64,000 nucleotides of DNA from Apiotrichum sp. Y4204 (Eukaryota; Basidiomycota; Tremellomycetes; Trichosporonales; Trichosporonaceae). The translations under genes were made by a program, and so were the position numbers. Below the pieces are notes generated by a model that was not told the origin of the DNA, searched no databases, and saw nothing but the letters and a program-made list of their open reading frames with translations. Positions 1 to 64,000 of this stretch are shown here, one piece after another (the stretch's first letter is position 1; every line of letters starts with the position of its first letter). The DNA lies in contig JAMYHL010000001.1 of NCBI GenBank assembly GCA_025531455.1, forward strand, positions 620,001 through 684,000, read 5' to 3'.

Positions 1-1
1 C

Positions 2-988
2 ACTGCTTCTTCTTGCATCTCGCCGAAAAAGTCGTCGCCCAGACGTCGCCGTCCCCCGCCTCCTCTTAACCTGACCCTCAATCTCGACCTCGATGCCGAC
101 CTCCCCCAACTTCGCTACCCCGTGTCCCCGCACCAGCTGAGCCACGACAGGCCAAACACGCCGTCCGCGCCGCGCCGCGCGCCCCTCCCCCTGCCGCCCG
201 TGTCGCCCCGCTCCCCAGTCAAACTCGAGTGGGAGGCCTACTCCCTCCCCATGCCCCGCGCACCGGGAACACCGCGCTCACCCATCCGCCGCGCATCTTT
301 CTCTGAACCCAGCACACCCGTGACGCCCACCACGCCCGACACGCTCGTGTCCGCGCTCCGCGAGCTCCTCACAAGCTGCGGGGAATACGACGAGTTCGCC
401 CACAATGACATGTTCGCCGCGTCCACAATGGACACCAAGCTGCCCCAAGTCGACGTGATCGTGCCCCCGCCAAGGAGCAACTCGCTCCCGTACCGCCTCC
501 GTCCCCGGACCCGCTCGCTCGCGCGCGAACGCCCCCTCGCGACGCTCTTCGCCGACTCGTTCGTGCCCCCCGTCCCGCCCCTTCCAGTGCTTGACACGCG
601 CCGCGGATCAGTAGCGTCGGTGGCGTCAGTCGCATCAGTCGCGTCAGTCGCGTCTAACGCAACGGACGATGACGCGGCGAGCTTCCGCTCGTGCGGCTCC
701 CTCCCCGAGCTCGGGTACAGTTCTTCCGAGGCGAGCATCTCGCTCCCCGTCTCGCGCTCCCCGCCCGAAGACGCAGACTCGGACATGGAGGAACCCTCCC
801 TCCCGCCCTCGCCCGCGCTCGGGTCGATTGGATCCAACGCGAACGCGCTCTACTCGCTCCCGAACAGCGGCCTGCTCGGCCTCGGGCTCGGTATCAGCGA
901 TACACCCACAGACAAGCTCCCGCCCTCGCTCGGTCGCTCGACGCGCTCCGCCCGGCGTATCCGTCTCCCGCTCCCGTGGGCAAACTAG
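2..988 (+). CDS. 3' end of an unrecognised Ser/Pro-rich protein (partial)
   Basis: An open frame runs from the window edge to a TAG at 986-988. About 328 codons are visible with no ATG-led beginning, so the N-terminus lies upstream of the window. The visible part is low in secondary structure: rich in Pro, Ser, Arg and Ala, with many Ser-Pro and Thr-Pro dipeptides (possible proline-directed kinase sites), an acidic patch near the middle and a basic C-terminus. A Val-Ala-Ser tripeptide is repeated five times at 611-655. Codon use is strongly GC3-biased like the neighbouring real genes, which supports coding. I recognise no domain and assign no function. It is convergent with the MFAP1-like gene. 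Confidence 0.6.
   Translation, partial: TASSCISPKKSSPRRRRPPPPLNLTLNLDLDADLPQLRYPVSPHQLSHDRPNTPSAPRRAPLPLPPVSPRSPVKLEWEAYSLPMPRAPGTPRSPIRRASFSEPSTPVTPTTPDTLVSALRELLTSCGEYDEFAHNDMFAASTMDTKLPQVDVIVPPPRSNSLPYRLRPRTRSLARERPLATLFADSFVPPVPPLPVLDTRRGSVASVASVASVASVASNATDDDAASFRSCGSLPELGYSSSEASISLPVSRSPPEDADSDMEEPSLPPSPALGSIGSNANALYSLPNSGLLGLGLGISDTPTDKLPPSLGRSTRSARRIRLPLPWAN
611..655 (+). repeat. Short coding tandem repeat (Val-Ala-Ser x5)
   Basis: Five consecutive 9-base units encode Val-Ala-Ser inside the partial gene at the window start. The third codon bases differ between units, so the repeat is kept at protein level and is not a fresh DNA slippage product. Confidence 0.8.
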
Positions 989-1358
989 AGCAACTACATT
1001 ACAACTCCATCACGACACTGGTTCCAGCATCTATTCCGCGCCCACGCCCATCGAGCATTGATTGCATCCTCATGTCCCATCCATACATGCTAGCAACTGT
1101 AATTGTAGTGTATCATGCCACATTGTATCATGCCCCTGCACAAGAAGCGAGCTCTCACACGATGACCTATCTCCTCATCCTTGCATGCTCCCACGACGTA
1201 TGCCGGCACACTCCAAGTGCACTGTAATCGTGGCTGTCACCGCGCCTCGAAGTGACAACCAGCGCACAGACGAGACGTGGCGCGACGCCAGTCACGTCAG
1301 ATCTCGTTGCATGCAGCAATGGCTCCCAGCCACACCTCACAGCCATCGGCTCGCGACT
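989..1358. other. Convergent intergenic region
   Basis: This holds the 3' ends of the partial gene on the plus strand and the MFAP1-like gene on the minus strand. I see no RNA gene or repeat in it. Confidence 0.5.
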
Positions 1359-3291
1359 CTATCGCCTGTCGCGGTCGCGGTCCCTCCTGTCCCTGTCGCG
1401 GTCACGATCACGTCTATCCCGATCATCGCGGTCGCGGTCGCGGTCTCGCCTATCGCGGTCGTCGCGCCCACGATCACGGTCGCGGTCGCGGTCGCGGTCA
1501 TCCCGCCGCCGCTCACGGTCCCTGTCGCCGCCACGGTCCCTGTCGTCCCTCCGTCGCGGGCTCCGGCTTCCCCGCCGCTCGCGGTCTTCATAGCGGTCCC
1601 GTCCGCGGTCCCTATCACGGTCGCGGTCGCGGTCGCGGCCGCTGCCCCTCTCCCTCTCCCTATCCTCGCGGTCGCCGCCCCACTTGGAGCTCGAGCCCGG
1701 TGCAGCAGTGTTCGCTGCTGTGCCGAAACCCCGCCCGTCGTCCCGCCCACCGAACCCTCCCCTTCCACCGCCGCCGCCGCGGCCACGCCCGCCGAACCCG
1801 CCGCGCCGCGTGTCCAGCCCCGGAATGGCCACGCCGTCGATCATGTTCGGGTTGTTCTGCGCCATCTCCGGGTTCGGGCAGTCGGCGCGGTTGTGGTCTC
1901 CTCCGCCTGTTGTCAGTTCTGTGACTCCGAATTTGCAACTCACAGTTCCAGCACCCCGACGACTGTTGCTGGCCCTGTGTCGGGCGGCCGAATGCCTGGT
2001 GCGCGGTGCCCCACCCGCCGGACGAAGTGTCTTCCGCCGTAAGATGCGTGTATTTTGAGCGCGATTTCTGCCGTCAGTATGGAATTCAACGAATGTACAC
2101 ACCTTTCCAAAGTCGCGGACCTGCAACACGGCCGGGAGCGAGCTCATGTCCACCTGGTCGCGCGTCATGCCCGTGTAGTCGCGCGTAAAGATCTCGTCTG
2201 TCGAGTCCTGGTGGAAAGCACCCTTGTGGTAGTACTTTTGGAGGAAGGCCATCTGCGCCTTTTCCTTGTTGCGCGTTGCGTCGGCAAAGTCCATGTCCTC
2301 GGCCATGCGCTGGTCCTCGGGCATGGCGCGGCGGCGCTCAATCTCCTCGCGCTCGGCGTCGGCTTCCGCCTGTGCCTTCTTCTCGCGCAGCAGACGAGCG
2401 AGCTCGCGCACGCGCCACGCGTCGAACTCGGCCTCCGGGTCGAGCCCGTCCGTGTCGTCCACGTCTGGGATCAGGTCGGACGACACCTCCTCTGCGATGT
2501 TAGTGCTTTGTGGGGATGATTGATGATTGCAGCACTCACTCTCGGCCAGTTCGCGCCGGATCGTCTCGCCCGCCAGCTCCTTGCTGTCGAGCTTGCGCTG
2601 CTCGCGTTCCTCTTCGAGCTTCTTCTCGCGCTCCTCAGCCTCCTTTGTTGCCTGTTCGGCCGTGACCGTCTTGCGGGCATTCCTGTGTGTGAGCAGATGG
2701 AGAACGCGCAGGTAACTAAAGGAATGGGAAGCTCGTTGTTTGCTCTTGTACGACAAACAAGGAGCAACCGACGTTGCCTCGGACCCCGTGAATCCGAATA
2801 CCCACTTGTTCACAAACACCGGACGGAAAGCCGGCTTGGCCTCCTCCTCGCTCTCGCTCTCGCTCTCCGTCTCGTACTCGCTCGAATCCTCAAGTTTCGG
2901 CACAAACGCAGGCTTCGTCTCCTCCTCTTCGCTCTCCTCTTCCGACTCTTCCTCAATCGCTGCCGTCAGCACGATCCAAATACACACACTCACGCCTGCT
3001 GACTCCGCCATCGGGGATCTTGACCTCTGCGAGGTCCATCTTAATCTTGGGCTTGACATCGCGGAGCTGGTCTGGCCGCACGACCCGCCCAGCACCACCA
3101 GCCACGAGGGTCGGGTCCGCATTCGCCGCTGCTGCCGCCGCCGCTGCTGGTCCGCGCCCAGCGGCGAGGTGCAGGCCCTCGTCGCCGTCGTCCGAGTCCG
3201 AGTCGCTGTCCGCCACTGCGCCGCCGGGCTTGCCCTTGAAATAGCGCGTCTTCGCGGGCGGGCGGGGCGCGGCCGCTTTTGCGGGTGCCAT
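1359..3291 (-). CDS. MFAP1: MFAP1-like spliceosomal protein with C-terminal zinc knuckle and RGG/RS tail
   Basis: Complement join of 2994-3291, 2806-2959, 2540-2682, 2103-2491, 1944-2067 and 1359-1906; the exons sum to 1656 nt, 551 aa. The N-terminus carries acidic (S/D/E) stretches and two KPAF repeats. The centre matches the MFAP1 family: a DAWRVRELARLLREKK helix, then FLQKYYHKGAF, DYTGMTRDQVDMSSLPAVLQ, VRDFGK and, after an intron, KSRSKYTHLTAEDTS. MFAP1 is a component of the spliceosomal B complex in the nucleus. Two introns after VRDFGK are 35 and 37 nt long. The last junction builds CWNCGGDHNRADC, a CX2CX3HX4C zinc knuckle, followed by Gly-rich RGG and a long Arg-Asp/Arg-Ser tail. Animal MFAP1 as I know it lacks the knuckle and tail. 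The start ATG at 3291 opens a basic N-terminus followed by KTRYFKGKP, as expected. Confidence 0.85.
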
Positions 3292-3583
3292 TGTGGATGT
3301 ATGGGTGGAGTGGGGGTGTTGAGAATGGAGAGAGAGTTTGGAGTGTGGATGGAATGTTGGGTGGCCACTTGAAGAAACGAGTGGAGGAGCGGAAGCAAAT
3401 ATTCTGGACGGATTGGAGAATCGGAGCTCAGAGGTCGGTGATGGTGATGGCGACGACGACAGTTGTGATGACGCCGAGATAGGAGCAAGTGCAGCAAGCA
3501 GCAAGGAAAAGGGGCAGCCCAGACAGCATCCAACAGCACAATCCAACAGCACAATCCCATCTATGCATAATGTACAACAGACT

Positions 3584-4437
3584 CTACTCCTCCATCTCCT
3601 CGTCATCCTCCTCATCATCGCCCGCTCCCATGAGGACCTCAGGCACGTCTCCACCAAGACCCATGTTCTGCAGCTTGCCCGGGCGGGAGACGACCACGTC
3701 CTGCGAGTCGCGGAAGATGCGGATGTGCGGGAGGAGGTCGACGTGCGCGGGCTTGAGACGCTTCTTCTGCTCGATCATCGTGTACAGCAGGCGGGTGGCC
3801 TTGGCGTCCGTCAGATCAATGACCTCTGGGTGTTAGCCGGAACAGCACAGATGAGTAAAAGTAAATATGGCTCGGTTGACGATGAACGTTAGGCACCTAA
3901 GAGTTCAGCCTTAGCGACTCACCGAATCCAGAGTGGTACTCGGCCTCTTCGACGGTGCGCAGCTCCTCGAGCTCGAGGTGTTCCTTGACCTTTGGCCGTC
4001 CTGCACGGCGCTCAGCCACGAGCTCCGCGATGCGTTCGTCATTCCGTCCAATAAACGTCTCGGCGACGAGGGCGCGCAGCTGGGGAAGCGACAATGGCTC
4101 CGCAGACTGCAGGTTGCTCATGAAGAACAGCGGGCGGAAGACTGGGCGTGAGCTGGAAGCTGGGAGCTGGAAAGAGAGCAATGCAGCTCCTCGTCTACTC
4201 ACGCTTGCCCTTTGTGTAGTCCTTGCGTGTCTTCTTGGCCGACACGAGCTTGGCTTTGCGGTGGTGCACGCGCGAGATCTGCGCCGCTGGGGGTTAGTGA
4301 ATGGAGCACGAGGGTGGCAACGGAACGGATGCGCTTGTTCAACCTCCACCTCTGGGCAGCTCACCTTTACGCGATCCGGGATGCACGCTCTCCCTCCCCT
4401 TGATCTTCTTGAGCGTCGTCTTGCGGTTGTTTGGCAT
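3584..4437 (-). CDS. TMA16: Translation machinery-associated protein TMA16
   Basis: Complement join of 4365-4437, 4203-4286, 3923-4141 and 3584-3825; 618 nt, 205 aa, close to the usual ~200 aa of the family. The basic N-terminus (MPNNRKTTLKKIKG, then SVHPGSRK, and after the first intron AAQISRVHHRKAKL) is the conserved TMA16 signature. The C-terminus ends in an acidic DDEEDDEEMEE run. TMA16 is associated with pre-60S ribosomal particles. All three introns (78, 61 and 97 nt) keep frame and end in CAG. The gene starts 224 bp from the divergent PPR gene, so both probably share one promoter region. Identity rests on recalled family motifs, not an alignment. Confidence 0.82.
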
Positions 4438-4661
4438 GGCGGCGGTGGCGGGCGGCGAGATGGACAACAACAAGGATGGCGATGGCGACCAGCCAAAGTT
4501 TTCCGTCGAGCCGGCCGGTGGAGGTTGTCGAGATTCTGAAAAATAACCAGCCAAAAACGACCAGCTGGTAACTGGCCGACCTGGGCAATGTCCTGGCTCG
4601 ATTTCCGGCATTCAAACTCTTCTCCACCTCTGACATTCTTCGCCCCCTCGCCGACACAAGC
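4438..4661. promoter_or_regulatory. Divergent promoter of TMA16 and the PPR gene
   Basis: Only 224 bp separate the two divergent start codons, so both promoters must lie here. I could not identify a TATA box or factor site with confidence. Confidence 0.5.
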
Positions 4662-7108
4662 ATGATTATCCGGCGTATCGGAGAGTGCTCGGCACATGCG
4701 GCGCGGCGCGCGACGGCCATGGCCGCTGCTGGCGCTGCGCCGACCAGCGCCGTGGTGCGGCCACTAAGCCGGCCGGCCGTTCATGTTGCGCGTCGACCAG
4801 CGTCGTCAGCCGCGTCCCCAACTCCTGCCAATGATGAGACACGCGGATTGAACTCGGTGGGTTTAGCAGAAGATTTCCTCTGGCCACAGTCTGACCCCAG
4901 CGCGACATGTTCGACGCCAAGCCGTCGACAACCTTCCTCAAGGCGCAGCTCATGAAGGCCATGGAGGACATGAACGAGGCGCGACAGAGCGGATCACTGG
5001 ACGCACAGTGCATTACGCGCCTGCTGCACGCCGCCAACTCGTTGCGCGCGTACCCCGAGATCCTGCAGCCGTATCTCAACGCGGTGGTGCCGGTCCTGAG
5101 TGGGTGGTACATCACCAACCCGGTGTCCGAGGAGGATCTTCCGGCTCTGCAGGCGTTCTTCGCACACGCGTGTCTCGACCCGCGCGTTGTCGCAGGCCAG
5201 ATGCAGCGCGCTTCCCGTAACACCATATACAAGATTGCCGGGTGGTACGCGGACTGGCTCGTGGCGGAGGCACGGCGAGCCTCTGGACCACACGACTCAA
5301 GGCTTAACGCCATCCTCGATGTGTGGGAGGAGCAGGTACGCAGCCTCGGGGACGGCGGCGGATCGCAGCGCATTGTTGTTCCGTTCGTCGCGGCGTGGGC
5401 GGTGCTCAACGCGCGGACCGGGCGGACACGGCCGGAAAGCATCATCCTCACCTTCCCTGCCGACTCGACAATCACAGGCTGGATCTCGCACCATGGACTG
5501 GCTGACGCTGCTGGCGGAGAAGACGTTAATGCCGCGGCGCGGAAACTGTGCGAGGAGCAGTTCAGCTCTGAGCTGCCGACGACGTTGGAAGGCCTCGCTT
5601 CCCGCCTCTTCTCCCTCCGAAACCGCGGGAAGATCGCACAGCTCGTCGAGCTGTGGGAGGCGCTCGCAGCCGATTTGGACGGCACATCCACGCACCCCCT
5701 CGCAGTCGGTGATATGCGCGACAAAGCACTGGCAAAGGTCCTGGCCGTCGTGCGCTCGCGGAGCTCGCAGTCGGCCTCGCGAACGGCAAACGAGCGCGAG
5801 TCGCTTGCGAAAATCGAGGCCGAGGTGCGCAAGCGCGTCCCGAAACCGACGCCACTGCCGGTTCTCCACTCACTTCTGAACACCGCGGGGCCCGAGGACC
5901 TCGAGGACGGGGCCGGGGCCGGGATGCCGCGAGACCGCGCGGCGATCGTAGCGGCGGCCAAGGAGATCTGGGAGGCTGCTCGCGACGAGGGCGTGGTGCG
6001 TGACGAACAGGCATACGGCATCTATATCGGCATTCTTGGACGTTATCATGATGGCACGGAGCTGTTCAAGGCCTGGGATGAGCTGGTGGCGGATACAGCT
6101 TGTCGTGAGCTCGAGGCCCAGAAGGCGGCAGCAGCACCACCTGGGAAGAAGGGGAGCAAACCGCAGGACAAGGCTTGTAAGTTGAAGATTAAGACGCTTT
6201 TCTCACTCCCAGCTTGGCCGTCAGTCCGGATATTCAACCAGCTTCTCGGGGCAACATTCAGCATCGGCTCGCAGACGGCGCTTATGGGCCTTGCGCTGTG
6301 GCGCGTCGCCATCGACCCGAAATCACCTCTCACTCCGGATCTCATCACTTTGAACATTGCCCTGCGCTACGCTGGCAACTGTCGGGATATCAAGCTCATG
6401 AACGAGGTCATCTCCGCCGCTGGGCCTCTCGGTCTCGTGCCGGACATTATCACGTACACGACGCTCGTCCAGGGTCTTCTCCGATCCGGGCGTCCCGAGC
6501 TCGCACGGCAGACCCTCGACGCGATGAAGCAGCGCGGGATGGAGCCCAACGACCGCATGGCGGCCATGCTCGTCGCGGACCTCGCAGCCGAAGGGCGCTC
6601 GGATGGCCTCACGCGCGCCGAGGACGTCATTCGCGACATGCGCCAGCGGGGTATCCGTACCTCCGTGCCAATGTGGACCTCGCTCGTCGCCGGCTACTTC
6701 CGCGGCGGGTGGGACGTCGACGCGTGGGCAGCTCTCAACCGTATGCGCGCGAGCGGCCTGCGCCTCAACGACGTGGGGTACAACGTTGTGCTCAACCAGG
6801 TGCTCCGCGGCGACAGCACTGAGGGCGGGGACGCGCGTGCGCGCCGCGCCTTCCAGAGCAGGGAGCGCGTGTCCCGCACAGGCGTCGCGCTCAAGGTCCT
6901 CGATCACATGCTCGAGAACAATGTGCCCCCAACGACCGACACGTACGCCATCCTCCTCGGCGCGTTCCTCCGCGCCGACAGCGTTCATGCGCTCGCGCAC
7001 GTGCTCGCCGTCATGGATGAGCGCCAGTTCAAGACCAACAAGGGCAGCCTCGGGGACATGATCCGGTCAGCAAGGAAGCGTGTCGCCCGCGGCGCTGATA
7101 GGAGATGA
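4662..7108 (+). CDS. Mitochondrial pentatricopeptide-repeat (PPR) protein
   Basis: Join of 4662-4856, 4901-6176 and 6213-7108; 2367 nt, 788 aa. The N-terminus (MIIRRIGECSAHAARRAT) is Arg-rich and lacks acidic residues, like a mitochondrial presequence. The C-terminal third has consecutive PPR-like helical pairs, such as DIITYTTLVQGLLRSGRPEL, a TSVPMWTSLVAGYFRGGWD unit and LNDVGYNVVLNQVLR. PPR proteins bind organellar RNA and act in its processing, stability or translation. The first intron is 44 nt with CTGAC just before CCCCAG. The second, 6177-6212, is 36 nt with a GTAAGT donor; being a multiple of three and free of stops, it could be retained without breaking the frame. The target RNA cannot be read from the sequence. 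Confidence 0.8.
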
Positions 7109-7383
7109 AGCAGCAGACAGAAGCAGTAGGCTGGTAACAGCTGTACCACCCATCATAGAAATAGACCACCTAGAGAGTTATGCGTGCATGCATATGTGTC
7201 TATGTCCGTATCCCCAATGCTACCGTATCGTATGCTTCTCGCCGATGTACTGCGGTGCGTACTGCGGCCCTTGTCCGTCCCGTGTCGTATCCTGTAGCGC
7301 GCGTCTCGAGTGCTGCGTGCCAACCAGTGCAGTGCTGGTCCCTCTTGGTCGTCCCCTTCTCCGGCATCTTCTATCCGCCCTAC

Positions 7384-7879
7384 CTACGCCGCAAGGCCGA
7401 GACCGAGGAACGCGCGCGTCCACCCGAACACCTTGTACCGCTCGTACGCTGCCGTCAGTGCGTGTCCCCAGGAGTGTGGAGCAATCTGCTGCGTGATGAT
7501 AGCAACAGCAGACATAGGCGGCCCACGGCTAGTAGTGGCCGCGGGCGTCGCGGATATCTTCCCCCGATCTGGCGCCCACGCCGCTGTAGCCCCGCCCAAG
7601 TCACCTGCCATTGCCACCTTGGACAGCAGCCCATCAGTGCTCGGACTCACCCCAGAACGCGACGCGCCGTCCGTACCACTTTCCAAAGAACGGCAGGATG
7701 ATAATGCTGAGGACGGTCTCAATCTGGCGGAGGCTCTCCTCCCACTCCTCTTGGATGAGGGCGGCGTGGTCCTCTTCGTCAAACGATGTCGCGGACGACG
7801 GGTAGCTGAGGGACGCGCTCGAGCCGGCCTCGGAGACGTCGTCGTCCGGACGTGTGGGGGCGGGCCAGGTGATGGACAT
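7384..7879 (-). CDS. MIM2: MIM2-like mitochondrial outer-membrane import subunit
   Basis: Complement join of 7651-7879 and 7384-7448; 294 nt, 97 aa. Yeast Mim2 is of similar length. After an acidic, Ser-rich N-terminus comes the segment ALIQEEWEESLRQIETVLS, then a single hydrophobic stretch IIILPFFGKWYGRR and AFWAYERYKVFGWTR, fitting a small single-span outer-membrane protein. Mim1/Mim2 form the MIM complex that inserts alpha-helical proteins into the mitochondrial outer membrane. The 202-nt intron is long for this region; it starts GTGAGT and ends CTGACGGCAG. It splits the Ala codon between AFW and YERY. The identification rests on the WEESL/GK..GRR pattern and is tentative at family level. 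Confidence 0.62.
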
Positions 7880-8548
7880 TGCGGCGCAAGTGGTGGGCCT
7901 GGTGGGTGACGGTGGGGACGCAAGTGGAAGTGCTGGCTGGTTGAATGAAGTGGGTGGATGGTGGAATGACGGAAGGAGAATGCGACAGGCAGATGGAAAT
8001 GACCGAACGCAGTTGGATTCAGATCCAGATTGAGATTGGCCCTGGTGGAGTTGAAGAGTAGCTAATTCAGGTCACACCCACACTATCAGTGGTAGTGAGC
8101 ACGATGTAATGCATGGTAATGGAGAGATGGAGAGCATGCATACGCGTCTCGTTATTGCTACTGAAGCTGCGATGCATGCCGGGGTTGGTGTTGTCGGAAC
8201 CATCATCAGGACATTTGCCCCCACCACCTGTGTCTGGCAGTTGTCGTCGTTTGCCTGTACCGATTTCCGCTTCTTCTTCATCCTCTTCTTGTCGTCTTTT
8301 ATCGTCCTTCTTTCCATCCCAAACTCTTTCTTTCCATTTCTCTTTTCTATTCATCCTCTTTTCTTTCCTCTCCATCCCCATCCCCTTATCCATCTCCCCC
8401 AACCCCCAACCCCCAACCCCCAGCCTGCAACTCGCCAGTCTGCCCCGCCCCTCCTCTCCCCTCCACTTTCCCTCTCTCTCTGCTCTGTATGATCCCCCAT
8501 TCCGCCCAGTAGCGCACCCGCACCCCCCGTCCTCGCGCGACACCACAC
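7880..8548. promoter_or_regulatory. Divergent promoter region of MIM2 and MED12
   Basis: This is 669 bp between two divergent start codons. The MED12-proximal half (about 8260-8490) is a pyrimidine-rich tract on the plus strand, as is common before start codons in these fungi. It contains the four-run C5 motif listed separately and one ACGCGT near 8144. Confidence 0.5.
8396..8421 (-). promoter_or_regulatory. Predicted G-quadruplex (four G5 runs, 2-nt loops) upstream of MED12
   Basis: The plus strand has CCCCC at 8396-8400, 8403-8407, 8410-8414 and 8417-8421, each separated by AA. The minus strand therefore has four G5 runs with TT loops, the tightest classical intramolecular G4 pattern. It ends 127 nt before the MED12 ATG. 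Confidence 0.75.
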
Positions 8549-11500
8549 ATGCCGCCACGGTTCGCCCCCGCGCGGCCCGCCCATGGTGGTCATGTCTCCC
8601 ACGGGCACGGGCACGCAGGCGGCTCGGCCACTGGCACCGGAACGACGACGGCGCACCACCACCGCACTCAGCACCGCAGCTCGGCTCGCCGCGCCTCGGC
8701 TCTCGGCGACGGCGGGCCCCTCGCGGACCCCGTCCCCATCGAGGAGTTTCCGCCCCCGTCATGGCGCACCGTGCTCAACTCGAGGGCTGACCTCGGTGAG
8801 TACCCTGCCTTCTTATGATCAGAGAGAGGGCCGCGGCGCGCTTTCGCACTTGCGCGCCCCAGAAGCGTCCGCCCAGCCATGCACGCCATCGCCATGCGTG
8901 CGCTCCACGCTGTAATGCGCATGTGCATGTCTGCACGCAATGCGGTGATGGGACGCGCGCGATATGTCGCCTGTCGTCAGCTGCGGCTTGTCAGTCGGCG
9001 GTGCAAACATGGATCCTGTCACGCCGAGCACAGTGCCGGGAACACGCACACACATTTCCACCATGACTCTCCCCGTTGCCATCACTCCGCATTGCATCGC
9101 TCACACACAGGATACCCCGACTTCTACCCGTCACGACCCGGCTTTGGGCAACTTGAAGATGAGCTCACAGAACCCTTTGTCAAGAGCGGTTTCACCTCCA
9201 AGGTGGCCGTAAATCTCACAGTGCGTTCATCTTTACTGGCCGTCTACTGACTCCTAAGGCGGAGAGCTTCTCCATGCATGGACCCGTGTACCAGCAACTG
9301 CATTCCGGCGGCCTCAAGAAACTCATGGAGCTGGGCGAGCAAATTGTGGTCGAGCGGAACAAGTCGATGCCATCCTTCTCGTGCGTACCGTCGCGTGCAT
9401 CACTTGACTTGGACTTTCTGACCTCCCGCAGAGAACGAGCATTCCGCATTCCGGTCCGGGTCACATACAATGACACCAAACGCCTGGCGTTTCTCGCAGA
9501 CCTTGGCAACCCCGCCATCCCGCTCACTCGCCTGATGCGCAATCCTGTTCCGCATGGATTCAAAGGCGTCGAGCTGCTCGACACCATGTTCGCACCACCC
9601 CAGCCAGCGGGCCGGGTGGGTGCGCCGGCTGCCGGTAGCCGTCCTCTCCCCGAGCCTATTCCGATTGATCGTGCACTGTGGTTCATTAGGGTTCTTGGAG
9701 CCAACGAGATCTCGGCCCACAGGGGGCGCGCCCAGCCAGCAGTGTCTTCCGTGCAGGCACCATCACCAGTCGCAGCCACACCGTCGTCGACAGCCACCAC
9801 AGCACCAACAGCGGCGCCGCTGAATAGCAACGACTGGTACACTGCCGAGTTTACACACGCGTTCACGGCGTGGCTACGTATCCAGCTGGGACAACTCGTG
9901 CTGCCTACGAAGCCCAAGGCCGGGGCTCCCGTCCCTCCCAAGGTACCGACCGGAATTCTCGGTGACGAGAAGAGCCGCGCACGCTGGCTCGCGAAGTGGC
10001 AGTACTCGAATGCTCTCCTGCACAAGCTCAGCCGCAAGCGTTTGCTGTCACTGCGCGTGCTGATCGCATGGCTCGCGGACTTTCTCTCGACAGCCAACTT
10101 TGCTCAGCTCGGCTTTGTCACCCAGCTCATGCATGAGCATCTCGTGGATCTCACAGAGTACGTCGGTATTGGGCGCATGTGCGTGCGAGCTGCATGTGCC
10201 AAGATTGAGGAGATTCGCGCATCGCCAGCAAAGGACGCCCTCAAACAGGTGGAGCAGCAGTTGGCAAGTATTATCCGTGTCCTGTACGATTCCGACAACG
10301 AGGTGCTTCTCTCCCCTGGCACCTGGTCGCGGCACTCTGCCCTTCTCGCCACTCTTGTGGATTCCACCACCCCAGCATTTGCCGACTTGGGCCGCAGAAA
10401 TGAAGCACTCATATTCCGCCCTGTTATGGTCGACACGGGCGCCAGCCCCCGGCGGCAGCAGATGGCGGAGATCCAGAAGCTCGACTCGATCGCTGCAGAG
10501 ACCGACATGTCAGCACTGTGCAAAGCCTTCTTCTCCGGTCCCTGCGCGCCGACATCGCCCCGGATCGACACGGAAAAGCTAGAGGAGAAGGTGTTCATCC
10601 TCGTTAACTGGGCCATGGGCCTGTACCAACTGGGCATCCATCGCCCTTACGCCGTGTACACGATGCTCAAAAAATGGCTCGAATGGTACGAAGACGCCAA
10701 GGGAGGCGAGCACTTTGATTTCTTCCCAATTCTCTACAAGTGGCTCGACACGAGTCCCGCTGCGCAGAGCCCCAACAATGTGCTCGCTATCGGTATCTCG
10801 TTTGGAGAACTCACCCGCCAGGGCTTGTTCAGCTATGGCAGGTATCTCAACACTCTCATCGCCAGAGGCCATTCGGCGCGGTCCAATACGTCTGGCCCTC
10901 CCAGCCACCACCTCGAGCTTCTCCGCGCCATGCCCATCTTCGTGGAGGCACGTGACCTTCTCGAGCAGCGGCGTATGGTTCTCTCCGGCGATGGTGAGGC
11001 ACGCGACCGCGACCAGGCCGACGAGGACGCTGCCCTCGAGACATTCAGGCAGGAGCTCAAGGAGTATGTTCCGGAGATCTTTGGGATGAAGCGCTATGGC
11101 CGCAGCGCCTTCACCCGGGAGAATATCGCGTACCAGATTCCCTCGGCGGCAGGTATCAGTCGCTTTGAATTTGTGCAGACTCGGTTCTGGTTCTCCGCCG
11201 CGGCTGTGCATTCATTCAAGAGGTGAGTTGGGTACAAGAACTGGCAACTCACAATTCAGGCAAGGGAATCAGCCCCCGATGAACGCCAGCACTTTTGCCC
11301 GTGTTATGAACATCTGCATGCAGTGCCGCGGATACTCGACTCTAGCTGATGTAGGTGACCGTTTGCGCTGCGCGCTGACCCCAGTTTTTGATGCGCGGCA
11401 TCACTGGAACGGAGGACGAGGAAATCCTTCTTGTCATTCTCGACTCGATAAAGCGGGATGCCGATGTGTGGACGTCGATAGATCGCTGGAGCCAGATTAC

Positions 11501-14144
11501 AGGCGCGCTGATGGAGCGCTTCCGCATGCTGCAGCGCAAGAACCGCTTCGTGCCCCAGCTCGCGGCAGTGCTGCTGATGCTCACCAGTCACGGCCGACTT
11601 CCCCCTGCCGCCGCAGACGAGGTTCGCGAGGCCATCGAGAAGCACCGCTCAAAGTCGCCGCCGACGCCGACCATCACGGTCGACGAACAGCAGAGCATGG
11701 AGGAGGTGAAGCAGATCATCCACGCTGGCGACTCGTCGCGAGCCGCCGCGCTCGCCCCCAAGATGTTCACCCGCCACGGCAAGTTTGCGTCCTGGTCGGA
11801 GACCTGGTGGACGACTGTAATCCAAGCGGTTCAGTCGGCGGAACCCAACAAGCCTGAGCCTTTGGCTGCGGCGATGGCTCACGTGAGCGAGGTTGACAAC
11901 CACGCGGGTGACGGCTCGCTGCGTCCCGTTGTCGCCAAGTGGCTCGACACTCTCACATCAAGCCAGCGTGTGGACATTTTCGGCCGCCGACACGTCCCTC
12001 CGATTGTGAGCATGCTCGTCACACTTATTATCCAGCGGCGGCTCGGGTCGTTCGTCCTTCTCGAGAAGCTCGTCTTTCCAGAGCTTAAACACGCCGCGGG
12101 ACTCTGCACGGCGACCAACCCACGCCTATCCAGCAAACGCACGTATGCTATTGACTGGACGGTTACCCTCACCCAACAGCTGCTCCTGTGCACAGGACAC
12201 AAAACGCTGCCCCCACAGAATCTGCGTGAGGCGTACATCGTTCAGACCGCGCGAGCGACGGTTTTCCACGCCTCTAACGTGGAGAGCCTCATCCAGCATC
12301 TCCCTGTCCTCGTCGTTTTGGAGCGCTCCAAGATTGTCCAAGAGAAGACGCGTAACCAGATTGGCGACATTTTCCGCGGCCTGGCTGCGCTTCCGCAGTT
12401 CAAGACCGCCGCCTTCCGCAACCTCGATGTGCTGAAGGATGCGTTCCTCTCCAACGACTGGATCAAGCGCAGCAGCGACTCTGTCCTGGAAACCGGGATG
12501 GTGGAGGGCCTCAAGCTGATGATGTCGGATTCCACACAGGGCGTCAAGTCGTCACCTACTCTGCCAACCATTGAGTCGAATACGCGCTACTCTGCTTGGC
12601 GCTGGACCCGCGTCGTGCTGGAGATGCGAGTCGAGTTTAAGCGTTTGACAATGCGGATTGAGAATAACGACGATCCGGTCGAGGCCCGCCAGCTGCTCAC
12701 TCGCCTTGTTCGCTCCTCACTTGATCGGGAGGCGTCACCGGACGACATGGACCTGCTGGTCGAAGCGTTCCGTGGCGCGGATAGTGTTGTGGCACAGGAG
12801 ATTCTTGCAGTCGGTCTCGACCGCCTCAATGTACTGCTGTCGCAGCTTCTTTCCGCTGAGGACCAGCACCAGATCGAGGCGACCGCTCTCAGCGTCGACC
12901 TCGTGCTGCGTGTGATAGGCTCCATCGGCAGACAAGACAAGGTCGAGCCTTCGACCTCGGCGGCAAGGGATCGCCTCTTCAACCTCCTTACCGTCACGTT
13001 CCAGTCGATCGAACGCAGAGTGAGCGTCGAGGATGACTACCAGCTCTTGCCAGGCGCCAAGCCGGCCGAGGCTGGCGATATCCTCAAGGTGTCACTCAAG
13101 CTTCTGCGTTTTGTTTTGTCGGTTCCCCACGCTGAGGGCACCGTGTTGGGACAACCAAAGACGGACTATGCGGCGCTCACGACTGCATTCTTGCATCTAT
13201 CCGTCGCACTCTGCGGCCGATCCCAGCTGCATACCGACCTGGACGCACTGCGCGATCTGCTCATCTACCTTGTGGACTCCATCCCGTCGAGTTCGCTGTC
13301 GGCAGTGTATCATGCCCTCGCGTACGAAGCGTCGACGTCGCCAGTGCAGGATCTACTTGCCCGTCACCCATCCTTTGCAAGTGCCCTTCCTCGCCCGTCA
13401 TCGAGCTTGCGCGCCACAGCACTCGTCGGATCTCAGGCAGTGGATGGCGACGGGATTGCTCTGGACGACCGACCGTGGGAGATGTTTGAGCAGCTCGCTC
13501 CGCCGCCTGTGCTCAAGCATGAGGACCTGTTCTTGACGTTGAAGCCCCTCAAGGACACGACATCCATTCCAATTGCGCTGTTCAAGCCGCAGCTGACGCG
13601 CGACGCCGTGCCGAATTTGGCGACCAAGGAGACTCCACCGTGGGAGCAGGCCTCATCTGAGCGGACTCTAGGCAACGGGTTCGCTGGAGAGCCGCTCGCC
13701 GCGCGTCAGGCCGCAACGCTCCTGTACGCCAAGTCTGATGGCAAGGCACGCGAGCGCGCGCGGGAGAGGGAGGCTGAGGAGGAGAAGGAGCGGGCGAAAG
13801 ATGACCCCAAGATTCGGGAGAAGACTCCGTCCGCCATAAGCGTCAAGACTGCGAGCCCTGCGACGATATCCATCCCCCCTACGCCGGTCAAGCCCCAGGC
13901 CCGGCGCCACAGCCAACGGGTTCCCACCACAAAGGGCTCTGGCGCGGCGGCGGACCCGATCGCGATAGTCTCGGACAGCGACGATGAGGACGAACAGCCG
14001 CTCGCGAAGCGGCCGCGCACGGCCGGCAAGGCGACACGCACGAGCACGGCTGGCAAGGCGCCACGCAAGGCTGCTGCGACGAAGAAGGCGTCCACCACGA
14101 CCAAGCGTGCGGCGAGTGGCACCAAGGGCCGGAGGAAGAGTTAG
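8549..14144 (+). CDS. MED12: Mediator CDK8-module subunit MED12 (Srb8)
   Basis: Join of 8549-8795, 9111-9220, 9259-9380, 9432-11222, 11260-11350 and 11385-14144; 5121 nt, 1706 aa. After a His/Ser-rich start comes the segment YPDFYPSRPGFGQLEDEL, typical of the MED12 N-terminus. Next is the Med12 domain at about residues 160-250: RVTYNDTKRLAFLADLGNP, PLTRLMRNPVPHGF, then an ALWFIRVLGANEI motif. MED12 joins CDK8, cyclin C and MED13 in the nuclear kinase module that represses or tunes RNA polymerase II transcription. The remaining 1400 residues are mostly helical, with a Lys/Arg-rich tail ending KGRRKS that carries a charged EREAEEEKERAKDD stretch. The first intron is 315 nt; the others are 38, 51, 37 and 34 nt. 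The first ATG in this frame was taken as the start. Confidence 0.85.
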
Positions 14145-14712
14145 AGCAGGAAGACGGTGGCGCGAAGTGTGCTGGGACCTGGGAAGCGAGGCGACAGTGC
14201 AAGGTATCGTATCATCGTATCGTATCGTGTATGTCTTACCCATCATGTACTCGTGTATGCATTGATCATTCTTAGAGATTAGACCGAGACGAGGGAGGGG
14301 CAGGGGGAGCAGGAGGATGGCAATGGAGGGCCGCACTGTATCGTCATGGATGGATGACTCAGCAATGGGAGACGAGTTATACGCTCCTGCGAGCCCTGCT
14401 CACCACGCTCAGCAACGCGCAAGCGTCGCGATGCACGTCGACGCGCGAGGCCGCGCAGTCCGCAGCGAGGCGTCGCGGCGCAACGCATGCTGGAACGGTA
14501 ACCTCGGCGACGGCGGAGACTGTGTACTAGCGCCAAAGGCAAAAAGAGCCGGGTGGGGTGCCGCCTCCACCCAACTTTTTTGGGTGGAGACACAGTGCTA
14601 CAACTCTTGAGATGGTGGCAACAGCGTCAGCGGCAGCAAGCAGCGATAACGAGAAAGATTGCACACTTCCCAGCTCTTGTCATTTCTTGCATCCATCCAT
14701 CCCACATCCATA
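14145..14712. other. Intergenic region between MED12 and the HIRAN-SNF2 gene
   Basis: These 568 bp hold the MED12 3' end, with an ATCGT-like short repeat around 14203-14230, and the promoter of the downstream gene, which includes the hairpin listed separately. Confidence 0.5.
14565..14589. repeat. Perfect 10-bp inverted repeat with 5-nt loop
   Basis: CTCCACCCAA (14565-14574) is followed by a T-rich 5-nt loop and its exact reverse complement (14580-14589). It lies 124 nt before the ATG of the HIRAN-SNF2-RING gene, so it may be in its promoter or 5' leader. Confidence 0.8.
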
Positions 14713-17700
14713 ATGTCCAGCACACCCGCGCCGCGCTGGACGACCGCCGAGGAGGCGAGTATGGCAGGTGAGGCACCCGCAGGATCGGCATCTGCATCGG
14801 CATCGGCATCGGCATCGGCGGCAGCATCGACATTCCCACCAGCACCAGCAACGGCAACACCGCCCGCACCAACATCAGCAGCATTTGCCAGTGCGGCGCC
14901 GACGATTGACCTCACCGGTGACTCGGACAGCGACGCGCCGCCTCCCCCTCCGTCACGCGGCGGCGAACACGACCACAGCCGGGACCGCGAACGCGACCGG
15001 CGGCGAGCGATGCCTGCGGTGCCTGCAGTGCCGCCGATGCCCACTCACGTGCCGGGCGGTCCAGGCGGTTCGGGGGGCTCGGTCGGTGGCGTGCGCGCTG
15101 GGAACGGGGCTGCGGGCGGTAATGTTGACATGGAAGGGCACAGGGAAAGGGAAGGAGGAAATGGAGATGCGCTTCGCACCACACACGGCGCACCATCCGA
15201 CAGCAGCGGCGGTAATGGCAACGGCAACGGCAATGGTAATGATGGTGACAGCGATAGCAGCGACGACATTGTGATCACCGCGTCGACTGGGCCGACGCGC
15301 ACGCTGCCCGCACACCGACGGGGTGTCATGTCCGCGCGACGGCCTGGAACAACAGACGCTCGCACCAGGGACGACAATAGGAATCCACACTCGTATCGGC
15401 ACACTCAATCTCATCATCCACATCCTCATCCCTACCATTCTTCATCTTCATCTTCATTCTCTCATTCTATCCCATCACCACATCTCCCGCCGTCATTCTC
15501 AAACGGAACTGGCACCTCTTCAGCACCACATCGGTATCCGGGCACCTTCCAGAACCACCCCGCAAACTTTGCCCCGTACGGCGCCGTCCCCAGCGGCTTC
15601 CCCTCCGCCTCGTCATCGGCTTTGGCGTCGGCCTCGGCCTCAGGCTCAGCGACTCCCCACCCAGGCTTTGCATACTCGCACGGCGTCAGCGTCCCCTCCC
15701 TCCCCGCACTTCCAGGCATGTCATCTGCCATGTCGGTCCCCTCTCTCCCAGGCGTGCCCGGCGTCCCCTCTCTCCCAGGCAACGGCTCGTACGGCGACGG
15801 CTCCGCGTCTGCGCCGATAGACGTCGATCAGATCGCCCACCTCAGTCCGCGCACGCCGATATGTATCGGCGGCTTCATGAGCCGCGCCATCATGCTCTAC
15901 CCCAAATCCGCCGTCACTGCCGGCATGCCCTCGCCGTCTGACGGGACCGATGATTGGGAGATTGTCAACTACCGCTCGGTCGAGATGCTTCGCGTCAAGC
16001 TAAAGGTGAGTTGAACGGTTGGACGCGCTTGCTCGCCATCAAAATCTGCGGGCCCTGGCCTCGAGGAAGCGGCATAGGGCTGCAGAATGTCGAGACCCTG
16101 CCGCCTCCACCAGGTGGCGAATGTTTTTCCAGCTGTGGTGTTGTTTCGAACAGTGGTGGTCATTGTTCCTTGGCGGACATTGTTCCCATTGTCCTCATCG
16201 TCGCGACCATGTCTAACACACTCTGACACGCAATCCGTCTTACACATACTGACGAGACAGCTGCGTCGAGCAGGTTCCATTCCCCGCCAGGACGAACCGT
16301 GGTCGGCAACCGACGTTGATGCCATTCAGGTCATGACTCGTGAGAACCCACCCCTGATCACATCAGCTGACGCCCAGCGAGCATGGCCACATATATCGGT
16401 GATCTCGACTCACACGTCGCGAGTGTGTTGATTCCCATGCTCAAGCGCGGCCTCTGTCGCCTCGAGGGCTTTGCCGTCCGTATCCCGCCAGAGGGTGCGC
16501 AGTACGAGTGCAGGATCAACATCCTCATCTTCACCCTCCCGTCGAATGTGCGTTACATAGCCGACACGCTCACTGCGCACTCGCTCTACCTCCTCGACCC
16601 GTTGCCGCCGTACGACCCAAGCCGCCACACCGACGCGCCAGAGTACCACAATGCCCACGGAAGCGGCGAACGCGCCATGCAGCTGTACCAGGCGCACAGG
16701 CGGGGGCAGAGTGTCGCAAACGGCCAGTTCAACCCCGCGACGGACAAGGCGCGCCAGGTCGAAGTGCAGCGGAGACAGGCGGAGGCAATCATGGACGAGC
16801 TCGGCACCGGCGTCGAACTGGAGGAGAGCGAGCCGGGATTCATCCGCACCCAATTGTTCCCGCACCAGCGCAAGGCGCTCACATTCCTCCTCCAGGGCGA
16901 GCAAGACCAGCGGAGTCTCAAGGACGCCCGCAAGCTGGCAGACCGCATGGACAAGAAGGAGGGAAGCGCGGGCGCAGCAACAGACGGAAGCGCCAAAGAC
17001 GTGGAGAAGGAGGGTGGAGAGAAAGAGAGCGTCGACTCTGACGCCAGTGGGAAGAACAAGGGCAAGGAGAAGGAGGAGGAAAAGTCCAAAAAGGACAAGA
17101 AGTCCAAGGACAAGCTCGACTCGTCCCGCTCGCTCTGGGAGGGAGAACGTGATGAGAAGGGTCGCCTGCGTATCTGGAAGAACAAGATCACGGGCGAGAA
17201 GGTGCGCTTGAAGAAGGGCGAGCGGCCGCTGGACTGCAAGGGCGCCATCCTTGCCGACGATGTGAGTGCGAATGTTTGAGGTTGTGCAGTTCGGCCGAGG
17301 ACGAACGCTGTCGGGCGAGAATGGCAGAATTGCTGACATCCAGATGGGTCTTGGAAAGACGCTCTCAGTCGTCTCGCTCATTGCCGCGACACGCAGCGCC
17401 GCGCTCGACTGGGCGGCCAAGCCTCTCGAACCTGTTGCCCCAGTGGACCGCGAGACGACACCAAAGCTCGACGCCTCGGCCATGCAAACCAAGATCTTCG
17501 GCATGCCGGATGCCGATGAGGAGCTCGTTAATGGCAAGGGCAAGAAGCGTCGTCGCCCAGAGCCAGAGCCGACCGACACAGAAGTGATGCAGCGCGTCCG
17601 TCGGTCACGCATACAACGCCGCTCCAAGGGCACGTTGCTCGTGTGCCCCATGTCGACGATGACCAACTGGGAGGACCAGATCAAAGAGCACTGGGACGGC

Positions 17701-19868
17701 AATGTCGAGGTTGTTGGTGGGCTCAACAGCTCGGGGGTCAAGACGGAGCCCAAATCCAAATCCCAGCCGCCCTCTGACCCAGACGACTTTGAGAACCTCC
17801 GCGTGTACATCTACCACGGACCGTCACGCAACATGAACCCCGCGTTCCTCTCTGGGTTTGACATCGTGATTACCTCATATAGCACGCTTGCGAACGAGTA
17901 CTCGAAGCAGTGCGCAACGTGTGGCGATGACGAGACGCCGCTTGATACCGGCACCTTGGCGAACAGCGATGATGAGCAGTCCCGGTCGTCAGCCGGGACA
18001 CTTGGGACCAAAACACCCGACGAAGGCGTCAAGCCAGCCGAACTCGCAGCTGCGCTCCTCAATAAGGGCAAGGGACGGAAAAAGGCGCCGGCCCGCAGCG
18101 GCGAGCAGCCGTCAGCCCTCCAGTCCATCGACTGGTTCCGTATTGTGCTTGACGAAGCGCACAACATCAAATCTGCGTCAACCATAGCCTGCAAGGCGTC
18201 TTGTGCGCTGGAAGCCGACCGCCGCATCGCGCTCACAGGTACACCTATCCAGAACAAGATCGACGACGTGTGGGCGCTGTTCAAGTTCCTTCGTCTGAGC
18301 CCCATCAACGAACGCGAAGTGTTTTCAAAGTACATCACCACTCCGTGCAAAACGGGTGATCCTGTGGGCGTTGCGCGCTTGCAGCTCGTCATGCGGACTT
18401 GCACGCTGCGTCGGACGAAAGACACGATCACCAAGGACGGCAAGAAGATTCTCGATCTTCCGCCACGCATCGAGCTTGAGCAGTGGCTGCACCTTCGCGA
18501 AGACGAGCGCAAAATATACGATGAACGCCTTGGAGAGATCCAGGAGGACATTCAGCACCTGAAAGCAACCAAGCAGCTGACGAAAAATTATGCGCATGTT
18601 CTGCAGCAGCTGTTGCGCCTGCGCCAGACCGCCAATCATATCGACCTCCCATCTGCGGGCCAGGTTGAGGAGGATTATGACGGCACCATCATGGACTATG
18701 AGCTGGCTTGCCAGGGCATCGACAAGTACGGCCTGAGTCTTCCGCGTGCGCAGTCAGTCATGTCTTATCTCAAGGATACGGACGGCGCCCTCTGCTACGA
18801 GTGCCAGCACGACTTTGGTCCGCTCTTCCCGTCCATCATTGGCCTCGGCGAAGACGAACCTCCCAAACCTGTCGAGGTCGAGGGCAAGAAGGCAAAGAAA
18901 CCAGTGCGCCCAATCCTGACAAAGTGTAAACACGTTGTCTGCCCGGCATGCTTCAAACGCTCGGTGTACTCTCCCTATCCGAAGAAGATTGCTGGTGTCT
19001 CGCGTCAATGCGCAAAGTGCGAGAAGATGCTCCGCCTCGACCTCGACATTATGGAAGTCACACCGCCCAACTCGGATGAGCCCGAGGACATCCCGAAGCG
19101 CGTCGTTCGCCGCAAGAAGTGGACACGGAAAGACGGCGAAGATCTCATACTCTCAACCAAGATGGACTGGCTCAAGAATGAGCTCCTTCGTCATTCCCGC
19201 GCGATGCCCGGCAGCGCCAATTACGACCTGTACTGTGAGCCTGTGGACCCGGAAACGCTGCCGGCGGACAAAGACGGCGTCAAACACGATTCCATGATAT
19301 ACGACGCCGAGGGCTTCCCGATCCCGAGTAAAGGCATCATTTTGTGAGTCTATAGCGTGGTGAGTCACATCAGCTAACACGTCCAGCTCGCAGTGGACCA
19401 CGATGCTCGACCGTATTGAGGACATGCTCATTGAGCTCAAAATCCTCTACTGTCGTTTGGACGGAACGATGACCCGCGAGCAGCGTGCCCAGGCCATGGA
19501 GGATTTGCGAACAAAGCCCACCGTCGAGGTCATGCTCGTGTCGACGCGCGCTGGCGGTGTAGGTCTCAACCTCGTGTCCGCCAACCGCGCATACCTTGTT
19601 GATCCCTACTGGAACCCTAGTGTCGAGGCGCAGGCCATCGACCGCGTGCACCGCATGGGACAGAAGAAACCCGTCACGGCGATCAAGCTCCTCGTCTATA
19701 ACTCCGTCGAGGAGAAGCTCGTTAAGCTGCAGCAGAAGAAAGCGGATCTCGCAAACCTTAGTCTCAAGAACATGTCGCGCCAGGAACTGTTGGAGCAAAA
19801 GGTGAATTGTCGATTTGTTCTCAAAGCTGACCTCTCAGGCCGACGAACTTGCCCAGCTGTTCAGCTAA
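14713..19868 (+). CDS. Rad5/HLTF-family HIRAN-SNF2-RING ATPase and putative ubiquitin ligase
   Basis: Join of 14713-16005, 16261-16339, 16378-17261, 17344-19343, 19387-19801 and 19839-19868; 4701 nt, 1566 aa. The first ~380 residues are low-complexity (Ser/Ala, His and Pro runs). A HIRAN-like domain spans the first introns (about 390-540: TPICIGGFMSR, then MATYIGDLDSHVASVLIP). The SNF2 ATPase follows: MGLGKT at residues 753-758, DEAH near 1022, and RIALTGTPIQN. A C3HC4 RING (CYEC, CKHVVC, PAC, CAKC; about 1235-1320) interrupts the two helicase halves. The helicase C half has LVSTRAGGVGLNL and DRVHRMGQ. This order is that of Rad5/HLTF, which polyubiquitinate PCNA and remodel stalled forks in error-free damage tolerance. 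A Lys/Glu-rich insert lies between HIRAN and the ATPase. The last coding exon is 30 nt. A paralogous function cannot be excluded. Confidence 0.87.
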
Positions 19869-20350
19869 CCGCACAACCCGCACATACATGCCAACTCATA
19901 CCCGTCTCCTATTCCCCCATCCTGTCTGTCAATCTCTCGGTCCTGATCCTTGTTACACCCGACCCTCCCACATGCACCGCATTTCACACCCATTGTGTCT
20001 ACCGTCTCGTCCCCTGTTCTTATATCACATGATGCATCCCTCCTGGGGCCTACGGCTTGGGCTTGTGCGTTTCTCCTTCATTAGCTGGATCTGGTTGAAA
20101 TGGAATGGAATGGAGTGAAATGAAGTGCTCTGAAATGAAATGGATCCGGGTGGTAGCATGTGGGCTGGGTGGCAGTGAAATGGGATTGGGATGGAATGGT
20201 AAGGGATGGAATATATAGCAAGCGCAAGCGGCAACAAGCTGTGTCGTGCAAGCGGAATATATGGCGCTGAGGCGAATGAGAAACGATTGTATCGAGACGA
20301 AAGAGGCCGGATGTTATATCTTCTGGGTACTGTTACTTGGTACTGGTTGA
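19869..20350. other. Convergent intergenic region
   Basis: These are the 3' flanks of the HIRAN-SNF2 gene and the DENN gene. A stretch around 20095-20150 is built from short GGAATG/GAAATG-like words (TGGAATGGAATGG); otherwise nothing was found. Confidence 0.5.
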
Positions 20351-23300
20351 TCAACCAAACGTCACGGTCGTGGTGGAAATGACGCTGGCGGGACGGTCGT
20401 CGAGGTCGACAGTGCGCTCCTTGCGGCGGTCGTCGTGGTAGCGCATGCTGTCGATGCTGTCCACCGGGGTGAGGATTATCTCGCGGCTGGCGCGCAGCGA
20501 CGCGCGCTTGTCCGACTTGACGGATCCCGGGGTCGACTCGACCGACTCGTAGCTCTTCTGCTGCTTGACGCGACGGGGCGGCGGGCGAAGGACAACGGGG
20601 CGGAACGTGTTGGGCCGCGGGCGGAGGATTGAGCGGCGAGGCGTGTCGTGGCCTGCAGTGTCGGTCTGCTCGGCTATGGGCGTCGCGCAGTCGTCCGTCC
20701 CGTCGTCGCTTGGTGCCGTGACTGCCACCGTGGCGGGAGTCTGGAGGTCGGACGTGGGTGAGAGCGAAGGTGACGACAGCCTGGCGGTGCCCGGTGCCTC
20801 GCCGTCGTCCAGCTCGCGCGACTCGTCGGCAACCACCTCGGTGCTCGTGTCGCCATTGGCACTCGAGGCACCGTCGTGCTGCTCGTCGGACATGGACTCG
20901 GCCAAGTGGTGCACGGGGGCGAGGGCGAGCTCGAGCTGAGTTGTCAATAACCTTTCGTGCTGTTAAACCCACCTTGGCCTGGATGACCGCCACACGGTGG
21001 CTGATGCCGTCCGATTTGCTCAGAGCCAGTATGCGGTCGGCGCTGGAGACCTGGTCCATGTCGAGAATAGAGCCGAGACCGCGGCGGACAGATCCCTCGT
21101 TGAGCTGACCAAGGACACTCATCGGCTTGCCTGCCGAGTCTACGGAGAAGGTGGTTTGGGTGGAGTCACGAGTCTGTGGCCGCTTGCGGCGGATGGAGCT
21201 GTTCGTGGGCGTCGAGGAGATGGTGCGTGGCGACGTGGGCTGCGACTTGCCGTCCTCGCACGTGCCGTTCGTCGACGTCCCATCGTCGAGATCGACATAG
21301 GGTAAGTGCTGCAGGGCGCTCGTGATCTGAAGCTCAATGATGTCCATAATCTCGTTACGCTCGCGCTCGAGCTCCTGGATCCTGATCGTCAGGGTTGGAA
21401 CAGAAGGAGATGGAAATAACGGGATGACTCACGAGTGGTGCATGTCAGAGAGCTGGCGCATCGCCTCGGCACGAGCATCCTCAGTCTGGGACAGCTTCTC
21501 CTGCAGCTCATTGTTGACCTTCTCCTGCTGCGAGTTGACTGCGGGGTGAGCATTCAACACAGACTGGTCACCCACTGTTCGAGAGACGGCGCGCCTCGCG
21601 CTGCTCGCGGTCGATCTTGGCCTTGAGATCCTCGGCCTCGCGCGACAGGCGCTCGGCATACTTTTCAAACGTCTCAAAACGGTGCTTCCACTGCTCGCCC
21701 TCCTGAACAAGCTTCTGAAGACGGCGGGTGATACGCGCGACCTTGAGCTCAAAGTCGTCACGCTTTTCAACATAATGAACTGTTGTCAGCTAATGCCAAA
21801 CGGTGGTTTAGCTCACGGGCACGCTTGCGCATCATGAGCTTGGCAAGGCGCTCGTTGGCGGTGAGCTGCTCCTGCTGGCGCGCAAAGCCGGACTTCGTGA
21901 GACGCTTGAAGAGCGACGGCTTCTTGTGCTGCGGCGGTTAGACACCATACGTTTGCCAACTGTAACTCACCCTGTCAGCCATGATCTTGTCAAAGACAGC
22001 AATGACGGCGCTCTGATGCCACCAGTTAGGCGTAGAGAGGCGGCCCGAGAGGTAACGCGGGCGCGCAGGGCCATGGTAGATCCGGTGGATGTTGCGGAAC
22101 GAGCCCTTGGGGAACGATACACGGTACTCGGTGGGAACGGACTTTTCCGCAGCTGCTGGTCAGTGGTGATCAGCCGGAGTGACAGTGGTGACATACGATA
22201 ATCAGGCCCAAGCGCCTCGAGCAGCTTGGCACGCGCTTTCTCGCGCTTGTGGCGGGGTGTGACCACATTGGGCGGCAGCGACTTGTACGACAGCGCGCTG
22301 GAGGTTAGCGGGAGTCAACTGGCCCAACTCACTTCATGTCAAGATCCACAATGACGACTTCGGGGGGCACGCTGATCATGTAACGGCACTCGGTGGCCAT
22401 ACCCTGGCGGTCAGTCGCTGACAAAGAGCTGATACTATGTGACTTACTATAATGTACGGTCCGGGATCCTCGACCACAAACGTGGTGTCACGCTATTGTC
22501 AGCAGAGCTCGCAGCACAGACCTACCGCATGAATGTTTGGAAGCGCTATGCCGTTCCAGCCGCGCAGCTCGACAATGTACTTGAGTGTCTCAACAGCAGC
22601 ACCAAGCATGGCGGGGTGACGCGAGCAGAAAATGACGCGGCCCGAGTTGGAGAGCGCCACTTCGACGATGGTCATGATGTGGTCGACGTCCAGAGCCTGG
22701 AAGATTGGCCAAAGCTGGAAGTCGACCTTGATGGTGCCCTTGTCAAAGTCAAGCGCACCAGGCATGGTCGCCTCGACCGTGACCTCGTCCTCGGCAGTCA
22801 GTCCAATAGGTATGCGGAAGACGTCGCCGGGGCGGGGCGCCTCGGTATTGAGGAGGGAGAAGATCTGGCGCATGTGCGCGCGAGCATCCTTCGAGTATCG
22901 AGCCCACTGAGAGTTAGAAGCCGACGTAAACATGGAAACTCACACTCAGGCGCAGGTAGTCCTGCATGACATCGTAAATGGGGTAGCGCGAGACTGCGGT
23001 TAGAAGCAATACACACTCGATGCTCACCAAGCGTAAGCGCATACGGGAGCCAGAAGACATCGCAGTTCTCGCCGTAGGCGGGCGATATGTCGCCGATAGA
23101 GTAGTCGACGTCGGTGGTGGTGAAGGTGGTCTCTATGTCCGAGTCGCTCATGCCCGTCTCGCTGGCGGTGTAGTCGCTCGCGGCGCCGCCCTTGCGGCTG
23201 CTGAGGGCCATGGGCATCCACGGCGTCTTGGAGCGGCGCGCCTTGGCGCGGTCGCGGGCCGCTGAGTCGGAGAGCATCGAGTCAAGGCGCATGCGGCGCT

Positions 23301-25084
23301 GCTTGAACTCCTTGAGCTTCTGCGAGCGGTCCTTGTCCGCGTGCGACCACACCGTGAGTGTGACACCATAGAACACCAGGTCGGACGAGCCGCTGGATTC
23401 ACGCAGACGGCCCTGCTCGGTGGGCTGGTTGCCACCGGAAGGGACATACGAGTTGAACGAGTTCGCGTCCAAGGCAGTCTTGTTACGCTGCGCGGTCATC
23501 GCGTCCAGCGTGCTTTGGCGAGCGACAGAGAACGAGAATGTGTGGCATGTGGTCGGCGGCGCAAGGGTGGAGTTGACAACCTCGACGTCCTTGGGATGCG
23601 CATACTTCATTGTACGCGCAACAAGGCGTGAGGGGCCATCGGGACCAGTACCGGGCACCGAACGTCCAGTGACCTCACGACGTGTTGAGTTGTTCATACT
23701 ACGCTGAGAGCCCTTCTTACCCCAGTCCTCGCTCTTCTCGCCCGAAAAGGTGCTACCAAGCATGTCGGGGCGCCAGAAAACCGCAAGCGAGTCTTCAAGG
23801 GGCTGCACGCCCTGCGTCGAGTCCTTGTCGGAGAGAGCCCATTGCGAGGGGTCCTGTGTGTCAGCTAGGCATAACAAGGTTGACCCCAGTGTGCGGAGGC
23901 GAATTGGCACAAGTGAGACATTTGTAAGACATTGACCAGGCGGTCGCCGAGATCTGGGTCCACAGTGCACACGTTCTACTCCACACATTCCTCGCGACGC
24001 CACATACCTTTCCCAGGCCTGAAACAAGATAGAGACACGCAAGGCTGGGGCGCGGGTCGACTGTGGGCTTGTCTTCCTTCTGTTTGTTTCCGAGGCTTTG
24101 GACGGACCGGTTAACCGGATGGTCAAAGCTGGGGATGACGCCGACACCGGCTTCCGAACCAGGAGGGGAGATGGGGAGCGCCGAGAGACGGTCGCTCGCT
24201 TCGGCCCGTTCCATCTCCTTGCGTGTCATGCGCGGGGGCGGATGAAGCGATCCTACGACCTTGGGAGGCTCACGAGGAGCGGGGGAAAGGGAAACGCTCG
24301 GATTGCCGTTGGCACCGGCACTGGGACCGGCCTCTGCACTCATATGGTGGGCTCCGGGATCGAGGTGGGCGGGAAGCGGGGGGATGGGCGGATGACGGGG
24401 TTTTGACGAGCCCGTTGCGGATCGGAGGACCGAGCGACGTGACCCGCGAGAGGCCCGGTCGTCGTCTGGGGATTCACGGACACCATTTGCGGGGCGTGAC
24501 TCGAACGAGATGCTGCGGACCGAGCCGGGACGGATCGTCGGGGCAGGTGCACCGTCAGGGGGCGGGCGGGGGAAAACACGGGGCCCAGTGGCACTGGCGG
24601 GGGAAGGGACGCGTTCGCGCTCGAGGGAGCTCGGCCTGGGGGATGGCGGCGCCGACGAGGGAGGGGAAGTGGGGTAGTCGGGCGATGTTGGAGAAGCGGG
24701 AGAGGAAGTGAGAGTGGTCAGGCCTGCAGCGGCACTGGCAGCAGCGAGGGTGTCCGCGTTGAAGACAGACTGGGATGCGGTGGGGGAAGGGGAGGGAACG
24801 GCGAGGAAGGAGGGTTGCTGGCCGGCGAGGTGGTGTGGGTGGCCGTTGGCAAGCTGTTGCTGGTGGCCGTTGCTGTAGGCTTTGTGGGATGACGCCGAGG
24901 GAGCTGGAGGAGGGTAGGAGGAAGAGGGAACCTGATGATGGGGCTGCTGAACTTGGTGTTGCGCTGGCTCTTCCGGCATCTCCTGCTCGAGGACGAGATC
25001 TGGGTGGTCCTGGCTTGTGCGGCCGGACGGGCCGTGGTCCCCGCCGTTGAAGGCTGAGAGGCGGTGGAGCTGTGCCATTGACAT
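20351..25084 (-). CDS. DENN-domain protein with C-terminal coiled coil (putative Rab GEF)
   Basis: Complement join of 13 exons: 24008-25084, 23028-23853, 22944-22993, 22526-22906, 22448-22492, 22333-22403, 22197-22297, 21971-22152, 21817-21928, 21576-21779, 21433-21538, 20973-21381 and 20351-20935; 4149 nt, 1382 aa. The first ~350 residues are disordered and Ser/Pro-rich. The tripartite DENN region follows: FYGVTLTVW, ENCDVFWLPYALTL, then SRYPIYDVMQDYLRLSWARY. The cDENN core holds LWPIFQALDVDHIMTIVEVA and RVIFCSRHPAMLGA. DENN proteins activate Rab GTPases in membrane traffic. Behind it are coiled-coil heptads (about 880-1010) and a Ser-rich tail. Introns are mostly 33-51 nt. The acceptor at 22153/22156 is a tandem CAGCAG. 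ATG 25084 is the first ATG for more than 800 nt of upstream minus strand, hence this start. Confidence 0.78.
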
Positions 25085-25153
25085 TTGGCGACGACGTGGG
25101 GTTATAGGATGGGCGATATGGGGAAGGAGAAGTGGACGGAGCGGCGGCGGAGG

Positions 25154-25159
<6 letters not shown>

Positions 25160-25186
<27 letters not shown>
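25160..25186 (-). repeat. (CAG)9 trinucleotide run
   Basis: Nine CTG triplets on the plus strand read as CAG on the minus strand, 76 nt upstream of the DENN-gene ATG and in its reading frame (would encode poly-Gln if translated). Confidence 0.85.
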
Positions 25187-25188
<2 letters not shown>

Positions 25189-26054
25189 GGTGGTCGGCAG
25201 CAACAGCGGCTGGGGGAGAAGTTGCCGAGTGGCCAGACGACTTGTCGTCGAGATACGCCGCGAGATGGGAGAGGCGGGAAGAGGGCAGCGGCGGCGGCGG
25301 CGGAATGTAGTCAAAGATTGAGTCTGAAATGGTGGCTCAGATGAGAGAGTCCCTCTCCGTCGTCGTCGATAGGCGAGACGGATGCCTTGGGCAGGGGACT
25401 GGAGATGGGGGTAGAAGGGAGAGAGTGGCCTCTTGTTGCCACTGCTGCCACTGTCAATGTCGCTACCGCTGCGACGTGGTGGGTTCCTTTTCAACTTTTT
25501 GCTTTCCGTGTGTTTGTGTCGTGCCACTCAAAGATCGGATGGTCCGAGAGGGGATCGAGTGGAGAGAGTGCAAGAAACCACACGCGCAGCGTTGTCAGCG
25601 AGCAGACAGAGATTGCTGGGGAATACACGGGAACAGAAGGATCTCAGGAATGCGAAGGGGGAGCCGTGCACGACGATGCTGGGCGAGCGTGACTGCGTGC
25701 GTGCGCGGAGCTCTGTGCGCGCAGTGGAATCGTGGGATCGTGAAACCTGGTGGTGTTTTGTTTTGTGCAAGAATGCAAAGGCGCACAGAAGAGCTTTGCC
25801 TCCAGCTTGTCCAGCTATATCGTATCGCGCTCTTCCGATGGTGAGAACAGTCTGCTTATAGCGAAGTCGAACCGCCAACAATGCAGGGATGCCGAATGCA
25901 GGGAATGCGCTGCTGGTCTGTGAGGGGGCGTTTGCTGTGTGGGTCAGTACATGCTTCCTTCTGTATCAGGCCATCAATTGTATCAACGCCTCTCGCGAAC
26001 GTATCACAAGCCGTCTGCAGCGCGGAAGCGGCTCCTAGCGCGTTGTGTTATCCT

Positions 26055-26083
26055 GCACTCCTGGCACTCCTGGCACTCCTGGC
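26055..26083. repeat. Short tandem repeat, unit CACTCCTGG
   Basis: Three near-perfect 9-base units in the gene-free region; a fourth, diverged unit follows (CATTCGTTG). Confidence 0.7.
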
Positions 26084-29000
26084 ATTCGTTGCAGTCCTGC
26101 GGCGGCGGCGCTCCTGGGCTGGATCCTGATCCTGGAAACTTGTCCTGGAGTGGAGTCCTGGACGCGGGAAAGGGGGCGTTCTGGGCCCCCGGTCGCCGAT
26201 GTCTGAGAAAGCAAAGCCGCATGCCGCGTGCTGCGAGATACACGCTGCAGGCTACAGGCGACCTGATATCAACTGCTCGACACCAGATGCCGGAATCTAG
26301 ATGGCAGCTGCAGGACGTCCGTCCACTGTTACAGCACACTGCCTCGGACTCGGAGGATTGGAGCAGTGGAGGAAGGATCAGTTGCCAGCCGCGGCCTTGC
26401 CTCCGGAGTAGCCAGTTTCCAGTCCGTCACCACCGTCTCTGTCGGTCTCGCCGCGTCTGGAAGGGACTAACCGATGTATCCGCGTGTGTGGTGGCGGACT
26501 AGTAGAGCGGTGTCGGTGTGTGAAGAATCGAAGTCGGTCGAGGGGAAGGCGTGTCGCTTCGTGTGTGAAGAAGAATGTGAAGGGAGATTATACGATTGCT
26601 GTGTGCTGCCAACTCGAATGCGTTGCGAGTTTGCGATCGGCCAGATGGGGCGGGGTTGAAGGAGCGATGAAGGGGTATGGAGCGGTGCTTGAGCTCGAGA
26701 GCGAGAGAGAGGGAGCGGGAGGGAGGGAGCGAGGAATGATGGGATGAGGAGATTGGGATATGGAGATGAGATTGCCCGCTGTTCTCGTCTCTCTCGGTCA
26801 ACTGGTCGCGCCCGCATGGATCCATTGGAGCACCTCCTGTCCGAATCCTGGCCTCTTCTCCTCGGTATGCATCCAGGTCTCCCCTTTTACATTCTCCCAC
26901 TCTAGCCACTCTCTGTCTCTCTCTCTCTTTCCTCACATGGCGATTGCATTCTCAAGAGTGACAGCATGCTCTGCAGGCTCTGCATGCTCGGTCTCTCCAC
27001 GCTGCCGTATCGGGCGTTTCGGATACACCGTACAAGAGGAGAGTCCCCTCTGGCAATACTACTGCTTCCACTCTTTGGCCCAGACCCCCGCCGGATCAAC
27101 TACGAGAAAAACACGAGGAGATACGAGATCTCGCGTTTTATTAGCTTTTTATCCCCCCCCTCTCTCTCTCGCCTCTCTCTGCTCTCCCTCTGTTCCCCCC
27201 GACACTCCAGTGCAGCCAGCACGGATTCCAGTAGTAGTAAACACAGGGACCAGGGACAGCCTCCTGCCATGCTGGCCATACAGCCAGCCGCGCCAGACCC
27301 ACGCGCCGTCGCTCCCATGGCCCGCTGCACTGCTGGCTGCCTGCCCGCTGCCCGCACCGATGCCGAAAGTGGTCCGAATCCGGCAACCTACCCCGAGTTC
27401 GCAGCGGATTGTACGAGATAGAACAATGAAGGCCAGCCCCAAGCCTGCGAGCCGCGAGCCGTCGCGCCAGCAGGCTGCGTACCGTGCACGCCTGTGCGAT
27501 ATTACCACAACTGACGGCGGTGGCGCCGAGGTACCACACTATCGGGAACCGTGCAGGGTCGGCCCGGTGTCAGGTGGGGGTGTGGGGGGTTGTGATGCCC
27601 GCTTGCATGGTGCATGGTGCAGCGCGTGGTACAGCCCATGGCGAGCACGAGCACCAGACATAACCGAAAACCACATTGCTCGCCATCTCCCAAGACTGGC
27701 AAACCCGCAGGCCTGCAGACCAGCACCAGCGTTTAGCCTCACAACGCCCCCGGGGTTTCGCCCTGCGCAAACCTTGAATCTCTGCATGCTCTGCATAAGG
27801 TTTCGTTTTCCTGGCATGACATGGTCTCTGCAAATTCATGCAAATGTTCCGCTTGGAGCAAGCGCAGCAGCGGAGCTAGCGGAGCGAGCGGAGCATCGCA
27901 GCAGTGAGGGGATCAACTTCGAAACATCCGGTATGGACGGGGATGTGATCGCGTAGGTTTGATACAATTTACCGCACGCTCCGAGACAATGCTAGATACG
28001 GTATTAGACTCGTCGCGATCGCGAGCGGGCCGGAGTTTCGCAAGTGTGTGCGTAGGCTGAATAGCAATAATGTTTAGCGCTGCGATGTATGCATAGCGTT
28101 AGCTTATATGGGATGAGAGCTGACTGCTGACGGCCGATGTGTTGGTACCATGGTGTAACCCGACGCGCTACGCCGCCCAGTGCCCAGTGGTACGGATGCA
28201 CAATGCAGAATCCCGGATCCGTTTTCTTGTGCTCCACGGCCATTGCGCCACTGACCGCTCCCAGATGCTGGTCACGGTAATCACAGACACTACAGGGTGG
28301 GCGGGGTGGGGCGCGTATGGATGGTATACAGTACTGCACTTCTACATCCAGAAGAATCGGCCATCCGGCGGGGTATGACTCCCAAAGCCATACCCTGTAC
28401 GCGCCCCGCGATCCGAGCACGCGTACAGCCGCAGTCATCAACAAGCTACTTTAAATCCACATCGGGCATCCGGCTATCGCGTCGGACATCGGACCCCTGC
28501 CGGCGGGGTACACCCTGCGCGCCGACCTGCCGAGAGGGGATGTGCGGGCCGGGTTGGCGTGTACGAGTTGTACTCGCACTGCGGTGCTCGTAGTGGTTAG
28601 TGTGCTTTGGCGGGAGGCTGGAGGATATGTAGAAATGTAGGGATCACAGGATCCCAAAATCGCAGGGAAATGGGGAACGCCTGGAGATTGTTTTCTTCTT
28701 GTGATCTTGTCATTTATGGTATTGCGTCAACACTGCCCAGTAGGAAAATATCCCACTATCGGGCCGCGCTTCAGATCGGGCTGCGGGCCGGGGGCAGAAC
28801 GTGGCGTGCGTGGCATAATAGACATCTAGGCAGACTATGGGGACAAAGACATGCGGCGGCGGTGGGTATCTCGGCGGTGGCTGGCGGGGTGGGGCGGGGC
28901 GGCGGGCGAGGCTTGCGGCGGGGCTTGCGGCTCAAGGTTTGCGGTCGGTGGAGGCGGCTGCAGCGAGCCGTGTACTGTACTGATACGATACACTGATGCG

Positions 29001-29108
29001 CTCGGGCTTGTCATTACTCGTCACTTGCACTCTTTGCTTGCCCCGTCGCATCTTCCCGGCGCGTCCACGGCACGCGTCCTCGACGTAAGCAACCCCTCAC
29101 TGCAGCTC

Positions 29109-31469
29109 CTACGCCGTCTTTTCCTCACTGGGCGGCGTCGGCGTCTCCTTGCCTGCCGTGCGCTTGCTCTTCTCCTTCTTCTCCTTCTTCTTCCCTGCCG
29201 CATTCTGCACAAGGCGCTCGAGCTCGCGGCGCTCCTCGTCAGACTCGTCCGGCACAACCTCCTTGAAGATCGCGCCAATAAGCATAATCGCCTTGGCACG
29301 CTTGAGCGCGACATCCTTCGAGAGCCCCTCCTCGTGTATCACGCCGTCGACCACAGGGCCAAGGATCTGGTGTCAGCGGGAGGACTCGTGCGGGCAGTGC
29401 ATGTGAGATAGTGTTGTGGTGAGGCTTTGAGCCACATCGTTGAGAACGATTGGACATCTCAGGCAAAGACAGCTGTGGCAGCCGCTTTTGACAACCCGCC
29501 TCCAATCTGCCAGCATCTGCACTCACATTCAGCACCTCCCAGCGCGTTGCACGCCAGGTGGTGAGCAGCATCTTGCCAGACAGCTCCTCGGCGAGCTCGG
29601 CAATCTCCTCGGGCGTGGCTGTTCCCTTGGCCTCGAGGCGCTCCATCTCCTGCATCGCTGACTGCACACCGATCCTGAGAGTCAGCGCAGCCTTTGCACA
29701 CAAAACCTCCACTTACGCTGAACCCAGAAGGCCCCAACCCTCCTTGACCATGCCGCCCTTCTCCTTGAGACGGCCGATAAAGCCGCCGCCGAAGAAGCGC
29801 TTCGACTTGATAAAGTTGCCTGCGCGCGTGAGGTACACGCCCGCAATGGTGTGCAGCATCTCGATACCAAACGACTCGAGCTTGAGGTCCTCGGCCTCGA
29901 TGCGGATGCGCTGCTCGAACGCCTTGGTCTCCGGGTCGTTCGGCTCCCCGGGGTGCTTGGCCTCGACGTACGGCCGAATGCGCGCCACGAGCTTGGACGT
30001 CAAATCGGCGATGCGCTTCTTCCGCTCAGCCTCCTTGGCCGTCTCGAGCTCCTCGAGCTTGGCCTTCTGCTCGACCGTAAGCTTGGCCTTGGCCGCGCGG
30101 CGCTCCGCAGACTCCGCCTTCTCCTTGTTGTGCGGGGTGAGCTCGCTGCCAGTGGTCTCGGAGGGGGTCGCCGTACCCGGTGCGGCGGGCGAAGTCGCGG
30201 CCTTGCCGTCCTTGCCAGGCGCCTCAGGAGCAAGGGTCGACGCGTTATCGCTGAAACCGGTCGACGCGCCGTCGGCGGTAGTCGGCGCGGCCTTCTTCTC
30301 GCCAGAAGACCCCGAGGCTGCGGCAGCAGCAATGTTCGCCGCGCCCTCCGGGTTCTTCTCCATGTCGTTCTTGGCCTGCTCCATCGCCTCGCGCTCCTCG
30401 GGCGTCATCACCACATCCATCGTGCTCGTAAAGTCCTTGACCAGTGCGATCTCGCCGATGTAGTCGTAGAACGCCTCTGTGGAGTTAGCGTCATAGTAGG
30501 GAGATATTGGGGGAGGTCAGACGATGTGACAGGGGCTCGGAAGTGAGACTGCGTGTTGTCTCCGCGCATAGGAGCTCTTGTTTCCGCAGCGCATCGCACT
30601 TGGGCATCGCAATTGCTGAATACGGCCCGCTGCCGACAGAACCATAGCAGGGGCACGAACGCCATAGGACGAGGACATGGCCAGGCCTAGGCGCTGAACG
30701 TGACGCACGCCGCCGCGCGCACGGCCCCAGTGTATTCCTGGTGGCCAAGCATACACAAGTGCAGATCTGCCGAGATGCACAAGTGCACCCGCGGCCTGCA
30801 GCATGTTTGTGCTGCAAGCAAGCATGCACACTGTAGCCCGCACGGCATTCGTCCACTTGCACTGCGCCGCCGCTCCGCATCTCCGAGCCTCTCCGAGTCG
30901 ATCACGATACGCACCACCACCAAAGAGCTTTGAGAAGATCTCCTGCGGGTCCTCGTGCGCCATCTCCGGCTGGTTCATGCCCGCACGGCCGACCTTGTCG
31001 TAAAACGCGCGCTTGTCGCCATCGGAGAGAATCTGGTACGCTTCGCCGACCTCCTTGAACTTGGCCTCCGCCTCGACGGACGGGTTCTTGTCCGGGTGCC
31101 ACTGGGTGGGTTAGTGACGTGAACGGATGAGATCGAGATCGGGGTGTGGTGTGATGTGGGGTGTGGGGTGAGTGGAGCGGGGAAGACGCACTTTGATCGC
31201 GAGCTTGCGGTATGCCTTCTTGAGCCTGCGGGTTAGTGGGAGATGTCATGCGGGGTGGTTCGCGATGGAGCGCGGGGAAGGAGATGCTCAAGTGTTCGGT
31301 GCGAAGCGGGTAGTGCACATCGTTCTCCGCTCAGCGACCGTTACACCGAGCCTTCCCCATTCGCCACATCGCGTTCTCTCTCTCTGACTGTCTCTTGTAC
31401 GCACTCGAGATCCGTTGCCTCTGGTGTGACGCCGAGAATGTCGTAGAGCTCCGTGTCCTTGGGCGGCAT
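29109..31469 (-). CDS. Caj1/Djp1-type J-domain protein (DnaJ-X)
   Basis: Complement join of 31405-31469, 31192-31225, 30915-31101, 29717-30476, 29527-29674 and 29109-29366; 1452 nt, 483 aa. An N-terminal J domain (residues 6-70) has [29 protein letters not shown] with the HPD triad, and [14 protein letters not shown]. The rest is the DnaJ-X type: [16 protein letters not shown], a charged coiled segment, then [17 protein letters not shown] and [17 protein letters not shown]. Yeast relatives are Caj1 and Djp1, Hsp70 co-chaperones; Djp1 assists peroxisomal and mitochondrial import. The C-terminus is Lys-rich ([14 protein letters not shown]). The start context CCACCATGCC is strong. Intron 3 (30477-30914) is 438 nt, far longer than the local norm, between FGGG and EAFYDY. 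Confidence 0.85.
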
Positions 31470-31589
31470 GGTGGTGGTGGGTGCTTATTAGTGGGTAGAG
31501 AAAGAGAGATACAAATGTCAAAAGAGGAAAGAGAAACAAGAAACAGACGTGGTTCCTCCGATGAGAGAGTGATGGTGAAGAGCGAGATG

Positions 31590-31680
31590 AGGATGATCTG
31601 ATGATGATGATGAATGATGAATGATGATGTGTCTTCCCTTGGCTCTTTTTTTTTTTCTCCTTCCTTCCTTCCTTCCTCCC
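31590..31680. repeat. Simple-sequence stretch (GAT words, T11, TTCC repeats)
   Basis: GATGATGATGA-type words, an 11-T run at 31646-31656 and about five TTCC units up to 31677 lie 120-210 nt upstream of the J-protein ATG. Confidence 0.8.
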
Positions 31681-31982
31681 TGCATACAGTAGACCAAAAA
31701 GCAGAATGCTGTGTGGCAAAGAAAAAAACACGTCTTCCCTCCATTAACATCTGCACAGATTCTGCACAGCTAATCGGGCCCCTTTGGGTCTTTGTTTTTA
31801 TTTGTCTCCTTGTGTCTTCCCTGGCTCTTCACCTTCTACATCTTTGTGTGTTCCTGCACATTTCTCTCCTCCGCACTGCGCGTTTGCTGCGCACCAAGCG
31901 CCAGATCCTGGAATTCTATGCCGCGTATGCCACTCACGCACACGGGGTGCCAGCATCACGTGACTTCCGATTACTACCGGAA

Positions 31983-32001
31983 TGTAATACCAGGTATTAC
32001 A
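31983..32001. promoter_or_regulatory. Perfect palindrome TGTAATACC-A-GGTATTACA
   Basis: Two 9-bp arms separated by one base, in the shared promoter region. The symmetry suggests a dimeric DNA-binding factor, but I cannot name one. Confidence 0.6.
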
Positions 32002-32308
32002 ATCTGTTAATCTGTGATCGATTAGATAGGGGGAGGTTAGGCATCCGAGCATCTCAACTTCTCTGGTGCAATCTGGTGAGTCGAGTTGGTCGAGTGAAAC
32101 AGTCGGGCCGTCACGTGAGTCTCATAGTTGGTGTCTTACATAATGCCCCAAGTTTTGATCCCGGCTCCACTCACTCACTCTCGCAGCAGGCTGTAACGCC
32201 AGTTGACGAATGGTGACTGCGCACCACGCCACCCTTGTTGTTGGAATGGGAATGGACTGCGGAATATATGGGGATGGGCAAATCACAGAGTCAAGTCTCA
32301 CTAGTCGA

Positions 32309-32343
32309 ATCCCAGCGATCCCAGCGATCCCAGCGATCCCAGC
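32309..32343. repeat. Tandem repeat of ATCCCAGCG (about four units)
   Basis: Nine-base units follow each other without interruption; the last unit diverges to ATCCCAGCC. Confidence 0.8.
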
Positions 32344-33050
32344 CGAACCCGGCCAAGGGCGCCAGGGGCGGCAAAAGGAAGACGGAAAGGAAAGCGTTCT
32401 TTCTTACCTGGCCCAGGCCTGCCCTTTTGAGTTCTTCTCCCTGCTTCCCTCCCGGTGGACCGTCCGGCATATCCGTCCCGTCTGGCTCTAATCCCCCCCC
32501 CCTTTGTGTACCTGTGTTACTAACTTTCGGCGTCTTGGCAGAGGTGCTGCGCAATATCAAAAAGAGTACAGCGGATGTATTTTTTTCAACCTGGGCTGGG
32601 TGGAGATGGGTTATCATCATTTGGACGTTGTACGCTGCTGCGGAGAGGCTGCTCACCATCTCCGAGGATTAGGTCATTGTAATTGCGGACTGCGAGTTGG
32701 TGTTAGTAAGTAGTGTCCGGACGTGTGGGCAAGGGACAAGGGACAACATCAGTCCACTCTATCTATTACACTACTCACTCTACTCATCATATATCCATCT
32801 CATCAATCAATCATCATTCATCAATCCATCCACACAACATTCATTCTTGTTGCCACTACCACTACAGTGACTGTTCAGCACATCGCCATCCCCACCGCCT
32901 TATCCAACAAGACCAAACCTTAATCGCAACAATCACTCTCTTTTATCCTTTCACCCTCACACCCCCACACTCTTGGGACTCACATTCACATCCACGTACA
33001 CACATTCACATCTCGCCACTGCACTTCAAAGCATCCACCTCGCAGTCGCC

Positions 33051-33062
33051 ATGAACCCATAA
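33051..33062 (+). other. Minimal upstream ORF (Met-Asn-Pro-stop) before SMG6-like gene
   Basis: GCCATGAACCCATAA is an ATG in good context followed by two codons and a stop, 63 nt before the main ATG, with no other ATG between. Whether it is transcribed is inferred. Confidence 0.45.
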
Positions 33063-33125
33063 TAGCCAGACAGGAGACACGGACACCCCACCCATTCTCT
33101 GCTGTCGGTATCACCAGCCGTCGCG

Positions 33126-36100
33126 ATGGACCACTCGCCAGCCATTACCGCCGGACCATCACGCCTGCGCGGCACACCAGGCGACATGCTCGCTGACCGC
33201 TTCGTCGCCCTGCAGCGCAAGAGCGCCGCTGTAGCAAGTGCCTCTAGCTCCAGGTTCGTTGACCTCACGCGATTGTGGCCCATGTTGTGTCACGACTCAC
33301 GCCCAGACGCCGCGAGCGCGACGATTCGATGCCGCCCCCGCCGCCCCCGCGCCCAGATTCGCGCGGAGCACAACGCTCCTCCTCGAGGTGGGAAACATGA
33401 GCCATGGCCCACACTAACGTCAAGGAACGGCACACGACGCGACTCAGAGCTGCGGAGGAAGAACAGCAGCAACGACTTTGACCGCGGACCAGCAACTGGC
33501 TCCCGCCAGCTCTACGACCCAACATTACCCCTCCCCTCACCCCGCATCTCCCAGCAGCCCATTCCGCCGCAAGTGCCCCCAGTCCCGCCAGTTCCCCCAG
33601 TCCCGCAGGCCTACGCAAAGGACGAGCGACGGCGTGATCCCGTCCCTGCGTCTCGGCGGAAACTGTTTGACCCCTCTGCACCTGTCCTTCCGCCGACTCC
33701 CCCGCGCAGCCGACGGCCGACAGAAGACCGCGGACGGAGAAGTCATGAGGTGGATGGCTCCGGCATGCCGGTGAAAATAATCGAGAACACGCGGCAGCTC
33801 ACAATGTCTCCGCCGCCCATGTCACGCCGCTCGATGACGGTGCTCCGCCGCCCGCCGCCCGGACAACAGACGCCCGAGGAACTGGCTGATCGCGAGAGGG
33901 AGCGCCGGCGCCGCCGCGAGGGCAGCGAGAAGAGCAGCAGTCTGAACAGCAAGCGGAAAGACTCGGACACCCGGAGTCGTGGGAGTCGCAGCAGCGAAGG
34001 AAGCGAAAGTTTCAAGGGGCGTGGTGAAGGTGACAGTGGCGCAAAGGCACTCCTTCGCACGGCCTACAACGAACTCAAGGCTTTGGAACAGAGTCTCGTT
34101 GAGATGCACCGGAAGATGGCCCTCGACCCCGAAGCGGGCATCGCCGTCCTGCTTGACCCGAAATCGGAGCAGCACCTGCAACCGACAAACGACGACAGCC
34201 TTGCCTGGGCGGAGCTTGTCTCCCTCCACAAGGAGCTCGCCGACTGTCACTACAACTTTTTGAAGCTCTCTCTCGACCCCAAGAATCCTCCGGGCCTCCG
34301 TCCCTTCCCGGTAAAGTACAACATCCCGGCACGCCTGTGGCAGACAGGGTTTCACGCCATCCTCGAGCGCCTACGGTTCGCGTGGATGTCGTCTCATAAC
34401 CCGATCGCTCTCGACCTCCTCACCGACTTTATCTATGACGCATATCAGTTCTACACCGAGCTGTTTGAGGACCAGATTCTTTCGACCTTCCGCACGGCGT
34501 GGATCGAGGCGCTGGGCGACCTAGCGCGGTACCGCATGGCGGTGGCGAGCTCGCTTGTCTCAGAGGCTGAGAATGCTCTCACGCGCGAGCCAGCACGGAT
34601 CGACGACGACGACGATGAGCCGGTCACCTCGGGTGCGAGCATCGGCCAGGAAGTCGCCGATAACTGGCACGTCGAGGACAAGGAGACTTGGCGGACAACG
34701 GCGCGTGACTGGTACGCCATGGGCATCACGGAGAAGCCCGGCGAAGGAAGGTTGCATCACCATCTCGCCCTGCTGTCTTGCGATGTCCGCGGGCAGGAGG
34801 GCCGCGCGCTGTACCACTTTGCGAAGAGTCTCATCGCGAGCCATCCGTTCGAGACGTCGCGCGAGAAGGTGTTGATCCTCTTCGACTCGGCACTCCAGGT
34901 CCAGAGGTCGACCCCGGAGGCGACAGCGATGGACCTCTTCGTGCGCCTCCACGGGATGTTGTTTACCCGAATTGAGCTCGACAACTTTGCGACAGTTATG
35001 GCGCGGTTTATGGAGCGGCTCGAGGAAGACGCGAGTCTCGATGGCGTGAGCCGCAAGGCAGGCGTCACTCAGGTCGACTGGCTGTTGATGGGCACGGTCA
35101 ACATTGCTGCCATTCTGCAGTACGGCTCGGATGCCGGTCTCATACGCAAGGCGATGCAAGAGGGTGCCGCGCGCCGGCGGCAGCAACCGTCCTTCGACAC
35201 CGAGGAACCAGAAACCCCTCCCGTAGACGCGCCTGTGGACCCGGCAGAGGATGCCGACGACCTCGACGATGAGGACGCCCCGCTGCTGGCTCAACAACAG
35301 CTGAACTCAAATACGCCACCCCCGCCTTCATTTACCCTCGGCCTCGAACTCGCCTTTGCTGTTCTGGAATTCACCTTTGTCCACCCCTTTCGCCAGCAAG
35401 GTATCCACCAGGTGCTCAACCCGTACCTCACCATTCTGCTGACCTTCCTCGCGACCATCTTTCGGCAACCGACTGTCGGCGCGCCCCTACTCGCACACGT
35501 CCCGTGGCGCCGCCTGGCCGAATTTGTCAACGCGCTCGGCGTGGAAGTTCGCGAAGAGACGCGCCTGATCAACCCCGCGCCGCTACCTGAGGACTGGACA
35601 ATGCGCGGCATGGAATGGGTCACGCGCCGAGTGTACGAGCGCGGCTTCTGGAAGCCAAAAGTCAGCCTCCGGAGCTCGACGAGCGGTCCGGCAATCCCCC
35701 GCGTGGGCGAGCGGTTCCAATCCGAGATGGATGTGCTGCTCGCCAACTTTGATTCGGCGCTGGACATTTCCGAGGGCGTCGTCGAGGAGGTGGACGGCGC
35801 GGATCTCACCGATGGGCCTGTGGCGGTTAACGAACGCCGCCGCCGGCGTATCGCGTGGGCGGCTGGTATCCTCGCGGCGCACGTCGACGGGTTTGAGATT
35901 GAGAATGGTCGTGTGGTTATCACTGGTCCGCTGGCGGCCGCCATCGATGAGGCAGAGGCGACCAAGGCAGAGGAACAGCGGCGCGAGGCGGCTCGCCTCG
36001 CAGCTCGCACACCTCGCGACGACCCGAGTCTCGACCTCGAGGACATTGAACCCCAGAGCGAGGAGGACTCGGACCAGGACCTTGGCGTGCTCCGCGACCG

Positions 36101-36743
36101 CCGCCGGCATCTCCGCGACCTGCTCACGACGGCCGGCGCGCGCGGCGTGCCGAGCATGGCCCCGAAGCCGAGCGGCCCGCGTTCCCGTCGCCAGCGCAGC
36201 ATACACAATGTCGTCCCGGGCTACACGATTCTCATCTTCGACACGAACGTGCTCCTTTCGTCGCTCAGCCTCTTCTCGCGTGTCGTCGAGGGCGGGCAGT
36301 GGAGCGTTATCGTTCCTCTTCCGGTAATCACCGAGCTCGACGGCCTGAGCAAGAACCCTGCGCCGCTGGGCACGGAGGCGCAGGCGGCAGTCTCATACCT
36401 CGAGGCGCGCATTCGCACGCACGCACTGTGCCTCAAGATTCAGACCACACGCGGCAACTACCTCACCGACCTGCTCATCCGCGCCGAGCACCTCGACTTT
36501 GCGGACGACGCGACGCGCGAGGACCGCGCCCGGCGCACGATGGACGACATGATCCTGAGCGTGGCTGCGTTCCAGCGCGAGCACTTTGTCGACCGCACGG
36601 CGCTGCTCGGCATGCCCGAGGCGTCGGCGGGCGCGACGCGCGTGCTGCTCGTGACCTTTGACCGTAACCTGCGGCTGAAGGCGCGCGCACGGGGGATTGA
36701 CGCGGCGGACGAGCGCGAGATGGCGGCCATCCTTGGAAAGTAG
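33126..36743 (+). CDS. SMG6: SMG6/EST1A-like nonsense-mediated decay endonuclease
   Basis: Join of 33126-33253, 33307-33387 and 33425-36743; 3528 nt, 1175 aa. The N-terminus is Arg/Pro/Ser-rich and disordered. An EST1-type 14-3-3-like/TPR region covers roughly residues 290-560 (LRTAYNELKALEQSLVEMHR, KYNIPARLWQTGFHAILERL, WYAMGITEKPGEGRLHHHLA). The C-terminus (about 1000-1175) is a PIN nuclease: ILIFDTNVLLSSLSL, VITELDGLSKN, RRTMDDMILSVAAF and VTFDRNLRLKARARG. The Asp residues in the FDTN, DDM and FDRN motifs match the three catalytic Asp of human SMG6, so cleavage activity is likely. The introns are 53 and 37 nt (the second has CTAAC before AAG). Unspliced, the whole region also stays open, but splicing gives the more coherent Arg/Ser-rich protein RRRERDDSMPPPPPPRPDSR. 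Confidence 0.8.
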   Translation: MDHSPAITAGPSRLRGTPGDMLADRFVALQRKSAAVASASSSRFVDLTRLWPMLCHDSRPDAASATIRCRPRRPRAQIRAEHNAPPRGGKHEPWPTLTSRNGTRRDSELRRKNSSNDFDRGPATGSRQLYDPTLPLPSPRISQQPIPPQVPPVPPVPPVPQAYAKDERRRDPVPASRRKLFDPSAPVLPPTPPRSRRPTEDRGRRSHEVDGSGMPVKIIENTRQLTMSPPPMSRRSMTVLRRPPPGQQTPEELADRERERRRRREGSEKSSSLNSKRKDSDTRSRGSRSSEGSESFKGRGEGDSGAKALLRTAYNELKALEQSLVEMHRKMALDPEAGIAVLLDPKSEQHLQPTNDDSLAWAELVSLHKELADCHYNFLKLSLDPKNPPGLRPFPVKYNIPARLWQTGFHAILERLRFAWMSSHNPIALDLLTDFIYDAYQFYTELFEDQILSTFRTAWIEALGDLARYRMAVASSLVSEAENALTREPARIDDDDDEPVTSGASIGQEVADNWHVEDKETWRTTARDWYAMGITEKPGEGRLHHHLALLSCDVRGQEGRALYHFAKSLIASHPFETSREKVLILFDSALQVQRSTPEATAMDLFVRLHGMLFTRIELDNFATVMARFMERLEEDASLDGVSRKAGVTQVDWLLMGTVNIAAILQYGSDAGLIRKAMQEGAARRRQQPSFDTEEPETPPVDAPVDPAEDADDLDDEDAPLLAQQQLNSNTPPPPSFTLGLELAFAVLEFTFVHPFRQQGIHQVLNPYLTILLTFLATIFRQPTVGAPLLAHVPWRRLAEFVNALGVEVREETRLINPAPLPEDWTMRGMEWVTRRVYERGFWKPKVSLRSSTSGPAIPRVGERFQSEMDVLLANFDSALDISEGVVEEVDGADLTDGPVAVNERRRRRIAWAAGILAAHVDGFEIENGRVVITGPLAAAIDEAEATKAEEQRREAARLAARTPRDDPSLDLEDIEPQSEEDSDQDLGVLRDRRRHLRDLLTTAGARGVPSMAPKPSGPRSRRQRSIHNVVPGYTILIFDTNVLLSSLSLFSRVVEGGQWSVIVPLPVITELDGLSKNPAPLGTEAQAAVSYLEARIRTHALCLKIQTTRGNYLTDLLIRAEHLDFADDATREDRARRTMDDMILSVAAFQREHFVDRTALLGMPEASAGATRVLLVTFDRNLRLKARARGIDAADEREMAAILGK

Positions 36744-37586
36744 TAGCAGCTCGGCGTATCATGTTGGGCAGGCAGCCGTTAGTATTATAGTAGGAGCTGC
36801 ATGTATTTTCACAAAGATCAATCAAGCGTGGCGGGCAGGGCATGCTGGTGTTGCGCAGCATGTAGGGCAGAGTAGGACAATAGGACAGGGATCAGTGCTG
36901 GCGGTTCCCGTAGAGAGTAGTAATACCGGTATCCTCGATGCCGACCTGCGCCGTGGTCGGCGTGCACCATATCGGCACATTGGCTTGACTCATACGACAT
37001 GCTCAATTGGAGGAGTATCGGCTAGTTTCCAGATGCTACAGAGCGACTGGCAAAGGCCATAAAAGCTAAGCAATTCATCCCTCGTGGCCTGACCATGCCG
37101 AGACCCGGAGTCCCAAAGCCCGATAGATACAAGGTTATTTTCTCGTTCTGGTGTGCCGACCACCGGGCTACCAGCTACCAGAAATGTTCTAATTACGGCA
37201 CATGGTGCACATGCTCGTCGTGCATGCATCGCAGGCCGCAGGATCGCAGGATGGCTAATGTCTCGGCACATCCCCGCCCGATCATCACCTTTCCAATCAG
37301 TCACCCGCCGAATGCCTATATTCCTTAAAAAGCCGCCAAGCCGACCAGCGTGCCGTGTGTCGTTCTGGAACTGGAAATGAGGAGTCGTGGGTTGTGCTGA
37401 TGCAGATGTCCCGTGACTAGTGAACGACTAGCGAGTATATTTCTGCTTTCAACGCCATCTTCACCCCGACCTTGTCCATCACCGTCTCGTGTCCCCTCAT
37501 CGTCGTCACCTTCATTTCTCTCCATTCCCAACCCCTCACACTCCTTCACTCCTTCACTCCTTCACTACTTTCTTCGCATCGCGGCC
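36744..37586. other. Intergenic region between SMG6-like and first KNH-like gene
   Basis: These 843 bp hold the SMG6-like 3' end and the promoter of the cell-surface gene, ending in a CT-rich leader (37500-37570, repeated CACTCCTT). No RNA gene or motif was recognised. Confidence 0.5.
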
Positions 37587-38919
37587 ATGCGCGCCCTCCT
37601 GGGCCTCACACTCCTCGCCGCCGCCGGGGCAGTACCCTCCGCCCTCGAGCGGCGACAGGCCAGCAACACCAGTAGCAGTAATAGCAGTAACGGCTCGGCG
37701 CCGACGACTTTTTTCGAGAACACACCCACGCGGAGCGCAGCCATGACACCCATAACCCCGCCCGCAACACGGCCCATCTCGCGTACCGCCGTCGCGGAAA
37801 GTAGCAGCAGCACGAGCACGCGCACGACCATCACGATCATTGTCGACCGCGCGTCGTCGACCGCTGCGACGACGACGAGCACGATGCGGCTGAGTACCGA
37901 CGAGCAGATCCGGCGGGGCGCAGGCGTGTTTGATTCGCCGGCCGAGGGGGGATCCTGTGAGTATCTGTAGCTGTAAGCGGCGCGAGGCGGAGACGCGCTC
38001 GGCGTTGCGCTCATTCCCATCCCCATCACATCCCATGTCGTCTCCATCTCCACCTCTGTCCTCCACGTCCATGGTCACCCAGCACGGTGACTTTTGGCTC
38101 GGGAGCCACCGAAACCTTGTGGGATGGGTTGGATGCAGGGCCCCGAGAACGAGAACGGGAGAGTGGGCCGCGGTGGCGACGGGCAGAAAAGGGCTCATTT
38201 AGGGGCCTGGGTCTGGGTAAATGACGTCATTGTGAAAAGTCGGGGGCATGGTGTGGGGTTGGTAGGGCATGACCGAGACATGATGAAGAGATCGAGACAC
38301 CGCAGCTTTGACGGAGGGGAGCTCAAGGACGAGCACTTCTGGAGAGAGTCATCCCCGCTCGAACTCCATGAGACCACCCATCGCTTTTTTTATTCTTCTG
38401 CGCCTTGGCTAACCGGCAGGGACGACGGTCACGAACACGAACTGGGCGCGCTGGGCGCCGTTCGACATTGGCGTCGATGTGTGGCTTACGAACGGGGACC
38501 GCGGGCTGTTGCCGGAGGATACACGGCTAGCGTCGGGTGAGTGGGTGGTTGGCGGGTTGGAGTTGGGTGTGAGAGGCGGACAGAGCGTGATTCGGGAGTA
38601 GTGGAGACACGATGTGGAGAGCCTCAGTCTCGCGCGCATTGAATACTGACTGGCAGTCCCACCCGGTACCCGCGTGCTCATGACTAGCCTTCCAGAACAG
38701 TAAGTCTGAGCGCTGTTACATCTACTTACACTCAGCATCCAAGCCGGCTCGCATTACACATTATACCTCACGCCGACGGGGAACACGACGGTGCTTTCCC
38801 GCTCGAGCGAGTTTACGATCAGCACGCTCGTGAACAAGCTCTTCAACGCCGCACCGCGAACCGAATCAGGATGGTATCTCGTCGCTGGGGCAGTGGCCGG
38901 CGCGCTTCTCGCGTCCTAG
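37587..38919 (+). CDS. Secreted Kre9/KNH-like Ser/Thr-rich cell-surface protein 1
   Basis: Join of 37587-37956, 38420-38536, 38657-38699 and 38736-38919; 714 nt, 237 aa. A cleavable signal peptide is clear (MRALLGLTLLAAAGAVPSA, followed by a basic ERR), then a Ser/Thr-rich linker. The second half fits the Ig-like Kre9/KNH N-terminal domain of fungal cell-surface proteins: GSWTTVTNTNWARWAPFDIG, VDVWLTNGD, then LPEHIQAGSHYTLYLTPTG and SSEFTI. The C-terminus ends in a short hydrophobic tail (WYLVAGAVAGALLAS), consistent with a GPI-anchor signal. Proteins of this type sit at the plasma membrane or cell wall. Intron 1 is 463 nt, the longest in the window; intron 3 is 36 nt. A related gene follows at 41540. 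Confidence 0.75.
38220..38231. promoter_or_regulatory. Palindromic CRE/ATF-type site (AATGACGTCATT) in intron 1
   Basis: The 12-bp perfect palindrome contains TGACGTCA, the consensus of CREB/ATF bZIP dimers. It lies inside the 463-nt first intron of the cell-surface gene. Confidence 0.45.
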
Positions 38920-41539
38920 CGGATTCTGGCCTGGACTCGTGGCCGCTGTTTTGCTGATTTTTACTCTTTTGTCATTTCCTCTCTCTCTCGTGCCGCCTTT
39001 CTTGGATTTTAATACGGTCTTGGCAGGATGCTCATGCTCTATACTCACTCTCATTGTCATAGTAGTATCATGTACGACGTACTCTTAAGCGTCGAGGAGA
39101 CAGTTGTTTATGGCTAGCTTGCCGCAGTGACTCCCCATCATTAGTCACAGCGGGAAATTCACAGCTCACAACTCACGGCTCACTACTCACAACAACTCGC
39201 AACGGGCCTCAACTCACCAGCTCTCCAGAACGCGTCCACCGAGCAGCCTACACGTCTGTCTACAGCATGAGCATATCCGGACGTCTCAACATACAAAGGC
39301 GACGAAGAATGGGCAGAGGTCGGCATATGCTGGGGCTACATGACTTTCTCGGCCGCTCGTCTTTCGTTGCTGGGCGGGCAGGAACAGCCGGCCCCATCCC
39401 CAGCTCATGGCCGTTCTCCCACAATGGAATTCCGGTGTCCTCCTTTGGCGCTATCCGACGTTTGTGGATGGAAAGGTGGGGGATGAGCTAACGGTTATGC
39501 TGTAGACGAGGAATGGAAAGGAGGGCAGGACTCAAGAGTGCTGAACGGGCCGCGAGGTATATTCCCGTTAGCCGCAGGAAGAGAGCAAGCATAGCATGGC
39601 CGCAACGCTGTGCTATGTTCTTCTACGTGCCACGAGCGGTGCAAAGCCGCCGAGTCATGGCAGGTTATCTCGCGAAGGTTCAAGGGACGGAAGAAGCCGG
39701 GAAACCAGAGGAAATAGGGGAAACAGAAATCACAGTTGCTAAAGGAAGGGACAGCGTTGAGCCGAAACCAGGAAGAAATGGTGCTTCCGCTGTCTTATCA
39801 TTGAGACGTCCGCAAGGGCGCGAGGTGGGAGTTGGGAGGACGCAGGTTGGTAAAATGTGGCGCCATGGCCGACGGCATGTCTGGGAGACCGGGATTAGTG
39901 GCCTCGAGGAGAAGCCAATGTGAGTGTCTGTGGCTGGTCATCGTCATGATGCTCACAGTCGACAAAGACTGGTGGTAGACTGTTCACGCTCTGTCCTTCT
40001 ATGTGACGCCTCCCACTGCGAGTAGCGACGTTCGCCCTCGAGCCCTCCAACAACGAGCTCGTCGGACAAGGGTACAAAGTCCTCGTCACAGCTTTGAGTG
40101 CTGCTATTCCTGTTGAAATGAGAGTCAGAACACGTACCTCACCTCGTGCAGGTACGTGTGCCTCAGTCTCGAGCGAGGGCCCGGCCGGAGTAGGCAGGCG
40201 GGCAGGATAGCTCTTGGTTCCCTCTCCTCTTAGCTGGCTAAAACCTCTCACAGTTGAAACAGTCCGAGCGTCAGCAGTTAGGCAGCCCGGTAGCGTTACG
40301 CCTTGGGTTCCAGTTCTTTGATATTGTACTCTCAAGAATCCATTGTATGGTGTGCCGCGCTGCAAACTCGAACCCGAGTCCCGACCCTGTCGTCGATCGC
40401 AGGCCCTGTACAGAGGCATGAGACTGGTTGGGGGCGTGTCAGAAGTTTGTAGTTCGGTGGCGCCATGAGCTTTGACAGAAACCAGAAACCCAGAAACCCA
40501 AAGACCAGCGGCAAATGTGAATCCGGTAATAAAGACTTGCAGGCCGACTCGCGCTGGATGTGAACTTTTGGCACATAGGGCTGCAAGAGTGCCTCTGGCC
40601 CTACGGCACCTTGACAGCCGTTGAAGCTTGGAGGAGTGAGGTACCTCCTCGGAAGCCGTTAAAGCTTGAAGGAGGTGAGGTCATGAAGTCATGAGGCAGT
40701 GATCAGTAAATGTGGCGCCACGGCACACGGCGTTGAGGAGAGCAGCGCCCACCTGGCGGTTTGGGGACCTGGGACATGGAACATGGGACTCTCCCTGTGG
40801 CCTCTGCATGCTCTGCACCCGCCGTCGGGGATGTTTCAGTGCACAAGTGTGCTCGTGCGCAGATGAACGATAAACATGACATGTCGAGCTTTATACGGAC
40901 GGCTGGAGCTGCGCCAGCTGACACATTACAAAGGCGTTTCCAAAAGAGGCGTGCATCCGTTGCGGGGGCGTGCGCCTGTGCGCCGATGTCTCGTGTATCG
41001 AGTTCCATGCGAGCTTCTTATAAGGTCCAGTGGGTGAGCACGAAGGAGAATAGGCAACGGAAATGGGGTTGATTGGCATGAGACACACAGAGTCGATGGG
41101 CAGGAGACAGAGCAATGAAAGAATGGCGTTTTGCGTTTTACAAGGGGTGAGCGGCGGATTGACAGTGGACAGAAAGCGAAACAGCTGATGACGTGAAGAA
41201 GCCAGCCCTTGTACCATGTTCCATCACCGTTACGGCCTTCGCACGCCGACGACCCCGGAGGGAGCTGCAAGAGCGCGGCCTAGGGGGAAGCGAATGAAGC
41301 AGAGCACGAGGGAGGAGACGACGGGAAGAAGGCTGTACGCCTTCATCATTCTTTGCCCGACGCAGTCCTCGGACGAGTACATAACTCGTGACCTCGTCGT
41401 TCTCGGCGTGGTTTCCTCATCCTCCTGGCCTACATTGCCACCAAACGGAACAGTACAAGTGGTCGACCCCCGAGTTCTCCACCTCCCTGCTCTTCCACCC
41501 CCCCCCTGCAATCCCCAATCCATCCCTTCCACCGCCGCA
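38920..41539. other. 2.6-kb intergenic region between the two KNH-like genes
   Basis: I see no supported gene. Open frames at 39267-39491 and 39513-39923 (plus) and 39895-40419 (minus) lack GC3 bias and known motifs. The region carries an imperfect direct repeat (40617-40681) and a 16-mer shared with the 27-kb region (40802-40817). The last part must contain the promoter of the second KNH-like gene. Confidence 0.5.
40617..40681. repeat. Imperfect direct repeat, ~26-bp unit, 38-bp spacing
   Basis: Unit 1 (40617-40642) and unit 2 (40655-40681) share GCCGTT-AAGCTTG--GGAG-TGAGGT with a few substitutions and one extra G in the second. Confidence 0.75.
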
Positions 41540-42299
41540 ATGCTCCCCGCCATCCTCCTCGCCGCCCTCTGCGGCACCTCGTTCGCCTCCCCAGCCCCCG
41601 CCCCCGTCCCCGAGGACCCCGAGCCCGTGCCGTCCACGGTACCCGCGTACATGACCTCAACCTACATCCACTACCCGGCCGCGAGCAATTGGTGTGGGTA
41701 CCGGAGGGGAGGGGGGATGATCGCTGCTGATGGCGTTTGTGCGCTGATAGCTGGTTGCTGATTGTTTTCGTAACATGATCTCCCCCGCGTTATTATTATT
41801 CTCTTATTGTCGCTTACCCCAGGGACGCTCGGCGTTACGAACCAGGTGACCTGGCAGTGGGCGTCGGAGGTTGTGGATCTGCGCATCGTGCTCTCAAACA
41901 ACAGGACGAGCATGATGGCGCATACCGAGTCGCAGCTCGTCGCGAGTAGTGGGTGAGAACAGTGGGACGCGGTGCTGATTGAAGCCCCTGCAAACTCGTT
42001 CTCCTTTACGACAAAGGTGCTTGTCGGACCTGTTGCTGGCACCGGATACCAGCTCACGCTGTGCGGCGCAAAGTCTAATCGTGAGTGCTATCTGGGTAAC
42101 ACCTCGCTTCCTGACCCAGTCGGCACCATCACTCACTCCAGTCGTGTACGCCGTCTCGGACCCGTTTGAGATCAAGCCGATGGGCTCGGATCCCGACCCG
42201 CCAAAGCCGTACCGCGTCCATTCGGGGGTGGTGGGAGTGAGCGCGCGTCCGGGATGGGTGTTGCTCGCCGTCCTCGTTGCCGTCCTCGCCTTGCGGTAG
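41540..42299 (+). CDS. Secreted Kre9/KNH-like cell-surface protein 2
   Basis: Join of 41540-41693, 41823-41948, 41985-42080 and 42142-42299; 534 nt, 177 aa. It opens with a signal peptide (MLPAILLAALCGTSFASPAP) and a Pro-rich spacer. The single Ig-like Kre9/KNH-type domain follows: ASNWWTLGVTNQVTWQWAS, VDLRIVLSNNRT with an N-glycosylation sequon, VAGTGYQLTLCGA, SDPFEIKP. A hydrophobic C-terminal tail (PGWVLLAVLVAVLALR) suggests a GPI signal or membrane anchor. Intron 1 splits a Trp codon after its first base, exactly as in the upstream paralogue at 37587, so the two genes are probably an old duplication. The stop at 42299 faces the dehydrogenase gene. Confidence 0.75.
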
Positions 42300-42528
42300 A
42301 CGAGAAAAGGTCAGAGTTAAGTACCCACCGCATCAGTGTTTTTATAGTATGCCCAGACGAGCATAGCACGCAGGCGTGGTATGGTCAGTACAGGTCAATG
42401 TGCACACATCCACACCGCTGGGCGTTCCGCATTTCATCCCTGTCTCCGTCATAGTAGAACGTACAAGCACGACATGTATATGAGAACAACTGCCACTTCC
42501 CTCTCCGTCTGTGTACAACCATCTCCGT

Positions 42529-44399
42529 CTAGCCCTTGGTGAGGTCGATGCCGCATGGAAGCCACAGGCGCGCAAGGCTGTCGTCAGTAGGGACACCGCG
42601 CTTTGACAAACCTTGAATCATCATCGTCCTCCCACCCATTACTCATCCCCTGCTCAAACAAGCCCTGCACGACCTGGAGCATCGGCACAGGCGCGCCAAC
42701 ACTCTGTGCTTCAGCCATGACAATCCCGATATCCTTATTGAGGATCTTGACCATTGCGCTTGCCGGCCGTCTCAGCCCAGCAAGCATGTTTCCGCCGCGG
42801 TGCCACATCATCCACGTCTGCGCCGGCCCGCGAAGAAGCAGCCTTCGCGTCTCGGCGAGCGGGAGTCCCAGACTCTGCGCAAGCACGAGCGCCTCGGCCG
42901 AACAGAGCAAAAACGCAGCAGCCTGGTGCTGGTTGAGCATCTTGACGCCCATCCCGCTCCCGACACCGGGGAGGGACACGAGATTGTGTGTGTTGCCCCT
43001 CCCGCACGCGAGCTTCTGGAGGACATACACCGCCCTCCCCGCTGCTTCCGGGGAACACGCCTCCAGCCCGCCTGCCAGAATGGTGAGGTCGCCGCTTGCC
43101 GCCCGCGGCGTGCTCCCCGACACGGGCGCGTCGACTAGGCGCACGTCCGGCCGCACTTCCACCAGCCTCTCGGCCAGCGCAGTCGCGTCGGACGGCGCGG
43201 CGGTGATCATCAGCAGGACGACCGCGTCCCGGGCCAGTGCCTGCGCGGCGCCCTCGTCAAAGAGGACGTGGGATGCCTGTGCGGCGGTCATCACCATCAG
43301 GATTAGAATGTCGGCTCCCTCGGCGCATGCGGCGGGAGAAGATGCCGTCGTCCCGCCCCCCGCCGCAAATGCCTCCATTGCAGGCGCGTGTACGTCGTAC
43401 CCCACGACATCTACCGATGCGCGGAGGACTGCCGTCAGAGAACTGAGAATGAGAGGAAAGAGGATGAGACGCACCATTCGCCATGCCCAGGCCCATCGCG
43501 CCGAGGCCAATGACGCCCACGCGTTTCGGCACGATGGGGGCAGGGAGCGACACGTCCATTTCGGCACTCTTGGCTGGAGCGTGCTGCGGCGGCTTGTCCG
43601 TGAACACCTGCGCACTGGATCCGGTGGAGTCCACTCCGGAGTCACAAGCAGCCGCAAAGCGACCCGCGGCGGCGGTGCTCATCGGCGTATCTACGCCCTT
43701 CTCGCCCGCGGCCTCAAGGAACTTATTCTAGAGTCAGAAATGCGGGAAACGGGGACGTACCAGCGCGTCCTGCGCCTCGGCGAAGGTCTGTCCCGGCGCC
43801 GCAGTTTCACCGCCTCCGAGCTGAAGCATCACCGGCACAAGGTTGCGGAGCACCCTTCCGTAAGCACTGTCGACGCCCTGCTCCTACCCACCAAGAGGAT
43901 CCCGCCGCGGTGCCGATCGCGCGGCAGAACAAGTCGCCGCGCACGCCGAGCGCAGCGCAGAGCCCGGCCCCCTCGCTTGTCGTCAGCTACACCCTTTATC
44001 CAGTTCTCACGCAGCAACAGCCGTGTGCATCGCAAGGAGGCCCTCCTCGACGATCCGGAATCTGGCCGCTGCGAGGAGTTGAGGGCCGAAATACGGGATC
44101 TGGGAATTGGCGACGGCGAGACGTCCATCAGGCGCGAGATGGCCCGAGCACGCGGCGCGCGGGCGGAGCGCAGCGAGGCGCGGGATCGGGTCCGGCTTGT
44201 CGTCTGTCCCGTCGCCTGGGGGCAGGTGGAGGAAGAGGAGCGCGGAGGCGGCGCGCGGGCCGAGCGCGGACACGGCGGAGGATACGGCGGAGAATGTCGC
44301 GTCGGCGGGGGCGATGAGCGCCACGGGCCGCGGTGAGTGAGGGGCCTCGCCGAGAGGCACGAGCTGGTAGCCTAGTTCCAGGCGGTCGAGGATGTCCAT
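42529..44399 (-). CDS. Tandem 3-hydroxyisobutyrate-dehydrogenase-like protein, N-terminal half degenerate
   Basis: Complement join of 44011-44399, 43892-43975, 43761-43854, 43475-43727, 42612-43428 and 42529-42577; 1686 nt, 561 aa. The C-terminal half (about 255-561) is a complete beta-hydroxyacid dehydrogenase: Rossmann GVIGLGAMGLGMAN (GLGAMG 263-268), substrate motif DAPVSGS near 373, and the catalytic-lysine region GVGSGMGVKML (K436). Its helical C-domain contains AQTWMMWHRGGNMLAG and KILNKDIGIVMAEA. The N-terminal half (1-250) keeps only the later part of a second such unit: an AEGAGLCAALGV segment followed by AAGSSWVLRNLVPVML and AQDALNKFLEAA. It has no GxGxxG and no catalytic Lys. Such enzymes oxidise 3-hydroxy acids with NAD(P); the substrate here is unknown. 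Introns are 35, 37, 33, 46 and 34 nt; the last uses a GTTTGT donor. Confidence 0.8.
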
Positions 44400-45214
44400 C
44401 GTGTATTGGGGGGTGGGCGATGGGATAGTCCTCGCTGGCTCATGTATCTGCGTAGTGGTCGTTCATGCTGTTGCCGGAATCGGTTGTGAGAACGAGCCAT
44501 GACGTGAGCGGACGAGATATGCGGGCCAGTGGGACATTGTCAAGGGGCCGATGCTGAGGAGATGGGATGAGAAGATGGGTCAGATGGGTCAGATGTCCAG
44601 AGGGGGTCGGCTACGGCGATGAGAGGCATGCTCATAGGCTGTTCAGTGCTTACGAGCTATACGTAGAAATGCAAACCTCGCCTTCTCGGGACAGAACGAC
44701 TCCCACCAAAGGTCTCCCGCCACGAAGGAGCGACTGCCCACCCAAGGCAAGTTCAGAAATAGAAATATGGACAAGGAGCAGCGACAGCTCCCTGCTCCCA
44801 TCTGTCTTTGGGCATCTCTTGAAATCTTGAGGTGTTGTGCTCGACGTCTGTGAGGTCCTCGATCCTCGATCCTCGACAACGCTCGGACAGTGTGGCACCG
44901 CCATTCTCCCAGACTCTCCATCTCCCTTCTGTCCACCATTCATCCAGTCACAGTTGCCGCACACCATCATTTCACAAGCAAAACCTTCTGAGACCCAGAC
45001 TCCCTCACGTACAATAAATCCATCAACTGTTACATGTCACATGCATACAGTTCGCGCTCTTCTGGGCCCTCCTGGGCAAGGCGGGCGGCTGAGATGCGAT
45101 CTTCAGTCCAGAGCAGCAGGTCACGTGACACCACAACCCCCAGGACATACACAAACCCCCACCCCCCTACCTCGAAACACCCAAGACTTCATCACCACAC
45201 TCTCCACCGTCCCA
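44400..45214. promoter_or_regulatory. Divergent promoter region of the dehydrogenase and SOM1
   Basis: 815 bp between divergent start codons. I see no gene, repeat or named site; AT content is higher near SOM1. Confidence 0.45.
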
Positions 45215-45830
45215 ATGTCCTCCGATCCCAGCCCATCAAGCGCAAGCGTGTACGCCCAGGCCGGGCGCGACGTCGCGGCCGCGACCGCCCCGCCGAAACC
45301 CGCCCCAAAGCAGCGGATATCCCTCGCCACGAGCAACCCCGACTTGTCGCCGTGCAGCCTCTTCGCGATTAGGCAGTACGAGTGTGTCGCGACGGACACG
45401 ATTCGGTGTTGGCCCCTGGAGCGCATTTTCCGGCAGTGAGTGTAGCAGCGGACATGGGTGGTACATGCTGAGCTCAATATTAATACTCTTTCGAGCTCGG
45501 CTGCTCTGCACTCCCTGGTTGACTCCAGATGTGGCCGCGGCCCGGCGTACGAGGTCACCAACCACCTTGTCCAGCAGGGCAGCGACGGGCGCGATGGCAA
45601 GCCGGCCGTTGTGCCGGTGGTAGATCCGACGTTTATGTGAGTCGCGGAACGCAAAGCGGAGAGTGGAGAGTGGAGAGTGGAGAGTGTGGTAGTGCTGGTA
45701 GCTTGATGCGTGTGCTGACACTTTATCACCATTATCGATATCGCGATACGAATACCTTTGCTTCGTCTGTGGCTTGTTTCTCAGCGCAAACCCGCCGCAC
45801 GGGACTTCATGGGGCGATACGGAGAGGTAG
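45215..45830 (+). CDS. SOM1: SOM1, inner-membrane peptidase complex subunit (twin CX9C)
   Basis: Join of 45215-45435, 45529-45636 and 45785-45830; 375 nt, 124 aa. The core is a twin CX9C motif: CSLFAIRQYEC, seven residues, then CWPLERIFRQC, followed by YEVTNHL. This is the spacing and sequence pattern I know from Som1, the small intermembrane-space partner of the mitochondrial IMP protease, which removes sorting signals. Twin CX9C proteins are normally folded by the Mia40 pathway. The protein is longer than the 74-aa yeast one, with a Ser/Pro/Ala N-terminus and a C-terminal extension ending SWGDTER. The second intron carries GAGAGTG tandem units. Confidence 0.78.
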
Positions 45831-45963
45831 ATGGTAGACCCCAGCGTAGATGTAGCATCATGTATAATCACGCCGTTCCCTCGCCCTTGCTCTCCACTCG
45901 CACTCGCACAGGTAGTCACACTCATCACTGCTACTCCATTTTGCATTTCCAGTACTGCTCTCA

Positions 45964-46896
45964 TTACTCCTTGAACTCGTGCCCGCCCTCACGCGCAACA
46001 GCCTTCATCTCATACTGGTCGAGCACCTCCCCCTCGAGGCCGGGGTACGTCATCTTGACCTCGACGCTCTCTCCAGGCTTGACCTGCCCGACACCCGCCG
46101 GCGTGCCCGTGAGGAGCACGTCGCCCTCCTCAAGCTTCATAATGCCCGAGACGAAGGAGATGAGGTGCGGAATGTCAAAGATCATGTCAGAGGTCACGCC
46201 GCGCTGCTTGACCACGCCGTTGACGCTGAGCTGCAGGCCGACATTGGCAGCGTCGGGGATCTTGGATGCCGGAATGAACGGGCTGGCGAGGTCAGCGGCT
46301 GACTGGTGTACTGTGTTTCCCTCTCTGCTTACCCGACGGGGCAGAAGGTGTCAAAGCCCTTGGCGGCAGACCACGGCAGGCCCTTCTTCTTGACCGCGTC
46401 CTGCATGTTGCGCGCCGTCATGTCGATCGCGAGCGCTGAGGTGAGCTTGTGCGTGATCGCGGAGGGGCGGAGACTGACCGCGGCAGGCAATCAAGGCGCT
46501 CCAGCCGCATATTTTCGCCAAAAGCGCAAGTACTCACTGTAGCCAGCAACGTAGTTGAATGCGTCGGCGGCCGGGATGTCGCGCCCGGTCTTGCCGATAA
46601 TCACGCCGAGCTCAACTGCGAGTCAGTAGGAGAAGCAGTATAACTCGCACACCCATTCCCCTCCTTACTCACCCTCGTGGTGCATGTTCACGCCCTTGGG
46701 GACCTCGATGGGGCCCTCGCCAGGCGAGAGGAACGACGACGTCGGCTTGAGGAAGAAGAACGGCTCTGGGTGTCAGTCCATCAGTGGTTGTATAGTACAC
46801 ACCCTTCGGGACGGCGTTGCCGAGCTCCTTGGCGTGGTCGACATAGTTGCGACCGATGGCGACAATCTTGCGCGACGTGCGGAGAAAGTTGGACAT
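45964..46896 (-). CDS. FAHD1: FAHD1-like acylpyruvate hydrolase / oxaloacetate decarboxylase
   Basis: Complement join of 46803-46896, 46673-46765, 46538-46615, 46333-46435 and 45964-46282; 687 nt, 228 aa, the usual size for FAHD1 (about 220). Motifs in order: KIVAIGRNYVDHAKELGN, FFFLKPTSSFL, the metal-binding MHHEVELGVIIGK (two Glu), AIDMTARNMQD (Asp), KKKGLPWSAAKGFDTFCPVG and GDVLLTGTPAGVG. FAHD1 hydrolyses acylpyruvates and decarboxylates oxaloacetate in mitochondria. All metal ligands expected for activity are present. No clear presequence is visible, as in many family members. Introns are 37, 57, 102 and 50 nt, all with CAG acceptors. Confidence 0.88.
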
Positions 46897-47285
46897 GGTG
46901 GTGGTGTGGGTGATGGGAAGAGAGTGGTCGCGGGGTGGTGGTTGTTGTTATACCCCATGGGACATGAGAGCGATGCCACTCGGCACTCGGTGTCTCTCGG
47001 TGCGGCGTCTAGTTCGTTGGCGGTTACTGTCAAGTCGGTCGGGATCGGCGATATCGGCGCCGGCCGATAACGAGTCGTATATCCGAACACTCGCTACCGA
47101 CCCCCCTCCACTCTGTCGGCTGTCGGCGCTGGTGCTCCGACGTGCTAGCTGACATGTAGAATGTAGAATGCATACAGATGTGGCCCGGATCGAGAGCAAA
47201 GAGCATAAGAACAGAAACAATACGGTGTCTATGGAGTTTGGAAGTCTGGTGGAGGCGTAGTGGAGGCCCGGTGGAGGCGTAGCGC
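46897..47285. other. Intergenic region between FAHD1 promoter and DBP7 3' end
   Basis: 389 bp. GTGGAGGCGTA words are repeated near 47248-47284, and CGGC/GATATCGGC words near 47043-47070. No RNA gene found. Confidence 0.45.
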
Positions 47286-50096
47286 CTATCGCCGCTTGGC
47301 GACCATCTTCTCGAGCTCGCCGGCGCCCATGACCTGGAAGTCGTCGCCGCCACGGATACCGAGCGCGCCGCCCGACTTGACCATACGGCCCTGCTTGCGG
47401 ACGGCCTCGTACATGCGGCGCTCGGTCTCGTTGCGCGCCGTCGCCTCCTTGCCCTGAGGCCGGTCGTCGTCCGAGTCCGAGTCGCCGCCGCGTTTCCGCT
47501 TCTGGCCCGGTCTCTCCTTCTTCAACTTGGACTTCTTCGGCGCAGCGGTAATTGCGCCGGGGGCCTCACGCAGAGCAAAGGCCTTGGCGAGATGGCCGAG
47601 ATGCAGGGCCTTGACTGCGAAGAAGCGGCGCTCCTCGATCGGATGGGTCGAATATGCGCGCACAAACGAGGAGAATGCCTTGCGGGCGAGGGTGGCGTTC
47701 TGGGTCAAGTCAGTTTGGAGGTCAAAGCATCAACTCACTGCGTCGTCAGCCAGCACCCAGCGCTCAAACGCGAGCTGCGTCTCGGTCGCGCGCGCCTCGT
47801 ACTCGTGTCCGCGCCCGCCAAAGCCGCGCTTCAGCACCTCGTTGACGTCCACCTGCTGCAGGCGCACGCTCCCCTCTCCAGGGGTGGCCTCGCTCGCGGC
47901 GCCCATCTTGCCCTCGACCCACGGGATCCACTCGGCCTCGGCGGGGGCGACAAACGCCCACGCTTCACCACCCTGGCCTGCACGTGCGGTACGACCGACG
48001 CGGTGCACGTACTCGGCCGCACCGCCTTCGGTCGGCAGGTCATACTGCACGACGGCCCGAACGAGGGGCAGGTCGAGACCACGGGAGGCAACTGAGGTTG
48101 CGAGAAGAATGGAGGCATGTGCTGACGCCGTGGAGAAAGCCTTGAGCGAAGCAAGACGGGTGCGCAGCGGGAGGGAGCCGTGCAGACGCTGGATGGTCGT
48201 GTTGGGGAAGAGCGGGGAGCGCAGCGTGATCTCGTCTGCGGCCTTCGTCTTGGTCTTGTTCTTGGGCTTTTTGCTCTTGGCCTCTTTCGGAGATTCCCCA
48301 TCGTCGCCACCATCGTCGGCGCTCTCCTTCCCGTCCTCCTCTTCCTCCTCCTCCTCCTCCTCGGATTGCGGCGCGCCCATGCTCATCCCGCCCAGGAGGC
48401 GGAAGTGGTAGTCCACAGCGTCCGTCGAACTGAGGAAGACAATCACCTTTGTGCCATCCTTCGCGTCGCTATCCACGGCGATCTTGGCCGCCGAGCCGAC
48501 CAGCGATCGCAGCAGGGCGACGAGCGTGACAAGGCGGAGCTTTGTCGGCGTGACGACGTACTTTTGCGAGAGCTGGGACGGCGGGGTGAACTTTTCGCCG
48601 GCCTCTGGGATCGCGACAGCCGACGCGGCCTGAAGCGCGTCCGCCACAGCCGCATCAACAGCGCCCTTCGTCTTCGACACCTTGTCGTCGTCCGTGGAGC
48701 GGAACACGACGGGATCGCGGAGTGCCACGCCGGCGAGCCGCTCAACCGTCGAGTTGATCGTCGCGGAACACAGCACGGTCTGCCGCCCGCGGTTCCAGTA
48801 CGGCCAGCGCATGAGTCCGCCGCCCTCCTCGTCCTGCTCGCGTTCGGCGTTTATCTCGTTCCTCCTCCGGCCGTCGAGCGCCTTGATGATACCCGTAATC
48901 GTCTCCTCGAAACCCAGATCCATCAGACGGTCTGCCTCGTCCATCACAAAGTACAGGCATTTTGCGCACTTGAAGCTCTGGGTGTTCTGGAGGTGGTCAA
49001 GAAGACGGCCTGGGGTAGCGACGAGAATCGGGACGCCCTTGCGGAGTCGTGCCTTGTCGTGTGTGCGGGTCGAGCCACCGACAAGCAGGCCGCCGACGAG
49101 CCAGCGTGTGAAGCCGCGGTCCTCTTCTTCATCGGGGAGCGAGAGGGCCATGGCTAGTAGACTCTCAAGAACTTTGCTAATCTGCTGGGCGAGTTCCCGC
49201 GTCGGCGCAAGGATGATGGCGAGGGTGCCGATCGAGCGGTCGATGTATGAGAGTTTCGAGAGAGGGAGAAGCGCCTGAATAATGGGAAGGAGGAAGGAGA
49301 ACGTCTTACCGGAACCGGTCTGGCTCTGGATAAACACGTCCCTCAGCGACTCATCCGAAACCGGGAGAAGGTTCCCATCCTCATCTTCCTCGCGGCGTGC
49401 ATTGATGTCGAGCGGCGACGAGAGGAGGTACGGCAGCGCGCTCTTCTGGATGGCCGTCGGGGCCGCGATGCCCATCTTCGTCTTGAGGTGGTGCACAAGC
49501 AGCGGGTCAAGGCCAAGACCCTCAAACGTAGAGGTGTCAATGGGGGCGTTGGATGGCGCTCCGACGGGGAGGGAGATGAGCGGCTTGCGGATCGCGGGGA
49601 GCGAGGGGTTGGCAGTGAAGAGCGACGAGATGATCTGCGGGCCGGCAATCTGCGCCGGCTTGGTGGGCATGGGGAGGCGGGAGGGGCCGGCCTGGGGCTC
49701 GTCGTCCGAGTCCGAGTCGGGTCTCGGCGCGGCGGCGGGCTTGGCTCGCGGCTGGGGCTGCGATTGCGGCCTTGCCACCGCTGGCGCCTGACGCGGGGCA
49801 GGTGCAGTTGCCTTTGGACGAGCGACGGGCGAAGGCGCCGCACGCGGCGCGGGCTTCGCAACCGGTACCGGTACGCTCTCCCTCACGGGCTGCGACTTTG
49901 GTTTCGGCGCCGGCGCGGTCTCGTACTGCTTCACGACGCGGCGCACCGCCTGCTTCGCCTTTACGCTGCGTGTGAGTTACTCGTCGCAGTTTATGACTCA
50001 CCGATCCGTCCACCGGCCGCCCTTTTTCGGCGCGAGCTGGCGGGCGACGCCGGCGGAAGAGGGCGCGGCAAAGTTGAGCTCGATGCCGTCGTCCAT
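47286..50096 (-). CDS. DBP7: DEAD-box RNA helicase DBP7 (DDX31)
   Basis: Complement join of 50002-50096, 47739-49965 and 47286-47699; 2736 nt, 911 aa. A basic Pro/Ala-rich N-terminus precedes the helicase. Motifs: [15 protein letters not shown] (Q motif), QSQTGSGKT (GSGKT 249-253), [54 protein letters not shown] and [12 protein letters not shown]. The Dbp7-specific features are the long split between motifs and the C-terminal [20 protein letters not shown] / [15 protein letters not shown] segment. Dbp7 acts in the nucleolus in early 60S subunit assembly. An acidic poly-Glu/Asp insert lies between the two RecA lobes. Both introns are tiny (36 and 39 nt). Confidence 0.9.
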
Positions 50097-50506
50097 CGTG
50101 GGGGGTAAGAGATGGGTGATGGTGAAGAGAGGGGGATGATGCTCGATGTGCTCGATGTGCTCGATCTCGGCGGGCTGGGCAGATTTCGAAATCTCCAAAA
50201 TAATCAATGAAGTGGATTTTTTGTCATGCCCTTTTTGAAGCTGTGAGGATCCGGGGCTCCACCTTTGCGGCCAGTATCGCTGTCGTCGGCGGCGGCGGCG
50301 AGCTCGCCGGGCTCGACAACAGAGAGATGAGACCAAGACAAGTACGAGACAACATCCATCCCTCTCATCCATCTTATTCATCTCATCTCTCTGTCGATAT
50401 CTATCTCACTTTTCATTTCCCCACTGCAGCATTATAGACTCCGCAACGGCACACGCACCCCCCTCTCCGTGACCCGGATGCCGCCCCCGCACCGCGCCCG
50501 TCCACG
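50097..50506. promoter_or_regulatory. Divergent promoter of DBP7 and SIN1/AVO1
   Basis: 410 bp between start codons. GATGTGCTC words repeat around 50133-50165. An out-of-frame ATG at 50478 opens a 13-codon frame that overlaps the SIN1 start; it matters only if the leader begins upstream of it. Confidence 0.45.
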
Positions 50507-53165
50507 ATGGCAATGATTTCCGACCCCGGGTGCGTTGAAGTCCTATTGCTCCCTCTGACGGCAGATACGCGCTGCACGCGATTCGTATCTCGGCGCTGCG
50601 CACGGCCGACGACCCGCTCACGCCGCGCATCGTCACTCTCGACCCCGCGTTCGGGTTAAATCCGTACATCACCGCCATGGGGCTGGGGGACATTGACCGG
50701 TGGCCGGAGATCAAGCGCGCGCTGGACAGTCCGCCGCCTGAGCCCCCCGAGCCGGTCTCGGATGGCGAGTGGGGGATGGGCAGGCGGAATCGCGGGGCTA
50801 CAGGGCTGAGGTACACGCAGACAATCATGGGGAACCGCTCGGGAGGGGCGGGTATGCGTGTGAGCGGGCGGAGAGTGGATGCAGGGGAAATCGCCCGCCG
50901 GCTCCGTGCTGGCGACCGAAGAGCAAATTCAACAAGTCACGACATGCGGCCGCCTGTACCCCCTCGGAGCTCGGATCGACCGCGGCCAGATGACCCGTTC
51001 ATGCACCCGGCTCCGCGACATCGCAGCGGGAGCGACCCGATCGCGGTGGCGACGGCGCCAGCACGAGACAGTATAATTCCGAACCAGGACGACCGCCAGG
51101 CGAGGTTCCTCCCCCGCAGCGTATCGGAGACAAGTGGGGATGTGGATGATGACCTGATAACGCAGGAAGGGGACGACGGGGAACTGGGCGGGCTCCGCGT
51201 CCCGTCCTTTGCTGGTACTGGCGGCACGCTCGCGTATGCGGGAAGCAGCGTGGGTGTGGCGGCATCGGCGCTTCCATCAGACCTGGTGACGGGCGTATCT
51301 CAGCCACTGGCCGATCCTCTAGCTGGAGAGGCGGTCGACGAGGGCTCTGATGTCGACGAAGACGAAGTGGACGAGGACGAGCCGAATGCCCCGCCGCCAA
51401 TCGCGCCACCGTTGTCATCCCGCCCCACCAAGATGGGCCTCCGCGACTCGACGGGATATCCGCACACTGGCGCGCGCGTGTCGGTCATCCACGAGGAGGA
51501 CCGGCGAAGCTCTACCGACTCTGCTGCCGAACCTCTAGAATTCGGGCGGCAGCCGATCGGCTCACTGCCCGCGACGGCAACACCGTCCACGTCTGCCCTT
51601 ACCGCCGCGCTCAACCAGCATGTCCCCCACCTTGTATCCACCGGCGGCGGGGCGCACCCGCCCGAGGGCCTGTCTCTGTCCGCTGGCACGAATCCGTTTA
51701 CCTCGCTCTACGCGTCCGTCGCCGCCCCTTCCACCGTTCCATCCATCTCGCTCGAGCTCTTTTTCCCCCACAGCGACGAGCCGAGTGATCCGATCATGGT
51801 GTCTGTACGAAAAGACGCGACCGTCGAGGAAGTCACAGGCTATGGGTTGTACAAGTACTGGGAGAAGGGGCGCGAGCCGCGGATCGAGGAGCCAAACGGC
51901 ACGGTCGACTGGGGTCTGCGTATCGTGGAAGACGACGGCGAGGTGGACGAGGACTTTCCACGTGGGTGACAGGCTCTTGGGACACCCAGACTGACGACAG
52001 CGCTCGACCGCGAGAGCCAGATTTCAAAGTTTTCGTTCAACGGCCAGTTTGGTATCGTCGAGGCGACCGATACGCAGAGTACGTGCTGTGCTGGGGTAAT
52101 GGCTGACGAGAAGAAAAACAAAATGCCGCAATGGCGCCACTCATCCAGCGCCGGCCGTCGCGCGTCATTGTCGACCCGCGCGGGGCGGTCACCCCCGTTA
52201 CGCCAGCGACGCCCGCCACACCCGCCACCCCTGCTGGCGGCCGGCGGCCCACAGAGGAGGCCATCAAGCCAACTGTCGGCTTTGCCACCGGCGGCGGGCG
52301 GCAGGTATTACTCCGCGTGCGGGTCAGCGCGAGTGCCGATGTACATTTTACGACGACGATCAGTGTGTGAGTCGAGCTAGAAATCCCCGAAACTTAGCTG
52401 TTAGCTCACCCCAGCCCGACGGACATGTACATTGCGGATTTAACCGAGGTGCTGGTCCAGCGCAAACACTTACAGCTCCCCGCAAGCGACTGGGTACTCT
52501 GCCTTGCAGACCTGACGCTCGCGCTGCCTCTCGACCGCACCGTCGCGTCGCTCGAGGACAAGACGGACCTGACGCTCGTGCGCCGCCAGTGGGCGGCCGA
52601 GCACGGACTCCGACCCCGCGGCGTGCGCGGCGGAGACCCCAGCGCGAGCATCTTCAAGCGCACGAGCGAGCCCATGCCGCTCGCGCGTATCGGCACCGCG
52701 CTCGACGTCGGGCAGCCGTACAAGGTGCGTCCACTATGAGTGCTTTTACTGACCGCAGAAATGGACTGTCCAGCGCAAGACGCCGATTGGACGGCACGAG
52801 CGGGTGCTCGCGATTGACGGCGACTACATCCACATTCTGCCGAGCGAGAACCGCGCATTCTTCGACACGATGAAGAGCACGTCGTTCCACGTCACGCTTG
52901 TGGCCAACTGCAAGCTCTCTGGGCGGGCGGGGAATCCCGGATTCAAAATCTATGTGTGGCGCGACGGCAGCCGGAAGCGGTACGAGTTTGAGGCGGAGAA
53001 CGGCAAACAGGCGGCCGAGATCATTGCCAGCGTAAAGGAACTGTGAGTGGAGTATAAAGCGCAGGAGCTGACGGCAGGATGCGCACGTTCCAGTCGGAGA
53101 GGAACACGGTGCTCGCGCCGATGCGCACCGTATCGCGTACGGGAGCGCTGCGCGAGCGGCGGTAG
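50507..53165 (+). CDS. AVO1: TORC2 subunit SIN1/AVO1
   Basis: Join of 50507-50529, 50565-51961, 52001-52078, 52111-52366, 52415-52724, 52759-53042 and 53078-53165; 2436 nt, 811 aa. The first coding exon is only 23 nt (MAMISDPG), then YALHAIRISALRTADDP, the conserved SIN1 N-terminus. A CRIM domain lies at about 390-520 (LELFFPHSDEPSDPIMVSVR, GYGLYKYWEK, FNGQFGIVEATD), then a Ras-binding-like region (TDMYIADLTEVLVQRKHLQL). The C-terminal PH domain is at 689-785 (KWTVQRKTPIGRHERVLAID, GFKIYVWRDGS, KRYEFEAENGKQAAEI). SIN1 recruits TORC2 to the plasma membrane and presents substrates to Tor2. The 32-nt intron 52079-52110 ends in CTGACGAG. The stop lies only 92 bp from the thymidylate synthase stop on the other strand. 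Confidence 0.9.
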
Positions 53166-53257
53166 ATTGTCAGAGCATGTCACGAGAGTATGTTGTACGG
53201 ATGCATGAGCATGAGCATGGGTATCTGTGGTATCTGAGTTCCGGGGATTACGCCGGG

Positions 53258-54368
<1,111 letters not shown>

Positions 54369-54821
54369 GGTGAAGTGGATAGAGATGGGAGAGAGGATGG
54401 AGATGGAGAGGATTACTTTATAATGACAAAGATAAAGACAAAGCAAGACAGTGCCGTGATCTTGATCTCGACGCGTCAATCCGCGACGCGTCGGTCCACA
54501 AAACATGACTGGACAGGAGGTCATTTGGTTCCGCGCACGCGGGGTTAGGCAGACGCGACTGATTTATTTTCCTCCAAAGTGGCGACCCTCACCTCTGGTC
54601 CAACTTTTTCGCCTGCCAGCCACACCCGCGGCGCGTGACTGTTCCGCGTCCCGTTCCGCATCTTCCGTTCTTAATCGCAGGGCAATGCATCAATCAAGGA
54701 CGTACACGCAGCTTTGCTGCCTACGGAATAACACGGCTGTAAATATCTTCCTCAAACTCAAAACGTCAAATCTTCAGTGTCGCACACAGTCACACAGAGT
54801 GACTCGTTACGTGCCCTTGTC
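54369..54821. promoter_or_regulatory. Thymidylate synthase promoter / CDC6 3' flank
   Basis: 453 bp containing the MluI boxes listed separately. Beyond them it is AT-richer than its surroundings and has no gene. Confidence 0.5.
54471..54491 (-). promoter_or_regulatory. Two MluI cell-cycle boxes (ACGCGT) upstream of thymidylate synthase
   Basis: ACGCGT at 54471-54476 and 54486-54491, 15 bp apart and 103-123 nt upstream of the thymidylate synthase ATG. ACGCGT is the MBF (Mbp1-Swi6) site; yeast CDC21 is a classical MBF target. Confidence 0.65.
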
Positions 54822-57446
54822 TCAGAAAGGGTCCTCGAGGCCGTGCACGGCGCGCTCAATCGCAGCAGCAGCACGCGCTCGGACGCGAACCACACGCTCG
54901 TCCTCGCGCTGCCATATGCGCAGCACCTCCTGCTCCGCCATGCCGAGCTTTTCGAGACTTGCGGGAGCGGCGCTGATGCCAAGACTGTCCTTGACCTCAT
55001 CTTCTCGCACGCAGAGCTCGATGCGCCCGAGTCCGGCGGTCGCTCGCTGCGAGCGACCTGACCCACTAGCTGATGCGAGCTTGACAAGGCCGAGAGTCTC
55101 GAGGTTCGAAAGCAGGTCGCGGTAGTCGCTCTCGGGAGAGGGAGGGAACGGAGATGTGCCGTGCGAGAGGAGGTGGGCGTAGGTGGCGTACAGCGCCGAG
55201 ACTGTCAGAGCTTCAGAGGACGCTCCCTGGGCGGGGCAACCGGCGAGCCCGACGCGAGTACGCATGAGGAAGACGAGAAGGGAGACGAGCACCATGCGGC
55301 CCTGCAGCGGGACGGAGCGGATCTTGGAGGTGGTCGGTGACAGCAAGGCCGCAGTGCCCGAACCAGCAGCAGCACGGAGCTGCTGGGTGTGCGATGCAAA
55401 TGCCTTGAGAACGTGCGGGAGCGCGACCTTGACAATGGGGCGGTCACCTGCACTCTCTCCCGTCTTCTTCGTCCACTCAACCTCGGCGAGGCCGACCGCA
55501 GACGAGAGGACACCCAAGCACATACGGAGATCACCGTTCTGCGCCTCGACCTTGCGGCAGAGCAGCTCGACCGCTCGTGTGTCGACCTTGGCGGCCTCGG
55601 GCCCATCGCCAGCAGCAGCAATACGGGCAGCGACAATGGCCGCCATGTCGGTCGCATTGTACGCCCTGAAGGGCAGCACCTGTGGCATAGCGCCGTCGGC
55701 GAGCACGAGGTTGGCGCGCACGGTGAGGTCGAGAGTGTTCGAGATGGCCACGAGCTTGACGGTGGCGTCTCCCGCGGCGGAGATCAGGGGCAACGAGAAG
55801 ATTTTGGAAAGAACATGAGACGTGGCAGCATTGGGAAGGCCGGGAGGTGGGGGGAGCAGCGAGTCGACCTCGTCGAGAATGATAAACGTGCGCGAGCCGG
55901 GCTGTGCAAGGTGTGCGGCAACATCCTCCTCGTTCTGTCCACAGCCCAACTCATCACCAATTCGTGCCCAGACATCCGCCGCCTTGAGGCCCATCACGCC
56001 GACCTCAGCCACACGCCAACCCTGGGCAGCGAGATCACGCCCGACCGCGGTGGTGAGGGCGGTTTTGCCCGTCCCCGGCGGTCCGGAAACATAGATGCCG
56101 ACGTCGCAGGTTGAAACGAGGGAAAGGTACGACTGAAGCACGGCCTTTTCATCTTCGCGTCCAACAATGGTATTGCCCGAGGAAGCGGTTCCAGTCGGAG
56201 CCGAGGAGAGACGCAAACTTGCCTTGAGGGCGCGGTACGCATTCGCAAAGGAGGGGGTTGAGTCGCGCGACGAGCTTCGCGACGAGCCAGAGTCTACATT
56301 CACGCTCTCTAGCGCATTAACAACCTCGTCGTCGACGGGGCTGCTCGGAGGCGGTGTGAGAAGCATGGTAGACGCGCTGCGGATGGGTCGCTTGCCCTTG
56401 CGGTTGGCAGGGAGGTCTACATCCATGGCATCTTCGGCAGTCTGCGGCGACGGGAGGCGGTCGCACGACACAGTTGTCGCGACGGACGGCGACGGGCTTG
56501 GTGACGGGAGGCACGACGACGTGCGGCGGTTGGTAAAGTCAAAGCTGGTCGGGGCTGCCGGACCTGGTGCGAGTCAGTATCCTCTTCAGCATCCGCTTCA
56601 GGCCCATCAGGGAACGGGCCATATGCCTCCGCGCCACCCCGCCATCTTCCCATCTCCTATGGACTCACCTGCACTTTCGCTGCGGACGCTCGCAATCGAT
56701 GTACTGCGGGTCCGCGTCGACGACAGGCTGGGGGTGACACTCGCGCGGCGGCTGACGCGCAGACGCTTGCGGCTGCTTTCCGGAGGTGTCGCGTCGGCGG
56801 GCGGGGGGATGTTCTCCTTGCCCTTGCCCCACCACCCCGATGGCCCTGGAACCCCGTCGGGGTCGGAACCCCCTTTTGTTGGCGGGGGCGCGCTACCGCC
56901 GCCCGAGACCATTTCCTTGATTTGGCCGAGTCCCAGCACGGGCACGGCAGACATGGACGCTGCGCGCGTGAGGATCCCGCCGCTTGCGTTGCTTGATGGC
57001 GAGTTCATCATGCCGAGGACGTCGGGGGACGAGTTGGCGCCGCGGCTCGGCGTGCGGAAGACGGATGCAGAGACAGCGGACGGGCGCGTGGATGTGAGTG
57101 ACGCCGTGCGCGCGAGGGTCGTGGCGGCTGAGGCGGACGACGCTCGCGAGAGGGATATGCGGGTGCGTGGCCGGGCAGATGCACGCGACGGGGTGTCGCC
57201 GCGGGGAGTGGTGTCCTCCCGCGACGGGGTGACTGGTTGCGGCGGTGGAGTCGGCGTGGGAGTCGCGCCGATAGTAGCGCGGCGCGTGGGCGAGCGGCGG
57301 ATGGTGCGCCTCGGCGGGGTCATGTGTGCGGTGGTGGGGGCGGAATCAGAGGCGGAAGCGGATGCGGATGGGTTCGGGGTCGCGCTAGTCGCGTCGTCCA
57401 CCTCGGCGGCGACGGCTGCGCGTGTGCGCTTTGCGGGCGCGGGCAT
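54822..57446 (-). CDS. CDC6: CDC6, replication-origin licensing AAA+ ATPase
   Basis: Complement join of 56669-57446 and 54822-56563; 2520 nt, 839 aa. About 400 disordered N-terminal residues are rich in Ser/Thr-Pro (many candidate CDK sites) and basic. The AAA+ domain has IVGREDEKAVLQSYL, Walker A SGPPGTGKT (about 420-427), Walker B FIILDEVDSLL (about 490), sensor 1 VKLVAISNTLDL and VLPFRAYNATDMAAI. A winged-helix C-terminus follows, containing the segment YRDLLSNLETLGLVKLAS. CDC6 loads MCM2-7 on ORC-bound origins in G1. The domain order and short C-terminus fit CDC6 better than ORC1 (no BAH domain). The single intron is 105 nt. Confidence 0.87.
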
Positions 57447-58691
57447 GGTATGGAGAGGGGGAAGGGGAGAAGGAACTGGAGACTGGGGAAAGACAGAGGG
57501 GGAAGAGATTGAAGAGGAGAAGAGAAGAAGTACAATGCGTGATGGCTGGATTGGCGTACGTACAGTGTACAGTGAGTGGGAACAGGTGCGAACAGAACAG
57601 GGAACAATCTGCGGGGGAAGTGTACAAGCACGAGCGATGCGAAGAAGGGGGGAAAGCAATGGGTGCGAGGACGAGGACGGGGGGATGGGGGATGAGGATG
57701 GGGAGGAGGAAGGGGGGAGAGAGTGATGGTGATGGAGATGGTGATGGCGAGGAGAGACAAGAGGCAACATTGAGCGCGATGGGCTCTCCCTCCCCTGGTG
57801 CAGCTGCTGCACAGCCAACAACTCTGTGTAGAGACGGAACAAAAAGGCGGTGGTACGCGTCATGTACCCACATTTCCTAATCCAGCTGTGGCTGTTCCTA
57901 ATACACGAGGGACTGATGGTATCAGTATATCAGATGAATACTAATACTCCGTCTTCCCTGTCTAAATAGTCACGCGCTGTTTGCCAATGGGTCACAATGT
58001 CTCGCCCTAGTGTTCTTCCCATCCCCTGAAAAGGAGTCAGTTGGGCGTGTGCAATTCATCACTCCTCCTGCGAGATTACCAGCCCCAAAGGGTGTTCTGT
58101 ACACTCGTATGTATGTAGGTGTCTTGTTTCTATGCATACAAGCTCGTGTTCTACACACATGCACACATACAACACACTTCTATACGCGGTTGCATGAACA
58201 TGCAATCCACACAGATCCACGAGATGGACGCGTCGTGCCCTGCTGCTGTTGGTGCGTCATAATTCCACATTCGGCAGTACATTACTTTTTTTCTGCCTCC
58301 GCGACGCGTCGCACGCCCTGAGAAATGAAGAAGAAAAAAAAAAGACGCGTCATAAAAAATAAAATGATAGGAAAATCAATCAAATTGGCGGTGGTAGTGG
58401 CACTCCCGCTTGTTGCACCAGTTGGACACTATGGCTCCCTTCTTTTCTACCACAATGGTCCATCCATATCACACCTGCAGTATCCCCGCCTCACGCCTCC
58501 TCGCAGAGGAGAACAAGAGGTAATAAACGCACACGCTATCACTACGACAATCACTATCACAATACTACTGCTGCTGTATCTCAATGTATAGTTAAGAAGA
58601 CTGAAGGGAAAGGAGACACCAGTGTACGCACGCAGCGTCAAGCACGCATCGGCAAACCAACAGTTGCAACAGCACGCCAACGGTCGCCCAT
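57447..58691. promoter_or_regulatory. CDC6 upstream region with four ACGCGT boxes
   Basis: 1.25 kb without a gene. It serves as the CDC6 promoter and the 3' flank of the ArfGAP gene. A purine-rich tract (57450-57740) adjoins the CDC6 ATG. ACGCGT occurs at 57855, 58228, 58304 and 58345, listed separately. Confidence 0.5.
57855..58350 (-). promoter_or_regulatory. Cluster of four MluI boxes upstream of CDC6
   Basis: ACGCGT at 57855-57860, 58228-58233, 58304-58309 and 58345-58350. The third sits in a 12-bp palindrome GCGACGCGTCGC (58302-58313). They lie 0.4-0.9 kb from the CDC6 start. MBF control of CDC6 would fit its G1/S role; binding is inferred. Confidence 0.5.
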
Positions 58692-61600
58692 CTACGCCGC
58701 AGCACCTGCTCCGCCATCGAGACCAAGCCGCGCGCGGTCATCGAGCGCTATCCACCGCCCCTCGATGTACTTTGCCCGGATGTACTCGCCAATGTCCCTG
58801 TCGGGTAAGCATGACACAATGCGAGGAATGTGGCAGTGAGGAATGCGGTTGGGAGATGGACTAAAGGGCGGAAAGTGGCACAGGATAGCGTACGAGCCGC
58901 ATCCAGCCCTCAAATCCGACAAGACCAAAATGATATATCAGGCCCCGTCGACCCATCAATGTCGCCCGCCACAAACCGACATCTCTCTGACGGCCCTACA
59001 CACTCACTCATCAGTCGGCACGAGCTCTGCCGGCTTCTCGCGCTCCCAGAGCGCGTTGCCGCGCTCGTTGCCCCAGTTGACTGCAAGCGCGACCTGCTCG
59101 ACGCTCCAGTTGTCGAGGTCAACGCTGCGCGGCTTGGAGATGTGCGTCCCGAGCCCGCGGTGCTGCCATCAGCTGTGCACTAAGCCTCCACTTACGAGAC
59201 CGCAGCAGCGGATACAGAGAAACATGACCATCGGGACATCACGCAGGCCTGGAGTCAGCGGATGCACCCTCTGCGCTAGCGCGCAGCACTCACTCAAGGT
59301 GGCCCATCGGCTGGCCTTGGTCCGCCGGCCGCAGTCCGCACAGCGCGCGTTGGCCCCCGTGTCCGCAACGCGGCGGAGCATCGCCATGTCGTACTTTGGA
59401 GCTGTTGGCGGCTCTTCCTCCTCAAGCACCTGGCTGTAGTCAAAGGTATGCCCGAGGGAGCTGAGCGGACGACGTGGCTCGGTTGATGGAGGGCGGCGGA
59501 GCTCGGTCGAAAGCGGCCGGCGTGGCTCGGTAGATATCGGGCGGCGGGGTTCGGTGGATGGCGGGCGGCGCTCCTCCAGGCTCTGGCGGCGCAGCCCGAG
59601 GCCCGTCATCTCAAACACGCGTTTCTCGAGATCAGAGTCTGTGTCGTCTACAAACGACGAGCGGCCGCCGGAACTGATTGACGCGGGGTGGGAGGGCATG
59701 CGCCCGCCCTGTGCCAGGAACGCGGGACGGGCCTCGATCGATCCGAGGGGCGCTTTGGTCGTGGGTAAGAAATCGGCCGTCGCCATGATTCGGTCCTTGA
59801 AGCTCGACCTGCGCGCATGTCGCGACTCGCGCGGCGGCGCGGGCAACGAGTGCCGCGACGAGGACATCACTGGCGTTGAGCTCTGTTTCGGAGACGGGAA
59901 GGGGATGCGGCGCTCACTCCTGTCGGATCCGCGCTTGGATTTCGGCTCAGACACCATCGACTCTTGCATAGCTTTGAAATCGGCAGAGCGCATTGTGGAT
60001 GTGCCGTTGATGCACGACTCGATGGCGTTGCAGATTGCGTACACCCATGTCTTGGTCTCGGCTTCACTCGAGGCCTGGTATAACCTCCTGCCCTGGGACG
60101 GCGTGACGACCTCGAACACGAACCGCCTGTCAGTGCCGCGGCCTTCCCGCACGCTCGCAAACTTGAGGTCGATGACAGTTGCATTCGACTCTCCGCGGTT
60201 CCCGTCGCGGTACTCGTAAATCTTGGAGCCGGAGAGCACGACATAAAAGTCTGCTGTCAGAAACGCACCACCAGTCACTCACGCTCCCAGCGGCCCTTGG
60301 TGCCACCCTTGTTGAGGTCCTCCCACACGCCAGTGCCCCAGAGGACGCCCTCCTTCTTGCGCCCGATCTGTTCTCGCTGCTCATCCTCGTCCCCCTCGCC
60401 ATTTAGCCCGCCCACACCGCCAACTGACACGCCATTCAGCTTGGCTGTCGTCTCTGCCAGTGCGGTCGTGCGTTCCTTTGCCTTTGACTGCGTCGGCCCG
60501 TCGACGGGATTAAATGGGGATCGGTATTCGCCCCCCTCGCCCATCTGAAGCGAGCTGCGATGCCTGTTAGCGCTCTTGGAAGCACGGGGGGCGGGGCCAC
60601 TGGAGAATCCCCGTGCAGATGTCGGTGTGTGGGGCGCAAGCGACCCAGGTCTCGAGTTCAAAAACGACGACGATCGCGCCGCGTCGAGGCTCCGACGACT
60701 CGACACGCGGTCAGAGGGTATCGGTGCAGTGAGGCTCGCAGAGGAGACCGGGGGCGCACGCTCAGCAAGGGAGGGGAGCGTGTTGGCAGAGGAACTCGAG
60801 GAGGACGACGAGGAGAAGAGACCGCGAATCTTGCCACCGACTGAGCTCTGGATCTTGTGCATCTTGCGTGGCTTGTCGCGCTGGGAGTACGGTGTCGCCG
60901 ACTCAACCTGGGTAAGCGGCAGATGCAGGCGACTCGCCTCGGGCACACGCTCCCCCAGCTGGCGAGCGTTATCCTCCAGCACAGTCGTTTGGCGGTCCCT
61001 CTCCGCCCAGCCGATGAGGAGGTCGCCACGGACCTGGACGAGGTGGCCGAGGGACATGGACAGGGTGCGGGTGACGGCCTCGACAGACGAGCGGGCCGAC
61101 ACGTCGTCGCGGGAGAGGAGGCGCACCGGGGTCTCCATCTGTGCGAGTTGGCGTCCGCGCGCCGTTGGGGTCTCGACGCCCTCCTTTGGCGAGGGGCGCC
61201 CAAAGTCTTCGGTCGAGAGGATCGGGTGTGTGTCCGCGCGTTTGCCGGGTACGTGTGATATCTGCGCCCCGACCCAGCCGTACAGGCCGACCAGGAGATC
61301 CAGACAGCCGACAGAACTAGGCGGCACAGCATACAGGAGCGTCGAGTGGTGGTTGTAGCGCACCAGCTCCCATTGTGCGGTGCGTGTCGCCTGTGCGAGG
61401 TCGGCGGCCGAGTCGTGCGTCGGCGCACTTCCCGTCGTCGGCGTCAAGTACGTGGCCGTACTCTGGTAGTACTGCTTTGCGACGTTCTGGAGTCAGTTGG
61501 CGCCCTGGTGATCCCAACTCGGTGGTCCAGACCACAGCCGCAGCTCCCGGTTCGGCTCACCTCGAACTTTGCCTGGGCGCCATGGCCGGCCAGACCCTGG

Positions 61601-62394
61601 CGCTTTATCTCGCCCTTGATGGCCTCGAGGGGATGTATGACCATGACCTCGAGGTCTTCCCTATCCCTCCTGCGGCGCTCTGACGCAACCTTGCGGATCC
61701 CCCCGCCGGCGTCCCACACATGGCCGGTGACGCCGTACCCGCCCTCGAGCCAGCGTCCGAGCTCGCCGAGCGCGACCATAAGCTCGTCCTCGGCGGTCTC
61801 AAGCTGTTCAAGGAGCGCGAGCACCGCAGAAGACTGCGCGACCACCGTCTTCGCCAAACGCTTGAGCGTGCCCGCCGAGTGCTCGAGCGCGGCAAATGTC
61901 GACCGGCATAAAATACTATCTGGCATCGGATCGGTCGGGATGGGTGCGTGCGGCGGCGGCGCGGACGACGCGGATGGCGGATACTCCTCTATGCCCTGCC
62001 ACGGCGGCGCAGCCGAGCGGGGTATCGAGCTGTCGTGGCGGCGCGACGAGGTGGATGCCGAGGAGACGAGAGATGGGGTGTAGTGGCGTTCGGGGGGTGC
62101 AAGGCCGGCCGGGGTGGTAGATGGCGCGGCGCTCGCGGCCGACGGCGGGCGGGGATGGTCCGGCATCGATATCGGTATCGATGCGGATGGTGTACTCGCG
62201 TTCATGTTTGTGTGGGTATTTATACTTGTGTTTGTATTTGTGTTTGTTTGTGCACTCGTCCCCGTTCCCGCTCCCGCAGTCACGCTCCAGAACGGCTCGT
62301 CGGTCTCGTCGCTGAGGGTGGCGAACGACTGGACGGGGGACGGGAGGCGCGCGGCGCCTCCTCGCGGTGACCGGCCGGAGCTGCCGGATAACAT
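58692..62394 (-). CDS. BAR-PH-ArfGAP protein (ACAP/ASAP-type)
   Basis: Complement join of 61561-62394, 60283-61486, 59294-60250, 59196-59248, 59008-59162 and 58692-58797; 3309 nt, 1102 aa. After a disordered start comes a BAR-like helical segment (about 145-420: CRSTFAALEHSAGTLKRLAK, HPLEAIKGEIKRQGL, YNHHSTLLYAVPPS). A PH domain is split by a Gly/Ser loop (GVLWGTGVWEDLNKGG to HFYVVLSGSKIYEYRDG, then WVYAICNAIES). An Arf-GAP zinc finger (CADC, CIRC, then GLHRGLGTHISKPRS with the finger Arg) follows, and a short tail. Such proteins stimulate Arf GTP hydrolysis at curved membranes. A PPSTEPRRP-type repeat occurs before the finger. The Cys-pair spacing is 23 residues instead of the usual 16. One intron is only 32 nt (60251-60282). 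Confidence 0.82.
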
Positions 62395-62858
62395 TGTGGG
62401 TGTGCGTGGGAGGGGGAGGGGGGAGTGAGCGGGTGGGGGAGTGGTGTTGACGAGGGGTGATGTGGTCGTGAGCTCGAGCACCAAGTACAGCAATAAACAG
62501 GACACACACACACTCTGTGTCTGTCACGGTGGCCAAGGCGCGCAAGGCGACAACAAACGGACAACGGAGGCCCGGTTAAACTGGCTGAATACCCACGTGG
62601 TCATTTGCCTCCGAAGGTCGGATGGGTCGGAGGCTGACAGCGGCTGACTGCGTCATGGCACGTGAATAAATGAGGGGATCCAAAAAAGGGATTATGAACA
62701 TTGCACGGAATTCTCCAGTGTGCTCCAGAGAGTGCTCCTCGTCGTCGGCGTCGTCGAGCAAACCGAGAGATCAGAAGAGCTCCACCATCTATAAAGATAC
62801 AAGGCTACAACGCTACAACGCACAACACAACCCTACTACCACACCGCACATACCCACC
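62395..62858. promoter_or_regulatory. Divergent promoter of the BAR-PH-ArfGAP gene and PBDC1
   Basis: 464 bp between start codons. CAACGCTACAACGCACAACACAAC-like CA-rich leader sequence precedes the PBDC1 ATG, which has a strong CCACCATGG context. No further site was recognised. Confidence 0.45.
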
Positions 62859-63579
62859 ATGGCAGCAGTGACCAACATCAACGAGTTCGACCCCGAGACG
62901 GCGGGCAACAACGAGGAGATTGAGATGCAATTGTGAGTCGCCAACGGCCGTGGTAACGCAGGACGGAATGATATGGATGAGAGCTGACATTGTAGTGGTG
63001 AGTGCGCGTCTCGTAACGGCTACGACGCCGAGGCTCGAGCTCGGGATCGGAATTCGAACTCCTCTCGACTGGAGCCAGAGCTGCTAGAGCGCCAGATCGC
63101 CAAGCCCGCCGTTAGCCCGGACATCACTGACCCCCAGCCGTCAAGACGGTGGAGCACCTCGAGGCGTACGAGAAGCTCATCACCTCGATCCCCCCGCGCA
63201 AGATCCGTCTCACCCCGTGAGCACCCTCGACTCTCCTATTCCTAACATCAGGATCGACGACGACATCTACGAGGACCTGATGACGCATTTCCCAGAGTAC
63301 AAGTTTGAGGAGCCGCTGCGCCTCCTCGACGAGGAGAGCATGAAGTCTCCCGAGGGCAAGAACCGGTGGCGCAAGTTTATCATGGGCTACGAAAAGAGCC
63401 TTGCCGACTACAACTTTGGCACGCTCATCCGCCGCGACGCGCACCTCCCTTACTCGGAGGACAATACGATTCTCGTCACGCGCGCGCAGTTTGTCGCGCT
63501 CGAGGTAGCGCGCAACCGGACCGGCATCAACGACTACATCTACGAGCAGGCGCAGAAGGCCAAGGCGGGCAAGGCCTAG
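62859..63579 (+). CDS. PBDC1: PBDC1/YPL225W-like ribosome-associated eEF1A chaperone
   Basis: Join of 62859-62932, 62996-62997, 63138-63216 and 63252-63579; 483 nt, 160 aa, the usual family size. The protein reads EEIEMQ-F-AVKTVEHLEAYEKLI across the junctions, then TPIDDDIYEDLMTHFPEY, NRWRKFIMGYEKSLADYNFG, TLIRRDAHLPYSEDNTI and QFVALEVARNRTGINDYIYE. These are the motifs of yeast YPL225W and human PBDC1, dedicated chaperones for newly made eEF1A. Keeping the conserved Phe-Ala and the frame needs a 2-nt exon (TG) between CTGACATTGTAG and GTGAGTGCG. The next-best path adds four residues at an otherwise gap-free site. The other introns are 63, 140 and 35 nt. Confidence 0.85.
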
Positions 63580-63953
63580 ATGGAGTGTAGCAGTAAAAGG
63601 ACTTGGGCGGTCTAGCGCGCTCCGAGCCGCAAACGCTTGAAACGCTTGAGATCAAACGCAGAGTCGCACCCTACAAACGAGCATGGAGCATGGACGCGGC
63701 CGCGCCGCAGTGTATAATGCATGTGTGCATCTAGAGAGCAGGGATCCGTCGGGATAGCCTTCAAAGACTGTCTCCAGGCTTTGTAGCCTCTTTAATTGGA
63801 ATGTTCTCCTTCGATACTGACAACTGATCTGATCGCGGCCCTCTGACACCTCACTCCACTACATCAGCGCTGGTCACCCAATCGCCCAGAAGCACTCTGC
63901 ACTCTGACTCGGCTTTATCACAATGGTACTGCATACAGAAAATCCTACAAGTA
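63580..63953. other. Convergent intergenic region
   Basis: 374 bp of 3' flanks of PBDC1 and of the minus-strand gene at the window edge; nothing else seen. Confidence 0.45.
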
Positions 63954-64000
63954 CTACTCGTCGAGCTCTACATACTCCTCGTCGTCGTCTTCGCCCTCGG
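63954..64000 (-). CDS. C-terminal end of an acidic protein (partial)
   Basis: Reading the minus strand from the window edge gives EGEDDDEEYVELDE followed by TAG (63954-63956). An acidic C-terminal tail with GC3-biased codons looks coding, but 15 codons are too few to name a family. Confidence 0.4.
   Translation of the reverse strand, partial: EGEDDDEEYVELDE

Follow-up and report, generated by a model that had tools for sequence, protein, structure and literature searches.

Can two nucleotides lying between two introns form a complete coding exon in a fungal gene? This question is raised by the dinucleotide TG at positions 62996-62997 of the window, which is the whole stretch of 64,000 nucleotides of Apiotrichum sp. 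Y4204 DNA that was analysed. A preliminary description of the locus had proposed that this dinucleotide is an exon of a PBDC1 gene. We consider a real, constitutive 2-nt coding exon to be the best explanation of the evidence as a whole, with a probability of roughly 0.9.

Identity and structure of the PBDC1 gene

The gene is the last one of the window and lies on the + strand. Its predicted product has 160 amino acids. Residues 21-149 matched positions 1-125 of the 126-position PF04669 profile with 171.1 bits (E 1.2e-50), against a curated cut-off of 28.5 bits. The yeast YPL225W structure (2jyn) was aligned with an E-value of 2.7e-44, and IEMQFAV of the product fell on IEKQFAV of the yeast protein without a gap over the exon junction. 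These two results bear out the name PBDC1 given in the preliminary description, and the yeast residues that it had given for the site are those of the alignment. Judged by its sequence matches, the gene is PBDC1/Chp1 (PF04669). The best named protein matches were from Kwoniella and Saitozyma. In yeast, Chp1/Ypl225w is a ribosome-bound chaperone for nascent eEF1A.

All bases on which the 2-nt exon had been proposed were found in place. Exon 1 (62859..62932, + strand, as are all features below) was placed by frame and family match and extends from the ATG to ...GAGATGCAATT, that is MAAVTNINEFDPETAGNNEEIEMQ followed by TT; its 3' end is ATGCAATT. Intron 1 (62933..62995, 63 nt) has the donor GTGAGT at 62933, a branch-site-like CTGAC at 62984-62988 and a TAG acceptor, which belongs to the sequence CTGACATTGTAG with 62995 as its last base. 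The putative exon 2 (62996..62997) consists of TG and would complete the codons TT/T and G/CC for F25 and A26. Intron 2 (62998..63137, 140 nt) has again the donor GTGAGT at 62998, a branch-site-like CTGAC at 63127-63131 and a CAG acceptor (CCCCCAG to 63137). In the spliced reading, exon 3 (63138..63216) starts with CCGTCAAG and consists of CC and VKTVEHLEAYEKLITSIPPRKIRLTP, and exon 4 (63252..63579) runs to the stop codon TAG. Between them lies intron 3 (63217..63251, GTGAGC ... CTAACATCAG), which is 35 nt long in the window and 34 nt in the second copy of the gene. The spliced reading across TG is EIEMQFAVKTVE, giving EIEMQ-F-A-VKTVE, and the predicted mRNA of the window copy contains the junction ...GAGATGCAATT+TG+CCGTCAAGACG. 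A weaker alternative donor, GTAACG (63013..63018), would extend the exon to 17 nt (62996-63012). This donor was judged to be unused in the main transcript, for the reasons given below.

Requirement for the TG exon

Each of the flanking introns carries, as sequence motifs, its own GT donor, branch-site-like motif and AG acceptor. Joining exon 1 directly to exon 3 by a GT-AG junction was rejected as a model; it produces a frameshift, as had been claimed before, with a stop after 69 residues, and the product with TG skipped scored 17.9 bits. With intron 1 retained, a stop follows directly after MQL, at 25 residues. These two outcomes would give the inclusion rate of TG control over Chp1 output if TG were included in only part of the transcripts, the frameshifting skip lowering that output. 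However, no regulatory hint was found in the sequence and the donor GTGAGT is present in both flanking introns, so that partial inclusion is unlikely.

The family was examined with 57 PBDC1 homologues, 40 of which were aligned, the 17 others being short, partial or not looked at closely. The two residues encoded across the TG exon were FA in 37 and WA in 3 of the 40 aligned homologues, and query residues 19-34 were aligned free of gaps. The inclusion of TG thus fits the family without a gap in 40/40 sequences, in agreement with the preliminary description, and no other model recovered the frame together with the F-A pair. Three of the unaligned homologues (P0037, P0055 and P0057) likewise read QFAVKTVE.

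We then scored splice models in which the start codon and exons 3 and 4 were fixed, with either one intron (GT-AG, GC-AG or AT-AC) or two introns (GT/GC-AG) between them and the reading frame kept. Each distinct product was scored on a profile of the 40 homologues, with the query left out. The product with the TG exon ranked first in both copies of the gene: it had the highest score of the 802 distinct in-frame products of the window copy (252.3 bits) and of the 839 of the second copy (252.2 bits). A single canonical intron gave at most 226.7 bits (AT-AC) in the window copy and 218.6 bits (GC-AG) in the second. A different 2-nt exon, the CT of 63081-63082 followed by a GC donor (63083), scored 249.6 bits in the window copy and was rejected; the site is missing from the second copy.

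When a single intron was allowed to start and end on any bases close to the two outer sites, 81 further products were obtained. The top one, reading MQLAV, would be made by one intron whose ends are non-canonical (TG...CA or GT...CC) and would need no tiny exon at all. It scored 248.6 bits, only 3.7 below the best, and L is chemically close to F. Nevertheless, such ends are outside GT-AG, GC-AG and AT-AC, and L was found at this site in 0/40 aligned homologues. A single intron would also leave the inner CTGAC-TAG-TG-GTGAGT block unexplained, and the same inner design was seen in two other genes. We regard this intron as highly improbable. A spliced TTTGCCGTC would be incompatible with it.

The 17-nt exon, made of the acceptor at 62995 and the donor GTAACG at 63013, also keeps the frame. 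It had been mentioned in the preliminary description as an insertion of four residues. The exon is present in the sequence as described, but the net addition is five residues, F-GECASP taking the place of F-A. Its product scored 238.8 bits, against 252.3 bits for the 2-nt exon, and the five extra residues would lie in a helix that binds eEF1A in yeast, at a site that is gap-free in 40/40 aligned homologues. In RNA this exon would be marked by TGGTGAGTGCGCGTCTC.

A second copy of the gene

The genome assembly comprises 48.9 Mb in 182 contigs. A second PBDC1 copy was found on contig 129, with its last exon 99% identical to that of the window copy. Intron 1 is 54 nt and intron 2 is 131 nt in the second copy, and a 9-nt gap was seen in each relative to the window copy. 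The signals were equal in both copies at donor 1 (6/6), in the block from CTGAC to the acceptor (12/12), at TG (2/2) and at donor 2 (6/6), and the final acceptor block, CTGAC included, was equal at 12/13 positions. The remaining ungapped intron sequence showed 80% identity. The predicted junction of the second copy is ...GATGCAGTT+TG+CCGTC, and for both copies it can be written as ...GATGCA[A/G]TT-TG-CCGTCAAG.

An error of 2 nt in the assembly or the reads, hiding one ordinary GT-AG intron, would formally restore the frame. It had been named in the preliminary description as a way in which the exon could be refuted. Since the second copy, on a different contig, keeps TG and its signals though both introns have changed in length, a shared error of this kind is not credible, and we give it practically no weight.

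At a background of 80%, the chance that 20 inner signal positions are conserved is 0.80^20 = 0.013. The two copies are closely related and hence not fully independent, and the conservation of these positions is only modest evidence. It also cannot tell the 2-nt exon from the 17-nt exon, because a run of 47 nt (62974-63020) that is identical in both copies extends 17 nt past the intron 2 donor and covers the donor GTAACG. This run is longer than the splice sites alone would require.

All three genes examined here (PBDC1, homocitrate synthase and an M50B-type peptidase) are present in two copies on separate contigs. According to PMC12820176, published haploid assemblies of Trichosporonales measure between 17.22 and 33.70 Mb, and the order includes known hybrids. 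Because the present assembly exceeds this range and such hybrids occur, the genome is probably hybrid or diploid.

Splice-site strength and chance occurrence

The strength of donors was estimated by counting hexamers in 264 kb of the genome, window included, that were followed 20-75 nt downstream by a branch/acceptor motif. GTGAGT was followed by the motif in 39/240 cases, 7.5-fold over baseline, and ranked 1 of 256 hexamers. GTAACG was followed by it in 1/46 cases (1.0-fold), showing no excess. The lack of enrichment of GTAACG argues, together with the lower score and the extra residues, against the 17-nt exon, which we consider very unlikely. The donors of the two other genes described below were weaker by this count, with 2.3-fold for GTGCGT of homocitrate synthase and, apart from GTGAGT, 2.0-fold for GTGGGT, 1.7-fold for GTACGT and 0.3-fold for GTACGC in the M50B gene. 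The hexamer count took the place of a list of introns predicted de novo in the window, which had 111 candidates, was based on a scoring that favours GTRAGT and was too noisy.

To estimate how often the 2-nt design arises by chance, the intron interior was put through 20,000 dinucleotide shuffles. One shuffle of the window copy and none of the second copy contained the strict pattern (CTRAC-N2-9-YAG-NN-GTGAGT), and a looser 2-nt pattern appeared in 18 and 13, respectively. Any exon of at most 30 nt that had strong signals and repaired the frame was found in 11 shuffles of the window copy and 14 of the second copy. In homocitrate synthase shuffles, the count of frame-restoring strong-site exons of up to 30 nt was 5; the inner donor of that gene is GTGCGT, which places it outside the strict motif.

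Genome-wide, the 2-nt composite motif was not enriched relative to a backward-read control in any of four versions of the scan (13 versus 13, 2 versus 11, 12 versus 13 and 3 versus 21). The motif alone therefore proves nothing and each case was judged by frame and family; for PBDC1, the case was built on the frame, on the fit to the family and on the gene's second copy. All 30 hits of the four scans were read by eye, and 5 of them were located in three genes (PBDC1, 2; M50B, 2; homocitrate synthase, 1). The other hits include ordinary exon sequence and, as two hits, a possible exon of 7 nt. A scan for a 1-nt exon motif gave 23 hits versus 19 in the control; among the 4/23 inspected, one was an ordinary exon start and none was convincing.

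The possible 7-nt exon, GAAAGCT, is located near the start of a gene on contigs 100 and 107, with MAPPADATSVLDAQ-KA-APAELKAVAEFL as product. This gene may be Sec62-like.

Predicted tiny exons in other genes of the genome

Exons of 2 nt appear to be present also in at least two other genes of the same genome, those of homocitrate synthase and an M50B peptidase. In homocitrate synthase on contig 35, exons of 174, 50, 2 and 31 nt precede a long exon, and the 2-nt exon is TG at 1513-1514 of the excised locus. TT/TG/ACC would be read as GEQFASAW-F-D-LETKIKIA, which was aligned without a gap to the Schizosaccharomyces pombe enzyme (3ivs) and shares F-D with it. Among the 120 homologues listed of 3458, the junction stretch was of equal length in 120/120, of which 119 were scored by pattern and one by reading. 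P0178, whose reading frame lies on a public contig of 1638 nt, has identical residues at the junction. The best named protein matches were from Apiotrichum and Cutaneotrichosporon. A second copy on contig 167 keeps TG, with the branch site CTAAC versus CTGAC, and its intron b is set apart by an indel of 1 nt. As the length of intron b differs by one base, this stretch cannot be in-frame coding sequence in both copies. The predicted junction is ...GCGTCGGCCTGGTT+TG+ACCTTGAGACC.

The M50B-type peptidase gene (PF13398) was found on contig 94 near 732524 and on contig 139 near 473479, and was modelled up to residue 168. In both copies the predicted exons are 142, 2, 2, 5, 41, 72 and 111 nt in length, and the tiny ones, TT, TG and GCACG, are consecutive. 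All seven introns are of the form GT...CTRAY...AG and measure 33-64 nt. TT/TG/GCACG plus flanking bases would encode L-W-H-V, and the predicted junction is ...CATCGCTATCC+TT+TG+GCACG+TTCCCTATCTC. Without all three tiny exons the frame is kept and W-H-V is lost, so that frame alone does not decide in this gene. The Pfam score was 120.3 bits with and 117.2 bits without the tiny exons. The W is present in 113 of the 120 homologues listed among 660 found. Exactly W-H-V is missing in 6/120 (P0063, P0078, P0083, P0087, P0088 and P0129), namely four Kwoniella, one Cryptotrichosporon and one Cryptococcus protein, all from Tremellomycetes. These six sequences probably reflect annotation that skipped shared small exons. 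If so, tiny exons may reveal one way in which conserved genes come to be misannotated.

Proposed splicing mechanism

The recognition of short introns in fungi is commonly attributed to intron definition. For this reason, the view that the exon challenges exon-definition models was overstated; a tiny exon fits the intron definition of short introns. Since each of the PBDC1 introns is short and contains a donor, a branch-site motif and an acceptor of its own, recognition across the intron is possible. Splice sites would be paired across each short intron, and no exon-spanning complex would be needed.

Only 2 nt separate the intron 1 acceptor from the intron 2 donor, and the two could hardly be occupied together. 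This spacing implies that the introns would be removed one after the other and not simultaneously, and successive removal of PBDC1 introns 1 and 2 is likely. If intron 1 is removed first, TG would be fused to exon 1 (...CAATTTG/GTGAGT) and intron 2 would then be excised. We lean towards this as the usual order, though it is a guess. Only the product of both steps would be functional, because skipping of TG shifts the frame and retention of intron 1 leads to a stop.

The exact size of the exon is most likely maintained by pressure at the protein level. The N-terminal helix of yeast Chp1 binds nascent eEF1A, with cross-links to eEF1A at Q18 and V21, and F19 was among the residues changed together in binding tests, according to PMC10869706. 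By the numbering taken from the 2jyn alignment, the F-A pair lies between Q18 and V21, within the eEF1A-binding helix.

Comparison with known ultra-small exons

The PBDC1 exon, as predicted from its sequence, belongs to a known, very rare class of ultra-small exons. The closest fungal case is described in PMC12940212, published in 2026, where a 1-nt exon of CYP621A in Fusarium is supported by 18 RNA reads. Both cases concern a fungal nuclear gene and an ultra-small exon that lies in a conserved protein motif and was missed by gene models, and for both the inference drew on the reading frame, the protein family and the conservation of the sites. The Fusarium exon is 1 nt long, belongs to one gene family of Ascomycota and has RNA reads, whereas the exons described here are 2 nt long and are predicted from the sequence in three genes of a basidiomycete. 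The same paper mentions exons of 2-5 bp in Arabidopsis, Drosophila and humans. In the basidiomycete Phanerochaete chrysosporium, P450 genes are described as having microexons and often small introns, the shortest exon there being 6 bp (PMC1184071), compared with 2 nt here. Considering the 1-nt and 6-bp cases, the statement that exons of such size are rarely reported in fungi was fair. Among the open-licence PMC papers listed in our searches, none reported a fungal exon of 2 nt. A microexon of Xlr2 in Trichoderma virens is described as glucose-regulated (PMC11121469), whereas no hint of regulation was found here.

In plants, 1-nt exons are described in APC11 (PMC4674806) and VPS55 (PMC8831610). 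These are likewise ultra-small and unannotated, and the GTRAGT donors are conserved in VPS55. Successive intron removal is discussed for the Arabidopsis APC11 exon (PMC4674806). The intron stretch in APC11 is 422 nt, whereas the introns here are 33-140 nt, with consecutive 2-2-5 nt exons in addition. Recursive splicing resembles the proposed mechanism in its stepwise removal and closely spaced acceptor and donor. However, in the accounts cited (PMC6224609, PMC13149111) it mostly concerns very long introns or RS-exons, while here the introns are short and the coding exon must stay.

The more unusual part is the predicted 2-2-5 nt run and the recurrence within one genome. The PBDC1 exon offers a clear test case for the minimal size of an exon when short introns are recognised singly. 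If true, the three genes with 2-nt exons make the statement that intron definition has no lower exon limit testable with existing RNA-seq. In a broader form, which we would give an even chance, exons down to 2 nt would be an ordinary outcome of dense intron gain in this basidiomycete-yeast lineage. They would occur in many genes and include 2-2-5 runs, gene models would be wrong at such sites across Trichosporonales and other Tremellomycetes, and splicing would proceed by pure intron definition with no lower limit of exon size.

Origin of the flanking introns

The proteins P0055, P0057 and P0007 of relatives read straight through the F-A site. P0057 leaves the family after HLE, as would be expected of an intron at another site, and the contig of P0007 is 64 kb long. 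Because these proteins read through the site, the simplest reading is that this lineage acquired the introns on both sides of TG. The 2-nt exon may have originated when one intron was inserted at a distance of 2 nt from another, within a pair of codons intolerant of change.

P0055 ends exactly at the position of intron 3 of the window copy. Intron 3 (63217-63251) may have a counterpart in that relative, since the protein stops there as if at an intron.
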